Shown here piece after piece: positions 1 through 64,000 of a stretch of 64,000 bases of DNA. Source of the stretch: Corynebacterium sp. TAE3-ERU12. GTDB lineage: Bacteria; Actinomycetota; Actinomycetes; Mycobacteriales; Mycobacteriaceae. Made by a program: the position numbers and the translations under genes. Below the pieces are notes generated by a model. That model did no database searches and was not told the DNA's origin. It saw only the letters and a list, made by a program, of their open reading frames with translations. The stretch spans positions 620,001-684,000 of the forward strand of contig NZ_JAHUTM010000001.1 in NCBI RefSeq assembly GCF_019209905.1, written 5' to 3'. Every line of letters begins with the position of its first letter. The stretch's first letter is position 1.

Positions 1-1116
1 CCGGCTGGGCCAGAGCCGACCTTTACTGAGTACACCGATGAACCCACCGAAGCCCGGGTCGTCGCCAAACGCATTCGTCGGCTGTTGGACTCGGATGTAC
101 CAGCCAATGAGATCGCGATCCTCTACCGCGTCAACGCCCAGTCGGTGGTGTTTGAACAGGCCCTGTCGGAGGCCGGTATCCCTTACCAGGTTCGTGGCGG
201 TGAAGGGTTCTACCAGCGACAAGAGATCCGTGATGCGATTGCGGCACTTATCCGCGTCGCCCGGCAACAGCAGGGAACCGAATCACCCCGAGGCGGCGAA
301 CTTGTTGTCGCTGTGCGCCAGGTCCTGCAGCCACTGGGGCTCACCGAGGAAGAACCCGAAGGTGCCAAAGCCCGCGAGCGGTGGCAATCTCTTGGCGCAT
401 TGGCGGATCTGTGCGAAGAGCTTGTGCACATCAACCCGGACCTCGACATCACGGGGCTGCTTGGGCAGTTGCGGACCCGCTCCGACGCCAAGCAGCCCCC
501 GACGATCGCTGGGGTCACCCTGGCCAGCCTGCACGCGGCCAAAGGCCTGGAATGGGACGCGGTATTCCTCGTGGGCCTCACCGACGGCACCCTGCCCATC
601 CAGCACGCCGTGCGTAAGGGCGATACCAGTGAGGACGTGGAGGAAGAACGCCGGCTTCTCTACGTCGGGATTACGCGCGCCCGTGAACACCTCGAGCTGT
701 CCTGGGCACTGTCGCGGCAGGAAGGTGGCCGCACTAACCGAACCAGGTCCAGGTTCCTGAATGCGGGCACCGAACGCTATGGGCTGGCCCAGTCCGCGCC
801 TACGAAGCGCAAGAAATCCACCTGCCGTAACTGTGGCGCCACGCTGAAGGGGAGCGCGGAGAAAATCATGGGCCGGTGTTCGTCCTGCCCGTCGACCGCT
901 GACCCGGAATTGGTGGAGGCGTTGCGGCAGTGGCGTTTGGAGATGTCCAAGGAGATGTCCGTCCCGGCTTTTGTGGTGTTTTCTGATGCCACGTTGATTG
1001 CGATAGCTGAGGCGCAGCCGACGGACCTGGCAGCATTGCTGATGATTCCCGGTATTGGTGAGATTAAAGCCAACCGGTACGGCGAGTCGTTGCTGCAGTT
1101 ATTGGCTTCGCGCTAA
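1..1116 (+). CDS. uvrD2: ATP-dependent DNA helicase UvrD2, C-terminal part (5' end outside window)
   Basis: The frame is open from base 1, so the ATP-binding N-terminal half lies to the left. What remains is the second half of a superfamily-1 UvrD/Rep helicase: LHAAKGLEWD (motif V) near residue 176 and LLYVGITRAR (motif VI) near residue 220 of the visible part. A four-cysteine linker follows (CRNC near 275, CSSC near 293), then a C-terminal HRDC domain in the last 70 residues. The four-cysteine linker plus HRDC is the known layout of actinobacterial UvrD2 and separates it from UvrD1/PcrA. Role: ATP-driven 3'-5' unwinding in DNA repair. In mycobacteria the neighbouring whiB7 gene lies between uvrD2 and the ABC1 kinase; none is seen here. 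Confidence 0.93.
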   Translation, partial: PAGPEPTFTEYTDEPTEARVVAKRIRRLLDSDVPANEIAILYRVNAQSVVFEQALSEAGIPYQVRGGEGFYQRQEIRDAIAALIRVARQQQGTESPRGGELVVAVRQVLQPLGLTEEEPEGAKARERWQSLGALADLCEELVHINPDLDITGLLGQLRTRSDAKQPPTIAGVTLASLHAAKGLEWDAVFLVGLTDGTLPIQHAVRKGDTSEDVEEERRLLYVGITRAREHLELSWALSRQEGGRTNRTRSRFLNAGTERYGLAQSAPTKRKKSTCRNCGATLKGSAEKIMGRCSSCPSTADPELVEALRQWRLEMSKEMSVPAFVVFSDATLIAIAEAQPTDLAALLMIPGIGEIKANRYGESLLQLLASR

Positions 1117-1182
1117 GTCCGGGTCGGGGACTCAGTGGATGCGGCAACCCCGGCGCAGGTGAATCGGGGTAACCTCGCGGTT

Positions 1183-1842
1183 ATGCGTATTACCGTTATT
1201 GGAGCCCATGGAAAGATCGCGCTGCAGGCCCTGCCGCAGCTCGTCAACGCCGGACATACCGTCACCGGCGTTATCCGCAACCCCGACCACGCCGACGAGA
1301 TTGCCGCTACCGGCGCCATGCCGAAGGTCGCAGATATCGAAACCCTCGACGGCAATGGGTTCACCGACCTGCTTGCCGACGCTGAACTGGTCATCTTCTC
1401 CGCCGGGGCTGGCGGCGGCAACCCGAAGCGCACCAAGGCCGTCGACCATGACGCCGCCATCGCCACGATGAACCACGCCCCCGAGGGCACCGGCTACATC
1501 ATGGTGTCCTACTGGGGAGCCTCTACTGACCACGGCGTTCCCGAAGATCACGATTTCTTCCCCTACGCCGAGGCTAAGGGCAAAGCTGACCAGCACCTGC
1601 GCGATTCCGGCCATAATTACGTCATCGTCATGCCTGGGATGCTCAACGACAATCCGGTCGGCACCGTGTACCTGGGGAGCGGCTCCGGCGAAGCAGACGT
1701 GGAGCGCACCACCTCCCGCGCCACTGTGGCAGCCACCCTGGCCGGGGTGGTGGAGCGTTTCGACGCTCTCGCCAACCGGGACTTGGGTGTACTCGACGGC
1801 GACGAGGATCTCGCCACCGCCCTCGATAACGCCGCCAACTAA
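1183..1842 (+). CDS. NAD(P)-binding Rossmann-fold protein (atypical SDR, YwnB-like)
   Basis: A 219-residue protein beginning MRITVIGAHGKI, with the GxxGxxG-type dinucleotide-binding loop at residues 7-12 directly after the first beta strand. The family binds NAD(P)H and includes flavin reductase-like and sugar-epimerase-like enzymes; the substrate cannot be read here. No membrane segment or signal peptide. The ATG at 1183 is chosen because the Rossmann strand starts at once; an in-frame GTG 48 bases upstream would add an unlikely leader. It lies 66 bases after uvrD2 on the same strand and faces the ABC1-kinase gene tail to tail with only 6 bases between stops. Confidence 0.85.
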   Translation: MRITVIGAHGKIALQALPQLVNAGHTVTGVIRNPDHADEIAATGAMPKVADIETLDGNGFTDLLADAELVIFSAGAGGGNPKRTKAVDHDAAIATMNHAPEGTGYIMVSYWGASTDHGVPEDHDFFPYAEAKGKADQHLRDSGHNYVIVMPGMLNDNPVGTVYLGSGSGEADVERTTSRATVAATLAGVVERFDALANRDLGVLDGDEDLATALDNAAN

Positions 1843-1848
1843 GCCCGG

Positions 1849-3168
1849 TTACTGCCCGCCCCAGCCGTCTTGGCTGCCCAGCATCTCTGGGTAGTGGCGG
1901 GCAATGACCTGCCGGTAGGGTGCGGGCGCCTCCAATTGGGACAGCACCGCCACCGCACCGGCAAGTACGCGGTGGATCATCGAATACTCCGGGGGCATTC
2001 CGAATTTGCGGGACAGTTTCGACTCCGCCGACGTCGGGTCCATAAAGGGGTGCATCACCCGGCGCAGCCACTCCACCGTGAACACGAAATCATCGTGCTC
2101 TAATGGTTCGGCAAAGGGCGCTAGAAAAGCCGCCACATCCTCCGAGGACACCTCACCGACTTTTGTGGTGTCCAGGTACCCGTACTGCCGCGCAAGGTTG
2201 ACGAGATCATCACGCCGCCCATCGACCGTGGCTGTTACGAGCTCAATCAACGGGCGGGGCAGCCCGTCGGGAAGCTGCTGGCAGGCACCGAAATCGATAA
2301 CCGCCAGAGTGCCGTCGGCACGCAATAAGAAATTGCCCGGGTGCGGGTCGGTATGCATACGACGCACCAGTTGCGGTGAAGAAAACTCGAATACTGTCAG
2401 CGCCTCCGCAGCCCGGGAACGACGCTGCAAATCGCCGCTTTGAATCACGCTGGTCAGCCGCTCACCGTCGACCCATTCCCCAACCAGCACCTGCGGGGCG
2501 CAGGCGTAGACCTGGGGCACATAAATCAGTGGTTCCCTGCCGTCGGCATAGGCGGCGTGGAAAGCACGCTGATGGGCGGCTTCACTGCGGTAATCCAATT
2601 CCTCCAACACAGAATCCGCAATCGCCTTCATCAGCCCCGACATATTCACCCCCGGCGCCATGCGCTGCAATACCGGAGTGAGGAAACGCAGCTGCCGCAA
2701 ATCCGAACGGATTGCCTTATCCGCGCCTGGGTACTGAATCTTCACCGCCACCTCATCACCATTGGACCAGGTAGCACGATGCACCTGGCCAATAGAAGCA
2801 GCCGCGACGGGCTCATCGCTGAACTCACGGAAATGCTTGTGCCAATCAGCCCCCAACTGGCGCTGCAGCACCTTATGCACTGAACCGGTCGGCAGCGGCG
2901 GGGCCTCAGCCTGCAAGGAACTTAGCGTCGGGCCCACGATCTCGGCCAGCTCCTCAGGGAGCACCGGGGAGAAAATCGACAGGGCCTGACCAACCTTCAT
3001 CGCCCCACCCTTGAGCTCCCCAAGCACAGCGGTGAGCTGCCGGGTGGTGTCCACCAGGTTGGTTTCCCGGCCACGGCGACGCAGACTGCGCGCACCCGCA
3101 CCTAACGGCACCCCAGCGAGCTTGGCGGTTCGGAAAACGCTGGAACCGGAAACAGACGAATCGCTCAT
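1849..3168 (-). CDS. ABC1/UbiB (AarF) family atypical kinase
   Basis: A 439-residue ABC1/ADCK-family protein-kinase-like ATPase. Visible family marks are KxGQ near the N terminus (KVGQALS), the AAASIGQVHRA segment that replaces the usual glycine loop, the lysine motif VAVKIQYPG, HTDPHPGNFL (catalytic region) and AVIDFGACQ (metal-binding DFG). UbiB relatives support quinone or lipid metabolism; in actinobacteria the substrate is unknown. The next gene upstream on the same strand is a leader-peptide-binding-like protein, an arrangement also seen in mycobacteria (Rv3196/Rv3197 region). A second in-frame ATG at 3177 would add three residues; 3168 (MSDSS) is preferred but not decisive. Confidence 0.88.
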   Translation of the reverse strand: MSDSSVSGSSVFRTAKLAGVPLGAGARSLRRRGRETNLVDTTRQLTAVLGELKGGAMKVGQALSIFSPVLPEELAEIVGPTLSSLQAEAPPLPTGSVHKVLQRQLGADWHKHFREFSDEPVAAASIGQVHRATWSNGDEVAVKIQYPGADKAIRSDLRQLRFLTPVLQRMAPGVNMSGLMKAIADSVLEELDYRSEAAHQRAFHAAYADGREPLIYVPQVYACAPQVLVGEWVDGERLTSVIQSGDLQRRSRAAEALTVFEFSSPQLVRRMHTDPHPGNFLLRADGTLAVIDFGACQQLPDGLPRPLIELVTATVDGRRDDLVNLARQYGYLDTTKVGEVSSEDVAAFLAPFAEPLEHDDFVFTVEWLRRVMHPFMDPTSAESKLSRKFGMPPEYSMIHRVLAGAVAVLSQLEAPAPYRQVIARHYPEMLGSQDGWGGQ

Positions 3169-3192
3169 GGGCGCCATTGTGCCCGCCCCGGC

Positions 3193-4023
3193 CTACATCG
3201 TGCAGACCGGACAATGCCGATGCGGGGTTATCGCCCGCACACCCGGTGCCAATCCCACCGGATCAACCTCCACCTCCACACCACGTAACGCCCGGCCATC
3301 GCCCAGGTGCGTCAGCAACGTCGCAATGGTGGCATCAATGACCTCACAGCGAGCACTGGGTTGGGCCGAACGCAACTGCAGCGACAATAAAGGCCGAGCC
3401 GGGTCGGCGTCCTCCAAATGCCGCTCCGCGCACGCCGGGCACGCCGCACCATCATGAGTCACCCACGGCCCCAACACCCCACGACCATCACGAAGCCGCG
3501 CACTGACATGCGGCATCCCCACCCGGCGCAATAACTGCAATAAAGCCACATCCGGCACCGCCAACCCCGCCAGCACCACCAACTGGGCTTTGCTGGTCCC
3601 ACTGCGCTGCAGCCACGTCGCGGTCCTACTGCCCGGCGCCCGGGCCGTAGCAGCGCCGCCTTTGGCGATGATGGCGTCCACCAGCCGGTCGCGCAGCACA
3701 CCGGCGCCGATCACCGCCACCGTGGGCCACTGCGGATAATCCCCATGCCGGGCCAGGCCCGCAGCAACTAAGTCCACCAATAATTGCTGCACCGTGTGCC
3801 GCTCCAGCCCGGAGGTGGTCAGCGCAGTCGCCAGCGGCATGTCAGGGCGCGGAAAAACCCGTAAATCATCCAATAAGGCCTTGAGCACCTGGCCTGGGGC
3901 GACAGCGTCGGGAAGCTGAAATACCAACGCGCGCTTCGGATCGACACCAAACTGGATGCGATTTCCTGGGCGCAATAGCACCTGCGCGCCCAGGGTCATC
4001 CGCACATCACTCACATACACCAC
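3193..4023 (-). CDS. TOMM leader-peptide-binding-like protein (ThiF/cyclodehydratase partner type)
   Basis: About 276 residues with a PqqD/RRE-like N-terminal part (LRPGNRIQFGVDP, then winged-helix-like sequence near residues 30-90), a ThiF-like core around VAVIGAGVLRDRL, and C-terminal cysteine pairs CPAC and CPVC plus HRH that probably bind zinc. This combination matches the actinobacterial family annotated as TOMM precursor leader-peptide-binding protein, best known as the mycobacterial Rv3196 neighbour of the ABC1 kinase. No precursor peptide or cyclodehydratase is next to it, so a role in peptide modification is doubtful. The reading frame stays open to 4242 but would run through the divergent metalloprotease gene; GTG at 4023 (or 4014) after a G-rich run is the likeliest start. 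Confidence 0.72.
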   Translation of the reverse strand: MVYVSDVRMTLGAQVLLRPGNRIQFGVDPKRALVFQLPDAVAPGQVLKALLDDLRVFPRPDMPLATALTTSGLERHTVQQLLVDLVAAGLARHGDYPQWPTVAVIGAGVLRDRLVDAIIAKGGAATARAPGSRTATWLQRSGTSKAQLVVLAGLAVPDVALLQLLRRVGMPHVSARLRDGRGVLGPWVTHDGAACPACAERHLEDADPARPLLSLQLRSAQPSARCEVIDATIATLLTHLGDGRALRGVEVEVDPVGLAPGVRAITPHRHCPVCTM

Positions 4024-4107
4024 CCCCGTGCGATATTTCCCCCGCAGATACCAAAGCACATCGGCGCGTATCCCTCCACCGCACAGGGCCTTGTCTACGC
4101 TGGTGGC

Positions 4108-4635
4108 ATGACAGGCAAGCGCCCCGACTACGGCCCGGACATTGAAGTCCGGCGTTCCAAGCGGCGCAAACGCACCTACCAAGCCCGCGCCGAAGGCAAC
4201 CGGGTCATCGTTATGGCCCCAGCTGATATTGATCCGCGCCAAGAACGCCGTGAGGTTCTTGAACTGGTCGAACGGGTCCGCAATAAATCCTCAAACCGCC
4301 TGGATAATGCTGCCCTGGAACGTCGTGCACGCACACTTGCGGACACAGTGCTAGGCGGGCGCCCGGAATTTGAATCCATCAAATGGGTGCGCACCATGTC
4401 GCGGCGGTGGGCGTCGGTAAGCATGCACCCCAACCGGATCCGTGTCTCCCACCGGCTGGCTGACGTGCCCGATTATGTGCTTGACGACGTCATCATCCAC
4501 GAACTGGTGCACACATTCATTCCCGGCGGGCACACCCCAGAATTTTGGGAATGGGCCGCCAAGGCCCCGCAACACGAACGCGCCCGGGGCTACCTTGAGG
4601 CCTACCAACGCTGGGGTAGTGACAGCCGCGACTAG
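4108..4635 (+). CDS. YgjP-like (SprT/M48-type) zinc metallopeptidase
   Basis: A 175-residue soluble protein with the zinc-binding HExxH motif in DVIIHELVHTFIPGGHTPEFW (HELVH near residue 132, third ligand H near 141). This is the YgjP-like metallopeptidase layout (formerly DUF45), whose substrates are mostly unknown. An N-terminal basic stretch precedes the fold. It starts divergently from the leader-peptide-binding-like gene and its stop overlaps the stop of the next gene by 4 bases, so the two genes converge. The equivalent mycobacterial neighbourhood also has a metalloprotease here. Confidence 0.87.
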   Translation: MTGKRPDYGPDIEVRRSKRRKRTYQARAEGNRVIVMAPADIDPRQERREVLELVERVRNKSSNRLDNAALERRARTLADTVLGGRPEFESIKWVRTMSRRWASVSMHPNRIRVSHRLADVPDYVLDDVIIHELVHTFIPGGHTPEFWEWAAKAPQHERARGYLEAYQRWGSDSRD

Positions 4636-6035
4636 CTATCGCCGTTATCGTCCTGCTGATTATCCTTCGGGGTTTCGCCGTTTTGTTCCCGACGCATCTG
4701 TTCTTCCAGCTCAGCGATGGGGTCGAAATCATCGCCCTCCTGGCCGCCGATAACACCGTCGATAAAGCCAGCCGGGGAATCCAGGTCCTCGGCCACCGGC
4801 AGGAAATCGGAGTGATCCCACACCTGGTCGCGGCGTTCCATCCCGGCGGCGGTGGTCAGGCGACGCCACAGCTCAGCGGCCTCACGGACCTTCGGCGCAC
4901 CGAGATCAATGCCGGTGGACTTCTTCAAAGCCTGCTCGGCGCCCTCAGTGGCGCGTCGGCGCCGCCAGGCCTCATCAAGCTGATTCGCGCCCGGTAGTCG
5001 ATCCCCCAGGGCGTCCATCACCACAACATCCACCCAGCCCTCAACCAGGGCCAATAGAGTTTCCAGGCGGGTGCGGGCATGCTCATTGGCGGAACGGATC
5101 TGCGGGGAGAAGTCCATATTCTGCAGCCGCTCCATGGCCTCCTGCATCCGGGCCGGGTCCTGTAGCACCTCCGGGCTGATCTCCCGGGAGGCCTCCTCAA
5201 TCTGGGAATAATCCAACTCAAGGCCAGCGGCGTACTCCTCCACCGAGGAGATCATGCGCTCCGCCAGCCACGGCACCCGGTCGTAGAGGCGCTGGTGGGC
5301 GGCCTCGCGGGCGCAGGCGTAGACCAGCATTTCACGCTCGGGAAGTTCAAGTTCTTTCGCCAGATCCCGCAGGTGGCGCGGCAAAAGCACCGCAGCGCCC
5401 GAGGTGGCCAGCGGCAGGCCGAACTCGGAGCCGGTCAGGGCACTGTTGGCGATATCGGCTAATGAGCCGCCCAGCTGAACACCGAAATTCATCGAGTTCA
5501 TCCGGTTCAACATGCCCATCATCGGGCCCATCACCTGGCGGGCCTCCTCAGGCATGGACTCCGTTGAGGCATCGCTCATCCGCTTAGCAACGGGGTCAAC
5601 GATGCGCTTCCAGGTCGGCATGGTGTGCTCGAGCCACTGGGTGGCGTTCCAGCCCTCCGCCCGGTTCGCACCGGCAGGCAGGGTCGTGGCCTGGTCCAGC
5701 CAGACCTCAGCCAGGCGCAGCGCATCGGTTAAGGCGGTGACGTCGGATTCGCGTACCGGATCTTGGTTACCGATTTTCTGGCGCGCAATGCGCTCGGCGA
5801 CCTCGTGATTAACCGGGGCAGAGCCATCTCCCATGGACTGGCCAACGCCGGAAAGCATCTGCCCAAACTGGTTGAGCAGCTCGCCTAAATTCGGTTCATT
5901 CTTGCCGGAACCGGAACCGCCAAAGCCGCCCATCGGGAAGCCGAAGAAACCGAACGGGTTATTGCCGCCCGGGTTGTTCTTGCCCTCCTCATCGTCGTCA
6001 TCGCCAGGGGTGAAGCCGAAACCACGGTTAGTCAT
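4632..6035 (-). CDS. Zinc-dependent metalloprotease-like protein (DUF2342 / F420-associated family)
   Basis: A 467-residue protein beginning MTNRGFGFTPGDDDDEE, with a glycine/asparagine/acid-rich head (first 50 residues), then a long helical body. The segment with EREMLVYACAREAAHQRLY near the middle is the family's degenerate HExxH-like region. This family (DUF2342) is conserved in actinobacteria next to Lon-like PDZ proteases, as here. The exact reaction is unproven. The start at 6035 is chosen over an ATG 48 bases upstream because upstream residues (MRRACSSTG) do not resemble the family. It diverges from the PDZ protease gene with a 96-base gap that must hold both promoters. Confidence 0.83.
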   Translation of the reverse strand: MTNRGFGFTPGDDDDEEGKNNPGGNNPFGFFGFPMGGFGGSGSGKNEPNLGELLNQFGQMLSGVGQSMGDGSAPVNHEVAERIARQKIGNQDPVRESDVTALTDALRLAEVWLDQATTLPAGANRAEGWNATQWLEHTMPTWKRIVDPVAKRMSDASTESMPEEARQVMGPMMGMLNRMNSMNFGVQLGGSLADIANSALTGSEFGLPLATSGAAVLLPRHLRDLAKELELPEREMLVYACAREAAHQRLYDRVPWLAERMISSVEEYAAGLELDYSQIEEASREISPEVLQDPARMQEAMERLQNMDFSPQIRSANEHARTRLETLLALVEGWVDVVVMDALGDRLPGANQLDEAWRRRRATEGAEQALKKSTGIDLGAPKVREAAELWRRLTTAAGMERRDQVWDHSDFLPVAEDLDSPAGFIDGVIGGQEGDDFDPIAELEEQMRREQNGETPKDNQQDDNGDS

Positions 6036-6131
6036 GAGCGCCAGCGTACCGGCGTCCCCGGTGCTACTGCAGGCACGGCGCACCTATCCGCTAACGGCGA
6101 TCAGCCTGCGTCGCCGGTATCGTGGCTGGGC

Positions 6132-7166
6132 GTGAACCGTCGAATGTCTACTCTCCTTGTTGGTGCCGTGCCGATCGTGGGCCTTGGTGCATTACTGCTG
6201 TCCCCAGCCGCCGTTGTGCCGTATGCCGCCGAAGGCCCCGGGCCGGTAGTCAATGTGCTGGGTGATTACGAAGGTAAACCCATCGTGGATATCAAGGGCG
6301 CAGACGTCGATGAGGCCGCCACCGGTGAGATCGACATGACCACCGTGGCCGTCGGGCACCGGCTCAACCTGCCCCAAGCACTGTCATTATGGGCTGATGA
6401 GAACTACGACCTGGTTCCCATTGAGGCGATCTTCCCGCCCGGGATGAGCGAGGAAGAGGTCGATGAGCGCAACACTTTGATGTTCGACCAGTCCGAAGCC
6501 AATGCCACAGCAGCGGCGATGAAAGAACTGGACTACCCCTTGGAAGTCTCGGTGGGCACGGTGCTTGACGACGGGGCCGCTAAAAATGTGCTCCAACAAG
6601 GCGACATCATTATTGCCGTCGATGGCAAGAAAATGTTCAACCCCCGCGCGGTGCAGGACGCCATTAACCGCTACGCCCCGGGGGATAGTGTGACGGTGAC
6701 TGTGCGCCGCGAAGGCAAAGTCATCGACCAGGACGTGACGCTGGGGGAGAACCCGGAGAACCCCAAGCGCGGCCAGCTGGGTATCGCCGTGATGGCTAAG
6801 CCCGCCAACGGTGTGGACATTAATTACAACGTCTCCGGTATCGGCGGGCCGAGCGCCGGGCTGGTACTGACCTTGGCGATTATCGACAAACTCACCGAGG
6901 GAGACTTAACCGGAGGCAAGCACGTCGCCGGTACCGGAACAATTGACGGCGCCGGCGTGGTCGGCCCGATTGGTGGCATTACGCACAAGATCGCAGCCGC
7001 TAAGGCCGAGGGGGCGGATTTTTTCCTCGTCCCCGACGATAACTGCGCTGAGGCGCTGACCGCGGATGCTGGGGATATGCAGCTCTATGCGGTCACCGAC
7101 GTACAAGAAGCGCTCAGCGTGCTGGATGATCCAGCAACCGCTGAGCGCTGTGGGGCCGGCAGCTAA
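6132..7166 (+). CDS. Membrane-anchored PDZ and Lon-like (S16) serine protease, YlbL family
   Basis: A 344-residue protein. Residues 9-28 form a signal anchor (GAVPIVGLGALLLSPAAVV); a PDZ domain follows around residues 150-205 (GDIIIAVDGKKM); the C-terminal domain is the Lon protease fold with the Ser/Lys dyad: serine in GGPSAGLVLTLAI near 242 and lysine in GGITHKIAAAKAEGADFF near 286. It lacks the Lon ATPase, so it is an ATP-independent extracytoplasmic protease of the YlbL type. Start GTG at 6132 gives MNRRMS before the anchor. It lies divergent to the DUF2342 protein and its stop codon overlaps that of the alanine symporter. Confidence 0.9.
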   Translation: MNRRMSTLLVGAVPIVGLGALLLSPAAVVPYAAEGPGPVVNVLGDYEGKPIVDIKGADVDEAATGEIDMTTVAVGHRLNLPQALSLWADENYDLVPIEAIFPPGMSEEEVDERNTLMFDQSEANATAAAMKELDYPLEVSVGTVLDDGAAKNVLQQGDIIIAVDGKKMFNPRAVQDAINRYAPGDSVTVTVRREGKVIDQDVTLGENPENPKRGQLGIAVMAKPANGVDINYNVSGIGGPSAGLVLTLAIIDKLTEGDLTGGKHVAGTGTIDGAGVVGPIGGITHKIAAAKAEGADFFLVPDDNCAEALTADAGDMQLYAVTDVQEALSVLDDPATAERCGAGS

Positions 7167-8575
7167 GCCACCTTCTGCTGCTTCTCCCATTCGGCTACCT
7201 GTTCCGCAGTGGCCCGCAGCTGCGGGTCGAAGTCCAGGTAGGCCTTGGTTTCGCGGGCGATGAGGCCGGAGAGAATCACAAGGCCGATGAGGTTTGGTAC
7301 CGCCATCAGGCCGTTGAGGGCGCCAGACAGTGCCCACACCGTCTGCAGCTGGGTGGTCGCACCGATAAACACCACCACGGTGAAGATGCTGCGGTAGGGC
7401 CGAATGCCGACCCGGCCGACGAGGGACTCGAAGGAGCGCTCACCGTAGTAGGACCAGCCCAGGATGGTGGAGAAGGCGAAGAAGACCACGGACAGGGCAA
7501 CTACCGAGTCGCCCCAGTGCCCGGGCAGGCCAGCGGAGAAGGCGCGGGCGGTCATCGCACCGGCGTCGCCTCCGTCCTGCCACACACCGGTCGTGATGAT
7601 GACCAGGCCGGTGAAGGTGACCACGACGATGGTGTCAATGAAGGTCTGGGTCATCGACACCAGGCCCTGACGCACCGGGTGGAATGTCTTCGCCGCGGAG
7701 GCGGCAATCGCTGCCGAACCCATACCGGACTCATTGGAGAACAGGCCGCGGGCAACACCCATCTGGATGACCAGGATGATGCCAGCACCAGCGAAACCAC
7801 CAGCGGCGGCGGTACCAGTGAAGGCGTCGGTGAAGATGAGGGCCAGCGCAGCCGGCACATCGGCGATATTGACGATGAGAACCCAGATGGCGGCACCGAT
7901 GTAGAGCACGATCATCAACGGCACGAATGCGGACGTGACCTTGCCGATGGCCTTAATGCCGCCGAGCAGCACCGCACCGGTGGCCACGAACAGCACAGCA
8001 CCAGCGGCGACCGGGTCCACGCCGAAGGCGGATTCCAAGTTCGAGGCCACAGCATTGGCCTGAGTGAGGTTGCCGATGCCGAAGGCAGCCAGGGAAGCGA
8101 AGACCGCGAAGAGCACGCCAAGGGTGGTGCCGACCGGGCCGGGGATGGCGTTACGCAGGTAGATCTGCGGGCCGCCGAGCTGTTCCCCAGCCGAGTCAGT
8201 CTTGCGGAAGCGGACACCGAGGAAGGACTCGGAGTACTTCGAGGCCATGCCGACGAGGCCGGTGATCCACATCCAGAACAGGGCGCCGGGGCCACCGGTA
8301 CCAATAGCGGTGGCCACACCGACGATATTGCCCACACCGACGGTGGCGGCCAGGGCGGTTGCCAGTGCTTCGTACTGGCTGATATCGCCCTCACCGCCCT
8401 CGTCGGAGCGTTCCATCAGGCCAAGACGAAGAGCAGGACGCAGTTTGCGTAGCTGCAACAGGCCCAGGCGGATGGTGAGCCACAAGCCGGTGCCCAATAG
8501 CAGCGGAATGAGGAGGAATGGACTCCACACAAACGCTTCGATATTTGAGAAAAGTTCAGACATATCCAAAACCAT
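7163..8575 (-). CDS. Sodium:alanine/glycine symporter (AGCS family)
   Basis: A 470-residue multi-pass membrane protein with about eleven hydrophobic segments. Family signatures include GNIVGVATAIGTGGPGALFW near residue 80, GVARGLFSNESGMGSA near residue 275 and WSYYGERSFE near residue 375. AGCS proteins import alanine or glycine with Na+. The start at 8575 has AGGA about nine bases upstream; an internal ATG at 8563 (MSELFS) is the alternative. It stands alone on the minus strand between the PDZ protease (convergent) and the fluoride channel genes, so it is probably monocistronic. Confidence 0.92.
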   Translation of the reverse strand: MVLDMSELFSNIEAFVWSPFLLIPLLLGTGLWLTIRLGLLQLRKLRPALRLGLMERSDEGGEGDISQYEALATALAATVGVGNIVGVATAIGTGGPGALFWMWITGLVGMASKYSESFLGVRFRKTDSAGEQLGGPQIYLRNAIPGPVGTTLGVLFAVFASLAAFGIGNLTQANAVASNLESAFGVDPVAAGAVLFVATGAVLLGGIKAIGKVTSAFVPLMIVLYIGAAIWVLIVNIADVPAALALIFTDAFTGTAAAGGFAGAGIILVIQMGVARGLFSNESGMGSAAIAASAAKTFHPVRQGLVSMTQTFIDTIVVVTFTGLVIITTGVWQDGGDAGAMTARAFSAGLPGHWGDSVVALSVVFFAFSTILGWSYYGERSFESLVGRVGIRPYRSIFTVVVFIGATTQLQTVWALSGALNGLMAVPNLIGLVILSGLIARETKAYLDFDPQLRATAEQVAEWEKQQKVA

Positions 8576-8612
8576 ATAAGGCTGTCCTGCGCTTTTCGTC
8601 GGCTATGGCGGA

Positions 8613-8963
8613 TTATCCGGCCAGAAAGGTCCCAAAAAGCGTGCCGACGTAGGCGCCGATAAGCCCAGCGGCCACTGTGAACAGTAAGTATGTCAATCCG
8701 GCGCGGTAGTGGCCGAGGCGAATGTCTTCACCGATCTGGGCGGCCAATGTGGACCACGTCGATAAAGCCCCGGCCACACCAGCGCCCAGGCCGGCCATGA
8801 CAACCGGGCTGAAACTGTCGAACCCGATGAGTGCGCCAAGCACAACGCTGGCGGCCGTATTAGCGATGAAGATGCCGACCTTGCCGCGCCGGGCTAAGAG
8901 TTGGCGGATAACCGCACCGAGCGCGCCACCAATGGCGATAGCGATAAGCGTTGCTGTGGTCAT
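8613..8963 (-). CDS. crcB: CrcB/FluC fluoride channel subunit (second of pair)
   Basis: A 116-residue protein with four hydrophobic helices and the family pattern GGALGAVIRQLLA at residues 13-25, then VVLGALIGF and LGAGVAGALSTWSTL, which is the pore-lining polar track motif. FluC channels export fluoride as antiparallel dimers. It overlaps the upstream crcB-type gene by 4 bases, so two different subunits are made together, as in Gram-positive bacteria that use heterodimeric FluC. No fluoride riboswitch is recognisable upstream of the pair. Confidence 0.9.
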   Translation of the reverse strand: MTTATLIAIAIGGALGAVIRQLLARRGKVGIFIANTAASVVLGALIGFDSFSPVVMAGLGAGVAGALSTWSTLAAQIGEDIRLGHYRAGLTYLLFTVAAGLIGAYVGTLFGTFLAG

Positions 8964-9277
8964 CGCTCATCCGCCCACGCGTGCGTGACCAGGTATGCCG
9001 CCGGGCAGGCAATAATTGTTGCTACTGCGGCGGCGATATTGGCGTCGGCAAGCACCACAAAAGTGGAGAAACTGGTGAAGCCGCCCAAGAACCCCGGGCC
9101 GATAAAGAACCAGGCTTTGGTGCCCGCAAAATACTCAGTGGTCAGGCCCATTACGGCGCAACCGACGATATTGATAATCACAAGTGACCACGCCGAATCG
9201 GACAGAAACACCGCCCGACTCAGCGCCCCTGTGGCACCGCCGGCGGCGGTGAGAAGCAGCTCCACCAACGTCATCAT
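8960..9277 (-). CDS. crcB: CrcB/FluC fluoride channel subunit (first of pair)
   Basis: A 105-residue protein with four predicted membrane helices. [12 protein letters not shown] at residues 14-25 matches the FluC start motif, and [14 protein letters not shown] near residue 70 is the Gly-Phe-Ser/Thr selectivity region with the phenylalanine box. It is the upstream member of a two-gene operon on the minus strand and is slightly shorter than its partner. Together they probably form a heterodimeric fluoride exporter. The promoter must lie in the 120 bases shared with the divergent pgm gene. Confidence 0.9.
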
Positions 9278-9397
9278 GGGGGAGAGGGTACGCCCACCCT
9301 GCGCGCGACAAAGAAAACGGGAACACTAGTCAGTAAGGATTCCCGCCAACAATGCCCCATGAGCCCAATAGCTCACTGCCGGGGCCCAGGAGGAAAC

Positions 9398-11050
9398 ATG
9401 GCACATGAACGCGCCGGCCAGTTAGCTCAGCCCAGTGATCTGGTCGATATCTCGTCTCTCGTTTCGGCGTACTACACCCGTCACCCTGAGCCCGGTAACC
9501 CCGACCAGGCGGTGACCTTCGGCACGTCCGGTCACCGTGGTTCCTCGCTGGATACCGCCTTCAACGAGGACCATATCCACGCCACCACCCAGGCGATTGT
9601 GGACTACCGCACTGGCCAGAAGATTGCCGGGCCGCTGTTTTTGGGCCGCGATACCCACGCCCTATCCGCCCCGGCGATGCTGTCCGCCATCGAAGTGCTT
9701 GTCGCTAATGACGTGCAGGTCATGGTCGATGCCGATGATCGTTTCACCCCGACCCCGGCGGTTAGCCACGCCATTTTGCAGCATAATCGCGACCTGCCCG
9801 GTGGCCCGACCGGCACTGACACCAAGCGTGCCGACGGCATTGTGGTCACCCCGTCTCATAATCCGCCGCGCGATGGTGGTTTTAAGTACAACCCGCCTTC
9901 GGGTGGGCCTGCCGACGCTGAGGCGACTGACTGGATTGCCAAGCGCGCCAATGAGTACATCGCCGATGGCATGAAGGGTGTGCAGCGCGTCGGTGTCGAT
10001 GAGGCCAAGGACGCCGTCAGCAAGTACGACTTCAAGGGCAATTATGTTGCTGACCTGCCCAATGTGGTCGATATTGATGCTATTCGGGAGGCCGGTGTGC
10101 GCATTGGTGCTGACCCCATGGGTGGCGCCTCGGTGGATTACTGGGCCGCTATTGCGGAGACGCATAATCTCAACCTCACCGTGGTCAACCCGCAGGTCGA
10201 CCCGACGTGGCGGTTCATGACGCTGGATACTGACGGCAAGATCCGGATGGATTGTTCCAGCCCGAACTCGATGGCTTCCTTGGTGGGTAACCGCGATAAG
10301 TACGACATCGCCACCGGCAATGATGCCGACGCGGACCGCCACGGCATCGTCACCCCGGACCAGGGGCTGATGAACCCCAACCACTACTTAGCGGTGGCCA
10401 TTGACTACCTCTTCGCCAACCGCCCAGGCTGGGGGGAGAACACCGCAGTGGGTAAGACCCTGGTGTCCTCGTCGATGATTGACCGTGTTGTCGGCAACCT
10501 GGGTCGCACGCTTGTTGAGGTGCCGGTGGGCTTCAAGTGGTTCGTGCCCGGCCTGCTCGATGGTTCCGTGGGCTTCGGTGGTGAGGAATCCGCTGGTGCG
10601 TCTTTCCTGCGTCATGACGGCACGGTGTGGTCCACCGATAAGGACGGCATCATCATGGACCTGCTCGCCGCGGAGATCATCGCCAAGACCGGTAAGACCC
10701 CATCGCAGCGCTACGCCGAGCTCGTCAACGAGTTCGGTGACCCGGCCTACGCGCGTACCGACGCTGAGGCCAACCGGGAGCAGAAGGCCATCTTGAAGAA
10801 GCTGTCTCCCGAGCAGGTCACTGCGGACACCCTGGCCGGCGAGCCGATTACCGCCAAGCTCACCGAGGCTCCCGGGAATGGCGCCGCGATTGGTGGGCTG
10901 AAGGTGACCACGGAGAATGCGTGGTTCGCCGCGCGCCCGTCCGGTACGGAGGACAAGTACAAGATTTACGCTGAGTCCTTCAAGGGCGAAGACCACCTCA
11001 AGCAGGTTCAGGATGAAGCAGCTGCGCTCGTGGGCGAGGTTTTGAAGTAA
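9398..11050 (+). CDS. pgm: Phosphoglucomutase (alpha-D-glucose phosphate-specific)
   Basis: A 550-residue alpha-D-phosphohexomutase that interconverts glucose 1- and 6-phosphate. The active serine lies in [17 protein letters not shown] near residue 153, the metal-binding loop is [10 protein letters not shown] near 310, the sugar-binding loop is [12 protein letters not shown] near 390 and the phosphate-binding loop is [12 protein letters not shown] near 515. Length and the N-terminal TFGTSGHRG motif match the E. coli Pgm type. The ATG at 9398 has AGGAGGAAAC just upstream, a near-perfect ribosome site. It is divergent from the crcB pair and followed 17 bases later by the mauE-like gene. Confidence 0.96.
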
Positions 11051-11067
11051 CCAGTAGATTCGATCAC

Positions 11068-11517
11068 GTGAATAATCTCGGTACCGCAATCAGCGCCCTC
11101 GCCCGGTTCGGCCTCGCGGGGGTGTGGTTGTGGTCTGGATTCGTCAAGTTATTGAATCCGTTGGATACCCGCCAGGCGATCGCTGCCTACGAGCTTGTGC
11201 CCGTGGACTTCCTGGAAACCCTGGCGGTGCTGCTGCCTGCGGTGGAGCTGATCCTGGGCCTGATGTTGCTGCTGGGTGTTTTTATCCGCTGTGCAGGTGT
11301 TATCTCGGCGCTCATCATTGTGGCGTTCCTGATCGGGATCGGCTCGGCGTGGGCGCGCGGGCTCACTATCGACTGTGGTTGTTTTGGTGGCGGCGGCCAG
11401 AATCCTGAGGCCGATGCCAGCACCTACGTAGTCGAGATGCTTCGCGACCTTGTCTTCCTCGCTATGGCTGGCATTACTGTGTGGCGCCCGTTTACCCGCC
11501 TGTCGGTGCATGCCTGA
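11068..11517 (+). CDS. MauE/DoxX-family membrane protein
   Basis: A 149-residue integral membrane protein with four hydrophobic helices (about residues 5-25, 45-70, 72-95 and 120-140). DCGCFGGGG at about residue 109 is the cysteine motif of the MauE/methylamine-utilisation subgroup, which is linked to electron transfer in disulfide-bond formation. It starts with GTG 17 bases after pgm and is followed by a thioredoxin-fold DsbA-like gene, which supports a role in oxidative folding at the membrane outer face. In mycobacteria the same pairing is common. Confidence 0.86.
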   Translation: MNNLGTAISALARFGLAGVWLWSGFVKLLNPLDTRQAIAAYELVPVDFLETLAVLLPAVELILGLMLLLGVFIRCAGVISALIIVAFLIGIGSAWARGLTIDCGCFGGGGQNPEADASTYVVEMLRDLVFLAMAGITVWRPFTRLSVHA

Positions 11518-11607
11518 CCACGAAAGATTGCGGTAGGTGAGCAGACTCGCGGCTGTTTGGTGCTGGTCTAGGTCCCTAATCCACCCCAGGCGGGGTACGG
11601 TATCGGC

Positions 11608-12339
11608 GTGAGTAAGAAAATTAAGGACCCCAACGCCAAAAGCTCCGGCTTCGTAGTCGGATTGATCGCGCTCGTCGCCATCGTTGCGGCTGTTATTGCC
11701 GCAGTGTTCTACTTCGGCCAAAAGGAGAGCAGCGAAGACCTTCCCGGTGACGAGGTCAATTTCACCGTCAGTGCTGATAACGGTGTTATCACTCTGGCTA
11801 AGGACGGCGCCGAGGACGCGACCACTGCCGCGGTGTATGAGGACTTCTCTTGTCACTACTGCGCGGAGATGTCTGTCGGCGGGCATGCCGACGAGCTCGC
11901 CGCGTTGAATAACGGTGACATGGTGGTGGAATACCGCCTCCTGAACTTCCTCGATGGTGGCGCTGAGGGTCACTCGACCCGCGCTCTGGCTGTGATGAAT
12001 CGCATTGCTGAGACCGGCGACGCGCACCTGTTCTGGAATTTCCACACGCTGCTCATGCGTGACCAGCAGGGCGCAGCAAGCTGGGATTTCGCTGACTACG
12101 CCGATCAGATCGACAAGATGGGCGGCGATGATGAACTCGTCGATGACGTCAAGGACGGACTCGATATGAAGGCTGCCGCCACGATCGGCAAGGCCAATGG
12201 CGAGAACCTGAAGAAGACGCTGGACACTGACAGTGTCACCAGCCCGCATGTTGTCGTTGACGGCAAGGACATCTTGCTTAATGCCCCCAATGGTGGTCTC
12301 GGCGAATGGGTCAAGCTGGTTCTCGACGCTGGTAAGTAA
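11608..12339 (+). CDS. DsbA-like membrane-anchored thiol-disulfide oxidoreductase
   Basis: A 243-residue protein with one N-terminal membrane anchor (about residues 14-35, VGLIALVAIVAAVIAAVFY) and an extracytoplasmic thioredoxin-like domain. The active site is CHYC near residues 81-84 in DFSCHYCAEMS, the DsbA CxxC type with an inserted helical domain, and the cis-proline-like loop TSPHVVVDG lies near 212. It would oxidise cysteines of secreted proteins. GTG start. It follows the mauE-like gene after 90 bases, and the pair probably works together. Confidence 0.88.
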   Translation: MSKKIKDPNAKSSGFVVGLIALVAIVAAVIAAVFYFGQKESSEDLPGDEVNFTVSADNGVITLAKDGAEDATTAAVYEDFSCHYCAEMSVGGHADELAALNNGDMVVEYRLLNFLDGGAEGHSTRALAVMNRIAETGDAHLFWNFHTLLMRDQQGAASWDFADYADQIDKMGGDDELVDDVKDGLDMKAAATIGKANGENLKKTLDTDSVTSPHVVVDGKDILLNAPNGGLGEWVKLVLDAGK

Positions 12340-12444
12340 CTCTACTGAGCGACACCTCACCTGGGGTTTTGGTAAAACTTCAGATGACGTGTAGCTTAAT
12401 TTGAGTCGCAACGGCGCTTCTGTTTTAGGTAGCGTCGCTGCAAC

Positions 12445-12517
12445 GGGGCTATGGCGCAGCTGGTAGCGCACCACACTGGCAGTGTGGGGGTCACGGGTTC
12501 GAGTCCCGTTAGCTCCA
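12445..12517 (+). tRNA. tRNA-Ala (GGC), copy 1
   Basis: A 73-base cloverleaf: acceptor GGGGCTA pairing with TAGCTCC, D stem GCGC/GCGC, anticodon loop CTGGCAG (anticodon GGC), T arm ACGGG-TTCGAGT-CCCGT, discriminator A. GGC reads alanine codons GCC/GCU. CCA is not encoded. It is identical to the second copy 161 bases downstream. Confidence 0.95.
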
Positions 12518-12605
12518 CTGTGTTCACCGAGTAATCGGTGGGCCAATATCACCGGGTCTGGTGAGAAATTAAGAAAATAAGCAGGACCACGCGCAAGCGT
12601 GTTTC

Positions 12606-12678
12606 GGGGCTATGGCGCAGCTGGTAGCGCACCACACTGGCAGTGTGGGGGTCACGGGTTCGAGTCCCGTTAGCTCCA
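12606..12678 (+). tRNA. tRNA-Ala (GGC), copy 2
   Basis: Every base is the same as in the copy at 12445-12517, while the flanking DNA differs, so this is a true tandem duplication of the gene alone. The two are probably co-transcribed, and a strong hairpin terminator begins 18 bases after this copy. Confidence 0.95.
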
Positions 12679-12695
12679 CCATTTTCTTGCAGAAG

Positions 12696-12738
12696 AGGCT
12701 GCTGGCGTTGTTGTACAACAACGTCAGCAGCCTTTTTG
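12696..12738 (+). terminator. Rho-independent terminator after the tRNA-Ala pair
   Basis: AGGCTGCTG and CAGCAGCCT bracket a second perfect palindrome (CGTTGTTGTACAACAACG), giving a stem of about 19 base pairs with one mismatch, followed by TTTTT. Confidence 0.9.
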
Positions 12739-12821
12739 GTATCTCACCTGCGCAACTGATTATTGCGTTATTGCGCAAATAGGGGTTGTGTACCGCCCCG
12801 GTGTGGTTTAGATTGCTTGCA

Positions 12822-13376
12822 ATGTTTACCCACTGGTTCGGCAGAAAAAAGTCGAATAACGCCATCCGCGTGCGCTGCCGACATGAGGCATGCCATGCGG
12901 TTGTCGCTATGGCTTATGGCCTTCCCGTGGAGCACATAGAGGTACGGCCACATAGTGGCAGTGGGGGATCGACCCACTGGCGCACTATGCCCGCCGTCGC
13001 CCATGGTCGTTATCGCAGTCGCGGAGCTGTTGTTGAGGACTATATGAAGTTCCTGGCAGTCATGGTCGCTGCTGATGTCGGGACAATTGGCGTCGACGAG
13101 CATCGCGAGCGGTCGTGTTGCAGTGATGCACTCGATGCCGCTGCCTTGGCCCAGCACATGGTGGCAAGCGGTATCCGGCCTGAGGCGCTTGCACCGGACT
13201 GCGGCCCGGACTCACTGTTGTCCTTGGCGCGGCTGAAAGCGCTGGAAAAGATAGAAAAACACGCAGCAGTCGTCGACCGGATAACAGAGCTGTTGCTACG
13301 TAACCAGGAGCTCAGTTTCGAAACCCTTGACCCCATCGCCGCACGCGTGTGGGCTGAGGAAGACGGACGCTTCTAG
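12822..13376 (+). CDS. Stand-alone HExxH protein, M41 (FtsH)-peptidase-like
   Basis: A 184-residue protein with HEACHAVVAMAYGLPVEHIEV beginning at residue 21. HExxH followed by AVVA..YGLPVE.I closely resembles the zinc site of the FtsH (M41) peptidase domain, but there is no AAA ATPase and no membrane helix. The third metal ligand expected in M41 (an aspartate further on) may be one of the acids around DALDAAALA or PDCGPD; this is not certain. Small M41-like proteins without ATPase occur in actinobacteria and phages with no known substrate. The ATG at 12822 is preferred to an upstream GTG because it begins the conserved region. A probable AT-rich promoter lies between the tRNA terminator and this gene. 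Confidence 0.65.
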   Translation: MFTHWFGRKKSNNAIRVRCRHEACHAVVAMAYGLPVEHIEVRPHSGSGGSTHWRTMPAVAHGRYRSRGAVVEDYMKFLAVMVAADVGTIGVDEHRERSCCSDALDAAALAQHMVASGIRPEALAPDCGPDSLLSLARLKALEKIEKHAAVVDRITELLLRNQELSFETLDPIAARVWAEEDGRF

Positions 13377-13479
13377 GCCTGCCTGCCGGGCTCCTCGACC
13401 AGCTCACGGCCCTGGGTGAAGGTGTGCCCGGGCGCAGGATTGGGTTCATCCTCCCCACACCGCCGCAACGGGTGTAACA

Positions 13480-13917
13480 ATGGAACCTATGAGTGAAACT
13501 GACGACGTCATCACCAAGCTGACAGACGAAGAATCCCTAGAACTGCTGTCGACCCAGCACTTCGGTCGCCTCGTCGTGCGTCGTGCCGACGATATGGACA
13601 TCTTCCCGCTGAACTACGTGGTCCATGAGGGCGAGATTTACTTCCGCACCGCGGAAGGCTCCAAATTGTTCTCGCTGACACTGAATAATGACGTGCTCTT
13701 CGAAGCGGACAACGTTGACCAGGGAAAGTCGGAGGCCTGGTCTGTTGTGGTGAAGGGCGAGGCGCGAGTGCTGCAGTCCAATGCCGAGATTGAGGCTGCG
13801 GATGAGCTCGAGTTGCGCCCCTGGTTGCCGACGCTCAAATACAACTATGTTGTGGTGGCTCCGAGGGATATTTCTGGCCGTAAGTTTCAGTTGGGCGAAG
13901 AGCCTGAGCGTTACTAG
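13480..13917 (+). CDS. Pyridoxamine 5'-phosphate oxidase-family split-barrel flavoprotein
   Basis: A 145-residue (or 142, from ATG 13489) split-barrel protein. The ELLSTQHFGRLVVRRADDMDIFPLNYVVHEGEIYFRT region is typical of the PNPOx-like flavin- or F420-binding superfamily, in which small members act as nitroreductase-like or biliverdin-type reductases. The substrate cannot be assigned. No signal peptide. It ends 6 bases before the stop of nadE, with which it converges. Confidence 0.85.
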   Translation: MEPMSETDDVITKLTDEESLELLSTQHFGRLVVRRADDMDIFPLNYVVHEGEIYFRTAEGSKLFSLTLNNDVLFEADNVDQGKSEAWSVVVKGEARVLQSNAEIEAADELELRPWLPTLKYNYVVVAPRDISGRKFQLGEEPERY

Positions 13918-13923
13918 ATAGCG

Positions 13924-14751
13924 TTAGCAGCGCCACCAGTTAGCCGACGGGCCTGGCGGGGTAGTCCGCTTGTGCCGGCTGATGCGGTGGAGGTGCTCAA
14001 TGCGCTGCGCGTCGCCCTCGGCTATCTCACCACCGGTTAAGTACGTATCTATTGCCTGGTAGGTCACGCCGAGGGCTTCTTCGTCGGGAAGTGCGGGGCG
14101 GTCTTCCTCAAGGTCGGCGGTGGGGACTTTCTGCCAGGTTGCTTCCGGGGCGCCTAGTTCGCGCAGCAGTGCGGCGCCTTGGGACTTATTCAGCCCCTCA
14201 AGTGGCACCAGGTCGCAGGCCCCATCGCCGAATTTGGTGTAGAAACCGGTGACTGCTTCGGCGGCATGGTCAGTGCCTACCACGAGCATGTTGTGTTGGC
14301 CGGCAATGGCGTATTGGGCGACCATGCGCATCCTCGCTTTAACGTTGCCTTTATTGAAATCAGTCAGCTCCGGTAGGCCTAGTGCTTCGGAGACTGCGTT
14401 GTCCATTGCGTTGGTTGTGCTGGCGATATTGACTGTCACAGTCCGGTCGGGCGCGATGAATCGCAGCGCCGCCTGGGCGTCATCCTCGTCGGCTTGTACT
14501 GCGTAGGGCAGGCGTACGGCGATGAATTCGGCCTCGCCACCGTCGGCACGCACCTGTTCAACAGCTAATTGGCACAGCCGGCCGGCCAGGGTGGAGTCCT
14601 GCCCGCCGGAGATTCCCAGCACAAAACCCTTCGCGCCGGTGGTGGTCAGATAATCGCGCAGGAAGGCAATTCGGGCGCGTATTTCGGCGGCAGGATCGAT
14701 GGTGTCGCGGACGTGGAGTTCGTCGATAATGCTGCGCTGGGTTGAGTCCAT
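13924..14751 (-). CDS. nadE: NAD+ synthetase (ammonia-dependent)
   Basis: A 275-residue enzyme that amidates nicotinic-acid adenine dinucleotide to NAD+. The ATP pyrophosphatase P-loop SGGQDST lies at residues 48-54, followed by the family pattern [15 protein letters not shown] and [20 protein letters not shown]. The length matches the short NadE without a glutaminase domain, so it uses ammonia. Start ATG 14751 (MDSTQ) is chosen over a 9-codon extension. It is divergent from the sugar transporter, whose start is 37 bases away, so the two promoters overlap. Confidence 0.95.
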
Positions 14752-14787
14752 GTGGCCAGGGTACTCGGGGGTTGGCACAATACGTCT

Positions 14788-16167
14788 GTGTCTAAATCTG
14801 TTGCCGTCGGCAAGCCCGACGAAACCGCTGTGTTCAGTAACCGGCGTGCCATTGGTGTCGCCATCATTGCCGCGTTAGGTGGTTTGCTCTTCGGCTACGA
14901 CACCGGCGTGATCTCCGGTGCGTTGCTGTTCATCACGAAATCCTTCGAACTCACTCCGGCTGAGGAATCCACCATCACCGCCATGTTGCTTGCCGGGGCG
15001 GCGGTGGGTGCGCTGGCCGGTGGTCGCATTGCCGACGCTATTGGCAGGCGAGCGACGATTCTGCTCGGTGCGGTGGGTTTTGTTGCCGGCTCGGTGTGGT
15101 GTGCGCTGGCTGCTGACGCCTTTCACCTTGGTGCGGGCCGCACACTGCTGGGCCTGTGTATCGGCGCGGTGTCGATTGTGGTGCCGATGTACCTATCTGA
15201 GATGGCCCCGCCGGCCATTCGCGGTCGCCTGGTGAGCCTGAACTCACTGATGATCGTCATCGGCCAGTTGGTGGCGTTTTTGACGAACTCGGCGCTGGCC
15301 TCTTCCGGATCGTGGCGCTGGATGCTGGGCTTGGGCGCAGTACCGGGCCTAGTGCTGCTGATTGGTATGGCGATGCTGCCTGATACTCCGGCGCAGCTGG
15401 CTCGTCGCGGCCAGACTGATAAGGCGCTGCGCGTGTTGCGGGCAATGCGTGGGCCCAACGCGACCATGGATGATATCGAGGTCGCTGAGCAGTCCGTGGC
15501 CGATGGTGGTCGTCGTAGGGAATGGGCGCAGCTGAAGACTCCGTGGATTCGCCGATCCGTGATTATCGCCATGATTATCGGTGTGGTGCAGCAGATCACC
15601 GGCGTCAATGCGATTGTGTACTTCGCCCCGACGATGATGAACCGGGTTGGGCTGTCGGCCGAGAACTCGGTGTACACCTCCATTCTGATTGGCACCGTGT
15701 CGGTGATTATGTGTGCCATTGGCATGATGATTGTCGACCACGTGGGCCGGCGCCGGATTTTGCTGGTGGGCCTGGCTGGTTGTTCGCTGTCGCTGGTCGG
15801 TGTTGCTGTGGTCTACCGGATTGCTGCTGATTCGACTGCTGCGGCGTTGGCGGCGTTGGGTCTGATGACGTTGTTTATTGCCTTCCAGCAGGCTGCTGTT
15901 TCCGTCGTCACGTGGCTGCTGATTTCTGAGCTGGTTCCGGAGCAGGTGCGTGGCATTGGTATGGGCATGGCTGGCCTGGCGTTGTGGGTGGCTAACTGGG
16001 TGGTTGCGCAGACGTTCTTGCCGCTGGTTGACACCATTGGCGGGCCGTGGTCCTTCGTGTGCTTTGCGGTGCTGTCCGCTGCGGCGTTCGTGTTCACCTT
16101 TACGCAGGTTCCGGAGACTACTGGTCGGACGTTGGCGCAGGTCCAGGAGGATATGCGTAAGGGATAG
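14788..16167 (+). CDS. MFS sugar porter (sugar:H+ symporter)
   Basis: A 459-residue protein with twelve predicted membrane helices. Sugar-porter marks are [16 protein letters not shown] in helix 1, RRATILLG after helix 2, [11 protein letters not shown] in the loop after helix 6, [14 protein letters not shown] in helix 7 and [13 protein letters not shown] at the C terminus. This is the family of xylose, arabinose, glucose and inositol importers; the sugar cannot be named. GTG at 14788 is taken as start because the leader [11 protein letters not shown] is short and the first helix follows. Confidence 0.92.
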
Positions 16168-16247
16168 GGGGCCTTTGGTGCGTGCCGACGGTGGTGGCTG
16201 GTTTTGGTTTGCGGCCATTTGGTGCGCTACGATGCCAACTCGTGTTC

Positions 16248-16269
16248 TGACGTCAGGATTGTGACGTCA
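16248..16269. promoter_or_regulatory. Two adjacent TGACGTCA palindromes upstream of rpmJ
   Basis: Two 10-base perfect palindromes, CTGACGTCAG (16247-16256) and GTGACGTCAC (16261-16270), share the core TGACGTCA. They differ only in the outer pair, which stays complementary. Their centres are 14 bases apart, and they lie 68 bases before the L36 start codon. No known corynebacterial regulator site was matched; the role is inferred from symmetry only. Confidence 0.45.
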
Positions 16270-16337
16270 CGATGAGCGTGGCCGAGGCATTGTGCTGGCC
16301 CGCGAGACAAGCTCGAATCGACAGAAAGGAGCGCCCG

Positions 16338-16460
16338 ATGAAGGTCCGTAAGTCCCTTCGGTCGCTGAAGAACAAGCCGGGCGCCCAGGTCGTGCGTCGT
16401 CACGGCAAGGTCTACGTCATTAACAAGAAGGATCCGCGTTTCAAGGCTCGTCAGGGCTAA
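16338..16460 (+). CDS. rpmJ: 50S ribosomal protein L36, zinc-free type (YkgO-like)
   Basis: A 40-residue basic protein, [20 protein letters not shown] at its N terminus. It has the L36 fold but lacks the CxxC-CxxxxH zinc ligands of the main L36, marking it as the zinc-independent (C-minus) paralog. Such paralogs replace the zinc form under zinc starvation and are usually Zur-repressed, but no clear Zur site was recognised upstream. AAAGGAG sits 9 bases before the ATG. A strong terminator follows, so it is a single-gene unit. Confidence 0.93.
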
Positions 16461-16496
16461 ATCGTGTGATGTGCTCGCGGTAACGTGAGTTGCAGG

Positions 16497-16529
16497 GCCG
16501 CACTTGGGTTGTACCCGGGTGCGGCTTTT
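16497..16529 (+). terminator. Rho-independent terminator of rpmJ
   Basis: GCCGCACTTGGGT and ACCCGGGTGCGGC form a 13-base stem (one mismatch) with a 3-base loop, then TTTTCTT. Confidence 0.85.
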
Positions 16530-16758
16530 CTTATGTCCACGGGGTCGGCGCGCCGCCGGTGTGACTGATGTTAACTGGTGTGGTGTGGCCCGAAAGGGGG
16601 TAGCGCCCAACTGGCAAAACGGTATTTGAGGGCCGGATTACATGATTGTGAGTAGGGAAATCGGCCTTTCTGGGCGGCGAATTACAAGGTTGTGACTGCC
16701 AAGCGCGCAATATCTAGTGCTCTGCATTCTGGTGAGCTGGGAATATCACACTTGTAAC

Positions 16759-16804
16759 TACTACATGTAGTACCACTAGACGGATGTAGGCCCAATGTGT
16801 AGTG
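16759..16804 (+). promoter_or_regulatory. Probable NrdR box pair in the nrdHIE control region
   Basis: TACTACATGTAGTA at 16759-16772 is a perfect 14-base palindrome that resembles the NrdR consensus (ACwAtATaTwGt type). The half site TGTAGTG recurs 32 bases on at 16798-16804, three helical turns away, which is the usual spacing of tandem NrdR boxes. NrdR represses ribonucleotide reductase genes when ATP/dATP signals are high. The pair lies about 95 bases before nrdH. The rest of the 437-base stretch between rpmJ and nrdH shows no gene. Confidence 0.6.
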
Positions 16805-16897
16805 TTTTGTCTTGTCGCGCCCAGGACGGCACGGCCCGCCCCAGACAGTGTTCGCTGGGGCTGCAGCATTACTTACAGATGTGAGGAAACAGGGGTC

Positions 16898-17122
16898 ATG
16901 GTCACCGTTTACAGCAAGCCCGCCTGCGTTCAGTGCCGAGCCACCACCCGTGCGCTCGACAAGGCCGGCATCTCCTACGACGTCGTCGACATCAGCATTG
17001 ACGACGAGGCGCGTGACTACGTCATGGCGATGGGCCACCTGCAGGTCCCGGTTGTTGATACCGGAGACGAAATGTGGGCCGGTTTCCGCCCCGACCGCAT
17101 CAAAGCTATCCAGGCCGCCTAA
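16898..17122 (+). CDS. nrdH: Glutaredoxin-like NrdH-redoxin
   Basis: A 74-residue redoxin that reduces the class Ib ribonucleotide reductase NrdE, itself reduced by thioredoxin reductase. The CVQC active site (residues 10-13) and the C-terminal [10 protein letters not shown] motif are diagnostic of NrdH. ATG 16898 follows AGGGG. It is the first gene of the nrdHIE unit, 58 bases before nrdI. Confidence 0.96.
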
Positions 17123-17180
17123 ACCGCGCCCGGCACACACCGCGCAACCAGGCCACAACGAAGGGGAGAGGCCAGAGACC

Positions 17181-17633
17181 ATGCTCATTGTGTACTTCTC
17201 CTCAGCTACCGGAAACACCAAACGCTTCGTCGAGAAGCTAGGGATGGACGCTAAAGCCATCCCACTGCGCAAAACGGACGACGATCTTTTCGTCGATGAG
17301 CCGTACGTGTTGGTCTGTCCGACCTATGGGGGAGGGGCCTCGATCTCTGGTGGGAATACCCGCCCGGTGCCGCCCCAGGTCATTCGTTTTCTCAATAATG
17401 AACACAATCGACGTTTTATCCGCGGCGTTATCGCCGCGGGGAACTCCAATTTCGGCGCCGATTTTGGCCTAGCTGGCGACATCATCGCCAAGAAATGCCA
17501 GGTGCCATATCTTTACCGTTTCGAGCTCATGGGCAATGACGAAGACGTCGCGATTGTCCGCCACGGGCTCGAACAATTCGCGCAACAACACCACGATAAG
17601 GATGGCGCTGATAGCACCAAGCGCAGCGCCTAA
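17181..17633 (+). CDS. nrdI: NrdI flavodoxin-like activator of class Ib ribonucleotide reductase
   Basis: A 150-residue flavoprotein. [15 protein letters not shown] binds FMN phosphate, and [27 protein letters not shown] is typical of NrdI, including the 50s-loop glycines. NrdI supplies oxidant to build the manganese-tyrosyl cofactor of NrdF. An AAGGGGAGAGG ribosome site precedes the ATG. The C-terminal extension ([14 protein letters not shown]) is polar and low in complexity. Two hairpins separate it from nrdE. Confidence 0.95.
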
Positions 17634-17687
17634 GGACCACTCCGGCAATGGGCGGAGTGGTCCGTTCCAGTTCCACAGCGGAACTGG
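17634..17687 (+). promoter_or_regulatory. Two back-to-back hairpins between nrdI and nrdE
   Basis: Starting right after the nrdI stop codon, GGACCACTCCG/CGGAGTGGTCC forms an 11-base perfect stem (8-base loop), and 4 bases later CCAGTTCC/GGAACTGG forms an 8-base stem (5-base loop). Neither is followed by a T run, so RNA processing, mRNA stability or partial attenuation is more likely than simple termination. Confidence 0.6.
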
Positions 17688-17777
17688 CCGCGCGACCTCA
17701 ACTAATCCCAATTTGTAATAACGATTTTGGCGCGGTCCAGTGTGGCCGCGCCCCACACCACCTAAGGGAGAATCAGG

Positions 17778-19931
17778 GTGACTGATAAGGGCAGAACTGT
17801 GCCGGAACCACAAGGCGCAAACGAGATGGATTATCACGCACTCAATGCGTTGCTGAACCTCTACGACGATGATGGGAAGATCCAGTTCGACAAGGATCGC
17901 CAGGCTGCACGTCAGTACTTCCTGCAGCACATCAACCAGAACACCGTCTTCTTCCACAACCTCAAGGAGAAGATCGACTACCTGGTCGAGAATAAGTACT
18001 ACGACCCCGAGATCATTGATAAGTACGAGTTCGACGACATCAAGGACCTGTTCAAGCAGGCCTACGCGCACAAGTTCCGCTTCAAGAGCTTCCTTGGCGC
18101 GTATAAGTACTACACCTCGTACACCCTGAAGACCTTCGACGGTAAGCGCTACCTGGAGCGTTATGAAGACCGCGTGTGCATGGTTGCGCTCACGCTTGCC
18201 GACGGTGACCTCGACCTGGCCAAGGAACTTGTCGACGAGATCATCGGCGGACGCTTCCAGCCGGCCACCCCGACGTTCCTCAACTCCGGTAAGGCCCAGC
18301 GCGGCGAGCCGGTGAGCTGCTTCCTGCTGCGCATCGAGGACAATATGGAGTCCATCGGCCGGGCCGTGAACTCCTCCTTGCAGCTGTCTAAGCGCGGCGG
18401 CGGTGTCGCCCTGCTGCTGTCGAACCTGCGTGAGATGGGTGCGCCCATTAAGCACATCGAGAACCAGTCGTCCGGTGTCATCCCGGTGATGAAGCTGCTG
18501 GAGGACTCGTTCTCCTACGCTAACCAGCTCGGTGCCCGGCAGGGCGCTGGTGCGGTCTACCTGCACGCGCACCACCCGGACATCATGCGTTTCCTCGACA
18601 CCAAGCGTGAGAACGCGGACGAGAAGATCCGCATTAAGTCGCTGTCGTTGGGTGTGGTCATCCCGGATATCACCTTCGAGCTGGCCAAGAATAACGACGA
18701 CATGTACCTGTTCAGCCCGTACGACGTGGAGCGTGTCTACGGGGTGCCCTTCGCTGACGTCAATGTCACGGAGAATTACGCGGATATGGTCGAAGATCCG
18801 CGCATTAAGAAGAAGAAGATCAACGCGCGCGCCTTCTTCCAGACGTTGGCCGAGATCCAGTTCGAGTCCGGTTACCCGTACATCATGTTCGAGGACACCG
18901 TGAACCGGGCTAATCCCATCGAAGGCCGGATCACCCAGTCCAACCTGTGCTCGGAGATTCTCCAGGTCGCTACTCCGTCGATCTATAACGAGGACCTGAC
19001 CTATAAGCAGGTCGGTGAGGATATTTCCTGCAACCTGGGCTCGATGAATATCGCCCAGGCGATGGATTCGCCGAACTTCTCCAAGACCATCGAGACCGCC
19101 ATCCGCGGGTTGACCGCAGTGTCGGACCAGACTTCCATCGACTCTGTGCCGTCCATCCGGGAAGGCAATGACAAGTCGCACTCCATCGGTCTGGGCCAGA
19201 TGAACCTGCATGGCTACTTGGGCCGGGAGCACATCTACTACGGCTCCGAAGAGGGCATCGACTTCACCAATATGTACTTCTACGCGGTGGCGTACGAGGC
19301 TATTAAGGCCTCCAACACCATTGCCAAGGAACGCGGCAAACCCTTCGCGGACTTTGAAACGTCCGACTACGCCAACGGTTCCTTCTTCGATAAGTACATC
19401 GATGGCGACTGGACCCCGAAGACTGAGCGGGTCCGCGAGCTCTTCGACAACTCCACGGTGCATCTGCCGACTCCCGACGACTGGCGGGAGCTGCGTGACT
19501 CAGTGCAGAAGTACGGCATTTACAACCGGTACCTCCAGGCGGTGCCGCCGACGGGTTCGATCTCGTATATCAATAACTCCACCTCGTCGATCCACCCGAT
19601 TGCCTCCAAGATCGAGATCCGTAAGGAAGGCAAGATCGGTCGTGTCTACTACCCGGCACCGCATATGGATAACGACAACCTGGAGTACTTCCAGGACGCC
19701 TATGAGGTCGGTTACGAGAAGATCATCGACACCTATGCCGCTGCTACCCAGCACGTCGACCAGGGCTTGTCGTTGACGCTGTTCTTCAAGGACACCGCCA
19801 CCACCCGCGATATCAACCGCGCCCAGATTTACGCCTGGCGTAAGGGCATCAAGACCATTTACTACATCCGCTTGCGACAGGTTGCCCTCGAAGGCACCGA
19901 GGTCACCGGCTGTGTGAGCTGCATGCTCTAA
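17778..19931 (+). CDS. nrdE: Class Ib ribonucleoside-diphosphate reductase, large subunit
   Basis: A 717-residue catalytic subunit that reduces ribonucleotides to deoxyribonucleotides. It lacks the N-terminal ATP-cone, as expected for class Ib. Active-site cysteines are in [12 protein letters not shown] (near 185) and QSNLCSEI (near 390), the radical site loop is [19 protein letters not shown], and the C-terminal GCVSCML carries the redox pair re-reduced by NrdH. GTG start at 17778 has AAGGGAG upstream; an internal ATG (MDYHALN) is the alternative. It is separated from nrdF by 152 bases, including a perfect hairpin. Confidence 0.97.
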
Positions 19932-19948
19932 GTAGATAAGGAATGACG

Positions 19949-19984
19949 CGCAACCCCGGGAGCCAATATGCTCCCGGGGTTGCG
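19949..19984 (+). terminator. Perfect 15-bp hairpin after nrdE
   Basis: CGCAACCCCGGGAGC and GCTCCCGGGGTTGCG pair perfectly around CAATAT. No T run follows (TGAAGGA), so it may stabilise the nrdE mRNA end or act as a terminator of the non-canonical actinobacterial type. It separates nrdHIE from nrdF. Confidence 0.65.
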
Positions 19985-20047
19985 TGAAGGATGACCCAGC
20001 GCTGGAGATTCCCGCCACCACTGAACCGGGCCAGCCATACGCGTTAG

Positions 20048-21106
<1,059 letters not shown>

Positions 21107-21431
21107 GAAACCTCGCTGCAGGCCGGGGAGTAGCTAATACCCCCGTTAAGGGTAAGGAACACTCAGGAAACTTATGGTCCTGCCCAGCTCAACAGTGCAG
21201 CTTAAGGTAATTCTTAGTAAAAATTTCAGGTTCGACCCCAAATGGCCGCGCCCCGCTGGGGCGTCGCCGCCTTAACTTTTCCACAGGTTCCCTATACACT
21301 CTGTTCCAAGTGGCAGCAGTGCCCCTGTCTTCGTCGCCTGTGCGCATAAGACAGAGGCATCGGTGCCAAGGCAGCACTCGAATTTCGGTATTCCGCATTA
21401 TTTAGCGGGTATCGCGTAGTCAGGAGGAAGA
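21107..21431 (+). other. Intergenic leader of ctaD (no gene)
   Basis: A 325-base non-coding stretch between nrdF and ctaD. It holds an AT-rich part around 21200-21235 (possible promoter), a short GCCCC/GGGGC stem near 21250 and a TATACA box near 21293. AGGAGGA, eight bases before the ctaD ATG, is the ribosome site. No small ORF is convincing. Confidence 0.5.
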
Positions 21432-23132
21432 ATGACTGCAGTATCGCCGCGACCCAGTCAGGAAGTGACTGAGGTTGAGCGTCCTGCGCCTTTCGGTCAC
21501 TCCCGTAAGGGCAACTGGGCGTGGGAAATGCTGACGACGACGGACCATAAGAAGCTCGGCATCATGTACATCGTGATGAGCTTCACGTTCTTCTTCATCG
21601 GCGGTCTCATGGCCCTGCTCATCCGCGCTGAGTTGTTCCAGCCGGGCCTTCAGTTCCTATCCAACGAGCAGTTCAACCAGCTGTTCACCATGCACGGCAC
21701 GGTGATGCTGCTGCTGTTCGGTACCCCGATTGTGTGGGGTTTCGCTAACTACATCCTTCCGTTGCAGATCGGTGCCCCCGACGTGGCATTCCCGCGTCTG
21801 AACGCCTTCGGCTTCTGGCTGACCACCATCGGTGGCATCCTTATGCTGTCGGGCTTCCTCACCCCGGGTGGCGCTGCTGACTTCGGCTGGACCATGTACT
21901 CCCCGCTGTCCGACTCCATCCACTCTCCGAGCGTTGGCGCGGACCTGTGGATCGTCGGTGTTGGCGTCGGTGGTGTGGGCACCATTGCTTCCGCCATCAA
22001 CATGATCACCACCGTGCTGTGCCTCCGCGCACCCGGTATGACCACCTTCCGCATGCCGATCTTCACCTGGAACATCATGGTGACCTCGATCCTGGCACTG
22101 CTTATCTTCCCGGTTCTGACCGCCGCCGCTCTTGGCGTGCTCTACGACCGCAAGCTCGGTGGCCACATCTACGACCCGGCCAACGGTGGCTCCATCCTGT
22201 GGCAGCACCTCTTCTGGTTCTTCGGTCACCCCGAGGTCTACGTGCTGCTGCTGCCCTTCGTCGGCATCATCACCGAGGTTGTTCCGGTGTTCTCCCGTAA
22301 GCCGCTGTTCGGCTACGCCGGCATGGTCTTCGCGACCCTGTCGATTGCTGGCCTGTCCATGGCTGTGTGGGCTCACCACATGTTCGTCACCGGTGCTGTC
22401 CTGCTGCCGTTCTTCTCCTTCATGACCTTCCTGATTTCGGTGCCCACCGGTGTGAAGTTCTTCAACTGGCTCGGCACCATGTGGAAGGGTCACCTGACCT
22501 TCGAAACCCCGATCATCTTCGCTCTGGGCTTCATCGTGACCTTCCTCTTCGGTGGTCTGACCGGCATCATGATGGCCTCCCCGCCGCTGGACTTCCACAT
22601 CTCGGATACCTACTTCATCGTCGCGCACTTCCACTACACCCTCTTCGGCACCCTGGTGTTCGCCTCCTACTCGGGCGTGTACTTCTGGTTCCCGAAGATG
22701 ACCGGTCGCATGCTCGACGAGAAGCTTGGCAAGCTCCACTTCTGGCTGACCTTCATCGGCTTCCACTCCACCTTCCTCGTCCAGCACTGGCTGGGTAACG
22801 AAGGTATGCCGCGTCGTTACGCCGACTACCTGGCTACCGATGGCTGGACCACCCTGAACATGATTTCCACGGTTGGTTCCTTCATCCTCGGTATCTCGGT
22901 CCTGCCGTTCATCTGGAACGTCTTCAAGTCCATCCGTTACGGCGAGGTCGTCACTGTCGATGACCCGTGGGGCTACGGCAACTCCCTCGAGTGGGCCACC
23001 TCCTGCCCGCCGCCGCGCCACAACTTCACCTCCATGCCGCGTATCCGCTCCGAGCGCCCCGCGTTCGAGCTGCACTACCCGCACATGGTCGAGCGCATGC
23101 GTGCCGAGGCCCACGTCGGCCCCCAGCTCTAA
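21432..23132 (+). CDS. ctaD: Cytochrome c oxidase (aa3) subunit I
   Basis: A 566-residue haem-copper oxidase subunit with twelve membrane helices; it reduces oxygen to water in the cytochrome bc1-aa3 chain. Signature residues are the low-spin haem histidine in [13 protein letters not shown] (near 85), the HPEVY copper/cross-linked Tyr motif (near 267), the CuB pair in WAHHMFVTG (near 315) and the haem a3 region [16 protein letters not shown] (near 395). The gene stands alone between nrdF and serB; subunits II-IV are elsewhere. Strong codon bias (many C-ending codons) suggests high expression. Confidence 0.98.
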
Positions 23133-23174
23133 GCCAGCAGGCATAGCTGTTAGCTGCCAGCAGCTATAGCTGCT

Positions 23175-23213
23175 ACCGCGCCCCCAACCACACCGGTTGG
23201 GGGCGCGGTTTTG
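23175..23213 (+). terminator. Rho-independent terminator of ctaD
   Basis: ACCGCGCCCCCAACC and GGTTGGGGGCGCGGT make a perfect 15-base stem with a 5-base loop, followed by TTTTGT. Just before it are several short AGCTATAGCTGC-type repeats (23140-23174). Confidence 0.9.
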
Positions 23214-23248
23214 TCTGCTGCCGGGCCTGTGCGCCCGGTCTCAGCAAG

Positions 23249-23312
23249 GATCCGTACCTTTTGCGCAGATCCGTGCGAAATTCCGTACGGATCTGCGCAA
23301 ACGGTACGGATC
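23249..23312. repeat. Long inverted repeat (26-base arms) upstream of serB
   Basis: Arms at 23249-23274 and 23287-23312 are reverse complements with one mismatch, around a 12-base loop. Each arm itself contains the shorter motif GATCCGT twice in related form (GATCCGTACC and CAGATCCGT). A smaller stem CCGGGC/GCCCGG lies just before it (23221-23238). It is not followed by a T run and comes after a complete terminator, so it is not needed to end ctaD transcription. Confidence 0.9.
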
Positions 23313-23320
23313 TGCCATCA

Positions 23321-23428
23321 CAGCGCCCCGCCGAGCAGCGCAGCGCCGCGCCGAGCCCCGCCGAGCAGCGCCGCGCCGAGCCCCGCCGAGCAGCGCCCCG
23401 CCGAGCAGAGCAGCGCAGCGCCGAACCC
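23321..23428. repeat. GC-rich tandem array (25-base unit)
   Basis: The stretch is built from CCGAGC, AGCGC and CCCCG blocks. A 25-base unit is present in two perfect back-to-back copies (23343-23367 and 23368-23392), with shortened or diverged copies before and after. The unit is not a multiple of three, and no stop-free frame here looks like protein. It ends about 45 bases before serB. Confidence 0.85.
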
Positions 23429-23474
23429 ACACCCACATCGCGCGACCCACGCCGCGGTTTGCGATACTCAACCC

Positions 23475-24752
23475 GTGAGCACCGACATTTCTAATGCCCC
23501 ATCGGATATCTCGACCGTGGCCCTGCCCGACGGATTCGTTCGCGCAGTAGTCACCGCCACCGGCGCCGACCGGCCCGGCGTCTCAGCCGCTTTCTTCCGG
23601 GTACTCTCCGCCCACGGCGCGCAGCTACTCGACGTCGAACAGGCCGTCTTCCGGGAACGCCTCTCGCTTGCCACCCTCATCGGCGTGCGCGGCGACAAAC
23701 TCGACACGATGTCCTCCGGGCTGCAGGAAACCCTGCGCAGTTATGGCATGACGGTGCGGGTATCCACAGACGCGGCCAATTCCACCCGGCACGCCTCAAC
23801 CCACGCTGTTGTCGTGCTGGGCAACCCGGTGACCGCCGCCAATATCTCCCGCCTCGGCCAGGTGCTGGCCGACTATGGGGCCAATATCGACACCATCCGC
23901 GGTATCGCTGACTATCCCGTAACCGGCCTGGAGCTCAAGGTCACCATCGCCAACCCCAAACCAGGTGGCGGTGTCCCGCTGCGTAAGGCCCTGGCTGAGC
24001 TAGCACTGGACTCCGGTCTTGATATTGCGATCGAGCGCGATGGTTTGCAGCGTCGCTCCAAACGCCTGATCTGCTTCGATGTGGACTCCACCCTCATCAC
24101 CGGTGAGGTCATCGAGATGCTCGCCGCCCACGCTGGTCGTGAGGCCGAGGTTGCTGCTGTGACCGAACGCGCCATGCGCGGCGAGCTTGATTTCGCCGAG
24201 TCCCTGCATGAGCGGGTCAAGGCCCTGGCCGGTCTGCCGGAATCCGTGCTGCACGAGGTCAGTAACCAGGTCGAGCTCACCCCGGGTGCGCGGACCACGA
24301 TTCGTACTCTGAAACGGCTGGGCTATAAAACCGGTGCGGTCTCTGGTGGCTTTATTCAGATTCTGAAGCCGTTGGCGGAAGACCTCGGCCTGGACTTCTA
24401 CCGCGCTAATACCTTGGAAATTGTTGACGGCAAGCTCACCGGCCGGGTTATCGGCGATGTGGTTGACCGGCAGGAAAAGGCCCGCAGCATCAAGGAATTC
24501 GCCGCCGAATCCGGTCTGGTGATGCACCAGACGGTGGCCGTTGGTGATGGCGCCAATGATATTGACATGCTTTCCGTGGCCGGCCTGGGCATTGCTTTTA
24601 ACGCCAAGCCGGCGCTCAAGGAGGTCGCGGATACCTCGGTGAATAATCCGTTCCTTGATGAGGTGCTGTTCTTCCTCGGTATTACCCGCGATGAGATTGA
24701 GCACGCCGACCGCGAGGACGGCACCCTGCGCCGGGTGCCGCTTGAGCAGTAA
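23475..24752 (+). CDS. serB: Phosphoserine phosphatase with N-terminal ACT domains
   Basis: A 425-residue enzyme for the last step of serine synthesis. Residues 1-190 hold two ACT-like regulatory domains (RAVVTATGADRPGVSAAFF, then AVVVLGNPVTAANISRLGQVL). The HAD phosphatase domain starts at CFDVDSTLITGEVIEML near 200 (nucleophile Asp in DVDST) and ends with VAVGDGANDIDMLSVAGLGIAF. This layout matches actinobacterial SerB2. GTG at 23475 is the start because the frame upstream runs through the repeat array and encodes low-complexity Arg/Ala/Pro sequence. The stop shares a base with the next gene's start. Confidence 0.94.
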   Translation: MSTDISNAPSDISTVALPDGFVRAVVTATGADRPGVSAAFFRVLSAHGAQLLDVEQAVFRERLSLATLIGVRGDKLDTMSSGLQETLRSYGMTVRVSTDAANSTRHASTHAVVVLGNPVTAANISRLGQVLADYGANIDTIRGIADYPVTGLELKVTIANPKPGGGVPLRKALAELALDSGLDIAIERDGLQRRSKRLICFDVDSTLITGEVIEMLAAHAGREAEVAAVTERAMRGELDFAESLHERVKALAGLPESVLHEVSNQVELTPGARTTIRTLKRLGYKTGAVSGGFIQILKPLAEDLGLDFYRANTLEIVDGKLTGRVIGDVVDRQEKARSIKEFAAESGLVMHQTVAVGDGANDIDMLSVAGLGIAFNAKPALKEVADTSVNNPFLDEVLFFLGITRDEIEHADREDGTLRRVPLEQ

Positions 24753-25543
24753 TGGGCGATATTCCCGCCTGGTTTGTATCCGCCTATGCGTTGCTGCGCA
24801 CCACCCAGCAGCGCAGCGGGTGGGAGGACCCGAATCGGCCTGAGACCGTCCGGGCTATGCCGATGGTGTTGCGGATAGAAAAGGCTAACCCGCCGCAGCG
24901 GATTGCGTTGCTTCAGGCTGCTGGTGCCTCGGTTGCGCTGGCGTGCTTGCACCCCTTGGCTGCCGAACCGGAGCCTGGCAGTGCCGACGATGGCGCCTAC
25001 CGGGAGGCATTGGCCTGCTGGTACGGCGCCCGGATCCGCAAGATTGCCCGCCGGGCGCGGGGGAAGAAGTGGCGTGATGTGCAGGCTGTTGCCGGTGCTA
25101 CCGCAGAGGACCAGGGCGCGCAGGTGCGGTCGTTTATTCCCGGCCCACTAGATGAGGTCGACCCGCGCATCGGGAAACTACAAATCAGCGGCACCGATAT
25201 TGAACCAGCAGGGCAGCAACCCCCACTTCAGCACAACCGCCCGACGATTTATATCGACGCCGACCTTGGCATGAGCGTCGGTAAGGCCGCAGCCCAGGTG
25301 GGTCACGCGGCGATGCTTCTGGCCGCAGAGTTGCCGATTGAGCGGGTGTGGGCCTGGTGGGAGAGTGGGTGCGAAGTCAATGTGCGCGAAGTGCCGCGCG
25401 AGGTATTCCAGGCGATTGCCGATACAGCCCTAGTTCGTGTCGCTGATGCTGGCTATACCGAGGTCGCCCCCGGCTCGGTGACTGTGTGCGCCGTCGACGC
25501 CATCGATGCCAGCGACGCCACCGACGCCGCGGCGGCTGGGTGA
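24752..25543 (+). CDS. Peptidyl-tRNA hydrolase II (PTH2)-domain protein with extra N-terminal domain
   Basis: A 263-residue protein. The C-terminal half (residues about 165-255) has the PTH2 pattern IYIDADLGMSVGKAAAQVGHA, the conserved lysine/histidine-bearing helix, then the ALVRVADAGYTEVAPGSVT region. PTH2 enzymes release peptides from tRNA and are typical of archaea and eukaryotes but are found in some actinobacteria. The first 160 residues, with basic KIARRARGKKWRD, are not recognised. The tail is a DASDATDAA low-complexity repeat. It starts at the last base of serB, so the two are translationally coupled. Confidence 0.75.
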   Translation: MGDIPAWFVSAYALLRTTQQRSGWEDPNRPETVRAMPMVLRIEKANPPQRIALLQAAGASVALACLHPLAAEPEPGSADDGAYREALACWYGARIRKIARRARGKKWRDVQAVAGATAEDQGAQVRSFIPGPLDEVDPRIGKLQISGTDIEPAGQQPPLQHNRPTIYIDADLGMSVGKAAAQVGHAAMLLAAELPIERVWAWWESGCEVNVREVPREVFQAIADTALVRVADAGYTEVAPGSVTVCAVDAIDASDATDAAAAG

Positions 25544-25592
25544 CGCGCCGGGGATGGGGCGCAAGGGCCGTCGGTAAGCGAATAAAGCCGAA

Positions 25593-25633
25593 CCCCAGGC
25601 TCGGGAACCGTATTTACGGCACCAAGCCCGGGG
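25593..25633. terminator. Hairpin between convergent PTH2-like and acyl-CoA ligase genes
   Basis: CCCCAGGCT and AGCCCGGGG pair with one mismatch, with an inner CCGT/ACGG stem. On the minus strand it is followed by GGGTTCGGCTTTATT, so it may mainly serve the ligase gene. Confidence 0.5.
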
Positions 25634-25653
25634 CGGGCGGAAAAGCAGTGGGG

Positions 25654-27225
25654 TTATTTCAGGTTGCGGCGCAGAATCTTGCCGGTTTTGGACTTCGGAA
25701 TCTCGTCGATGAACTCCACAGCGCGGACCTTCTTGTAGCCGGCGACACGGTTTTCGACGAACTCCATGATGTCGTTGGCCAGCTCGTCGGAAGGCTCAGT
25801 GCCTTCAGCAAGCACGATGAACGCCTTCGGGATTTCCTCGCCATCGCTGTGCCGGGTAACACCGATACACGCCGAATCATCAACCTTCGGGTGCTGCAGC
25901 AGCAGGTCCTCTAGCTCAGCGGGGGCGACCTGGTAGCCCTTGTACTTAATGAGCTCCTTGAAGCGGTCGACAACGTAGACATTGCCTTCCGGGTCCAACT
26001 CGGCCATATCGCCGGTGCGCAGCCAGTTGTCCTCGGTGATGGTCTGCCGGGTGGCTTCTTCATTATTGATATAGCCCAGCATCACCTGGGGGCCGCGGAT
26101 CCACAGTTCGCCGGCCTCGGAATGGCCCTCACTGGGCACGTCGATCTCCGGCAAGTCGTCCTTGGAGACATCCACAATCTTGTATTCGGTATTGGCCACA
26201 GCGCGGCCAATGGAATCCAAGGGGGCCTCATGGTTGACGCGAATATGGGTTGCCGGTGAGGTCTCGGTCATGCCGAAGCCCTGGCCGACGGTGCAGCCAA
26301 TACGCTTCTCGACGGCCTTGGCTAGCTCATTGGCCAGCGGGGCGGCACCGGAGAAGATAACCCGCATCGAGGACAGGTCGAATTTGTCGACGGCGGGGTG
26401 CTTCGCCAAAGCCACCGCAATCGGCGGGGCGATGAAGGCGAACTCCACCTTGTACTGCTGGGCGATGTGCAGGAAGGCGGCGAAGTCGAACTCGGCCATC
26501 GTGTACTGGGTGGTGCGGCGGTATAGGCACAGGTTGAGCAGGGCGGTCATGCCGTAGATATGGAAAAACGGCAGCACCGTCAGTGTGGGGGTATCCACGG
26601 TGAGGGCGTCTTCGGTGGCCAGCGCTGCCTGCACGACATTGCAGGTGAGGTTGCGGTGGGTGAGCTGTACTCCCTTGGGCAGGCCGGTGGTTCCCGAGGA
26701 GAAGGGGATAACCGCCACATCGTCAGGGTGGACTTCCACATCAGGGGCTCGGTGTCCTTCGTGGACGATTTCACCGACACCGTGGGTGCCGGAGAGGCCA
26801 ATGATCATATCGTCGGAAATGCCGGCGTTTTGGGCGCCGAGTTTGCCTGCCCAGCCAATGGAGGATGCGGTCAGCATCATCTTGGCGCCGGAGATCTGCA
26901 GCTGCTTGGTGACGTCTTCTTCAGTCGACATTGATGCGACAGTGGTGCAGATAGCGCCGGCGCGCAGCACGCCGTGCATGGCCACGGCGAAGGTGGTGGA
27001 GTTCGGGCAGTGCAGGGCGACGACATCGCCCTTTTTGATGCCGCGGGCGGCGAGCGAACCAGCGAAAGCCTCGACGAGGATCTTCAACTCGGAGTAAGTG
27101 ATGCTGCCGGCGGAGTCGACAATGGCGGTTTTATCGGCGTGTTCTTCGGAGATATCTCCAAAGAGCAGGTCGAACAGGGTGGTCTCCGGCAACGGGTAGT
27201 CGGTGATAGTCGAGGTAAGCGGCAT
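25654..27225 (-). CDS. Acyl-CoA synthetase / 4-coumarate-CoA ligase-like AMP-binding enzyme
   Basis: A 523-residue adenylate-forming ligase that joins a carboxylic acid to CoA. The AMP-binding P-loop SSGTTGLPKG is at residues 177-186, the aromatic motif GFGMTETSPATH near 315, WLRTGD near 405, and the catalytic lysine in IPKSKTGKILRRNLK at the very end. The absence of a long insertion favours an aryl or medium-chain acid over a very-long-chain fatty acid. The ATG at 27225 has AAGGAGCAGC just upstream. It is divergent from a TetR gene and near SDR and acyl-CoA dehydrogenase genes, suggesting one regulated catabolic pathway. Confidence 0.9.
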   Translation of the reverse strand: MPLTSTITDYPLPETTLFDLLFGDISEEHADKTAIVDSAGSITYSELKILVEAFAGSLAARGIKKGDVVALHCPNSTTFAVAMHGVLRAGAICTTVASMSTEEDVTKQLQISGAKMMLTASSIGWAGKLGAQNAGISDDMIIGLSGTHGVGEIVHEGHRAPDVEVHPDDVAVIPFSSGTTGLPKGVQLTHRNLTCNVVQAALATEDALTVDTPTLTVLPFFHIYGMTALLNLCLYRRTTQYTMAEFDFAAFLHIAQQYKVEFAFIAPPIAVALAKHPAVDKFDLSSMRVIFSGAAPLANELAKAVEKRIGCTVGQGFGMTETSPATHIRVNHEAPLDSIGRAVANTEYKIVDVSKDDLPEIDVPSEGHSEAGELWIRGPQVMLGYINNEEATRQTITEDNWLRTGDMAELDPEGNVYVVDRFKELIKYKGYQVAPAELEDLLLQHPKVDDSACIGVTRHSDGEEIPKAFIVLAEGTEPSDELANDIMEFVENRVAGYKKVRAVEFIDEIPKSKTGKILRRNLK

Positions 27226-27328
27226 GCTGCTCCTTAGTGTGCGGTTCGGTGTGCGGTGTTCACGGCGGAACAACCAGTAACCGGTGTCATGGTTTTATCT
27301 AGTGTAGTTCCTTTCGGGCAATGTTATC

Positions 27329-27342
27329 TGAATCACTATTCA
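27329..27342. promoter_or_regulatory. Candidate TetR operator between ligase and regulator
   Basis: TGAATCACTATTCA has perfect 5-base arms (TGAAT/ATTCA) around CACT. It lies in the 174-base gap between the divergent ligase and TetR genes, 58 bases before the regulator's start. TetR-family proteins usually bind such dyads next to their own gene. The call rests on symmetry and position only. Confidence 0.4.
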
Positions 27343-27399
27343 ATGTCTAGGGAGTTGTTGCGCTGCCGCCGCCCGGCCTGCGGTGCGTAGTCTGAGGCC

Positions 27400-28062
27400 A
27401 TGACCGACGCCGCCACCACCCGCGAACACGCCGCCCAGAAACGCCGTGCGGCGATTCTGGATGCCGCTCGTCGCGTGTACATCCGCGATGGCTATCACGA
27501 CGCTCGACTGACTGATATCGCAGCCGAGGCGGGCTGCTCCGTCGGAACGCTCTACACTCACTTCGCTGGCCGAGAAGCATTGCTCGCCGCCGTGCTGCGC
27601 AGTGTGGAAAATGACATGCGCCGACCTGCTGCCGCAGCCGTACGCAACGCCAGCCCAGGTGCGGAACTTGCCGCCACAAACCGCTCCTACCTGGAGTCAT
27701 ACCGTCGGAATGCGGAAATAATGGCGTTGTTGGAACAGGTATCCCAGGCGCGCAGTGATATCCGCGATATCCGTATTCAACGCGCCCAAGACTTCGTTGC
27801 CCGCAACGCGGCATGGCTGGAAAAATTGCGCGAGGCCGGGGAGATCGACGCCGGGATTGATACGGAGATGATGTCTGCGGCGCTGTCCTCGATGACCTCC
27901 CGGCTGGCCTATGCCACATGGGTGGAAGGGGTCTTCGATAACAGTGATGCCACCTTCGAGCGAGTACTAGCCACCGTTAACCGGGTGTGGTGGGCGGCCT
28001 TGGGGGTACACCCCGGGTGGGGCCTGCCGAAAAACGGTGACATGAATCCCGATTCAGTTTAG
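27400..28062 (+). CDS. TetR-family transcriptional regulator
   Basis: A 220-residue regulator. The N-terminal helix-turn-helix (RRAAILDAARRVYIRDGYHDAR, then DIAAEAGCSVGTLYTHFAGREALLAAVL) spans residues 15-62, the standard TetR DNA-binding fold. The C-terminal ligand domain is helical, with no motif that names the effector. Placed divergently from an acyl-CoA ligase and ahead of SDR and acyl-CoA dehydrogenase genes, it probably senses an acyl-CoA intermediate. Confidence 0.93.
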   Translation: MTDAATTREHAAQKRRAAILDAARRVYIRDGYHDARLTDIAAEAGCSVGTLYTHFAGREALLAAVLRSVENDMRRPAAAAVRNASPGAELAATNRSYLESYRRNAEIMALLEQVSQARSDIRDIRIQRAQDFVARNAAWLEKLREAGEIDAGIDTEMMSAALSSMTSRLAYATWVEGVFDNSDATFERVLATVNRVWWAALGVHPGWGLPKNGDMNPDSV

Positions 28063-28136
28063 GGTTGGCGGAACTATCCCAGCTAATAGCGTTGGGAGCG
28101 ACCCGGGGCGCAGCCCCACCAACGAGGACGCACACG

Positions 28137-28919
28137 ATGATTACCTACGACTTCACCTCGCGCACCGCACTGATTACCGGAGGCACCCGCGGCATTGGCC
28201 GCGCCGCCGCCGTCACCCTCGCCAAAGCCGGCGCCAATATCGCCATCACCTCCCGCCACGACGCGGCCGCACACGCAGCCGCCGCCGAGATTGCTGCCGA
28301 CACCGGCGCAAACGTCATCGGTATCGGCGCCCATGCCGGCAGCGAAGAAGCCGCCGAAGCCTGCTGCGCCGAAGTAGTAGACACATTCGGCAGCCTGGAC
28401 GTGCTGGTCAATAACGCCGGCACGAACCCCGCCTTCGGCCCGCTGGTGAAGCAGAGCCGCGAAGCACTGGAGAAAACCTTCGCCATCAATGCGCTCGCCC
28501 CGGTGACATGGACTGGTGCCGCAGTGCGCGCCGGGATGGGCAACAATCCCGGCGCCTCGGTTATCAATATCGCCTCCATCGGTGCCCTCACCGTCGAGGA
28601 CCACCTCGGCGCCTACGACGCGGCGAAATCCGCGTTGCTGCACATCACCCGCCAGCTCTCCCGCGAACTTGCCCCCGCAATCCGGGTCAACGCGATTTCC
28701 CCGGGCGTGGTGCGCACCAAACTCTCAGAGGCACTGTGGCGCGACCATGAGCAGGCCGTGAACTCCATCACCCCGCTGGGCCGCATCGGCGAACCCGGCG
28801 ACGTCGCGCAGCTCATCGCCTTCCTCGCCAGCGACGCTGCTGGCTGGATAACCGGCGAGAACGTCGTTATTGACGGTGGTCAGCTCATCGGCACGCCGCA
28901 ACCCACCCCGAAGAAATAG
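28137..28919 (+). CDS. Short-chain dehydrogenase/reductase
   Basis: A 260-residue classical SDR: cofactor loop TGGTRGIG near residues 15-22, NNAG near 90, active Ser in INIASIGA near 142 and YDAAK near 159. A probable 3-hydroxyacyl-CoA or 3-oxoacyl-thioester redox role follows from its neighbours (acyl-CoA dehydrogenase, ligase). ATG 28137 has GAGGACG upstream. It precedes the acyl-CoA dehydrogenase by 7 bases and is in the same operon. Confidence 0.92.
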   Translation: MITYDFTSRTALITGGTRGIGRAAAVTLAKAGANIAITSRHDAAAHAAAAEIAADTGANVIGIGAHAGSEEAAEACCAEVVDTFGSLDVLVNNAGTNPAFGPLVKQSREALEKTFAINALAPVTWTGAAVRAGMGNNPGASVINIASIGALTVEDHLGAYDAAKSALLHITRQLSRELAPAIRVNAISPGVVRTKLSEALWRDHEQAVNSITPLGRIGEPGDVAQLIAFLASDAAGWITGENVVIDGGQLIGTPQPTPKK

Positions 28920-28926
28920 GCCCGAT

Positions 28927-30144
28927 ATGGATTTCCGCCCCACCGAGCGCACTAAGAAACTGCAGGCCCAGCTCGAGGCGTTCATGGCCGAGCATATTTA
29001 CCCGGCCGAACGGAGCGTCGCCGAGGCCATTGCAGCCACCGGTAACTCGCACCACCACCCTGAGGTCGTCGAACAGCTCAAAGCCAAGGCCAAAGCTGAA
29101 GGCCTGTGGAATCTTTTCCACCCGCACCCCGGCACCGGCCCGGGGCTGAGCAATACCGAATACGCACCGCTTGCCGAAATCATGGGCCGCAGCCCGCACT
29201 TGGCCCCGGAGGTGTTCAACTGCAATGCCCCCGATACCGGCAATATGGAGATCCTCGAGCTTTTCGGCACTGCCGAGCATCGCGAGAAATACCTCACCCC
29301 GCTGCTTGAGGGCACCATCCGGTCCGCGTTTTGCATGACTGAACCTGGTGTGGCTTCCTCTGACGCCACTAACGTCGCTATGCGCATGGAGCCCACCGAC
29401 GGCGGCTACCTGCTCAATGGCCGCAAATGGTTTGCGTCTAATGCCATGCACCCCAACCTTGCGGTGCTGATTGTTATGGGTAAGACCAGCCCTGATGCTG
29501 ATGTGCACCACCAGCAGTCGATGTTGGTGGTGCCTGCCGACGCTGCTGGCGTGCAGGTGGTGCGCAACCTTCCGGTTTTCGGCTACCACGACCGCGAGGG
29601 TCATGCTGAGGTGCACTTCGATAATGTCTTCGTGCCCACCAAGGACATTCTCAAAGGGGAGGGGCAGGGCTTCGCGATCGCCCAGGCCCGTCTTGGGCCC
29701 GGGCGTATCCACCACGCCATGCGCGCTATCGGGATGGCCGAACGTGCCTTGGAGCTGATGTGTACCCGCGCTGATTCCCGGGAGACTTTCGGCCGCCCGC
29801 TGTCTAGCCGTGACAATATTCGAGACTGGATCGCCAATTCCCGCATCGATATTGAGATGGCCCGGCTTTTGACGTTGAAGGCTGCCTGGTTGATGGACGA
29901 ATATGGAAATAAGGAAGCCCGCCAGGAGATTGCGGCGATTAAGGTCGCCGCGCCCCGGGTTGGTTTGGATGTGGTGGACCGGGCCATCCAGGTCTTTGGC
30001 GGCGAAGGTGTGACTGATGATGTCCCGCTGGCCACGTTCTGGGCTGGTCTGCGCGCCCTGCGCCTGGCCGACGGCCCCGATGAGGTGCATTTGATGACCA
30101 TCGCGCGCGCTGAACTGCGCCGTCACCGCAAGGAGAACCGATGA
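28927..30144 (+). CDS. Acyl-CoA dehydrogenase (ACAD10/11-like)
   Basis: A 405-residue flavoenzyme that forms the alpha-beta double bond in acyl-CoA. FCMTEPGVASSDATN (residues about 136-150) is the FAD/substrate loop and the C-terminal QVFGGEGVTDDVPLATFWAGLRALRLADGPDEVH matches the subgroup fused or linked to APH-like kinases (ACAD10/11 in animals). That link is reproduced here: an APH-like kinase gene overlaps its stop codon by 4 bases. In that pathway 4-hydroxy acids are phosphorylated before dehydrogenation. Confidence 0.93.
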   Translation: MDFRPTERTKKLQAQLEAFMAEHIYPAERSVAEAIAATGNSHHHPEVVEQLKAKAKAEGLWNLFHPHPGTGPGLSNTEYAPLAEIMGRSPHLAPEVFNCNAPDTGNMEILELFGTAEHREKYLTPLLEGTIRSAFCMTEPGVASSDATNVAMRMEPTDGGYLLNGRKWFASNAMHPNLAVLIVMGKTSPDADVHHQQSMLVVPADAAGVQVVRNLPVFGYHDREGHAEVHFDNVFVPTKDILKGEGQGFAIAQARLGPGRIHHAMRAIGMAERALELMCTRADSRETFGRPLSSRDNIRDWIANSRIDIEMARLLTLKAAWLMDEYGNKEARQEIAAIKVAAPRVGLDVVDRAIQVFGGEGVTDDVPLATFWAGLRALRLADGPDEVHLMTIARAELRRHRKENR

Positions 30145-31175
30145 GTGAATCCACCCCCACTGCTTTTGACCCGGACCGGATCGCCAAGTGGCTTGACCAC
30201 CTTCCCGGCGCCACCCGTGGGCCCGTCGATTTCGAGCGCCTCGGCGCCGGCCAGTCCAACTTGACCTACCGTGCCACCGACGCGGAGGGCAACCGCGTGG
30301 TCGTGCGCCGCCCACCGCTGGGGGCGTTGCAGTCCTCGGCCCATGATGTGGCCCGCGAAGGCCGTATTATGCAGGCGCTTTGGGGCACTGATGTGCCGGT
30401 GCCGGAGATTCTTGGCATCGCTGAGGACGCCGATATCGCCGATGCGCCGGTTGTGGCGATGGCGGAGGTCCCCGGGGTTGCGATCACATCTGATCGGCAT
30501 GCGGAGAAGTTCAGCCCTCAGGCGCGCCGGGCGGCGGCCGAGGGGCTTATCGACGCTATGGTCGCCATCCATAATGTTGATCTCAATGCCACGGGGCTCA
30601 ATTCGCTAGCGTCGCACGAGCCGTATGCCCCTCGTCAGCTGCGTCGTTGGTCGCGGCAGTGGGAGCGCACCCGCACTCGGGACTCGGCTGCCTTGGATAG
30701 TCTCACCGAGCGCCTTGAGAACACCATCTCGGCGCAGGATCGTACTGTGTTGGTTCATGGTGACCTGCACCTGGGCAACCTGTTGTGTCAGCCGGAGACC
30801 GGCGCGGTGCTAGCCGTTGTGGACTGGGAACTGTCCACCCTCGGTGATCCGCTTGCCGACGTCGGCAGCTTGCTTGCCTACTGGCCAGAGCGTGATGGAT
30901 TGGTCTTACCTGGTTTCGCCGCCGCTTTGCAGGAGGGCTTCCCGACGGGGCAGGAGCTGGCCCAGCGCTATATCGATGCCACCGGTTGTGATGGCAGCGC
31001 TTTGGCGTACTGGCATGTGCTGGGTTTGTGGAAGGTCGCCATTATTGCTGAAGGGGTGGTGCGTCGGGTGCGTGATATGCCCGCCAATGCTGCACCGGAT
31101 GGGGCTCCCACGGTGGAGATGGTTGACCACCTCATTGCTTATGCCGTCGGTGCTGCCGACCGCGCCGGGCTGTAA
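30141..31175 (+). CDS. APH-like phosphotransferase (4-hydroxyacyl-CoA kinase type)
   Basis: A 344-residue aminoglycoside-phosphotransferase-fold kinase. VLVHGDLHLGNLL near 205 is the catalytic loop (HGDxHxxN) and AVVDWELSTLGDPLADVGSLL near 228 the metal-binding DxE/DxG region; NLTYRAT near 38 and VVRRPP near 54 are the nucleotide lobe. This DWELSTLGDP version is typical of ACAD10-associated kinases rather than drug-resistance enzymes. Translational coupling to the acyl-CoA dehydrogenase supports a lipid-catabolic job. Confidence 0.9.
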   Translation: MSESTPTAFDPDRIAKWLDHLPGATRGPVDFERLGAGQSNLTYRATDAEGNRVVVRRPPLGALQSSAHDVAREGRIMQALWGTDVPVPEILGIAEDADIADAPVVAMAEVPGVAITSDRHAEKFSPQARRAAAEGLIDAMVAIHNVDLNATGLNSLASHEPYAPRQLRRWSRQWERTRTRDSAALDSLTERLENTISAQDRTVLVHGDLHLGNLLCQPETGAVLAVVDWELSTLGDPLADVGSLLAYWPERDGLVLPGFAAALQEGFPTGQELAQRYIDATGCDGSALAYWHVLGLWKVAIIAEGVVRRVRDMPANAAPDGAPTVEMVDHLIAYAVGAADRAGL

Positions 31176-31191
31176 CCGGCACTAGCTAGCG

Positions 31192-33243
31192 TTAGTGCGC
31201 GGCGTTAAGGCGCTCTAGTGGCTTGAGGGCGTGCTGCACATTGGTGGTGAACCAGAACGGCGGCATTGATTTGCGCAACCACGGCCCGTACCGGGCGGTG
31301 ACCAGGCGCGGGTCGAGCACTGCGATGACGCCGCGGTCATCGACGGAGCGCAGCAACCGGCCGGCGCCCTGGGCAAGCAGCAGGGCTGCGTGCGTGGCTG
31401 AGACCTCCATGAACCCATTGCGCCCGGCATTATCCGCAGCCCGCGCCCGCGCGGAGGACAGTGGGTCATCGGGGCGGGGGAAGGGGATGCGGTCAATCAT
31501 GACCAGCGACAGTGCTGGCCCAGGCACATCCACGCCTTGCCACAGCGATAAGGTCCCGAATAGGCAGGTTTGCGCATCGGCGGCGAACTGGTCGACGAGC
31601 GCCCCGGTGGTGTCTTCGCCCTGGCAGAGGATCGGCATTTCGAGGCGCTGACGTAGCTGTTCGGCGGCCCGCTCGGCGCCACGCCGCGAACTGAATAGTC
31701 CCAGTGTGCGGCCCCCGGCAGCGGTGATGAGTTGCTCCATGCGGTCCAGCATTGCCGGGTCAGTGCCCTCTCGTCCGGGGCGCGGCAGGTCGCTGGCCAC
31801 GTACAAAATGCCGGACCGGGCCGGATCGAAGGGGGAGCCCACATCGAGGCTGGTGAAACTGTTTTTCGGCAGTCCCCAGGTGGCGGCCATCGCGTCGAAA
31901 CGCCCACCTAAGGTCAGTGTTGCTGAGGTCAAGACGACCGTGGATTCACCGAAGAGGCGCTCGCGCAGCAGCCCAGAAATCGACAGCGGTGCCACAGTGA
32001 GGACCTGGTCCTCATTAGCCCACACCACATCGGGCCCAGCACCAGGATCATCCTGCTCGAATTGCTCCAGTACCCGCACGCAGGTGTCGTGCAGGGTTTC
32101 GCACATGGCCAGCACGGTTTGCCGGTCGGCGTCTTCACCCTGGCTGGAGGTCTGCAGTGCGGTGACCGTGGCATGCAAGGCGTTGCGCAGCGCTGCCAGT
32201 GCATTGCCGACGGCGGGGTCGAGCTCCACCCACCGGCATTGCACCTGGTCCCCGAGATCGTGCAGCAAGGTGTGGAACGCATCATTGGCATCATTGAGCC
32301 GGTCTGCCTGGTCCTCCGCGCCGAATTTCTTTGCCCTGGTGGCGGCGTTAGCAATGGCTCGGCGACTGAGTTCTTCAGTGGCCATACCAGTGATCCGGGA
32401 TTCCAGTTCATGGGCCTCGTCAACGATGACCTTGGAGTGTTCCGGCAGCACCGCCGCATCGGTCATCGCATCGATAGCCAGCAGTGAGTGATTGGTGACC
32501 ACCACATCGACCATGCTGGCCGCCCGGCGCGCCTGTTCGGCGAAACATTCTTCACCTTCCGGGCACGGTCCAGCAGCGGCGCGTTCTTTCGAGGTCATCG
32601 ACACCATCCGCCAGGCCCGGTCGGAAACACCGGGGACGAGTTCATCGCGGTCCCCGGTGGTGGTGTGCCTGGCCCATTCGCGGATACGCAGTACTTCAGC
32701 GGCCTGGCGGCTCAGCGCTGCCTCGTTAATGATTTCTGCCTGGTCAGTGTCGTTATTGTGTGGGTCCGCGGTCTCAGTGCGTTCCAGTTTGTCCAGGCAG
32801 ACATAGTTATTGCGGCCTTTGAGGATCGCGAAGGTCGGGGTGCGCCCCAGCGGGCCGGAGAGCGCTTCAGCCAGGCGCGGCAGGTCCCGGTCGACAAGCT
32901 GGCGTTGCAGCGCGATAGTCGCCGTGGATACCACCACAGGTCCCCCATCGGTCATTGCCGAACGGATCGCGGGAACCAGGTAGGCCAGTGATTTACCCGT
33001 GCCGGTACCGGCCTGCACAGCAACATGCTTGCCAGAGCTGAGTGCTTCGTGCACGGCGCGGGTCATTGCCACCTGGCCATCGCGGCGGCTACCACCGAGC
33101 TCGTCAACAGCGATTGCCAGCAGGCCCTCCACCTCATCGGCGGTGGCGGGGTCGAGCAGGTCCGCCTCGTCGTGCACATCGCCGGCAATATCGACCTCGG
33201 GGGTGTCGAAATCAGCGGCTACCTCGTCGAAGAAATCAGACAC
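31192..33243 (-). CDS. dinG: DinG/XPD-family ATP-dependent DNA helicase
   Basis: A 683-residue superfamily-2 helicase. Walker A is AGTGTGKSLAYLVPA (near 78) and the DEAH box is VIVDEAHELESRI (near 272). Cysteines CLDK, CPEGEECF around 150-215 fit the iron-sulfur cluster of the XPD/DinG family. SLWQGVDVPG and GRLLRSVDDRG are motifs V and VI. The role is probably structure-specific unwinding in repair. It ends 17 bases from the APH-like gene (convergent) and is 6 bases downstream of pncB, so pncB-dinG form an operon as in mycobacteria (Rv1330c-Rv1329c). Confidence 0.93.
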   Translation of the reverse strand: MSDFFDEVAADFDTPEVDIAGDVHDEADLLDPATADEVEGLLAIAVDELGGSRRDGQVAMTRAVHEALSSGKHVAVQAGTGTGKSLAYLVPAIRSAMTDGGPVVVSTATIALQRQLVDRDLPRLAEALSGPLGRTPTFAILKGRNNYVCLDKLERTETADPHNNDTDQAEIINEAALSRQAAEVLRIREWARHTTTGDRDELVPGVSDRAWRMVSMTSKERAAAGPCPEGEECFAEQARRAASMVDVVVTNHSLLAIDAMTDAAVLPEHSKVIVDEAHELESRITGMATEELSRRAIANAATRAKKFGAEDQADRLNDANDAFHTLLHDLGDQVQCRWVELDPAVGNALAALRNALHATVTALQTSSQGEDADRQTVLAMCETLHDTCVRVLEQFEQDDPGAGPDVVWANEDQVLTVAPLSISGLLRERLFGESTVVLTSATLTLGGRFDAMAATWGLPKNSFTSLDVGSPFDPARSGILYVASDLPRPGREGTDPAMLDRMEQLITAAGGRTLGLFSSRRGAERAAEQLRQRLEMPILCQGEDTTGALVDQFAADAQTCLFGTLSLWQGVDVPGPALSLVMIDRIPFPRPDDPLSSARARAADNAGRNGFMEVSATHAALLLAQGAGRLLRSVDDRGVIAVLDPRLVTARYGPWLRKSMPPFWFTTNVQHALKPLERLNAAH

Positions 33244-33249
33244 AGTGGG

Positions 33250-34551
33250 CTAGACGCGGTCGAAGCGAACCTGAATAACAGGCTCGTCCCGGGAGAGCGC
33301 CAGGCCCTCCCACGGCAGGGTGATGAGGCGGGCAGCTAAGTGTTCCCGCGACTGTTCCAACGTCGGCAAGCCCTCGATGACCTCACCATCGCGCATCAAC
33401 GCCACGGTGAGCGGGTGCGACTGCAAGGTACCGATCTGCGGCTGCTCAGCGCCCAAGGGGTAGGCGACTTCTTCGACCGCCGTGCCAGAGCGTCGGCAAG
33501 CACGCACCGCAGCCTTGGCGCCACCATGTGAATGCTTATCCCGCGAGCGTTTCGCCACCGGCACCCCCTCAACCTCGACGAGCTTGTACACCAGGCCAGC
33601 GGTGGGGGCCCCAGACCCAGTGACCACGGAAGTGCCCACACCATAGGCGTCGACGGGCTCTGCGCGCAGCGCGGCAATGGCGAACTCGTCGAGGTCAGAG
33701 GAGACCACGATGCGGGTGTTGTGGGCGCCGAGGTCATCAAGTTGCTGGCGCACTTTACGGGCCAGCACACCAAGGTCACCGGAGTCGATGCGTACCGCAC
33801 CAAGTTCCGGGCCGGCGACCTCAATGGCGGTGGCAACACCTTGGGTGATGTCGTAGGTATCCACCAGCAACGTTGTGCCGGTGCCCAGAGAATCAACCTG
33901 GGCGCGGAAGGCACCTGCCTCATCGGCATTGCCATCGGCGTCGGTATGCAGCAGGGTCCACGAATGCGCAGAGGTACCCGAGGCTGGGATGCCGTATTCC
34001 TTCGATGCCTCCAGATTCGAGGTGGCATCGAAACCGGCGAGGTAGGCGGCGCGGGCGGCGGTGACAGCGGCGGTTTCCTGGGTGCGGCGCGACCCCATCT
34101 CGATAATGGGTCGGCCATCAGCGGCGGTGACCATACGTGCGGCGGCGGAGGCGACCGCGGAATCGGAGTTGAGAATCGACAGGATGAGTGTTTCTAGGAT
34201 CACGCATTCGGCGAAGGTGCCGCGCACAGTCAAAATCGGGGAGGCCGGGAAGTACAGTTCGCCTTCGCGGTAGCCGTCGATATGCCCAGTGAAGCGGTAC
34301 TGGCGTAAGTACTCGATGGTGTCTTCGTCGAGGAAATCAAGGGTGGCCAGCTGCTCTTCGGTGAACCGGAAGCGGGTGACCGCGTCGAGAACCCGGGCGG
34401 TGCCGGCAACCACACCGTAGCGGCGTTCATTGGGAAGGCGCCGACCGAAGACCTCGAAGGCGCACTGCCGGTGGGCGGTGCCATCGCGCAGAGAGGCCTG
34501 CAGCATGGTCAATTCGTACATATCGGTAAGTAACGCGGTCGATTCAGTCAC
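33250..34551 (-). CDS. pncB: Nicotinate phosphoribosyltransferase
   Basis: A 433-residue enzyme that makes nicotinate mononucleotide in NAD salvage. [13 protein letters not shown] at residues 10-22 is the family start. [10 protein letters not shown] and [11 protein letters not shown] hold the active-site residues, and [20 protein letters not shown] is the phosphoribosyl-binding region. GTG at 34551 begins [13 protein letters not shown]; an upstream ATG would add 8 residues. It is divergent from clpS with 54 bases between the starts. Confidence 0.95.
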
Positions 34552-34605
34552 GACGCCGAGTCTAACCCGGTGCACGTATCAATTGGCGTCGTTATTCTGG
34601 TGAAC

Positions 34606-34899
34606 ATGACCATGCCTGCCGCAACCCCAATGGAGGTCGCCGACCCCCATACGGAGACCAAGGCCGATAAACCGTGGCTCTGCATTGTCTGGGATGACCC
34701 AGTCAATCTGATGAGCTATGTCACCTACGTGTTCCAGATGCTGTTCGGGATGGGCCGCCAGGAGGCCCACGAACTAATGCTGAAGGTGCATGAGGAGGGT
34801 CGTGCTGTGGTGTCCTCGGGCGAGCGTGACAAAGTTGAATCCGATGTGAAGAAGCTGCATAAGGCTGGCCTGTGGGCCACAATGCAGCAGGCCGAGTAG
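34606..34899 (+). CDS. clpS: ATP-dependent Clp protease adaptor ClpS
   Basis: A 97-residue adaptor that delivers N-degron substrates to ClpC/ClpA-Clp[24 protein letters not shown] is the N-end-rule binding region (DDPVN loop), and [16 protein letters not shown] follows with the conserved Met-His. ATG 34606 is chosen from position and length. It starts a long plus-strand run of conserved genes. Confidence 0.95.
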
Positions 34900-34936
34900 A
34901 CGCCGGGCCGCCGCCCCGGGAAGGAGCATCCCCTCA

Positions 34937-35488
34937 ATGCAGCCTTGGAAACGCAAGCGTTCTCTTTTGCGTGGCGGCATCCGCTACCAGGCCGTCCTGG
35001 AGCCGCAGGAGCGACAGCTGCTCGGCGAACTGGCGGTGACGGTATGCGATTCGCTGATGGAGCGCGCCCGCACTGCGCCAAAAGATGAGTTGTCAGAACT
35101 CACCGGCATGGTCTCGGGGCATTCCGAAGCCCCCGATGACCCGCGCCTGGCGCGATTATTGCCGGATTTCGAGAAGCCTGATGATGAGCAGTACGACGGT
35201 GAGAACGCGATGCTGCGTTCGTTGCATGAGTCCGATATCACCCGCGGCAAATTAGAGCAGCTGCGCACAGTGATTGAGGCCCTGGAGCCCGCCGACGATG
35301 GTGTGGTCACCATCACAGAGGAACAGGCTCATGCGTGGCTGGCTGCGATTAATGACCTGCGGCTTTATTTACATGCGTCGTTGGAGAATCTCGCTGGTCC
35401 GATGGAGCACGCCGAGCAAACCGACATGTTCTACCAGTGGCTGACCTATAACCAGGAGTCTCTGGTTGAGGAGCTCATGCGCGCATGA
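34937..35488 (+). CDS. DUF2017 protein (ClpS-linked, function unknown)
   Basis: A 183-residue soluble protein. The start RGGIRYQAVLEPQERQLLGEL and end MFYQWLTYNQESLVEELM match DUF2017, which in actinobacteria always follows clpS. No catalytic motif is visible; it is acidic and mostly helical. It overlaps the P1-peptidase gene by 4 bases, so translation is coupled. A link to Clp proteolysis is inferred only from the constant gene order. Confidence 0.87.
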   Translation: MQPWKRKRSLLRGGIRYQAVLEPQERQLLGELAVTVCDSLMERARTAPKDELSELTGMVSGHSEAPDDPRLARLLPDFEKPDDEQYDGENAMLRSLHESDITRGKLEQLRTVIEALEPADDGVVTITEEQAHAWLAAINDLRLYLHASLENLAGPMEHAEQTDMFYQWLTYNQESLVEELMRA

Positions 35489-36591
35489 GTGCTCAGCGCA
35501 ATCCCCAGGGCGCGGCTGCGGTTTTCGGTGGGCGTGCCGACGTTGGCGCTGACGCTTTTGCTGAAGCCACCGTCGGTGTGCGCGTTGGCCATGCCAGCAG
35601 TGGTGATACTGGTGTGACGGTTCTTATCCCCGATGTGGCCGCCATCGGTGCGGTTGATGTGCGTGGGGGAGGACCCGGCACTCGGGAAACTGACTTACTT
35701 GATCCCTCCAACACTGTGCAGCGTGTTCACGCTATTGCCTTGTGTGGTGGGTCCGCGCCGGGCCTGGCTGCTGCTGATGGTGTGTTGGCTGCGTTGCGGG
35801 ATAACGGCGTCGGTGTGCAGGTCAGTGAGGATCACCCGGATATCCGAATCCCGGTGGTGCCTGCTGCGGTGATTTTTGATCTGCTTGTCGGGGCGGCTGA
35901 TGCGCCTGATGCTGAGCTGGGCCGGGCTGCTTTTGACGCGGCGAGCGCTGGGCCTGCCCAGTCCGGCAGTGTGGGCGCGGGGACCGCCGCGATGGCCGGT
36001 GCGCTCAAGGGCGGGGTGGGGCAGGCTGTGGTGCGGTTCGATAGCGGCGCTTATGTGGCTGCTGTTGTGGTGGCGAATCCCTTGGGGGCGGTGGTTGGGC
36101 CCGATAATAGGCTCTACGGTGACCCGGACTGGGGCACGTTGGATAGTGATGCCCGGGCCGGTTTGGACACAGTGTTTGTGGGATTGACCAAGGTATTGCG
36201 CCGGGAGGAGGGTTCTGATTCGGCGGATTCGGCAGCTTCGGCAGCTTCCGACGGTGCTGCGTCGGCGTTGAACACCACTATTGGTGCGGTCATCACCAAT
36301 GCGCCGGTTACTGCGGCCCAGGCACGCCGCCTGGCTATGGCCGGCCATGATGGTATGGCCAGGGCGATTCGCCCCTCCCACTTGCCTTTTGATGGGGACA
36401 CCCTGTTTTGCCTGGGTGATGTTGGTTCCGGCACGGAGGACAACCCGGCGGGGGTGAGTCCTGAGCAGCTGGCTGGACTGAGCGCTGCTGCTGCTGATGC
36501 GGTGCAGTTCGCCATTGTTGATGCGGTGCGCAGCGCCACCAGTCGTGGTGGGGTGCTAGCTTTTGCGGAACACGCAACCGCGGCACGGTGA
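35485..36591 (+). CDS. P1-family (DmpA-like) Ntn-hydrolase peptidase
   Basis: A 368-residue member of the self-cleaving DmpA/P1 family. TVGVRVGHASSGDTGVTVLIPD at the N terminus, GSVGAGTAAMAGALKGGVG near 160 and LNTTIGAVITNAP near 270 fit the family; cleavage is expected just before the Thr of NTTIG, which becomes the nucleophile. Between these lies an Asp/Ser/Ala-rich linker (DSADSAASAASDGAA). Mycobacterial Rv1333, in the same position, is a characterised aminopeptidase of this type. Confidence 0.9.
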   Translation: MSAQRNPQGAAAVFGGRADVGADAFAEATVGVRVGHASSGDTGVTVLIPDVAAIGAVDVRGGGPGTRETDLLDPSNTVQRVHAIALCGGSAPGLAAADGVLAALRDNGVGVQVSEDHPDIRIPVVPAAVIFDLLVGAADAPDAELGRAAFDAASAGPAQSGSVGAGTAAMAGALKGGVGQAVVRFDSGAYVAAVVVANPLGAVVGPDNRLYGDPDWGTLDSDARAGLDTVFVGLTKVLRREEGSDSADSAASAASDGAASALNTTIGAVITNAPVTAAQARRLAMAGHDGMARAIRPSHLPFDGDTLFCLGDVGSGTEDNPAGVSPEQLAGLSAAAADAVQFAIVDAVRSATSRGGVLAFAEHATAAR

Positions 36592-36600
36592 GGAGTAACG

Positions 36601-37254
36601 ATGGCACCAGGTTGGTATGGCAATCCGACGCGGGCCTATGGCGCCCAGCCCACGGTTCGGCGCTCGCCGCGTATGGCCCCCGCCCCCACCCAGCGTGATG
36701 GTGGCCCTGGGGTAGCTATTCGCACTGCCTTATGGTTCGTCGTCGTGATTTGGGCGGTGTTTTTCATCAACCGCTTCTTTTTCGCCGGAACCCTGAATTA
36801 TTTCGGTGTGCGCCCGTGGGACCCGCAGGGTTTGTGGGGGCTGCTGTGCGCGCCTTTTCTGCATGCTGACCTGGCGCACCTGATGGCTAATACGGTGCCG
36901 GCGGCGATTTTCACTGGTTTGATTGCGTGGAGTTCGCGCAGGTTATGGTTTCGTGTCACCATCATCGTGATGATCATTTCCGGGCTTGGTGCCTGGCTGA
37001 CTGGCAGTTTCGGGCAGGTCCATATCGGTGCGTCCGGTCTTATCTACGGCTGGTTGGCGTTTTTGTTGGTCCGTGGGTTTTATAACCGGTCGGTGCGGCA
37101 GATCTTGCTGGGCATTGTCTTGTTGTTCTCTTATTCCGGCATGTTGTGGGGAGTATTCCCCACCCAGATGGGCGTGAGCTGGCAGATGCACCTTTTCGGT
37201 GCGATTGGCGGCATCGTGGCTGCGGCCCGCATTAGTGGAAGGAATCGTGCGTGA
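36601..37254 (+). CDS. Rhomboid-family intramembrane serine protease
   Basis: A 217-residue membrane protein with about six helices. [13 protein letters not shown] (near 85) supplies the first His/Asn, [13 protein letters not shown] (near 143) the active serine in GxSG, and [14 protein letters not shown] (near 199) the catalytic histidine helix. The first 45 residues are proline-rich and cytosolic. It overlaps murI by 4 bases. Rhomboids cut single-pass membrane proteins; the target is unknown. Confidence 0.92.
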
Positions 37255-38090
37255 CTCACCCCAATCTGCCCACTGATCTCGATGTGGACCGCACTGCACC
37301 GATCGGCATTTTCGATTCCGGTGTTGGTGGTCTTACGGTGGCGCGCACCATCGTCGAGAAGCTACCGCAGGAATCGATCATCTATATCGGCGATACCGCC
37401 AATGGTCCTTATGGGCCGCGCAAGCTCGCCGACGTGCGGCATTATGCGCAAAATATTGCCGACGATCTCGTCGACCGGGGCTGCAAGATGATTGTCATTG
37501 CCTGCAATACGGCTACCGCGGCGTTCTTGCGGGATGCCCGCGAGCGGTACCCGGTGCCGATTGTCGAGGTAATTGGGCCGGCGGTGCGGCGTGCGGTGGC
37601 AACTACCCGCAATGGCAAAGTCGGTGTGATTGCTACCTCGGCAACTATCCGGTCTAGGGCGTATCAGGATCTTTTCGATGCCATTCCGACGGTGGAGGCC
37701 GGGGCGGTGGATTGCCCTCGTTTCGTGGATTTCGTCGAGCGGGGGATCACCTCGGGCCGCCAGATCCTGGGGATTGCCGAGGGGTATCTGGCGCCGTTAC
37801 AGGAGATGGGGGTCGATACGTTGGTGCTCGGCTGCACGCATTACCCATTGCTTTCTGGTGTGGTGCAGTTGGCGATGGGCCCGGATGTGTCGTTGGTGTC
37901 CTCGGCGGAGGAGACCGCTAAGGATGTGCTGCGGGTGCTGAGTGAATTGGACTTATTGGCCGAGCCGGGGGTGGACCCGCATCCGACGTTGAGTTTTGAG
38001 GCCACTGGCGATCCGGAGCCGTTTTTGCGGCTTGCCCGGCGCTTCCTCGGTCCGGCCGTAACAGATGTCACAGGCGGCGCGATAATGTGA
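37251..38090 (+). CDS. murI: Glutamate racemase
   Basis: A 279-residue enzyme that makes D-glutamate for peptidoglycan. [10 protein letters not shown] at residues 21-30, the acid/base cysteine C85 in ACNTATAA and its partner C195 in GCTHYPLL are all present. A 4-base overlap with the rhomboid gene shows one operon. In mycobacteria cysM, cysO and mec lie between the P1 peptidase and rhomboid/murI; they are missing here. Confidence 0.96.
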
Positions 38091-38151
38091 GATCAGCTCC
38101 CATAATGGGGTTGTCTTTCCTGCATTCACCATCACGTGGCACGATAGACGT

Positions 38152-38916
38152 ATGAACGTCACGGTTTTGGGGGCCTCAGGGAGCATGTCGGCTCCAGGTG
38201 AGCCCGCATCCGGCTACCTGGTGCAGGGACCCGAAGGTGCGCTGGTCATGGACTTAGGCCCGGGGTCTTTTGGTGAATTGCAGCGCCATATTGATCCCTG
38301 CTCGGTCGATGTGGCTCTGTCCCATTTGCATGCTGACCATTGTTTGGATCTGCCCGGCATGATTGTGTGGCGCCGATTCCACCCCAAGGATGGGGGAGGC
38401 GCCAAGGCGAACCTTTTCGGCCCCTCTGATACTGCTGAGCGTATTGGTCGCGCTTCGGCAGAAACTGGCGACAGCATTGATGACATCTCCGACACGTTCA
38501 ATGTGCATACTCTCACCGCCAGGCAGTCTTTCCAGGCCGGTGGTATGACTGTGACTCCTTTCCCGATGGTTCACCCCATTGTGACCTTCGGGTTCCGTGT
38601 CGAATCCGCCGACTATTGCATGGCTTATACCGGTGATACCGCCTGGACTGATGAGCTGGTGGAGATGGCCCAGGGCGCGGATTTGTTGCTAGCTGAAGCC
38701 ACGTGGTGCGGCAGCGCAGAAGGCCCTGTTGCGGGTATGCACATATCTGGTTTCGAGGCTGGTCGCGCCGCCCGTGAAGCTGGGGTGCGTGAGCTGGTGC
38801 TTACCCATATTCCGCCATATAACGATAAAGAGGCAGCCTTGGCGGCAGCTCGTAGTGAGTTCGACGGCCCGGTGAGTCTGGCGTACTGCGGGCGCGTTAT
38901 TGAAGTCGGCAACTAA
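38152..38916 (+). CDS. Metallo-beta-lactamase-fold phosphodiesterase (Rv1339-like)
   Basis: A 254-residue hydrolase. HLHADH at residues 58-63 is the HxHxDH metal site, [13 protein letters not shown] supplies a further His, [14 protein letters not shown] near 163 the bridging Asp and VLTHIPPY near 220 the last ligand. Its mycobacterial counterpart Rv1339 is reported as an atypical class II cyclic-AMP phosphodiesterase; the same function is plausible here. It is located between murI and rph, the same order as in mycobacteria. Confidence 0.9.
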
Positions 38917-38968
38917 CCAGTTGCCCTCAGCCGACGTTTGCGTCGGGGGCGTAGGTACGGTGGGGTGC

Positions 38969-39739
38969 ATGACTTCGATGAATCAGAACACCAACCGTGC
39001 CGATGGCCGTGCCAATGATGAGATGCGCAAGGTGTCCATCACCCGTGGTTTCACCGATAATCCCGCGGGTTCTGTGCTGGTGTGCTTCGGCAATACCCGT
39101 GTGATGTGTACCGCCAGCGTTGAGCAGTCTGTGCCTCGTTTTAAGCGCGATTCCGGGGAAGGCTGGCTCACCGCCGAGTACGCCATGTTGCCGGCCGCCA
39201 CGCATGACCGGATGCCCCGTGAGGCAATGCGCGGCAAGGTGAAGGGCCGCACTCACGAAATCTCTCGCCTGGTGGGCCGGTCCCTGCGTGCTGCGGTTGA
39301 CCTGCGTGCGCTCGGTGAAAACACCATCAATATCGATTGTGATGTGCTGCAGGCCGATGGTGGTACCCGTACTGCCGCTATCACTGGCGCTTATGTCGCC
39401 TTGGCTGATGCCCTGACGTATCTCAAGGCCGCTGGCGCGGTTTCCGGCGATGCGTTGCAGCCCCCGGTGGCTGCAGTGTCGGTGGGCATTATCGATGGTG
39501 AGGTTCGCCTGGACCTGCCCTATGAGGAGGATTCCCGCGCTGAGGTCGACCTCAATGTCATCATGAACGCCAATGATGAGCTCGTTGAGATTCAGGGCAC
39601 GGGTGAGGAAGGTACCTTCAACCGGGCCCAGCTCAATGAGATGCTTGATGTCGCAGAAAAGGGTCTGCGGGAGCTTATTGCTGCTCAGCAGCAGGCGCTG
39701 AGTGCGCCGTACCCGGGTCAGCTGCCGGGCCAGCAGTAG
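38969..39739 (+). CDS. rph: Ribonuclease PH
   Basis: A 256-residue phosphorolytic 3'-5' exoribonuclease that trims tRNA ends. [19 protein letters not shown], the RNA-binding [20 protein letters not shown] loop, and the phosphate-site [23 protein letters not shown] region all match. The C-terminal [17 protein letters not shown] tail is glutamine/proline-rich. Start ATG 38969. It precedes rdgB by 12 bases. A short CCGACG/CGTCGG stem (38932-38947) lies before it. Confidence 0.96.
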
Positions 39740-39751
39740 GGGAGTGTGCCG

Positions 39752-40426
39752 ATGAAATTGCTCGTCGCCTCCCGCAATGCCAAGAAGCTCATCGAATTAG
39801 AGCAGGTGCTTGCCGACGCTGACCTCGACCAGATCGAACTGGTCAGCATGGCCGATGTGGACGATTACCCTGAGCGCCCGGAAACGGGCGCAACGTTTGA
39901 GGACAACGCCATCATCAAGGCTATTGACGGGGCTAATGCCACTGGTATGGCTTGTCTTGCCGACGACTCCGGCCTGAGCATTGAGGCCCTGGGCGGTATG
40001 CCGGGTGTGCTGTCTGCCCGCTGGGCCGGCAAGCATGGTGCGGACACCGCCAATTTAGAGTTGGTGCTGGCCCAGATGGCCGATATTCCAGCTGGTCGGC
40101 GTAGCGCGAGCTTCATGTGCGCTATTGCTATTGCTACCCCTGGTCAGCAGCCCGATGGGGTCGCTACCGTGCGTGGCCAGTGGCCAGGCCGGATCGCTGA
40201 GCACGCCCAAGGCGATGGCGGTTTCGGCTATGACCCTATTTTCATTCCGGCGGAAGAAGACCAACGCCGTATCGGTGGGGCTGGTATGACCGACTCTGCT
40301 GCACATAGGCGCACTGCCGCTGAGCTCAGTGCGGAGCAGAAAAATGCGATTAGCCACCGCGGTCGGGCCCTGCGGCAGGCCGTATCGGTGATCGAAAAAC
40401 TCGCGGGAGAGCCCGGACTGGGCTAA
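39752..40426 (+). CDS. rdgB: dITP/XTP pyrophosphatase (RdgB/HAM1)
   Basis: A 224-residue nucleotide sanitiser. ASRNAKKLIELEQVL at the start binds the triphosphate, FEDNAIIKA follows, DDSGLSIEALGGMPGVLSARWAG is the metal/active region, and GFGYDPIFIP closes the site. It hydrolyses ITP/dITP/XTP to avoid mutagenic incorporation. ATG 39752 is taken rather than GTG two codons upstream. The operon ends here; a minus-strand terminator overlaps its last codons. Confidence 0.95.
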   Translation: MKLLVASRNAKKLIELEQVLADADLDQIELVSMADVDDYPERPETGATFEDNAIIKAIDGANATGMACLADDSGLSIEALGGMPGVLSARWAGKHGADTANLELVLAQMADIPAGRRSASFMCAIAIATPGQQPDGVATVRGQWPGRIAEHAQGDGGFGYDPIFIPAEEDQRRIGGAGMTDSAAHRRTAAELSAEQKNAISHRGRALRQAVSVIEKLAGEPGLG

Positions 40427-40434
40427 CCCGCGAG
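40400..40434 (-). terminator. Terminator of the DUF3817 operon, inside the rdgB 3' end
   Basis: CTCGCGGG/CCCGCGAG with an inner AGCCC/GGGCT stem. Read on the minus strand the hairpin is followed by TTTTTCGAT, so it ends the minus-strand operon while overlapping the rdgB stop. Confidence 0.75.
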
Positions 40435-40454
40435 TGAGCTGAATCTAGACGGCG

Positions 40455-40835
40455 CTACGCCAGGTCAAACTTTTCTTCGACCTCGTGGCGCCGTTTGGCT
40501 TCCACGAAGAACGACAGCATCGGTACAACGCCACCAAGTGCGGTGATGACCCATTTCATCGGTTCCCAGCGGGCTTTCACACCCAGATTCACCACGGCGA
40601 TCATGAACGCCATGTAGCAGTAGCCGTGCACCACAGCGACGGTGGTGAACCAGCCAGGCTTGGTTTGGCCGTCGGTGAAGCCGTAACCCATGAAGCCGTA
40701 GATAGCGATCATGACTGCGCACAGCAGTAACAACATGAAACCGGTGATGTAGGCGGTCACGGAGAAAAACGTCAGGGCGCGCTTGACGCGCTTGATTCGA
40801 GTGGGGTTGGGGGACGAGGGCACTGGTTCAGTCAC
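40455..40835 (-). CDS. DUF3817 small membrane protein
   Basis: A 126-residue protein with three hydrophobic helices (residues about 20-45, 62-85, 92-112). VHGYCYMAFMIAVVNLGVKARW is characteristic of DUF3817, whose members are small integral membrane proteins; some were named as fused to other domains. The C terminus is charged (EAKRRHEVEEKFD). The equivalent mycobacterial gene (Rv1342c) sits at the same place after rdgB. It follows its partner gene by 3 bases. Confidence 0.85.
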   Translation of the reverse strand: MTEPVPSSPNPTRIKRVKRALTFFSVTAYITGFMLLLLCAVMIAIYGFMGYGFTDGQTKPGWFTTVAVVHGYCYMAFMIAVVNLGVKARWEPMKWVITALGGVVPMLSFFVEAKRRHEVEEKFDLA

Positions 40836-40838
40836 TGG

Positions 40839-41228
40839 TTAACGCTCCTGGTCAGTAGTGTCTTCGTAGCTCTGCTGCGTCGTGGCCGATTCGCTACCTG
40901 GGCGCGGGGGCAGAAACCCCTCAGGGATTTCGGTCATCGTGTCATCGTCGGTATTAACTGCGGCCTCGATATTGCCTGCAGCTCGTTCCTTCTCGTATTC
41001 CATATAGCGCCGGTAGGCCCAGATGAAGAACGCACCGAAAGCGGGCCACTGCAGGGCGTATCCGAGGTTCTGGAACGAACTGGTGGTCTCCCAGCGGCTG
41101 AACTGCCAATAGGCCAGCAGCATAGTCGCAGTGACCGCAGCGATGAGGAAGATGAGTTGCACCACCCGCACACGCCGACGCGGCGGCTGGGACGCTGGGG
41201 CGTGGTCTATTTGTGGAGTGGAGGACAC
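40839..41228 (-). CDS. Two-helix membrane protein upstream of DUF3817
   Basis: A 129-residue protein with two hydrophobic helices (about residues 24-41 and 57-71, VQLIFLIAAVTATMLLAYW and GYALQWPAFGAFFIWAYR). The polar C-terminal half (residues 75-129) is acidic and disordered-looking. It has no enzymatic motif. Position and topology match the LprD/Rv1343c-like partner of DUF3817 in mycobacteria, though no lipobox is present. First gene of the minus operon, 60 bases from tRNA-Leu. Confidence 0.75.
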   Translation of the reverse strand: MSSTPQIDHAPASQPPRRRVRVVQLIFLIAAVTATMLLAYWQFSRWETTSSFQNLGYALQWPAFGAFFIWAYRRYMEYEKERAAGNIEAAVNTDDDTMTEIPEGFLPPRPGSESATTQQSYEDTTDQER

Positions 41229-41287
41229 GCCTACTAGCCTATCTGGTGAAGCATTTCCGTGGCCTCAAGACCCCGGTTAAGTTTTCC

Positions 41288-41369
<82 letters not shown>

Positions 41370-41374
41370 CAACA

Positions 41375-41405
41375 CCCCGTTTACCTGCGTAAACGGGGAT
41401 TTTCT
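41375..41405 (+). terminator. Terminator of tRNA-Leu
   Basis: CCCCGTTTAC and GTAAACGGGG form a perfect 10-base stem around CTGC, followed by ATTTTCTTT. Confidence 0.9.
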
Positions 41406-41468
41406 TTGTGTGGCGCACAGGTGCAAAATCAAAAACACGTACAAAAAAGGGCACATCTGTTCAGAAAA

Positions 41469-41499
41469 CCCCCGCCCCGGTGCGATACCGGAGCGGGGT
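41469..41499 (-). terminator. Terminator for the minus-strand small membrane gene
   Basis: CCCCGCCCCGGT and ACCGGAGCGGGG pair with one mismatch. On the minus strand the stem is followed by GGTTTTCTG. It lies 46 bases after the stop of the 75-residue gene. Confidence 0.7.
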
Positions 41500-41544
41500 T
41501 CTAGAAGGTATCTGCAGTCGCTGGAGACACAACTAGTGGGGGTA

Positions 41545-41772
41545 TTACCCATCGTCAGACGTGGAGCGATTCAGTAGCTGCGGCACCATAAATATCAACA
41601 GGGCGATGAGCAGGACTACTCTGAGTCCAAAAAGTACGAGTCCAGGGGTTGCGCTCCCCGTGGCACCTGTTGTGTTTGCGTTATCGAATCCAGTTCTCAA
41701 CACCCACGTCCCAAAGGCAATGAGTAGCACGCTGAGAATGAACCAGCCTGTAGCAACTGCCCTCGTTTTCAT
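41545..41772 (-). CDS. Small two-helix membrane protein
   Basis: A 75-residue protein: hydrophobic helix at about residues 9-26 (GWFILSVLLIAFGTWVL), a polar Asn/Thr/Gly loop, and a second helix at 46-63 (LVLFGLRVVLLIALLIFMV). No known family. GAGGTG lies 11 bases before the ATG, and a terminator follows, which supports a real gene. It opens the accessory strip between tRNA-Leu and bcp. Confidence 0.6.
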   Translation of the reverse strand: MKTRAVATGWFILSVLLIAFGTWVLRTGFDNANTTGATGSATPGLVLFGLRVVLLIALLIFMVPQLLNRSTSDDG

Positions 41773-42119
41773 AGTTCGTGTTTCACCTCAAGGTATCTTC
41801 GGCTCACCGTTAGCTATACGGCACGATGGTTGACTACTTATGCTAGTTCCGCCGCCGGGGTGGGGCTTGTCAACGAACTACCTTTGTATTTACTGCCGGT
41901 AGCGGAGATGGTTTCGGGTAGATTAACCCAATGCAACTGGTGCTGGGGAGGGGACTGGTCTTGCTGCCGGCGGCGGGCAGGACTGCGGAGTCAACCTTGG
42001 TCCTCCACATTTAGGCTCGCTTACGACTCGAACAAGGGCAAGGCGTGAGGCCAATTCCACGTGGTGGCAAGCAGTCGTCGGCGCTGGAAAACGCCAGATA
42101 TTGGCGGTGTATGCCCTCG
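41773..42119. other. Intergenic, no gene supported
   Basis: About 350 bases with only short overlapping frames on both strands and no ribosome site linked to a plausible protein. The base composition is lower in GC than the core genes. Confidence 0.5.
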
Positions 42120-42260
42120 TCAGTGCAACCCTAAACTTGCGCGAACTGATTGCGCGTATTCCTTGGTCTCTTCCAGTGTCGGAGGCTGTCTGCAGTGGGT
42201 ACCCACATGCGGAGTGACGTCGTACCCGCCATACAAGCAGTAGAACGGCGACACCGCCAT
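42120..42260 (-). pseudogene. Short protein-like fragment (46 residues)
   Basis: The minus-strand frame encodes YGGYDVTPHVGTHC followed by a helical, charged end (LEETKEYAQSVRASLGLH) that reads like the C terminus of a real protein. No ribosome site precedes the ATG at 42260, and the frame upstream is not protein-like, so it may be a remnant. No family is recognised. Confidence 0.3.
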
Positions 42261-42316
42261 CGTGTGTGTAGGGCATACTTCATGCGATCGTCGGGAGTAA
42301 AGAACTCTTAGCCCAC

Positions 42317-42634
42317 CTAGAACGTCGGGTACGGAGATCCGGTGGCGTAAGCATAAAGTAGCCACGACCAAGCTAGGCCTGTAAGTACAAGCCCGATAAT
42401 GAACCACGTACCGAACGTGTACCCTGCTTTTCGGACTGGAATATAGTCTGTTTGGCGTGCCGACCAGAAGATCACGATCGCAATAAGAGGACCTGCGATA
42501 ACCGGTGCCAGTAACCCAAATAGAACGGTTGTTTCGAGCACGTCGAGGGTGAATAAACCACCCAAGTACAAAGTGGCACACCCCACTAAGAAGCCAGCAA
42601 TCGCTTACAAGATTCGCGCCAATGTTGGGTTCAT
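42317..42634 (-). pseudogene. Membrane protein gene with premature stop at codon 10
   Basis: From ATG 42634 (GGAG just upstream) the frame reads MNPTLARIL, then TAA at 42605-42607, then continues in the same frame as AIAGFLVGCATLYLGGLFTL and on to 42317. The whole would be a 105-residue protein with three hydrophobic helices. One base change (TAC or TAT to TAA, Tyr to stop) explains the break. A GTG restart at 42586 could yield 89 residues. No family assigned. It follows a frameshifted gene by 9 bases. Confidence 0.6.
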
Positions 42635-42643
42635 TAGAACTCC

Positions 42644-43283
42644 TTACACGAGAGTGACGAGGGTTCCGTTATCAGCAAAAGTGCGGCACTCGTTGATAGC
42701 ACCGGGTTCATCCCCTTCATGGTGAAGGCCAACACCTCGACCGATACGGTTGTTTATTCGGTACATTAATTCGGATTGGGGCGTAGCTGGGTGATACTTA
42801 TTGTGGGCGTGGCCAATCTTGCCGGGCCAAATCGACATCGCCCAGGCAGTCTTGTCTCTGTAAAAGGTCAGGTGGCCAGGCCATCCCATCGGGAAAGTAT
42901 TTCTCATTTTTCCACCCGAGCCGGAATGGGGGTACGAACTTGGTGGGTGAGTTATTCTTCTCCCACATAGTCTCAGGTCTCGTAGCTTTTTCGGCTGCTT
43001 CTCGGGTGGCGTACACCCCATAGCAGATAGGGTCACGAAAGCAGGGTGCGTCGATTTCTAGATTCGGGGTGCCGGTGAAAACTCCGAAGAGGATTTGATT
43101 GCGGCTATCAACCTCAACCTCAAAATCCTCCCATGTCCCCATCATGTTCCCGGGTTGAGAGCGCCACCAGGTGTCCATCTCGCGTGCAGCATCCTCGGAC
43201 TCTACGAATCCACCAAGAGGTTCGGAATTATCGGGATATCGGGGATAGATAACACAGACCGTAATTCTTTTAGAAATGTTCAT
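42644..43283 (-). pseudogene. Frameshifted gene of unknown function (about 212 residues if repaired)
   Basis: The N-terminal part (MNISKRITVCVIYPRYPD to FRLGWK) and the C-terminal part (FPMGWPGHLTFYRDKTAW to ADNGTLVTLV) lie in adjacent frames. They join smoothly if one base is removed from the five-base A run at 42907-42911 (T run on the plus strand). The joined protein is Trp-rich, with HAHNKYHPATPQSE and GLHHEGDEPGAINEC near the end. The family is unknown; a nuclease or immunity role is a guess and is not claimed. A sequencing error cannot be excluded. Confidence 0.55.
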
Positions 43284-43301
43284 CCTCGGTAGGAAAGTGC
43301 G

Positions 43302-43421
43302 TTATCTGTCGTCTTCTAAGAGACTATTTCTGTGGTTGAGTGCCTTTTCAATGCCGCTCAACCTTGCGTGAATCGCGTATGCGAAACCAATTGCTGCTAC
43401 TAAAGCGATGATTGACAACAT
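43302..43421 (-). CDS. Very small single-pass membrane protein (39 residues)
   Basis: The frame MLSIIALVAAIGFAYAI gives one hydrophobic helix at residues 2-17, followed by a polar charged tail with ERLSGIEK-like helix character and LLEDDR at the end. It lies 18 bases upstream of the frameshifted gene on the same strand and may be its leader gene. The ribosome site is weak (GGGG about 11 bases before ATG). Confidence 0.4.
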   Translation of the reverse strand: MLSIIALVAAIGFAYAIHARLSGIEKALNHRNSLLEDDR

Positions 43422-43528
43422 ATTTTGAGTACCCCATTCCTAGAGATGCACTGTAAGGCAAATAATTTGTGATCCCAGATCAGAATCTGGCGCCTAGATC
43501 TAGACGCAGGTCGTTGCGATTGCGTGAG

Positions 43529-44020
43529 CTAGTCGTCGAGATCGCGCAGCACGCGGTCGACGTGGCCCTTGGCGCGCACGTTGTACCAGCTGTTCGCGAC
43601 GGTGCCGTCAGCGTCGACAAGCACAGTCGAGCGGATTACGCCCTGAACGATCTTGCCGTAATTCTTCTTCTCACCGAAGGCTCCCCAGGCGGCCATGGTC
43701 TCCTTATCCGGGTCGGATAGAAGCGTGAAGGTGAGCCCGTGGTCGTCCCGGAACTTCTGCAGCGCGGCGGGCTTGTCGGGACTAATGCCCACTACATCGA
43801 TACCGATATCGTTGAATCGGGCCAGGTTATCGCGGAAATCGCAGGACTCGGTGGTGCAGCCAGGAGTATTGGCCCTGGGGTAGAAGAACACCAGCACCTT
43901 ACGTCCCGCGAAATCCGACAAGGCGACTTGTTCTTCCTTATCGGAGGTCAATGTGAACGCCGGTGCGGCATCACCGGGCTGAAGGCGATCAGCGGTTTGA
44001 GGAGTCTCGTTAGCAGTCAT
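43529..44020 (-). CDS. bcp: Thioredoxin-dependent peroxiredoxin (BCP/PrxQ)
   Basis: A 163-residue peroxiredoxin that reduces hydroperoxides. PRANTPGCTTESCDFRDN near residues 50-67 carries the peroxidatic Cys (TPGCT) and the resolving Cys five residues on, as in the atypical two-Cys PrxQ group. FYPRANTPG and VIRSTVLVDADGTV are typical. ATG 44020 (MTANETPQ) is the start; an upstream extension in frame is not PrxQ-like. Confidence 0.95.
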   Translation of the reverse strand: MTANETPQTADRLQPGDAAPAFTLTSDKEEQVALSDFAGRKVLVFFYPRANTPGCTTESCDFRDNLARFNDIGIDVVGISPDKPAALQKFRDDHGLTFTLLSDPDKETMAAWGAFGEKKNYGKIVQGVIRSTVLVDADGTVANSWYNVRAKGHVDRVLRDLDD

Positions 44021-44125
44021 GGTGGCGATCCTAATCACGCAATCGCACGCCGTCGCGCGTTTAAAACGGTAGAAGGTGTTAACCTCATGCGATAGACAGA
44101 CGAACTTCGACCTCTGGGAGAACCC

Positions 44126-44407
44126 GTGGCCCGCGACATTGACAAGATTCAGCGCGATATCGAGCGTAACCGTACGCAGCTCGCCAATACCCTGGACGAG
44201 CTCGTCAACCGGGGCAACCCGAAGACCATCGCCAACGAGGCCAAGGACAGTGCCCTCGACAAGCTGCGCGACCCACAGGTGCAGGCCATTCTTGGTGTCT
44301 GCGCCGCCGCCGTCGTCGGCCTGGTGGGCCTGTCGGTGATGCGTAACCGCAACCGCTCCAAGGAGATCGACCGCATCCGCGAGCTCATTGAGTCCGTCTC
44401 CAATTAA
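44126..44407 (+). CDS. DUF3618 small membrane protein
   Basis: A 93-residue protein. Residues 1-40 (RDIDKIQRDIERNRTQLANTLDEL) form the charged DUF3618 helix, a coiled-coil-like amphipathic segment; one membrane helix follows at 57-73 (AILGVCAAAVVGLVGLSVM). Such proteins are common in actinobacteria and unassigned in function. GTG start with GGGAG upstream. It lies divergent from bcp. Confidence 0.88.
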   Translation: MARDIDKIQRDIERNRTQLANTLDELVNRGNPKTIANEAKDSALDKLRDPQVQAILGVCAAAVVGLVGLSVMRNRNRSKEIDRIRELIESVSN

Positions 44408-44429
44408 CGCGGGCTTGGCTCTACACCCG

Positions 44430-44464
44430 AACACCCCGGATAACCACTGGTTAACCGGGGTGTT
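44430..44464 (+). terminator. Terminator after the DUF3618 gene
   Basis: AACACCCCGG and CCGGGGTGTT flank an inner TAACC/GGTTA stem, giving 15 paired bases with symmetrical A bulges. It sits between convergent genes and, because both flanks are A/T, may serve both. Confidence 0.8.
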
Positions 44465-44492
44465 TGCTGATCTCTGCAGGGGAATAAGCTAG

Positions 44493-45938
44493 CTAACTGC
44501 GCTCCGCAGTGAGCACATCGGGGTCGACCGGGGTGAGCTCTGGCAAACTACGGCTACGCAGCACCTCCAGCAGCTCATCAGCATCGGCCTCAGCGATCTC
44601 CGGGCCACTCATAATCACTGGACCGTTGACCAGGTCCAAGGTGACTTCGGCCAGACCCAATAAACGCAAAATCGGCCCCTGAGACCAGGTGAGTTCCTGA
44701 ATATGCTTGGTGGCCACCATATTCAGAGTGCGACTCAATCGGCCCTTCCTGGTCACTACGGCCCGCGGGTGGCCGCCATCATCACTGAGCAGTGTCACCG
44801 CGTGCTGTCGCCAATCCACCGGCGAGCACCATCTCGTCTGCTTCGGCGAACGATAGGTGGCAGTCTCAGCGCCGGTTGGATCCCCATGTACGTCGAGTTC
44901 AGCGTCGGAAAGCGGGGAGATCCGCGAAAGCACCGCACGGACCTGAGCTAAAGAACCCACCGGTAAGACCACACTGGTGCTTTCGGAACCTAACAGCTCG
45001 CCGTAGCCAGCAACATCGATCGAAATCTTCCACCAGCCAGTCACTCGCCACAGCAGCGGCTGGGTGATCGTAATGCCGTGGATGCGCTTCTTCTTCACCG
45101 TCTGCGACCTACGCTCGGCGAGACCATAGGTAATCACAACGACATCGCCGTTATCGACAGCAGTGAACTTCCAGCTGCGATTGAGCACATTCCACACCGA
45201 CGGCACCACAGCAATAAGCAGCGGAATAACGCCCGCACCGAACGGAGTGAGCAAACCGACGGCGATAGAAATAGCCACGAAGATGGTCTGCCCCGACAGG
45301 GCAGCACCAGCCAGACTGCGCCCAATCGGAATAGTGGGAACCAACTTCTCGCCCGCCGCATCCTGACGCTGCGCCGACGTAGCCACCGAATGCGGAGTTT
45401 CCCTGGGAACCGGGCTCAGTGCGGCCTCGGAGATAGGTGACGGTGCATCGAGCATCGTGAGCAGCTCACGTCGCAAGCTCTCCGCCTCGGGCTTCGTCAA
45501 CAGGCCAATTACCAGCGCTGAATCCTTACCGCCGGCGGTTTCTACTCGCACATCAGCCAGGCCGCATAACCGCGGTAGGAATGACTCCACCACATCGACG
45601 GCTTGCACCCGGTCGAAGCGGGCAGTGCGCACATTGCGGTTAAGCAGCCCATTGTGGAAAGCGATTTCTTCAGCACTGATCCGGTAACCGGTGACCCGCC
45701 ACCACAGCAGCGATATCAACCAGATGACGAACAGCACCAGGATGACGCCCACCGCGACCGCAGGAACTAACCAGAGCGCCGTTGCCTCCAGATCAAAGGC
45801 CTCCAGGGTGCTTTTGATGACATCCACACCGGTATTGAGGAAACCAATGGCGATAACCGCGATCAGTGTGGTGGAGGCCCGCAGCAGTGGGGTGAGGATG
45901 TGTACCCGGTGAAACTCTTCGGTGGTAGGAGAGCTCAC
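44493..45938 (-). CDS. PH-domain (bPH2, YdbT-like) membrane protein
   Basis: A 481-residue protein with paired membrane helices near the N terminus (about 17-40 and 52-75) and again in the middle (about 210-250). Three copies of the bacterial PH-like (DUF304/bPH2) domain follow each helix set; YRISAEEIAFHNGLLNRNVRTARFDRVQAVDV is the first, VVVITYGLAERRSQTVKKKRIHGITI the second, and the third lies at the C terminus. The YdbS-YdbT pair in Bacillus is linked to resistance to membrane stress. It overlaps the upstream ydbS-like gene by 4 bases. Confidence 0.88.
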   Translation of the reverse strand: MSSPTTEEFHRVHILTPLLRASTTLIAVIAIGFLNTGVDVIKSTLEAFDLEATALWLVPAVAVGVILVLFVIWLISLLWWRVTGYRISAEEIAFHNGLLNRNVRTARFDRVQAVDVVESFLPRLCGLADVRVETAGGKDSALVIGLLTKPEAESLRRELLTMLDAPSPISEAALSPVPRETPHSVATSAQRQDAAGEKLVPTIPIGRSLAGAALSGQTIFVAISIAVGLLTPFGAGVIPLLIAVVPSVWNVLNRSWKFTAVDNGDVVVITYGLAERRSQTVKKKRIHGITITQPLLWRVTGWWKISIDVAGYGELLGSESTSVVLPVGSLAQVRAVLSRISPLSDAELDVHGDPTGAETATYRSPKQTRWCSPVDWRQHAVTLLSDDGGHPRAVVTRKGRLSRTLNMVATKHIQELTWSQGPILRLLGLAEVTLDLVNGPVIMSGPEIAEADADELLEVLRSRSLPELTPVDPDVLTAERS

Positions 45939-46417
45939 AGGCCACTCATCCTCTCCCGTGCTTTATCCGCCAGGCGGTCGCGCAGCCCGTCGGCAGTATC
46001 CGCATCGAGACCACGCACTGTGGAATCTGAGGTAGCCGAAGCGGTGTGAATCTCCACTTTCTTCAAATTCAGCCAACGCATAATCGGCCCGGCGGAAACA
46101 TCAACGAACTGGATACGCCCATAAGGAATCACCGTGAACCTGCGCCACAGCTTGCCGCGGGCAACGAGGAGGTCGTCATCGGTCTCCAGCCAACCAAGGT
46201 TGCGGACCTGCATGGGAATAAGCACCGCAAGCCATATCAGGCCGACCAAGCTCACAGCTGCGCCGATCCACAACCACGCGCTGGTAAATACGGCTAGCAC
46301 TGCGAAGATAATTGTTGCGCCGGCCGGCCAGGGGAGTTCACTGAGCATGCGTGCCTTGATATAGGCGGGGGCTGCGGGGTGGAGTTCCCGCTGACGAGCT
46401 GGGGCGGCGTGGTCCAT
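45935..46417 (-). CDS. PH-domain (bPH2, YdbS-like) membrane protein
   Basis: A 160-residue protein with two adjacent membrane helices (about residues 32-50 and 52-72) followed by one bPH2 domain (NLGWLETDDDLLVARGKLWRRFTVIPYGRIQFVDV). It is the short partner of the YdbS/YdbT pair and is translated first, overlapping the larger gene by 4 bases. The upstream region has a split inverted repeat that might be an operator. Confidence 0.88.
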   Translation of the reverse strand: MDHAAPARQRELHPAAPAYIKARMLSELPWPAGATIIFAVLAVFTSAWLWIGAAVSLVGLIWLAVLIPMQVRNLGWLETDDDLLVARGKLWRRFTVIPYGRIQFVDVSAGPIMRWLNLKKVEIHTASATSDSTVRGLDADTADGLRDRLADKARERMSGL

Positions 46418-46486
46418 CAGTGTCCTTTCCCTAAAAACACGTACGCCAGTAATACGCCAAACCGTAGAGCGCAGCCAGCGGCCGAG

Positions 46487-46525
46487 TATCGAACAACGAG
46501 CAAAATATCGACACTATGTTCGATA
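46487..46525. promoter_or_regulatory. Split inverted repeat upstream of the PH-domain operon
   Basis: TATCGAACA at 46487-46495 and TGTTCGATA at 46517-46525 are perfect 9-base inverted arms 21 bases apart. The halves TCGAACA and TGTTCGA are those of corynebacterial LexA (SOS) boxes, but a normal box has the halves adjacent. It lies 70-108 bases upstream of the PH-domain start. Confidence 0.4.
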
Positions 46526-46626
46526 GATGGATGTGGGGGCGACTATATGTTCCTTATCGGGTTGCGGCGTTGGTGCTGGAACACAAAAACAGGCCAGGAG
46601 AATTATCTCCTGGCCTGCAGATTTGG

Positions 46627-46699
<73 letters not shown>

Positions 46700-47151
46700 T
46701 CATCGCTGCCGTCTGTGGCGTTTTCGCCCCGTCGAAGCAACGGAGAAAAATATAACCCCCATCTCGGTGCAATGTAAAATCGCCTGGTCAGATAGGCTTT
46801 TTGTGCTGCTCTATGGGGTGTATATCTCGCATATGGCCGCTTCTGTGGACACGTTGCGACGCATCATCTCGGGCAGTGCTGAGACCTTCACGCTTGGTGT
46901 GATGTCGCACCCAACCGATAGACTGTCACTCACGTTGCACGAGGACTGCACCGGAGGTTGGCAGTGTTGCCGAATTGTCACCTCCCAGTTCGGCGCAGGA
47001 TGCTGCTTTTATCGCGCTAGGCGATTAGATTCGCTTGGTAGCTAAGCGTCTGCCCCCGGGGGTTATCCTCTGGCAGCCTGGTTAGGTACGCAGCCCTTCT
47101 GTACCTGTGCATCACCCGAAATACTCAATGTTGTTTGGAGTTCCCCCAACG
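46700..47151. other. Intergenic, no gene supported
   Basis: About 450 bases between tRNA-Lys and the L,D-transpeptidase gene. A plus-strand frame at 46767-47045 lacks a ribosome site and reads as cysteine-rich noise. A CCCCCGGGGG palindrome lies near 47055. Promoter elements for the downstream gene must lie here. Confidence 0.45.
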
Positions 47152-48357
47152 ATGGCCCTACCCGCTCTGACTTCACGCCTTGGCCGCCTTGTCGCGGCCA
47201 TTGCAGCCGTACTTGTTGCCTGCCTCGGCCTCGTCGCCTGCACTGTTGGCGACAGCACGTCGGGGGAAGCCGGAGATACCAAGGCAGCGGAGAAGGTCAT
47301 TAAGCCCGTCTTCAGCTTCGCCGACGGAGATACCGGCGTGTCGGTGATCGATCCCATCAAGGTGCACGTCACCGAAGATGAGCTCTCTAAGGTCACGATG
47401 ACCAATGAAGAGGGCAATGAGGTCAAAGGCGAAATGTCTGAAGAAGATATGAGCTGGACCTCCGCCGAGCCACTCGGATACGGGCGTACCTACACCGTGG
47501 CTGCCACCGTTGATGGCAAGACCACCGAGCAGTCATTCACCACGGTAAGCCCCAATATCCAGGTCAATACCAGTGTCAGCCCCGCTGATGGAGCTGTCGT
47601 CGGTGTTGGGCAGACCGTCGCCATCCGTTTCGGTATTGCTATCGAAGACCGCCAGGCAGCCCAGGATGCCATCACGATCACCACCGAACCGTCGGTGGAA
47701 GGCGCCTTCTTCTGGCTGTCTGACTGGGAGGTGCGCTGGCGCCCCGCCGAATTCTGGGAGCCCGGTACCAAGGTCACTGTGGACGCAAAGGTCTACGGCA
47801 AGGACTTCGGCAATAACAACTACGGCGCCCGTGATATCTCTTCGACCTTCACCATCGGTGACCGTGTCGTCGCCACAGCCGATGACGCCACTAAGACCAT
47901 GACGGTCAAGCGCAATGGCGTTATTGAACAGACGATGCCTATTTCGATGGGACGAGACCAGTTCCTGACCCCGAATGGCATCTACTTACTTGGTGATCAC
48001 AATGAGTCAATGGTGATGGACTCCACCACCTACGGTTTGGCCATCGAAGACGGCGGCTACCGCACCGATGTTCAATACGCCACCCAAATGTCCTACTCGG
48101 GCATTTATGTCCACGCCGCACCGTGGTCCGTATGGGCGCAAGGCAGCCAGAATACGTCCCACGGTTGCTTGAACGTCTCCACCCAAAACGCCAAATGGTT
48201 CTACGAGAACACCAAGCGTGGCGACGTTGTCATCGTGAAGAACACCAAGGGCGATGTACTCAGCGGCTACGACGGCCTGGGGGACTGGAATATCCCGTGG
48301 GAAACCTGGAAGGCCGGCAACGCCAAGCCGGATACCGGTGACTCCGACAACGCCTAA
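47152..48357 (+). CDS. L,D-transpeptidase lipoprotein (Ldt)
   Basis: A 401-residue secreted lipoprotein: helix at residues 12-29, lipobox LVAC with Cys at 30, then two Ig-like domains (about 60-150 and 155-260) and a YkuD catalytic domain. The active site is the IYVHAAPW...SHGCLNVS block near 320-342 with catalytic Cys in SHGCLN. Such enzymes make 3-3 crosslinks in peptidoglycan and resemble mycobacterial LdtMt2/LdtMt5 in layout. ATG 47152 (MALPALTSRL) gives a proper signal peptide. Alone in its unit, with a terminator after it. Confidence 0.94.
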   Translation: MALPALTSRLGRLVAAIAAVLVACLGLVACTVGDSTSGEAGDTKAAEKVIKPVFSFADGDTGVSVIDPIKVHVTEDELSKVTMTNEEGNEVKGEMSEEDMSWTSAEPLGYGRTYTVAATVDGKTTEQSFTTVSPNIQVNTSVSPADGAVVGVGQTVAIRFGIAIEDRQAAQDAITITTEPSVEGAFFWLSDWEVRWRPAEFWEPGTKVTVDAKVYGKDFGNNNYGARDISSTFTIGDRVVATADDATKTMTVKRNGVIEQTMPISMGRDQFLTPNGIYLLGDHNESMVMDSTTYGLAIEDGGYRTDVQYATQMSYSGIYVHAAPWSVWAQGSQNTSHGCLNVSTQNAKWFYENTKRGDVVIVKNTKGDVLSGYDGLGDWNIPWETWKAGNAKPDTGDSDNA

Positions 48358-48386
48358 GCCCGAATAATCAGTAGCTATTCGGTACC

Positions 48387-48425
48387 AGCGCGGCATTCTC
48401 TTTCTAGAGGATGCCGCGCTTTTTC
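48387..48425 (+). terminator. Terminator after the L,D-transpeptidase gene
   Basis: AGCGCGGCAT and ATGCCGCGCT form a perfect 10-base stem followed by TTTT. The stem and loop overlap the last codons and stop of the convergent response-regulator gene. Confidence 0.85.
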
Positions 48426-49039
48426 GCCTCCGCTACCGCCGCAGTACGCGAACCAACATCGAGCTTGGTGAAAATATGCACCAGGTGGCTTTTCACAGTG
48501 GCCTCCGTTAGCACCAATTGGCGCGCGATCACCCGGTTGCTTAACCCTTCAGCAACTAAGTTGAGCACCTCAGTCTCCCGGGAGGTCAACTGCGTTGCAG
48601 GGCTGCGCATCCGGCCCATCAATTGTCCTGCCACTTGCCGGGATAACACCGTCTCGCCGCGCGCCGCACAACGCACCCCGTCGATAAGCTCCGCCGGGGC
48701 CGCGTCCTTGAGTAAGTACCCGACAGCACCGGCCGACACCGCCCCCAGCACATCGGCATCGGAGGAGTAGTTCGTGACCACCAGCACCTGCGGTGGGTTG
48801 GGCTGCTGCCGAATCTGCTCAGTGGCGCCAACCCCGCCAGCCGTTGCAGCAGAGCCGGGGGAATCACCAAAACGCAGGTCCATGAGAACCACATCAATAT
48901 CCCCAGAAACGCAGGCCCGTACGGCCGCATCGGGATTATCGGACTCGCCAACAACGTCGATATCACCAGCCGATTCCAACACAGACCGCAGGCCGGCCCG
49001 CACCACGGGATGATCATCGGCGATAAGAACGCGAATCAT
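48404..49039 (-). CDS. NarL/LuxR-family response regulator
   Basis: A 211-residue regulator. Receiver domain at residues 1-120 with acidic pocket ADDHP (8-12), phosphoacceptor D54 in VLMDLR, and the conserved Lys in YLLKDAAPAEL. The C-terminal LuxR helix-turn-helix is TSRETEVLNLVAEGLSNRVIA. ATG 49039 (MIRVLIADDH) is chosen. It follows the histidine kinase by 5 bases, so they form one two-component operon, divergent from an ABC transporter that is the likely target. Confidence 0.95.
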   Translation of the reverse strand: MIRVLIADDHPVVRAGLRSVLESAGDIDVVGESDNPDAAVRACVSGDIDVVLMDLRFGDSPGSAATAGGVGATEQIRQQPNPPQVLVVTNYSSDADVLGAVSAGAVGYLLKDAAPAELIDGVRCAARGETVLSRQVAGQLMGRMRSPATQLTSRETEVLNLVAEGLSNRVIARQLVLTEATVKSHLVHIFTKLDVGSRTAAVAEAKKRGIL

Positions 49040-49044
49040 AGCTC

Positions 49045-50310
49045 TCAGGGTAGCGTCGGAATGCGCACCTGGACGCCGCACCCTTCACCAGGAGCGGACT
49101 CGATAGTGATGGCGCCACCAAGTGCTTCAGCTCGCCGTCGGGCCCCGGACAACCCAAAGGAATCCGCCGAGGTCGGCGCCTGCGGGTCGAAACCACACCC
49201 GTTATCGACCACGTCGAGACACACCTCGTCGGTCTGGAAAGTCAGTGTCACCGCGGCACTGGTCGCCCCCGAGTGGCGCACAATATTGCCGATCAGGGTC
49301 TGCGCAATCCGCACCAACGCAGTCTGGGTGGCCTCGGCAAGCTGCGTTGGCTGGCCATCAACATGGAAACTCATCGCATTGCCTAGCGGGGTAGTGGCAC
49401 AAATCCGGGCCAAGGCCACCGGCACATCCGCACCAGCCAGCGGGGCGGGCTGCAGCTCAGCAATAATGCGGCGAGTCTCGGCGAGATTATCCGCAGCGGT
49501 GGTGCGCGCCAACCGCACTCGCTCCACAGCGGCGCCCGTATAACCGGACCGGGAAAGCTCATCATCAGCGGCGTGCAGCAGCAACTGAATCGACGACAAG
49601 CCTTGGGCAACAGTGTCATGAATATCGCCGGCCAGGCGGGCGCGCTCATCCAACTCACCAGCGCGCCGCGACATCTGCGCCACATCATTGCGCGCAGCAA
49701 TGAGCTCACTAATCGCAGCAGCACGGGCGTGCGCCTCAGCCAACAACAACCGGAACCCCAGGCCAGTAGCCAAAGCGGCGGATGCACCAATGATGGGGCC
49801 CAAAATGGCACCCAGCGTCCACCCACCGTGGTGTCCAATAGTGCCGATCGCTAACGCCGTGGTGACCAGCACAGTAAAAATGCCAGCGGCCCCGGCGGCA
49901 ACCTGCATCGCAACGAAGAACAGCGGAAACGACAGGTACACCGCGGTCTGGCTGATCAGCGCGAATACAGTCCACACCGCCAGCAACACCACCAACCACG
50001 CCAAAACCAACCCCTGCGTGCCTGGCACTGGCGTCGGGGCGCCCTTAGCGTCGGCAAGCCCCGCAGCGGATTGTTCAGCGGCGCGACGAGCCAACCTGCG
50101 CCCCATAATCGCCCCGGCCAGGTACACAGCGGCGAAGCACGCACCAGCGACGAAAGTCTGTGGGCGCGGGTCCTGGATCAGCGTGATGAACAGCAGCGCG
50201 GCGATGAGGATATCCAAGGCGATACGCAGGATGCGCCAGGCGCCGGTGAGAGATTCCGGGTCGGCAACAGCGCCCTGGGCGGCAATCGGCGAAGAAGCAG
50301 CGACGGACAT
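49045..50310 (-). CDS. Membrane sensor histidine kinase (HisKA_3/NarL type)
   Basis: A 421-residue kinase. Six or so hydrophobic helices occupy residues 25-195, with almost no extracellular loop. The dimerisation domain has the phosphoacceptor His in LAGDIHDTVAQGLSSIQLLL (near 228). The ATPase domain has NIVRHSGATSAAVTLTF (N box) and DVVDNGCGFDP (G1 box). The absence of a large sensor domain suggests detection of stimuli within the membrane or through the transporter. It is divergent from the ABC permease gene, with 102 bases between starts. Confidence 0.93.
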   Translation of the reverse strand: MSVAASSPIAAQGAVADPESLTGAWRILRIALDILIAALLFITLIQDPRPQTFVAGACFAAVYLAGAIMGRRLARRAAEQSAAGLADAKGAPTPVPGTQGLVLAWLVVLLAVWTVFALISQTAVYLSFPLFFVAMQVAAGAAGIFTVLVTTALAIGTIGHHGGWTLGAILGPIIGASAALATGLGFRLLLAEAHARAAAISELIAARNDVAQMSRRAGELDERARLAGDIHDTVAQGLSSIQLLLHAADDELSRSGYTGAAVERVRLARTTAADNLAETRRIIAELQPAPLAGADVPVALARICATTPLGNAMSFHVDGQPTQLAEATQTALVRIAQTLIGNIVRHSGATSAAVTLTFQTDEVCLDVVDNGCGFDPQAPTSADSFGLSGARRRAEALGGAITIESAPGEGCGVQVRIPTLP

Positions 50311-50412
50311 GGTGTGAGCCTAAGCCCGAATAGGTTGCAACCGGTATCAACCAAAAGTTGGAGCCGAAGAGTAATCCCGCGGCCGATGTTACAAAAGCCC
50401 AGGCAGACGACT

Positions 50413-51387
50413 ATGAGAGTCATGTACCAGGCATTGAGAGAACTTCGCTCCGCACCGGGCCGCACCGCACTGATCACCGTCACTATCGGTTTGATTGCGG
50501 TACTGGTGACATTCCTGTCCGCACTGACCTCCGGGCTTGCCCACCGCAGTGTCTCTGCCCTCGACGAGAAGCTAGGCGATGGCACCGCGCTGGTGCTCTC
50601 AGATGCCAGCTCGGGTTCACTGTCGGCCTCTCGGCTTACCGACGCCCAGGTCGACGAACTCGGTGGTACTGCGCTGTATATTGGCCGCGCCCGCATCGGT
50701 GATACCCCGATCATTGTCATGCCGGATGAGTCACTAAACGCGGGTGAGGCGCGGATTACCGACGCGCTAGCCGACCAGGCCCCAGTCGGCAGTCAGACCA
50801 ATATCGGCGATATCGCCGTGACCATCACAGGTTCAGCCGGCGACCTGTGGCTAGACCACCAGCCCGTGGTGTACCTCTCGACTACCGACGCGAAGACCAT
50901 CGCCGGCCCGGCGGCCGCGGTGATCACTCGGGAACCCGCGCCCACAGTCGCAGGAACCACTGTGTTAACCGGCCATGACCGGCTGAAAGCCTCGGCGTCC
51001 TACGCGGGTGAGCAGGCGTCACTTGGCACCATGACCTCCTTGCTGTACGTCATTTCCGCCCTTGTGGTGGGGGCGTTCTTCATGGTGTGGACCGTGCAGC
51101 GATTGCGCTCAGTAGCCATCTCCGGTGCGCTCGGCGCCTCCCGACGTGTGCTTGCAGCTGATTCGCTAGGCCAAGCCTTCGCCGTGCTGGCCCTGGGCAT
51201 TATCTCCGGCACCGCCATCACCGTCGGTGCGGGCCTGGCGATCCCCGCGGAGGTCCCGGTGTCCATCACTGTCGCCACAACCGTTGTACCCGGTCTGATT
51301 CTGGCCATGTGCGGCCTGATGGGGGCCGCCATGTCGCTTGTCCCGGTACTCAAAGCCGAGCCGCGCGCTTCGCTGCAGAACGCCTAA
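50413..51387 (+). CDS. ABC transporter permease, FtsX/MacB-like
   Basis: A 324-residue protein with an N-terminal membrane helix (about residues 18-40), a long extracytoplasmic domain (45-205) and three C-terminal helices (about 215-240, 260-285 and 295-315). This is the MacB/FtsX (four-helix) export-permease layout used for lipids, peptides or antibiotic efflux. ATG 50413 gives MRVMYQALRELRSAPGRT; an ATG three codons on is possible. It is followed 48 bases later by its ATPase. Confidence 0.87.
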   Translation: MRVMYQALRELRSAPGRTALITVTIGLIAVLVTFLSALTSGLAHRSVSALDEKLGDGTALVLSDASSGSLSASRLTDAQVDELGGTALYIGRARIGDTPIIVMPDESLNAGEARITDALADQAPVGSQTNIGDIAVTITGSAGDLWLDHQPVVYLSTTDAKTIAGPAAAVITREPAPTVAGTTVLTGHDRLKASASYAGEQASLGTMTSLLYVISALVVGAFFMVWTVQRLRSVAISGALGASRRVLAADSLGQAFAVLALGIISGTAITVGAGLAIPAEVPVSITVATTVVPGLILAMCGLMGAAMSLVPVLKAEPRASLQNA

Positions 51388-51435
51388 ACCCCACCATCGA
51401 GCCTGCTTCACCCCGTCACGTGGAAGGACACCACC

Positions 51436-52173
51436 ATGAACACAACGAACCACACCACCAATGGCCTACACCTGGCCGACATCACCCTTGACGTTGCGGA
51501 CGGGCGCGACACCCGCCGATTGCTTAATGGCATCAGTCTCGATGTTGCCGCCGGTGAGATCGTCGGCCTGACCGGGCCGTCTGGCTCCGGTAAATCCACC
51601 CTGCTTGCCGTTGCTGGCTGTTTGCAGCGCCCCGATGCCGGTGCCGCCACCCTGAATATCGGGGGAGAAGTAATTGATCTCGCCGCAGCCAAGGCAAACC
51701 AGGCCGCCGCTATCCGACGTGACCACATCGGCATTGTGTTCCAGCAGGCCAACCTGCTACCAGCGTTGAAAGTGCGGGAACAACTTGAGGTGATGTCCCG
51801 GCTAGGTAGAGTGCTGCCGCCCTCGGCGAAAAAACGCCGTACAACTCGGCAGCGGGCAATGGACCTTCTCGCCGCAGTGGGAGTGGCCGATCTGGCCGAA
51901 CGCAAAACCGGTGAGCTATCCGGAGGCCAGCAGGCGCGCGTGAACCTGGCCCGGGCTTTGATGAATGACCCTGCGCTGATCCTGGCCGACGAACCTACCG
52001 CCGCCCTCGACCGTAGGTCCGCGGAGGCGGTGACCGAACTACTGGGCACTGTTGTACACGACCTTGGCGCTGCGGCGTTGTACGTCACCCACGACCACTC
52101 GCAGCTGACCATCGCCGACCGTGTGCTGGAGATGGTAGACGGGCAGATCGGTGAGCCGGTGGCGCCGCGCTAG
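51436..52173 (+). CDS. ABC transporter ATP-binding protein (LolD/MacB-like)
   Basis: A 245-residue ATPase. Walker A GPSGSGKST at residues 47-55, Q-loop VFQQANLLPALKV near 105, signature LSGGQQARVNLARALM near 160, Walker B ALILADEPTAALD near 180 and the switch His in YVTHDH near 217. It energises the upstream permease. The adjacent two-component system suggests stress-induced expression. A strong terminator follows. Confidence 0.95.
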   Translation: MNTTNHTTNGLHLADITLDVADGRDTRRLLNGISLDVAAGEIVGLTGPSGSGKSTLLAVAGCLQRPDAGAATLNIGGEVIDLAAAKANQAAAIRRDHIGIVFQQANLLPALKVREQLEVMSRLGRVLPPSAKKRRTTRQRAMDLLAAVGVADLAERKTGELSGGQQARVNLARALMNDPALILADEPTAALDRRSAEAVTELLGTVVHDLGAAALYVTHDHSQLTIADRVLEMVDGQIGEPVAPR

Positions 52174-52193
52174 GGGCCCTGAACGCATAAAAG

Positions 52194-52237
52194 AACACCC
52201 CCTGGCCCGTATCTCTACAGGTCAGGGGGTGTTTTCT
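52194..52237 (+). terminator. Terminator after the ABC transporter genes
   Basis: AACACCCCCTG and CAGGGGGTGTT form a perfect 11-base stem followed by TTCTTT. Located between the ATPase gene and the convergent tRNA-His. Confidence 0.88.
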
Positions 52238-52241
52238 TTGG

Positions 52242-52315
52242 GGTGACTGACGGGACTCGAACCCGCGACACCCAGGATCACAACCTGGTGCTCTACCAAC
52301 TGAACTACAGTCACC
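52242..52315 (-). tRNA. tRNA-His (GTG)
   Basis: A 74-base tRNA with an extra G at position -1 pairing with discriminator C73, acceptor GTGACTG/CAGTCAC, anticodon loop TTGTGAT (anticodon GTG), and T arm GCGGG-TTCGAGT-CCCGT. The G-1 is encoded in the DNA as usual for tRNA-His. Confidence 0.94.
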
Positions 52316-52408
52316 ATCGCGTACTCACACGCTTAGTGTGAACAGCGAGGAATAGCTTAACCCAGCATCGGCACTGCGCCAAAACGCCAGGTTAAACGGT
52401 GTTGTGCC

Positions 52409-53068
52409 CTACTTGACTGGGAAACGCTTCGCCGCTTGCTTAGCGGCTGCCTCGGCAACACCCATTCGTGGCACATCACCGTCCCGGAAAGCTGTGAGAC
52501 GGTAGTACTCCAGCTCACGCAGGGACTCGATGATGTCCGCCAATGCGCGGTGGGCCATGCCTTTTTCTGGCTGGTTGTAGTACACGCGCGGCATCCAGCG
52601 TCGGGCGAGCTCCTTGATGCTGGAGACGTCAATCATGCGGTAGTGAAGGTAGTCCTCCAGCTCCGGCATGTACTTGCGGATAAAGCCACGGTCAGAAGCG
52701 ATGGAGTTGCCGGCCAGCGGCGCCATCATCGGGCGGTCCACGTGCTTTTTGATGTAGTCCAGGACAATCTTCTCGGCCTCTGCGACGCTGATGGTGGCCT
52801 GACGAATCTCTTCGGTCAGCCCAGATTTAGCGTGCATTTCGGTGACCACATCGTCCATCTTCGCCAGCTCATCTTCGCTGGCATGGATCACCACATCGAC
52901 ACCTTCGCCGAGAATATTGAGTTCGGCATCTGTGACCAGGGCTGCTATCTCCACGAGGACGTGCTCGTCGGGATTGAGGCCGGTCATTTCGCAGTCAATC
53001 CACACAATGCGGTCGTAGCGAGCCTCAATATTGGTGTTGTGGTGCGACGTCTTGTGCGCCTCAGTCAT
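52409..53068 (-). CDS. orn: Oligoribonuclease
   Basis: A 219-residue DEDDh exonuclease that degrades 2-5-base RNA (nanoRNA) and pGpG. Catalytic acids D25 and E27 are in WIDCEMTGL, followed by the middle Asp in [14 protein letters not shown] and the His/Asp pair in [14 protein letters not shown] near 180. The C-terminal stretch [14 protein letters not shown] is charged. Start ATG 53068 is inside the last bases of the SDR gene, which it overlaps by 8. Confidence 0.96.
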
Positions 53069-53861
53069 TAGCCATTCCCTCGTAAAAGCGTCCAATAATC
53101 GGGGCCAGCAACCACCGGGGCAGGTAATTACCGGCCGTATTCATGCCCTTCGACAATGCCCCCGGCACCACGCGCAGTCGGTTGGTGGCCAGCGCGTCGA
53201 TCGCATCGCGCGCGCAGTCCTCGGTGGAGGTCCACAGGAAATCCGGGACGGCCTCGTCGATCTCATTATCGCCATCATCACGCTGGTCCGGGCGCACCGG
53301 TCCGGGAGCGAGCAGAGTGCAGGCAACCCCGGTTCCCTTGAGGTCATAATGCAGGGCCTCGGTGAAGGTATTCACGAAGGCCTTGGTGCCAACATAGGTA
53401 GCGTTATTCGGAATCACTGTGGTGCCCGCGGCCGAACCGACGTTGAGGATCGCCCCGGAGCCACGATTAGTCATCGCCGCAATAGCGACGTCGGTGAGCT
53501 CGAATAAGGCAGTGGCGTTGAGTTCGAACTGGGCGCGCTCGTAGGCACGGTCAAGGTGCTGGAATTTGCCGAAGGTAGCAATACCTGCGCAGTTGATCAG
53601 TACCGAGACATGATCCCAGTCAACCTCGTCGATAAACCGTGCGCGCTGCTCGGCGTCGGAAAGATCGCAGGGCATGACGTCGACCTTCAGGGACGGGCCG
53701 GACAGCTCGTCGGCCAAGGCCTGCATCGGCGCCTCGCTGCGGGCGGTGAGGATGAGACTGTGGCCGCGGCGCGCGAGTTCGCGGGCGATCGCGCGACCAA
53801 TGCCAGAGGATGCACCGGTGACGACGGCGCGGTCGGCCAGAGCGGGGGCGGGTAAGGCCAT
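53061..53861 (-). CDS. Short-chain dehydrogenase/reductase (CmrA-like)
   Basis: A 266-residue SDR. Cofactor loop [12 protein letters not shown] at residues 15-26, NCAG near 88, active Ser in ILNVGSAAG near 140, Tyr/Lys in YVGTKAF near 154. The extended C-terminal helix [19 protein letters not shown] resembles corynebacterial mycolate-linked SDRs (CmrA-like), but that is inferred from general similarity only. It is followed by orn with an 8-base overlap. Confidence 0.87.
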
Positions 53862-53959
53862 GGGCCTGCCTTTCTGTCAGTCGACAACGGTGCAGTGGTG
53901 CTACCGCTGGCATCCCAGCCTAACGCCCCACCGCGCCCCCGCGGGTGTGGAAAGGCCGT

Positions 53960-55021
53960 TTAGAGGGCCTGGGCTTGAGCGTTGCGCTCGGTGGCAAACA
54001 GTTCCGGGTCGTGCTGCAGGGTGAAAGCACCCGTGTAGAGCGCCTTAGCGTTGGCGTCACCGCGGATGGCGTACTGCAAAAATGACAGCGTCAGACCCGC
54101 GACCGGTGAGTTGTCCACGTAGTCGATAGCCGATGCGTGGGTGGTGTTGCGAGTTCCCACCCACCAAGCCGGGGCGTTGGTGATCTGGTCGTAGCGCATG
54201 CGGGAGAACTCCGCGGGGGCGACGGTCTCCTTATCAGCGACAATGACCAAGGTTTTAGCGTCGGTAGGCACAGTGGCGATACCGAACTCGCTGGGGCCCG
54301 GGTTCTGGCCGACGATGGCATTGATGCTGAAACCCTCCACCAGCGGCTGCATGGACTTTTCCATGGCACCAGCGACGGTCAGCGCGGAACCACCACCGGC
54401 GGAGTGGCCGACCAGGGCAGTGTTAGTGAAATCAATGTGGTCGTAGAGGGGATTGCCCTCCTCCTGGGCGGATATCACAGCACCGAGCGCCGCAGCGTTT
54501 AACTGCACACCGAACCAGTTCAGGGTGGTGAAACCCATGGCGACGATATAGCCGTGAGAGGCGTACAACCGGGCCTGCTCGTCGAGCATGCCGGGCTCAG
54601 CGCCAATACCGGGGGAGAGCACGATCAGCGGTGCCTTCTCGCCGGGGGCGAGGTCCGAGGGGTAGATGTATTCGATGCCGGCCGGCGAGAGCGCGTCCTC
54701 GGGGGCGTAGCCGTAGCACTCCGGGGCCTTATTCAATCCCTGGGTTTTGGTGGCGATACCGGTGTAGACGCGCATGAACAGTGACTCACAGCTATGGGGG
54801 TCCTGTGTGGCAGCAACAGTGTGGGGCCCCGCAGTGCTGTACTCGGCGCGCACAGAACCGGCAGGGGCTTCGCCGTTGTCGATGGGGCCGGTGAACCTAT
54901 CGATGAAGTCGCTTGCCGACGAGCCGGGCGCGGCCATTGCCGGCGCCATTGGCGTGGCGATGAGGGCTGCGGCACAAGCAGTAGCGATGGCGTCGCGCCG
55001 GAAAGTGGGGTGTGTACGCAT
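53960..55021 (-). CDS. Secreted alpha/beta-hydrolase (cutinase-like/PET-hydrolase-like lipase)
   Basis: A 353-residue exported hydrolase: Sec signal peptide at residues 1-31 (AATACAAALIATPMAPAMAAPG, cleavage after AMA), alpha/beta-hydrolase core with nucleophile Ser in VGHSAGGGSAL (near 205), Asp region near 265 and TTHASAIDYVD supplying the His near 305. Length and pattern match the secreted chlorophyllase/lipase-like esterases; substrates are probably lipids or esters. No neighbour in its operon. Confidence 0.87.
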   Translation of the reverse strand: MRTHPTFRRDAIATACAAALIATPMAPAMAAPGSSASDFIDRFTGPIDNGEAPAGSVRAEYSTAGPHTVAATQDPHSCESLFMRVYTGIATKTQGLNKAPECYGYAPEDALSPAGIEYIYPSDLAPGEKAPLIVLSPGIGAEPGMLDEQARLYASHGYIVAMGFTTLNWFGVQLNAAALGAVISAQEEGNPLYDHIDFTNTALVGHSAGGGSALTVAGAMEKSMQPLVEGFSINAIVGQNPGPSEFGIATVPTDAKTLVIVADKETVAPAEFSRMRYDQITNAPAWWVGTRNTTHASAIDYVDNSPVAGLTLSFLQYAIRGDANAKALYTGAFTLQHDPELFATERNAQAQAL

Positions 55022-55420
55022 TTGGGGTCCCTTCGTAGATCCCCACCCATATGGTGGGCGGGGCTCATGTGAGTTGGTTAAGGAAGCCAGAAACTGACCA
55101 CCGAAATAAGAAAAACTGTCTCACCAGTATAGGAGGCATCCTTTTGGTGGCCTTACTGGTATCGAGACTGCCCGCTTACCCACAACGGTGCGGCGACGAA
55201 GATCGGGGCTGCGCCGATACGCACCCCGGTAGGCTTCGGCTTCGCTGACATGGCCCCAAAAGATTGTGACCAGGGAGAATGCTAACAGCTACCCGGAAGT
55301 TCTGGGTTCGCGTGAGCTCGCTGCAGCCGATTGAGGATACTGCTGCAATATCCATATGAGGGGATAGAATCGGCAACTGTAAGCCCAAGGAGTCGATTGC
55401 GGAGATGGTGGTGAGCGAGC
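55022..55420. other. Intergenic, start of accessory region
   Basis: About 400 bases with no supported gene. The codon and base composition shift here (more A/T around 55270-55420). It may contain decayed sequence; nothing is recognisable. Confidence 0.4.
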
Positions 55421-55768
55421 ATGACTTCCAATGAGCTGACCTTTGAGGAAGCCGTGGAGATGGCTCGGAAGCATCAGCCGAAGAGATTCCGAGAAGACGG
55501 CTGCAAGGTCTTGGATTATGGGCTGAAGATCCAGGGCGGGAAGTACTACGAGGTTTTTCAAGACTTCCCGTTCTACTATGACAACGGGTCAATGAGTGTG
55601 TTTGTTCACATTCCCGAACGCAGGGTTATGTACCGTCACGAACCCGAACTTCTCGACGACACGAATCGGTTCCGCAACATCGTGATCGATGACATTGTCG
55701 GTGATTGGGACCAAGCCACCGAGGAGCAGTGGCGAGGTCTGGAAAGAGACCTCAAGTACCAGGAATAA
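55421..55768 (+). CDS. Acidic small protein of unknown family (possible orphan immunity protein)
   Basis: A 115-residue soluble, acidic protein. It has aromatic-rich patches (GGKYYEVFQDFPFYYDNG, then VFVHIPERRVMY) and an acidic tail. No known domain was recognised. The size, charge and position ahead of a toxin-immunity module resemble polymorphic-toxin immunity proteins, but no toxin lies directly upstream, so the role is speculative. A terminator follows it within 30 bases, which supports expression. Confidence 0.55.
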   Translation: MTSNELTFEEAVEMARKHQPKRFREDGCKVLDYGLKIQGGKYYEVFQDFPFYYDNGSMSVFVHIPERRVMYRHEPELLDDTNRFRNIVIDDIVGDWDQATEEQWRGLERDLKYQE

Positions 55769-55792
55769 AGCACCGTGGCATAGCCCGGTCCG

Positions 55793-55837
55793 CTGACAGC
55801 CCGGTTCGACCCGTCTGGTCGCGCCGGGCTTTGTCAT
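55793..55837 (+). terminator. Terminator after the 115-residue gene
   Basis: AGCCCGG and CCGGGCT frame an inner CGACC/GGTCG stem, then TTTGTCA. The stem is about 12 base pairs long with small mismatches. Confidence 0.7.
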
Positions 55838-55874
55838 GGAAGACCCCGCCTAGTAGGAGGCGCTGCACCGACAG

Positions 55875-55965
55875 GGGTTCGATTCCCGGTGGGAATACAC
55901 GAACAATGCGCGTGAATCCAAATTTCGTTTTCTCCATTGGCGCATCGCAGTACCTAATGGCGTGG
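55875..55965 (+). repeat. Direct repeat, left copy: T-arm-like block plus conserved tail
   Basis: GGGTTCGATTCCCGG (55875-55889) is a tRNA T-arm-like 15-mer, identical at 57173-57187. About 50 bases on, a second block matches the right copy (CTCCAT-G-CGCATCGCAGT-C-T-ATG-CGTG) with few changes. Together the two blocks flank the EndoU toxin and immunity genes on this side. Confidence 0.65.
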
Positions 55966-56091
55966 GCAGGCAGTTATATTTACCGAATCTACTAGCCGGA
56001 AACTACGCTATAACTCTAATCATCCAGGTGTAGCTAGTTCTAGCTTCCACTGATTTTTGCTAATGCTGCTGCTTGGAAATTATCGGCCACG

Positions 56092-56883
56092 TTGAATCGT
56101 TTAGTGCTTAAGTCTGCTCGGGACACGGTTGAGAAGGCTGTGTTGGATGCGGGCACTTTGTATGCGCGGATTCCTTGTCCGGGTGCGTGTAATTTTTGTT
56201 ATTTGATGGCTGCCGGTGGGGCGAAGTATCCGGGTAGTCAGGGTTTCGGCGGTATGAATGGGTACCACGATAATTGTCGGTGTTTGGCGATTGAGTGTGA
56301 AACTGCGGATGATGCGCCGCAGATTGTGAAGGATTTGCAGGCGCAGGCTGAGTTTTTGCGTGAGCAAAAGGGCGGTAAGACGCTGACGACTAAGGACTGG
56401 CAGGAGTTCGTTGATGGTGAGCGTGCGAAGCCTCGGTGGCCGAAGCTTGGGTACCCGAAGACTCCGAAGTATCGCGGTGATGGGACGTCGAAGGTGTTTG
56501 GCGGGGAGCCGTTGCCGTCGTTGGAGCGCATGCCGGGGCATGTGCTCTTTGGGTGGCGCGATGAGAAGTTGGGGGATAAGCGCTGGGTGCCGCATGTGCC
56601 GTCGGCCCGCCGGGGTCACCGGTGGAACAGTGAAAGGCCAAACGCTACGACGTTTCCGCGTTCGTGGTCGGACCAGAAGATTGTTGACGCTGTTCGCGAT
56701 ACAATTGAGGAACCGGATGATGTGGTGAAGATGAACCGAAGGCGTATCTCCTATCGAAAGATAGGAGATATATACGTCAAGGCGGAGTACTCGGTTGTCG
56801 ATGGTGAAGCTTTACCGAACTCTGTGACGGCGTATCCGGTCACCAAGAGTGAGTATGAAAAGGGTGTGCGCAATGGGCGCTAG
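56092..56883 (+). CDS. N-terminally truncated MuF-type phage head protein with EndoU-like toxin domain
   Basis: The frame is open from 56044 (just after a TAG) and encodes ANAAAWKLSATLNRLVLKSA before and after the TTG at 56092, i.e. mid-domain sequence of a phage MuF/minor-head protein with no credible start or ribosome site. Numbered from the TTG: CPGACNFC (29-36) and GYHDNCRC (57-64) are the Cys/His motif of MuF-type proteins. A linker follows (80-140). Residues 145-250 match the bacterial EndoU RNase pattern: MPGHVLFGW, then ARRGHRWNSE, then TTFPRSWSDQKIVDAVRD and SVTAYPV; likely catalytic His are H150 and H176. A separated C-terminal toxin cassette is the best reading; a CTG start at 56050 is possible. 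Confidence 0.72.
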   Translation: MNRLVLKSARDTVEKAVLDAGTLYARIPCPGACNFCYLMAAGGAKYPGSQGFGGMNGYHDNCRCLAIECETADDAPQIVKDLQAQAEFLREQKGGKTLTTKDWQEFVDGERAKPRWPKLGYPKTPKYRGDGTSKVFGGEPLPSLERMPGHVLFGWRDEKLGDKRWVPHVPSARRGHRWNSERPNATTFPRSWSDQKIVDAVRDTIEEPDDVVKMNRRRISYRKIGDIYVKAEYSVVDGEALPNSVTAYPVTKSEYEKGVRNGR

Positions 56884-57151
56884 AGAGCGTGATTTCGATG
56901 ATTGGCAGAAGTGGGAGTGGGTTAATGCGCGAATTCCTGCATCGATCTCACGTGAGTTCTCTGAGTACGCTTTGGATTGCGGTGTCCCTGAATCTGCGAT
57001 TCTCACGCTTATCGACGAGGCGGTTACTAAGTGCGTTATCTCTGATGAGGTGTTCGATCAGCTCAAGGAGTGGACCATATGGGGTTTGAGTGCAGAGCTC
57101 ATCTCGTCTTGGCAGGAACTTAATGCCGAATTCCGTAAGAACAATAAGTAG
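56873..57151 (+). CDS. Probable immunity protein of the EndoU-like toxin
   Basis: A 92-residue acidic, Trp-rich helical protein (RERDFDDWQKWEWVNARIP, then ISREFSEYALDCG and QLKEWTIWGLSAELISSWQE). It starts at ATG 56873, inside the last 11 bases of the toxin gene, with AAGGG 8 bases before. A small acidic gene overlapping the end of an EndoU toxin gene is the usual position of its antidote. No immunity family was recognised by motif. It is the last gene before the right repeat. Confidence 0.65.
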   Translation: MGARERDFDDWQKWEWVNARIPASISREFSEYALDCGVPESAILTLIDEAVTKCVISDEVFDQLKEWTIWGLSAELISSWQELNAEFRKNNK

Positions 57152-57172
57152 GCCATCTGGTTGATTCGTGCC

Positions 57173-57282
57173 GGGTTCGATTCCCGGCGTGGCCACGACA
57201 CCTCGCTAATCATCCTTGGTGGATGGGGGGCGGGGTTTTTGTTTTCCACTCCATCGACGCATCGCAGTTCGTGATGTCGTGA
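57173..57282 (+). repeat. Direct repeat, right copy: T-arm-like block plus conserved tail
   Basis: GGGTTCGATTCCCGG (57173-57187), followed by CGTGGCCAC, looks like the T arm and acceptor end of a tRNA. The tail block (CTCCATCGACGCATCGCAGT, ATG-CGTG near 57275) matches the tail of the left copy, though the spacer is 19 bases longer. A GGGGGGCGGGG-TTTTT stretch lies between the blocks. Confidence 0.65.
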
Positions 57283-57376
57283 AACCATGCTGTGCAAAGG
57301 CTTCGTCAATAGAAGCGAAAACGTCTTGTGGGCAGTTCTAAAAGTCTCGGGAAGCAACTGGCCTCCAGAGACGCCA

Positions 57377-57419
57377 AAACCCCCAACTACCAGGAGAAAC
57401 TACTGGCAGTTGGGGGTTT
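57377..57419. terminator. Bidirectional hairpin left of the prophage
   Basis: AAACCCCCAACT and AGTTGGGGGTTT pair perfectly over 12 bases around an inner ACCAG/CTGG stem. Both sides carry T/A runs. It marks the border between the toxin module and the integrase end of the prophage. Confidence 0.8.
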
Positions 57420-57426
57420 CCTGTAA

Positions 57427-57455
57427 GCGCCCCCAGTAGGACTCGAACCCACGAA
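57427..57455 (-). other. tRNA 3'-end fragment, candidate attL of the prophage
   Basis: On the minus strand the sequence is a T arm GTGGG-TTCGAGT-CCTAC, then TGGGGGC like an acceptor 3' strand. No D or anticodon arm follows to the right. It lies 37 bases past the integrase stop, which is where an attachment site should be when the phage used a tRNA gene; the intact tRNA should then be at the far right end of the prophage, outside the window. The exact core and tRNA identity are not determinable here. Confidence 0.6.
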
Positions 57456-57491
57456 AATAAGACTCGAAAACGGCTTTAAACAGCGTAAACG

Positions 57492-58604
57492 CTAGGCACT
57501 CTTAGGAATTTGGCTCACTTTTGGCTCACATAGCTCCGAGTGCAAATCCTCCATAGTGTCCGCAACAGCATCGAGGTCACCGTCGAACAAATCTGCATAC
57601 ACATCCAAAGTCATCGTCGCCGACGCATGCCCCAACTGTCGCTGCACCACCTTCACATTGGCCCCTGCCCCCACCAGCAGCCCCGCAGCGACATGACGAA
57701 GCCCATGCGGCGTAATCGCCGGGAAATCAGGGTCCCGTGCCACCAAACGGTCCCGCGCCTCAAAGAACCATGAACCATGCGTCAGGTTCGGCAACGGCCC
57801 GCCATCTCGGCGGTGCCACACCCACTCTCCGCCATCACGACCCTCAAGCATCGGCGCCAGCATGTTGCAGACGAACCGGGGCACCGCGACCGTGCGACGC
57901 TTATGAGTCTTCGGCTCCCCAACCTCGACACGTGACCCCACCGCCACCGCAGCCCGACGCACATGAATCCTGCGCTTATCCAGGTCAATATCAGCAACTT
58001 GCAGCCCGGCGAGCTCTCCCCACCGCAAACCAGTGGTAGCGAGCACCCACACAATTTCCCCGTGGTGGGAGCACTCATCAGCAAGCATCCGCACCTGCTC
58101 CATAGACAGATACACATGCCGAGCCCGTGCCTTCCTCGGCAACCGCACACCTCGAGCAGGATTACTGGCAACCAAACGATCCGCCACTGCAGCATCCAGC
58201 ACCTGCGCCAGACACGCATGAGCACGCCGGACTGTTGACGCGCTGCGGTCGATATTGCTCACCCACGCCTGAATGTCGGACTGGCGGATATTCCCGACGG
58301 GGTATCGGCCCCACTCTGGCTCGACGTAGCAACGCCACGTGTGCTCAGTTACCCGCCACGTCGATGGCTTGAGGTGGGTTTGCGCGGCCAACCATCGGTC
58401 TCCGATGTCGCTGACGGTGGTGCGCCCGTCTGCCGGGTCGACCCACGCGCCATGCCGACGGGCATGCCCCTGTTCTTCAACCCATGCTTGGGCTTCGCTT
58501 TTGGTGCGGAATCCCCGGGTGCGGGTGCGCCGCCCATCGGGTCTGGTCCATTGCACTTGCCACCGCCGGCCGGACTTAGTCGTGTACGCGGTAATGCTGG
58601 CCAT
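57492..58604 (-). CDS. int: Prophage tyrosine recombinase (integrase)
   Basis: A 370-residue integrase: Arm-type DNA-binding N terminus (SGRRWQVQWTRPDGRRTRTRGF), core-binding SAM-like domain near 70-150, and catalytic domain with Arg in TTGLRWGELAGL (near 193), H-x-x-R in TPHGLRHVAAGLL (near 300), His in LGHASATMTLDVY and nucleophile Tyr (near 333). It resembles mycobacteriophage and corynephage integrases. It points left, toward the tRNA fragment. Confidence 0.95.
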   Translation of the reverse strand: MASITAYTTKSGRRWQVQWTRPDGRRTRTRGFRTKSEAQAWVEEQGHARRHGAWVDPADGRTTVSDIGDRWLAAQTHLKPSTWRVTEHTWRCYVEPEWGRYPVGNIRQSDIQAWVSNIDRSASTVRRAHACLAQVLDAAVADRLVASNPARGVRLPRKARARHVYLSMEQVRMLADECSHHGEIVWVLATTGLRWGELAGLQVADIDLDKRRIHVRRAAVAVGSRVEVGEPKTHKRRTVAVPRFVCNMLAPMLEGRDGGEWVWHRRDGGPLPNLTHGSWFFEARDRLVARDPDFPAITPHGLRHVAAGLLVGAGANVKVVQRQLGHASATMTLDVYADLFDGDLDAVADTMEDLHSELCEPKVSQIPKSA

Positions 58605-58656
58605 GTGCTCCTCGCTCGACGGCTAGAGGGGTCGATGCTCGCGATGCAGTAATCCG

Positions 58657-59187
58657 CTAATCGGCGATTGGGTATTCGAATACGTCGCCGGTTTCTCCAT
58701 CTACGATCTGAATCTTCACGGCATCAGTGGGGATGATGAAAGCTTGTTTCCATTCCTTCTTCTGGCCCGCTGCGACAGTCGTAAACCCTATTTCCTGTCC
58801 TACAGAGCCATCCCACGCGCACTGGAAGGACTCGTCAAGCGGATGAGAAACACCGTCACTAGTAACGGCGTTCCATTGCATCAACGCTGTGTATGGCCCG
58901 TCATGCTCAGCAGAAGTGCTGACAATGCTGTCGACAGCTGCAATGTCGCCGTCTTTATCAGCTTCAAAGCCTTCTAGCGTCGGTACGCCCAGGTCTTCAC
59001 ACGTCGACCCGACCTCGACCTTTTCGAGCGCGATGGTGGCTGGGCAACCATCACCACCACAGTTCAACTCCACCTCTTGACCTATGGACAGCTGCGTAGG
59101 CCCGGTGTCTTCATCGGCATCGCCGCCGCAACCTACGAGCACTGCCGCAGAGGCGACGACCGAGACAGCGAGAATTGACTTCTTCAT
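58657..59187 (-). CDS. Prophage lipoprotein (superinfection-exclusion-like)
   Basis: A 176-residue lipoprotein: signal MKKSILAVSVVASAAVLVGC with lipobox Cys at 20, an acidic Gly/Asp linker, then an extracytoplasmic domain with two disulfide-suited cysteine pairs (NCGGDGCP, STCEDL, and SFQCAWD). The C terminus (KKEWKQAFIIPTDAVKIQIVDGE) resembles an Ig-like domain. Position between integrase and repressor, and expression from the lysogenic strand, match phage lipoproteins that block superinfection. ATG 59187 has AAAGGAAACGC upstream. Confidence 0.72.
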   Translation of the reverse strand: MKKSILAVSVVASAAVLVGCGGDADEDTGPTQLSIGQEVELNCGGDGCPATIALEKVEVGSTCEDLGVPTLEGFEADKDGDIAAVDSIVSTSAEHDGPYTALMQWNAVTSDGVSHPLDESFQCAWDGSVGQEIGFTTVAAGQKKEWKQAFIIPTDAVKIQIVDGETGDVFEYPIAD

Positions 59188-59212
59188 TGCGTTTCCTTTC
59201 GTAACAACCGGT

Positions 59213-59578
59213 TTAAGAACACGAACCACCGACACTGGACTGTCCGCCCTTGCGCCGGGCGGATTCAGAGCGCTGTAGTCGGCGAACCATCTCTTCCGCG
59301 AGCTCGACGTCAGAAGCGTCGGCTAGCTTCTTGCCTCCGCGGTCAATCTCCTTCAGCGCTGCCTCCTCGGCAGTGATGAACTCCGCTTCCACGAGGGCTT
59401 CAAGAACATTGGCGTGATAGGCGCGGGCAACCTTGACCACGAAATCCGGTGCAGCGCGAGTGCCATCCTTCCAACGCGTGATGTTGGACTTTGAAATTCC
59501 AATGAAGTGCGCTGCCTCCAACTGGGTCTGTTCACCCATCAGTGTTTGCAGGTACTTCCACCATCGTGTGTCCGCCAT
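59213..59578 (-). CDS. CI-like repressor (XRE helix-turn-helix)
   Basis: A 121-residue helix-turn-helix protein. Residues about 16-48 (GEQTQLEAAHFIGISKSNITRWKDGTRAAPD) are an XRE-type DNA-binding motif. A short helical C-terminal domain (AEEAALKEIDRGGKKLADAS) follows, with no peptidase domain, so it is not a LexA-type self-cleaving repressor. It diverges from the Cro-like gene across the operator array. The C-terminal tail is SARRKGGQSSVGGSCS. Confidence 0.83.
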   Translation of the reverse strand: MADTRWWKYLQTLMGEQTQLEAAHFIGISKSNITRWKDGTRAAPDFVVKVARAYHANVLEALVEAEFITAEEAALKEIDRGGKKLADASDVELAEEMVRRLQRSESARRKGGQSSVGGSCS

Positions 59579-59591
59579 ACCCGTGACGGTA

Positions 59592-59696
59592 GTTGCACAT
59601 CTGCAACAGTGCAAGTCAGAACAGGGAAGGTAGTTCTGGTTGCAGGACAGAAACTGCCATGATAGGTTCAGTTCCAGGGTTGGAACGAAAGGTTCC
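59592..59696. promoter_or_regulatory. Operator array between CI-like and Cro-like genes
   Basis: GTTGCACATCTGCAAC (59592-59607) is a perfect 6-base-arm dyad, with a third half TGCA just after. GTTCC/GGAAC at 59671-59686 and GGAAC/GTTCC at 59682-59696 form overlapping dyads. A looser AGTTCTG/CAGAAACT pair lies between. Multiple palindromes in this 140-base gap are the expected repressor and Cro sites. Confidence 0.6.
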
Positions 59697-59718
59697 AAAC
59701 TGGCAACTGGGAGATTTG

Positions 59719-59985
59719 ATGAACACGATTAGAACAATTCGTGTCCGCGATGAATGGGTTGACGAGGTCCTGGACACCTACGGAACCGTGACCGGTGTCG
59801 CTAAGGAACTGGGGGTAGAAAAGTCCACCGCCTCGCGATGGTTATCGGGCAAAGGGGAAGCCAGCGCACGTTTTATTGGCGCTGTTCTCATGACATTTCC
59901 TATTTCCTTTGACGAGGCGTTTGTAGCCACAGAAGAAGTCGCTGAACGTCGGCGTACTCGCTGCATCAAGCAAATCGCTGCTTGA
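59719..59985 (+). CDS. Cro-like helix-turn-helix protein
   Basis: An 88-residue small DNA-binding protein. GTVTGVAKELGVEKSTASRWLSGKGEAS (residues about 22-50) is a helix-turn-helix. It is divergent from the CI-like gene, with GGGAG before ATG 59719, and leads the rightward early transcript. The C-terminal basic RRRTRCIKQIAA could add DNA affinity. Confidence 0.8.
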   Translation: MNTIRTIRVRDEWVDEVLDTYGTVTGVAKELGVEKSTASRWLSGKGEASARFIGAVLMTFPISFDEAFVATEEVAERRRTRCIKQIAA

Positions 59986-60092
59986 CCGCACCCTGCCTAC
60001 GCGGAGGAAACCGTGCCGTCGCGCCGGGCCGAGGTTTCAGCCGCTTAGAAAGCGCCGCAGGAACTCTGCCCAACGAAAGGAGGCTTGAAATG

Positions 60093-60740
60093 TCAGCTCT
60101 CGACCTTGAAAACGATGTGACCAGCCTTGTCCTCGCGACAGCTGAGGCGGTGCTTGATAGTGGTTCCACGCTTGCCGCCACCTGGGGTTGCCCAGGTCAT
60201 GACGCATACCACGTCGAAGACGATGGGCTCACGCCCGTTGTAGTGGACCGAGTCGCCGAACATGGCGCTGATGCGACGCTTCTGGCGGCGCGCCTTGGTG
60301 ACCAACTCCGGGTAAATGCTCTCGACCTTGAAGCTCAACTCCGCGCCGAAGGCCGCTCTCTTGATGTCCCGGTAATGGGTGTGGGTGGGAAATATAGCTT
60401 TGCCCGTGCGCTGCGCCTCAACGAACAAGGTGAGGTCGATTGCATCGTGGGCGCTTTCGTTGGTGACGCACGCAATCCCATCGTCTTCGACCCGGAATCC
60501 CCACTGGTACTCGAAGTTCTCGCGGGAGACCTTGAGCGCTCGCTCACTGACCGCGTTCGCATCCTTAGCCAGCTCGTTTGCCTCTTCAGCGACGCGATTC
60601 GCTTTGGCGGCTTCCTTAACTGCCCGCTCGGCTATGCCGTTCGCCTTCTTAGCGACGCAGTTAGCGAAATGCGCGAAGGTCAGGCCAATCACACCGGTGG
60701 CGGCGCCGAAGATGCCTAGCCCTATTGACCACCAATCCAT
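60093..60740 (-). CDS. Prophage membrane protein with coiled coil
   Basis: A 215-residue protein: one membrane helix at residues 3-22 (WWSIGLGIFGAATGVIGLTF), then a long Ala/Glu/Lys heptad coiled coil (about 28-75, with repeating AxxAxxAxxEA), then a compact beta domain to the end (FRVEDDGIACVTNESAHDAI). It lies on the lysogenic strand inside a rightward early operon, opposite a plausible plus-strand frame. No family name is known; membrane-anchored coiled-coil proteins in such positions are candidates for phage-defence or exclusion genes. Confidence 0.7.
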   Translation of the reverse strand: MDWWSIGLGIFGAATGVIGLTFAHFANCVAKKANGIAERAVKEAAKANRVAEEANELAKDANAVSERALKVSRENFEYQWGFRVEDDGIACVTNESAHDAIDLTLFVEAQRTGKAIFPTHTHYRDIKRAAFGAELSFKVESIYPELVTKARRQKRRISAMFGDSVHYNGREPIVFDVVCVMTWATPGGGKRGTTIKHRLSCREDKAGHIVFKVES

Positions 60741-60794
60741 ACCGAAAACCCCTGAAGGAATAGGGCATAGCCCCGTAATGAAAGGAGGCCCCGG

Positions 60795-61196
60795 ATGCAC
60801 CCCGGAGCCACCCAAACCGTACCAACCATGACGCCGGGCGAGGAGGAACCTGTCTGGAGCATGGTCGCCGCGTTACGCGCAGAGGCGCTCCGCGTCGCGA
60901 AGCCGCCCGACTATCAGGCCATCAGCTTTGGCCTGGAGATGGAGGCGTCGTCCTTGGACGGCACCACAAACCGGGATGCCGTAGGCGACCTGCTCGCTGC
61001 GGTGTACCGGTGGGCCACTGCCACCGACGGTGTAGACGCAGCAGCGACGTTGTCGAAGCTTGCCTCAACATTCGCGTTCAGTGACCGGCGATTCCTCGCC
61101 CGGTACCGCGACATCGCGGCTGACACCTACTCCCAAGTAATCCACGGCAGCGCAGAAGGAAACCCGCCCTTGCTGCAACAAGGACGGGTCAGATGA
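60795..61196 (+). CDS. Prophage early protein, unknown function
   Basis: A 133-residue Ala-rich, soluble helical protein (WSMVAALRAEALRVAKPPDYQ, then DLLAAVYRWATATDGVDAAATL). AAAGGAGG lies 6 bases before ATG 60795, a very strong ribosome site. No domain recognised. It is upstream of the excisionase-like gene. Confidence 0.72.
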   Translation: MHPGATQTVPTMTPGEEEPVWSMVAALRAEALRVAKPPDYQAISFGLEMEASSLDGTTNRDAVGDLLAAVYRWATATDGVDAAATLSKLASTFAFSDRRFLARYRDIAADTYSQVIHGSAEGNPPLLQQGRVR

Positions 61197-61244
61197 GACC
61201 TCGAAGGGAAATCTCATGACCAGTAAACCACAGAGGTGGACACG

Positions 61245-61460
61245 ATGACCTCAACCATCAAACGCACCACAGTCACCGTGACCGAGTTCGCCGCCACGTT
61301 CGCCATCGACCCGCAACGGGTTTACCGGTGGTGCCAGGCCGGCCGATTACGGACCCTGCCGAAAACCCCTGGCTCCCGCCAGCACTGGCGAATCCTGTCC
61401 AGCGAGATTGACCGGGTTATCCAGAGCGGTTTCCCGCCAGACCCGAGGAGTTGCGCATGA
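61245..61460 (+). CDS. Excisionase-like MerR-fold DNA-binding protein
   Basis: A 71-residue protein with a single winged-helix: TVTEFAATFAIDPQRVYRWCQAGRLRTLPKTPGSRQHWRIL (residues about 12-53), typical of phage excisionases/Xis and HTH_17 proteins. It probably helps the integrase excise the prophage. ATG 61245 has GAGGTGG at the right distance; a GTG 9 bases earlier is possible. It overlaps the next gene by 4 bases. Confidence 0.8.
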   Translation: MTSTIKRTTVTVTEFAATFAIDPQRVYRWCQAGRLRTLPKTPGSRQHWRILSSEIDRVIQSGFPPDPRSCA

Positions 61461-61690
61461 GTACCGACCGCCCAACGGAGCCTGCATACGAACCGAAGCA
61501 CCGGCCGGTGTTTGTCCCCGCTGGACTTCCGGTGACCGAGTACTGGGCGATGCACCGTTTACTCGGAGAGTGCAAACGGGTAGCTGAGATTGCTCGGTTA
61601 CCCCTCGATGAGGTTCTCGGTCATGCGCAGGCGGAGATTCAGTGGCTTGCCGTCCTATCCAGCGAAGAAGCTCGGAGGATGCGTCGATGA
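61457..61690 (+). CDS. Small prophage protein, unknown function
   Basis: A 77-residue protein with a proline-rich start (PTEPAYEPKHRPVFVPAG) and two amphipathic helices (EYWAMHRLLGECKRVAEIAR and LPLDEVLGHAQAEIQWLAVL). No domain recognised. Its start codon overlaps the excisionase-like stop, so translation is coupled. It ends 5 bases before the convergent 245-residue gene. Confidence 0.7.
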   Translation: MSTDRPTEPAYEPKHRPVFVPAGLPVTEYWAMHRLLGECKRVAEIARLPLDEVLGHAQAEIQWLAVLSSEEARRMRR

Positions 61691-61695
61691 GTAAT

Positions 61696-62433
61696 TCAGT
61701 CTTCCTCCGGGGCGTCCTCACTGGTCGGGGATTCGTCACTGACGACCGGTGCGATTGCTTTGAGCTCGTCGATGCCCGGAAGCTGGTCGGCCACATACCC
61801 AGAAAGCGTCATCGCGGCAAAGCCGGAACCGAAGACCGCCCACATGGCTCGCTTCGCCTTGTTGAACCAACTGCTCTTCTCAGCGTCGTTAGATTGCTCT
61901 TCCAAGAGGTCGAGCAGCGATTGCAGGTCGGTCATGGCGTTAGCGATGCGGAACTCGCCGTAAATGTGCCATTCGTCAACGAGCTTGAGGATATGGCAGA
62001 CAACGCCTCGAGCATGCTTCTCCAGAGCGGGCGGCGCGCCATCGAGATTGGTCAGGATGCCGTTAAGCAAGGCCCTCAGCGCGTGGGGGCCGTCGGTTTC
62101 GAACGTGGGAATGACCGTGCTCAGAGTCACCCCTGTGGCGTAGAGCATGTCCATCGCAGCTTCGGTAGGACGTTGGGCGTTGACATCCCATCCCGCTGGG
62201 AAGGCGAAGACTGTGCGCACCCAGGCGGGGAAGTATTTCCGCGCCATATCCATCGACATGCCCTGCTGTTCCGCCATATCGATGGCATCAGAGAGGTGGG
62301 AGAGCAGCTCGACAGTCTGCCGTTGCGTAATCCATCCCTCTTCATCGTGCAGGTTCCGCGCGCTATGAACCCGTTTATTCGGGTCGGTCCAGGCAGTCAA
62401 TTGTTTGTGAAGAAGCATTGCAGGGTTAGCCAT
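61696..62433 (-). CDS. Prophage protein with C-terminal membrane helix, unknown
   Basis: A 245-residue mostly helical protein (MANPAMLLHKQLTAWTDP at its N terminus). The last third has one possible membrane helix (MWAVFGSGFAAMTLSGYVA near 210) followed by an acidic tail ending TSEDAPEED. It lies on the minus strand within the rightward early region, like the gene at 60093. No enzyme motif is seen. ATG 62433 is chosen because the upstream residues are not protein-like. Confidence 0.68.
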   Translation of the reverse strand: MANPAMLLHKQLTAWTDPNKRVHSARNLHDEEGWITQRQTVELLSHLSDAIDMAEQQGMSMDMARKYFPAWVRTVFAFPAGWDVNAQRPTEAAMDMLYATGVTLSTVIPTFETDGPHALRALLNGILTNLDGAPPALEKHARGVVCHILKLVDEWHIYGEFRIANAMTDLQSLLDLLEEQSNDAEKSSWFNKAKRAMWAVFGSGFAAMTLSGYVADQLPGIDELKAIAPVVSDESPTSEDAPEED

Positions 62434-62533
62434 AACCACAGGATAGCCGGGGTTAACCGTCACGTTTACCGCCGCGGTGAGAAACCCCTCGTTTATCCCA
62501 ATCCAGCCTAAATATTTCCCAAAGGAGTTCCCT

Positions 62534-62854
62534 ATGTCCCCGTTTAGAGAAGATTCGTCGTTTCGTCCGGATGATTTCCAGACCCCGCCGTGGGTGAGCC
62601 CTGTAGCTCCGGTGGATGTTGGTCGCCGGAAGGAATACGTCACCGAATCGGGCCGTCGCTATGAACCTCGGCGGCAGTCGCAGCCGCAAGGGGTTGGAAG
62701 CGTTTCGGTGGCAGACCGTCGATTGCGGTTGGCGTTGGTCCGGCGTGCCCTGTTGGAGGTCGCTACGAGCATCTACATTGCCTTCGCGCTGTTCGCGTTC
62801 GCGTTCGCGCTGGCGTTCATCTTCGTGACGGTAACGACGGGGTGGGTCTGGTGA
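62534..62854 (+). CDS. Prophage protein with C-terminal membrane helix
   Basis: A 106-residue protein. The first 60 residues are Pro/Arg/Ser-rich and disordered-looking; residues about 80-103 form a membrane helix with FAFAFALAF. AAAGGAG 8 bases before ATG 62534. It overlaps the next gene by 4 bases. Function unknown. Confidence 0.7.
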   Translation: MSPFREDSSFRPDDFQTPPWVSPVAPVDVGRRKEYVTESGRRYEPRRQSQPQGVGSVSVADRRLRLALVRRALLEVATSIYIAFALFAFAFALAFIFVTVTTGWVW

Positions 62855-63147
62855 CGCTGAGTGTATGCCCGTTTTGTGGCGCCGACGTCCGGGTTCTACG
62901 CAGTGCCGTTGGTGCTCGATTGGTCGTCGAGCCGGAACCCGTAGTTGGCGGAACTGTCCGTGCGGTCGGATTGCGGGGTGAACGTTTGACTGCCCCGGTC
63001 GCTTCCGCAGCAGCAGTCAATGGCGAGCGCCTCTTTGCCCCTCATGAAGCGAGATGCCCTAACAACCACGGTGCGTATAGGCGTGGTTTATCTCCCGACT
63101 TAGAGAACCGGATGAATGACTTCTTCGAATCCCGCCGTGGCGCTTAG
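62851..63147 (+). CDS. Zinc-ribbon-like phage protein
   Basis: A 98-residue protein. CPFCGADV at residues 5-12 and CPNNHG near 73 supply CxxC and Cys/His ligands of a zinc ribbon; the middle is Val/Ala-rich. Such proteins are frequent in actinophage early regions and lack an assigned activity. GTG start inside the previous stop. Confidence 0.7.
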   Translation: MTLSVCPFCGADVRVLRSAVGARLVVEPEPVVGGTVRAVGLRGERLTAPVASAAAVNGERLFAPHEARCPNNHGAYRRGLSPDLENRMNDFFESRRGA

Positions 63148-63289
63148 CGACGCCGATGTGTGGTGGTCCCAGCTACCGGAAGAGCGTCGTATTCGGTTGC
63201 ACCGGTGGCTTGGGGACGGCCAAGTATCAGAGGCAGATATTCCCGGTCAGCTGACAATTGATGGACGGGAAATAGGAAAAGGAATGTAA
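63116..63289 (+). CDS. Small prophage protein (57 residues)
   Basis: A 57-residue protein, WWSQLPEERRIRLHRWLG in the middle, then VSEADIPGQLTIDGREIGKG. It begins 32 bases before the end of the zinc-ribbon gene in another frame, and its TAA ends directly before the ATG of the next gene, showing tight phage-like packing. Confidence 0.62.
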   Translation: MTSSNPAVALSDADVWWSQLPEERRIRLHRWLGDGQVSEADIPGQLTIDGREIGKGM

Positions 63290-63967
63290 ATGAAACCCGT
63301 ATTGAGGTTCCAGGTTGAACCTGCGATTGATTTGAAGAAAGCGCTACTTGCTATTTCAAATTTCGCGGATATGAAAATTGATGGGCATGAATATGTGCAC
63401 GTTTCCGCAACTGAATCCGAAGTTGTGGTGTATGCGTCGAATCCGATGGGGGCTGGCTCCATTGTGGTGCCGTCGGCAGAGTGTTTTGAGCCTGGCTCTA
63501 TGAGCTTTACCGCAGATGTTGCCAAGGAGCTCGCCCAGTCGATTAAACCGCGCGATAAGCAGGAGCCGGTGGCTGCCATTTTGACCGGGTTCGAGGAGTC
63601 GGTAGAGGTCGAATGTGATTTCGGCGATGACATCTTTGGGCCGCAGTCATGCTGTACTCGCCGACCAGCGACGACAGTGGTGTCACCCGTTGTTGATGTT
63701 CCGAGTGTCTTAGGCGACGTCTTCGCCGCAGATACCGGCGGTTCGGTGTTTATGACGCCACGCCAGGCATCGTTATTGGGGCGTGTAGCGATGGTGTTCA
63801 ACGATTCGATGCACGTCGAGAAGCTGGCCGGTTCGCATCGTTCGAGGGTGACGGTTGGTCCTGTGCGTGCCACGGTCTTCTGCTCGGACGAGGGACAGTC
63901 GAATGAAGACGAGTGTAATGAGCCGGTAAAGGTTGTCGTAGCCGCTGGTTCTCATGGGGCTGTGTGA
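63290..63967 (+). CDS. Prophage protein, possibly DnaN-like sliding-clamp related
   Basis: A 225-residue beta-rich protein. Its central part (YVHVSATESEVVVYASNPMGAG, then SMSFTADVAKELAQSIKPRD) resembles one repeat of DNA polymerase sliding clamps (DnaN), and the later half (SVFMTPRQASLLGRVAMVF) may be a second, but a CC pair and an acidic insert (FGDDIFGPQSCCTRRPA) are unusual. The similarity is by eye only. It overlaps the next start by one base. Confidence 0.4.
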   Translation: MKPVLRFQVEPAIDLKKALLAISNFADMKIDGHEYVHVSATESEVVVYASNPMGAGSIVVPSAECFEPGSMSFTADVAKELAQSIKPRDKQEPVAAILTGFEESVEVECDFGDDIFGPQSCCTRRPATTVVSPVVDVPSVLGDVFAADTGGSVFMTPRQASLLGRVAMVFNDSMHVEKLAGSHRSRVTVGPVRATVFCSDEGQSNEDECNEPVKVVVAAGSHGAV

Positions 63968-64000
63968 TGTTCTGGTTCCGTGCATTCGTGGCCGGCGGCG
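63967..64000 (+). CDS. Partial prophage gene at right edge
   Basis: ATG 63967 overlaps the stop of the previous gene (TGATG) and reads MFWFRAFVAGG before the window ends. The strong overlap and the phage operon suggest a real gene; the product is unknown. Confidence 0.4.
   Translation, partial: MFWFRAFVAGG

Follow-up and report, generated by a model that had tools for sequence, protein, structure and literature searches.

A REP-Like Dispersed Palindrome Ahead of serB in Corynebacterium sp. TAE3-ERU12 and a Family of the Same Layout in the Corynebacterium halotolerans Lineage

The inverted repeat ahead of serB in Corynebacterium sp. TAE3-ERU12 is probably a member of a family of REP-like extragenic palindromes that spread in the past and now persist at nearly harmless sites. 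The family is best read as not visibly moving at present; its member beside serB most likely rides along as a passenger in the leader or the intergenic DNA and would influence the serB mRNA passively at most. The family is ordinary in kind and unusual in build, and its interest lies mainly in how a related family, found in the C. halotolerans lineage, keeps its symmetry.

Structure and Position of the Palindrome

The window, i.e., the whole stretch of 64,000 nucleotides that was analyzed, carries the core palindrome at positions 23249-23312. Direct reading bore out the account in the earlier note of 26-base arms with one mismatch and a 12-base loop: positions 23249-23274 pair with 23287-23312 through 25 of 26 Watson-Crick pairs and enclose a loop at 23275-23286, and a repeat search extends the arms to 32 bases each at 91% complementarity. 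Folded as RNA, 23240-23320 has a computed energy of -55.7 kcal/mol and closes on a loop of 6 bases, whereas 200 shuffles of the same stretch averaged -19.87 (sd 3.05) and none was as stable (z of -11.75); the stability of the palindrome is far beyond chance. The GATCCGT repeats that had been noticed within the arms occur four times, twice on each strand, and mark the modules of a dispersed element of about 70 bp, the copy of which spans 23245-23316 on the + strand, its orientation being given by the shared asymmetric loop GTGCGAAATTCCGTAC. An outer-left module, GATCCGTAC (23249-23257, +), is followed after 19 bp by the inner-left module, GATCCGTGC (23268-23276, +), and then by two inverted modules, both GATCCGTAC, namely the inner-right (23285-23293, -) and the outer-right one, 19 bp from it (23304-23312, -).

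The palindrome lies between ctaD, encoding cytochrome c oxidase subunit I (21432-23132, +), and serB, encoding phosphoserine phosphatase (23475-24752, +), for which a GTG start is placed at 23475 by the match range of relatives and the coding score. It begins 40 bases past the ctaD intrinsic terminator (23175-23209, +; 15 pairs and a T tail), which is separate from the element, and stands about 160 bases ahead of the likely serB start. The intervening gap is filled by G+C-rich degenerate direct repeats of the CCGAGCAGCGC type (23321-23428; family D1 of the repeat search), and G+C-rich simple repeats also adjoin several other copies of the element.

The palindrome follows a complete ctaD terminator and has no T tract of its own, as the earlier note had stated. 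Neither a promoter-like nor a terminator-like site was detected within the window copy, and a T tract, taken as 5 or more T among 8 bases on either strand, stands beside none of the 31 genomic copies. Among the inverted repeats of the window with arms of at least 20 bases, loops of 3-20 bases and at most 2 mismatches, the palindrome is the longest of three. The other two (12693-12736 and 57377-57419) are near-perfect, with arms of 20 bases and loops of 4 and 3 bases, respectively, and, carrying T or A runs at their ends, look like ordinary terminators.

A Dispersed Family in the TAE3-ERU12 Genome

When the genome from which the window comes (2,216,457 bases in 6 contigs) was searched by sequence, 66 matches to the palindrome were obtained; the merged places numbered 32, one of them an 18-bp fragment. 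With a covariance model derived from these copies, the full-length matches numbered 62, corresponding to 31 places, each matched on both strands. None of these 31 copies lies inside a gene as called by the rough, simple gene caller made for this analysis. The suggestion of a small dispersed repeat, REP-like or MITE, was therefore right as to kind.

The element consists of two direct modules of the GCAGATCCGTAC type, 19 bp apart, followed by an inverted copy of the pair, an arrangement that lets a single strand fold up as one long hairpin. The consensus of the 31 copies is GGCAGATCCGTACCAATTGCGCAGATCCGTGCGAAATTCCGTACGGATCTGCGCAATTGGTACGGATCTGC(C/G), and 35 of the 76 alignment columns are invariant. 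The inner-left module reads AGATCC in 30 of the 31 copies; the outer-left reads AGATCC in 20, AAACCC in 9 and AAATCC in 2, the inner-right GGATCT in 18, GGGTTT in 11 and other sequences in 2, and the outer-right GGATCT in 28 and GGGTTT in 3, from which it follows that two substitutions tend to move as a pair. Pairing at the 31 stem positions averages 83% (range 71-94%; 87% in the window copy), and none of 19 base pairs is changed on both sides; the 31 copies therefore give no covariation evidence for RNA function, and, taking the mean pairing into account, arm copying is not demonstrated in the TAE3-ERU12 genome. Strand-biased G-U variation in the inner stem was considered as evidence for RNA and rejected, because the events are few and the outer stem varies oppositely.

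Most copies are single, several form pairs about 200-260 bp apart, and a triple is found at 184 kb of contig C4. Four of the pairs enclose a common spacer of about 165 bp and make up composites of about 330 bp that are 89-95% identical and sit at 55-144 kb on contig C1; arrays of the BIME type with a conserved spacer are accordingly present, in the form of these four composites alongside the other pairs and the triple. The copy at C1:90465 has a third module on one side, i.e., an extra 19 bp.

Distribution in Relatives and Elsewhere

Of the properties that the earlier note named for a refutation, uniqueness does not hold, since the sequence is multi-copy, but blastn detected it in none of 100 relatives. 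The ctaD-serB gaps of 9 relatives, the closest (G001) included, were compared by eye (9 gaps extracted from 29 loci) and are without the palindrome. Plasmids and phages gave no blastn match, and the exact core pattern had no match in genome_contigs or viral_contigs, from which the records of the window's genome were possibly left out. In a looser scan of genome_contigs, most of the matches outside Corynebacterium among those listed (80 of 105 stretches) are single, and they are not claimed as relatives. Two Arthrobacter records carry single palindromes with TGCGCAGATCCGG arms (L176, 3353-3387, and L214, 3999-4048), the latter running beyond the searched pattern. The Chlamydiae MAG BWOrgHeat_Nextera10_MAG1 has a dispersed palindrome of its own, TGCGCAAATCC...GGATTTGCGCA, on many contigs (L183, L206, L217 and others), which is presumably unrelated to the Corynebacterium family.

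A stricter covariance-model screen of 242 genomes found G000, G117 (weak matches) and G158 and missed G157, which gave 35 matches when searched alone with the model; absence in that screen is therefore weak evidence. The pattern GCGCARAHCCN{8,36}GGDTYTGCGC matched 8 of the 242 genomes, with 25 matches in G000, 11 in G158, 10 in G157, and one or two in each of G117, G130, G232, G233 and G235, and its reversed control matched none of the 242. A report of the palindrome family was not found in the literature, where the C. diphtheriae survey (PMC2267715) was available for comparison in part and without its sequences.

A Similarly Built Family in the C. halotolerans Lineage

The covariance model revealed a second family in G158, AACCCACCCCGAATGCGCAGACCCACCCG-loop-CGGGTGGGTCTGCGCATTCGGGGTGGGTT, with modules likewise 19 bp apart and GCGCAGAYCC in common, and a scan by pattern showed that Corynebacterium halotolerans 307_CHAL (G157) carries this family too. 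It differs from the TAE3-ERU12 family in sequence and agrees with it in layout. The similarity of the arms was equaled by 201 of 20,000 shuffles, and since it is modest and was tested post hoc, common descent of the two families, for which the layout speaks as well, is rated only as likely.

The element is present in both genomes at 20 sites, to which three more were added later, making 23 of the 24 resolvable sites common to G157 and G158; a clean insertion is seen at none of the 24. At the remaining site (L308/L342), G158 is without a 399-bp block that includes the element and is larger than it, and the block has ends like those left when short repeats recombine in a deletion. A search of this site for a shared insertion boundary gave none. 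Outside the resolved set are C17:75719, C31:7928 and C15:30947 among the 26 loci of G157 and the G158 loci near 547 and 3070 kb, and the G158 loci near 312 and 2764 kb fall where contigs of G157 end. Two contigs of G157 (L345 and L347) apparently stop at an element or close to it, as if palindromes break short-read assemblies.

Orthologous copies differ in array length at L301/L161, L317/L327, L323/L332, L337/L333 and L338/L331, and half-units can recur every 43 bp. Inversion of the loop is exact in 2 of the 23 orthologous pairs and has one mismatch in 2 others, and complementary changes in both arms are found at L295/L335, L305/L168 and L302/L343. Among the 20 ungapped pairs, i.e., leaving out L324/L164 for a one-base gap and L321/L334 and L340/L159 for a replaced module, 3 paired arm changes stand against 0.14 expected (P of about 0.0002), a statistic that was chosen after the pairs were seen; counting any coincident change in all 23 pairs gives 3 against 0.62 (P=0.015), and the 19 pairs with at most 6 differences give 2 against 0.34 (P=0.038).

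Template switching is described as homogenizing arms and inverting spacers in PMC8604942 and PMC8794818. The paired changes and loop inversions of the G157/G158 family have this signature, and the arms appear to be kept matching by copying. The paired changes could also come from selection for the hairpin or from conversion by a different copy. Within the fetched stretches, each of the three right-arm variants occurs at one locus only and two of the three left-arm variants occur once more elsewhere; this distribution favors change in place over replacement by another copy. Pair-preserving double changes are found in this family, where template switching also accounts for them.

In the mechanism that we propose for the C. 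halotolerans-lineage family, template switching at a hairpin formed during replication would copy one arm onto the other in place, which would change both arms together and could invert the loop, and misaligned direct modules would lengthen or shorten the arrays. In TAE3-ERU12, the copies would have spread at some earlier time and would remain today at sites where they are nearly harmless; they may be maintained in the same way, an extension from the other family that the TAE3-ERU12 genome alone does not show. A wider version, which we consider rather unlikely, would unite these elements in a genus-level superfamily, built on a 19-bp module of the GCGCAGAYCC type and devoid of a transposase, that is spread and kept by replication errors alone: template switching would make and mend the palindrome and invert its loop, slippage would grow the modules, and the elements would accumulate near the origin.

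Gene Context, Origin Bias and Alternative Explanations

The Y1 transposase family PF01797 (E≤0.1) is absent from the TAE3-ERU12, G157 and G158 genomes, whereas 8 of 14 control genomes were positive in the same search. The 85 neighbor proteins matched 170 Pfam families, the 25 most frequent of which are metabolic or housekeeping families with no transposase or recombinase among them, and no longer element with the ends of the palindrome emerged from the own-genome search. The Y1 search and the neighbor families are also the results that bear, indirectly, on the recombinase target suggested in the earlier note. Gap orientation was classified for 22 of the 23 TAE3-ERU12 loci (the exception, C1:90465, is at the border of a fetched stretch). 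Of the gaps that hold the element, 10 of 22 are convergent and 2 of 22 divergent; for the other gaps of 150 bp or more in these fetched regions, the figures are 8 of 69 (P=0.0013) and 23 of 69 (P=0.029), respectively. The convergent bias is not repeated in G158, where 23 of 25 loci were classified (6 of 23 against 28 of 78; P=0.46).

The dnaA gene lies at 41.9 kb on contig C1, and 9 of the 23 loci are found 14-102 kb from it on one arm (C1:55-144 kb; L031-L035). The origin half holds 16 or 18 of the 23 loci, with a KS P of 0.0003 for either contig order, the order itself being deduced from where markers lie in G010, a genome in which dnaA was not located. For G158, a sequence motif puts dnaA at the start, and 17 of 25 loci fall in the origin half (P=0.034) in a list that omits two later-found copies, near 226 and 1784 kb. 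The copies within composites do not count as independent, so the excess near the origin is treated as a lead only.

That the palindrome is a MITE, i.e., a DNA transposon that is not autonomous and depends on a DDE or other transposase acting in trans, from the present or a former genome, would agree with copies that are dispersed, short, palindromic and lineage-specific, and with the four closely similar composites, each of two palindromes around a shared spacer. However, no shared target duplication is apparent by eye in the flanks, and the 24 sites of the sister lineage offer no clean insertion, their single difference being deletion-like; we regard this explanation as unlikely. Less probable still are binding sites for a chromosomal protein of the nucleoid, of replication or of segregation, with four modules per element and a location mainly near the origin. 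The four module copies at 19-bp spacing, a sequence conservation that exceeds what pairing demands, as seen in the invariant columns, and the excess in the origin half of both genomes speak for such sites, although that excess depends on the contig order taken from G010, on the shortened G158 list and on a cluster that includes the four related composites, and the tested relatives are without the element, which would be odd for a core function.

A structured RNA, acting as a leader of serB, a 3'-end stabilizer or a bidirectional terminator of the neighboring genes, is highly improbable. The very stable fold and the convergent excess in TAE3-ERU12, with its deficit of divergent gaps, speak for such an RNA, yet the excess is absent in G158 and the gene calls behind it come from our own rough caller. 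Moreover, all 31 copies lack a T tract, no pair is changed on both sides, and the best Rfam score, 32.7 bits against a gathering threshold of 100, came with microRNA families only, which were rejected. The serB leader proposed in the earlier note is unsupported, as the same sequence stands beside many unrelated genes and the serB of the nearest relative does without it. A REP-like palindrome family that spread in the past is retained as the preferred reading, and it is compared with known systems below.

Comparison with Known Repeat Systems

As a rule, REP-like repeats are associated with RAYT transposases. A RAYT-less family whose copies can be traced between sister genomes would make the upkeep of bacterial palindromes by template switching measurable, and it would warn that paired changes in a hairpin do not prove a function as RNA.

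The TAE3-ERU12 element is REP/BIME-like and lacks two of the defining features, the GTAG tag and RAYT. Its 31 copies, none in a called gene, are dispersed extragenic palindromes, and they resemble the REP, BIME and REPIN elements of PMC3116915 and PMC3733652 in being short, capable of forming hairpins, present in many copies, and single, paired or arrayed. They differ from these in their length of about 70 bp with nested 19-bp direct modules, in numbering 31 rather than hundreds, and in being found in a genome that, like those of G157 and G158, has no RAYT (Y1). GTAG-like tags were seen in 11 and CGTC-like tags in 3 of the 31 copies by a loose 4-mer match in 12-base end windows, counts that have no chance control. 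The CGTC-tagged REPs described in PMC3733652 are likewise palindromic and have no known transposase, but the CGTC tag is present in just those 3 copies. Bacterial MITEs (PMC10969869) are likewise short, non-coding inverted-repeat elements, but neither a target duplication nor a parent transposon was found for the TAE3-ERU12 element. A parallel for the C. halotolerans-type family in the homogenization of arms, paired changes and inversion of the spacer is provided by the inverted repeats attributed to template switching in PMC8604942 and PMC8794818, which concern yeast genes and RNA genes, whereas here the same changes are met in a dispersed bacterial repeat family.
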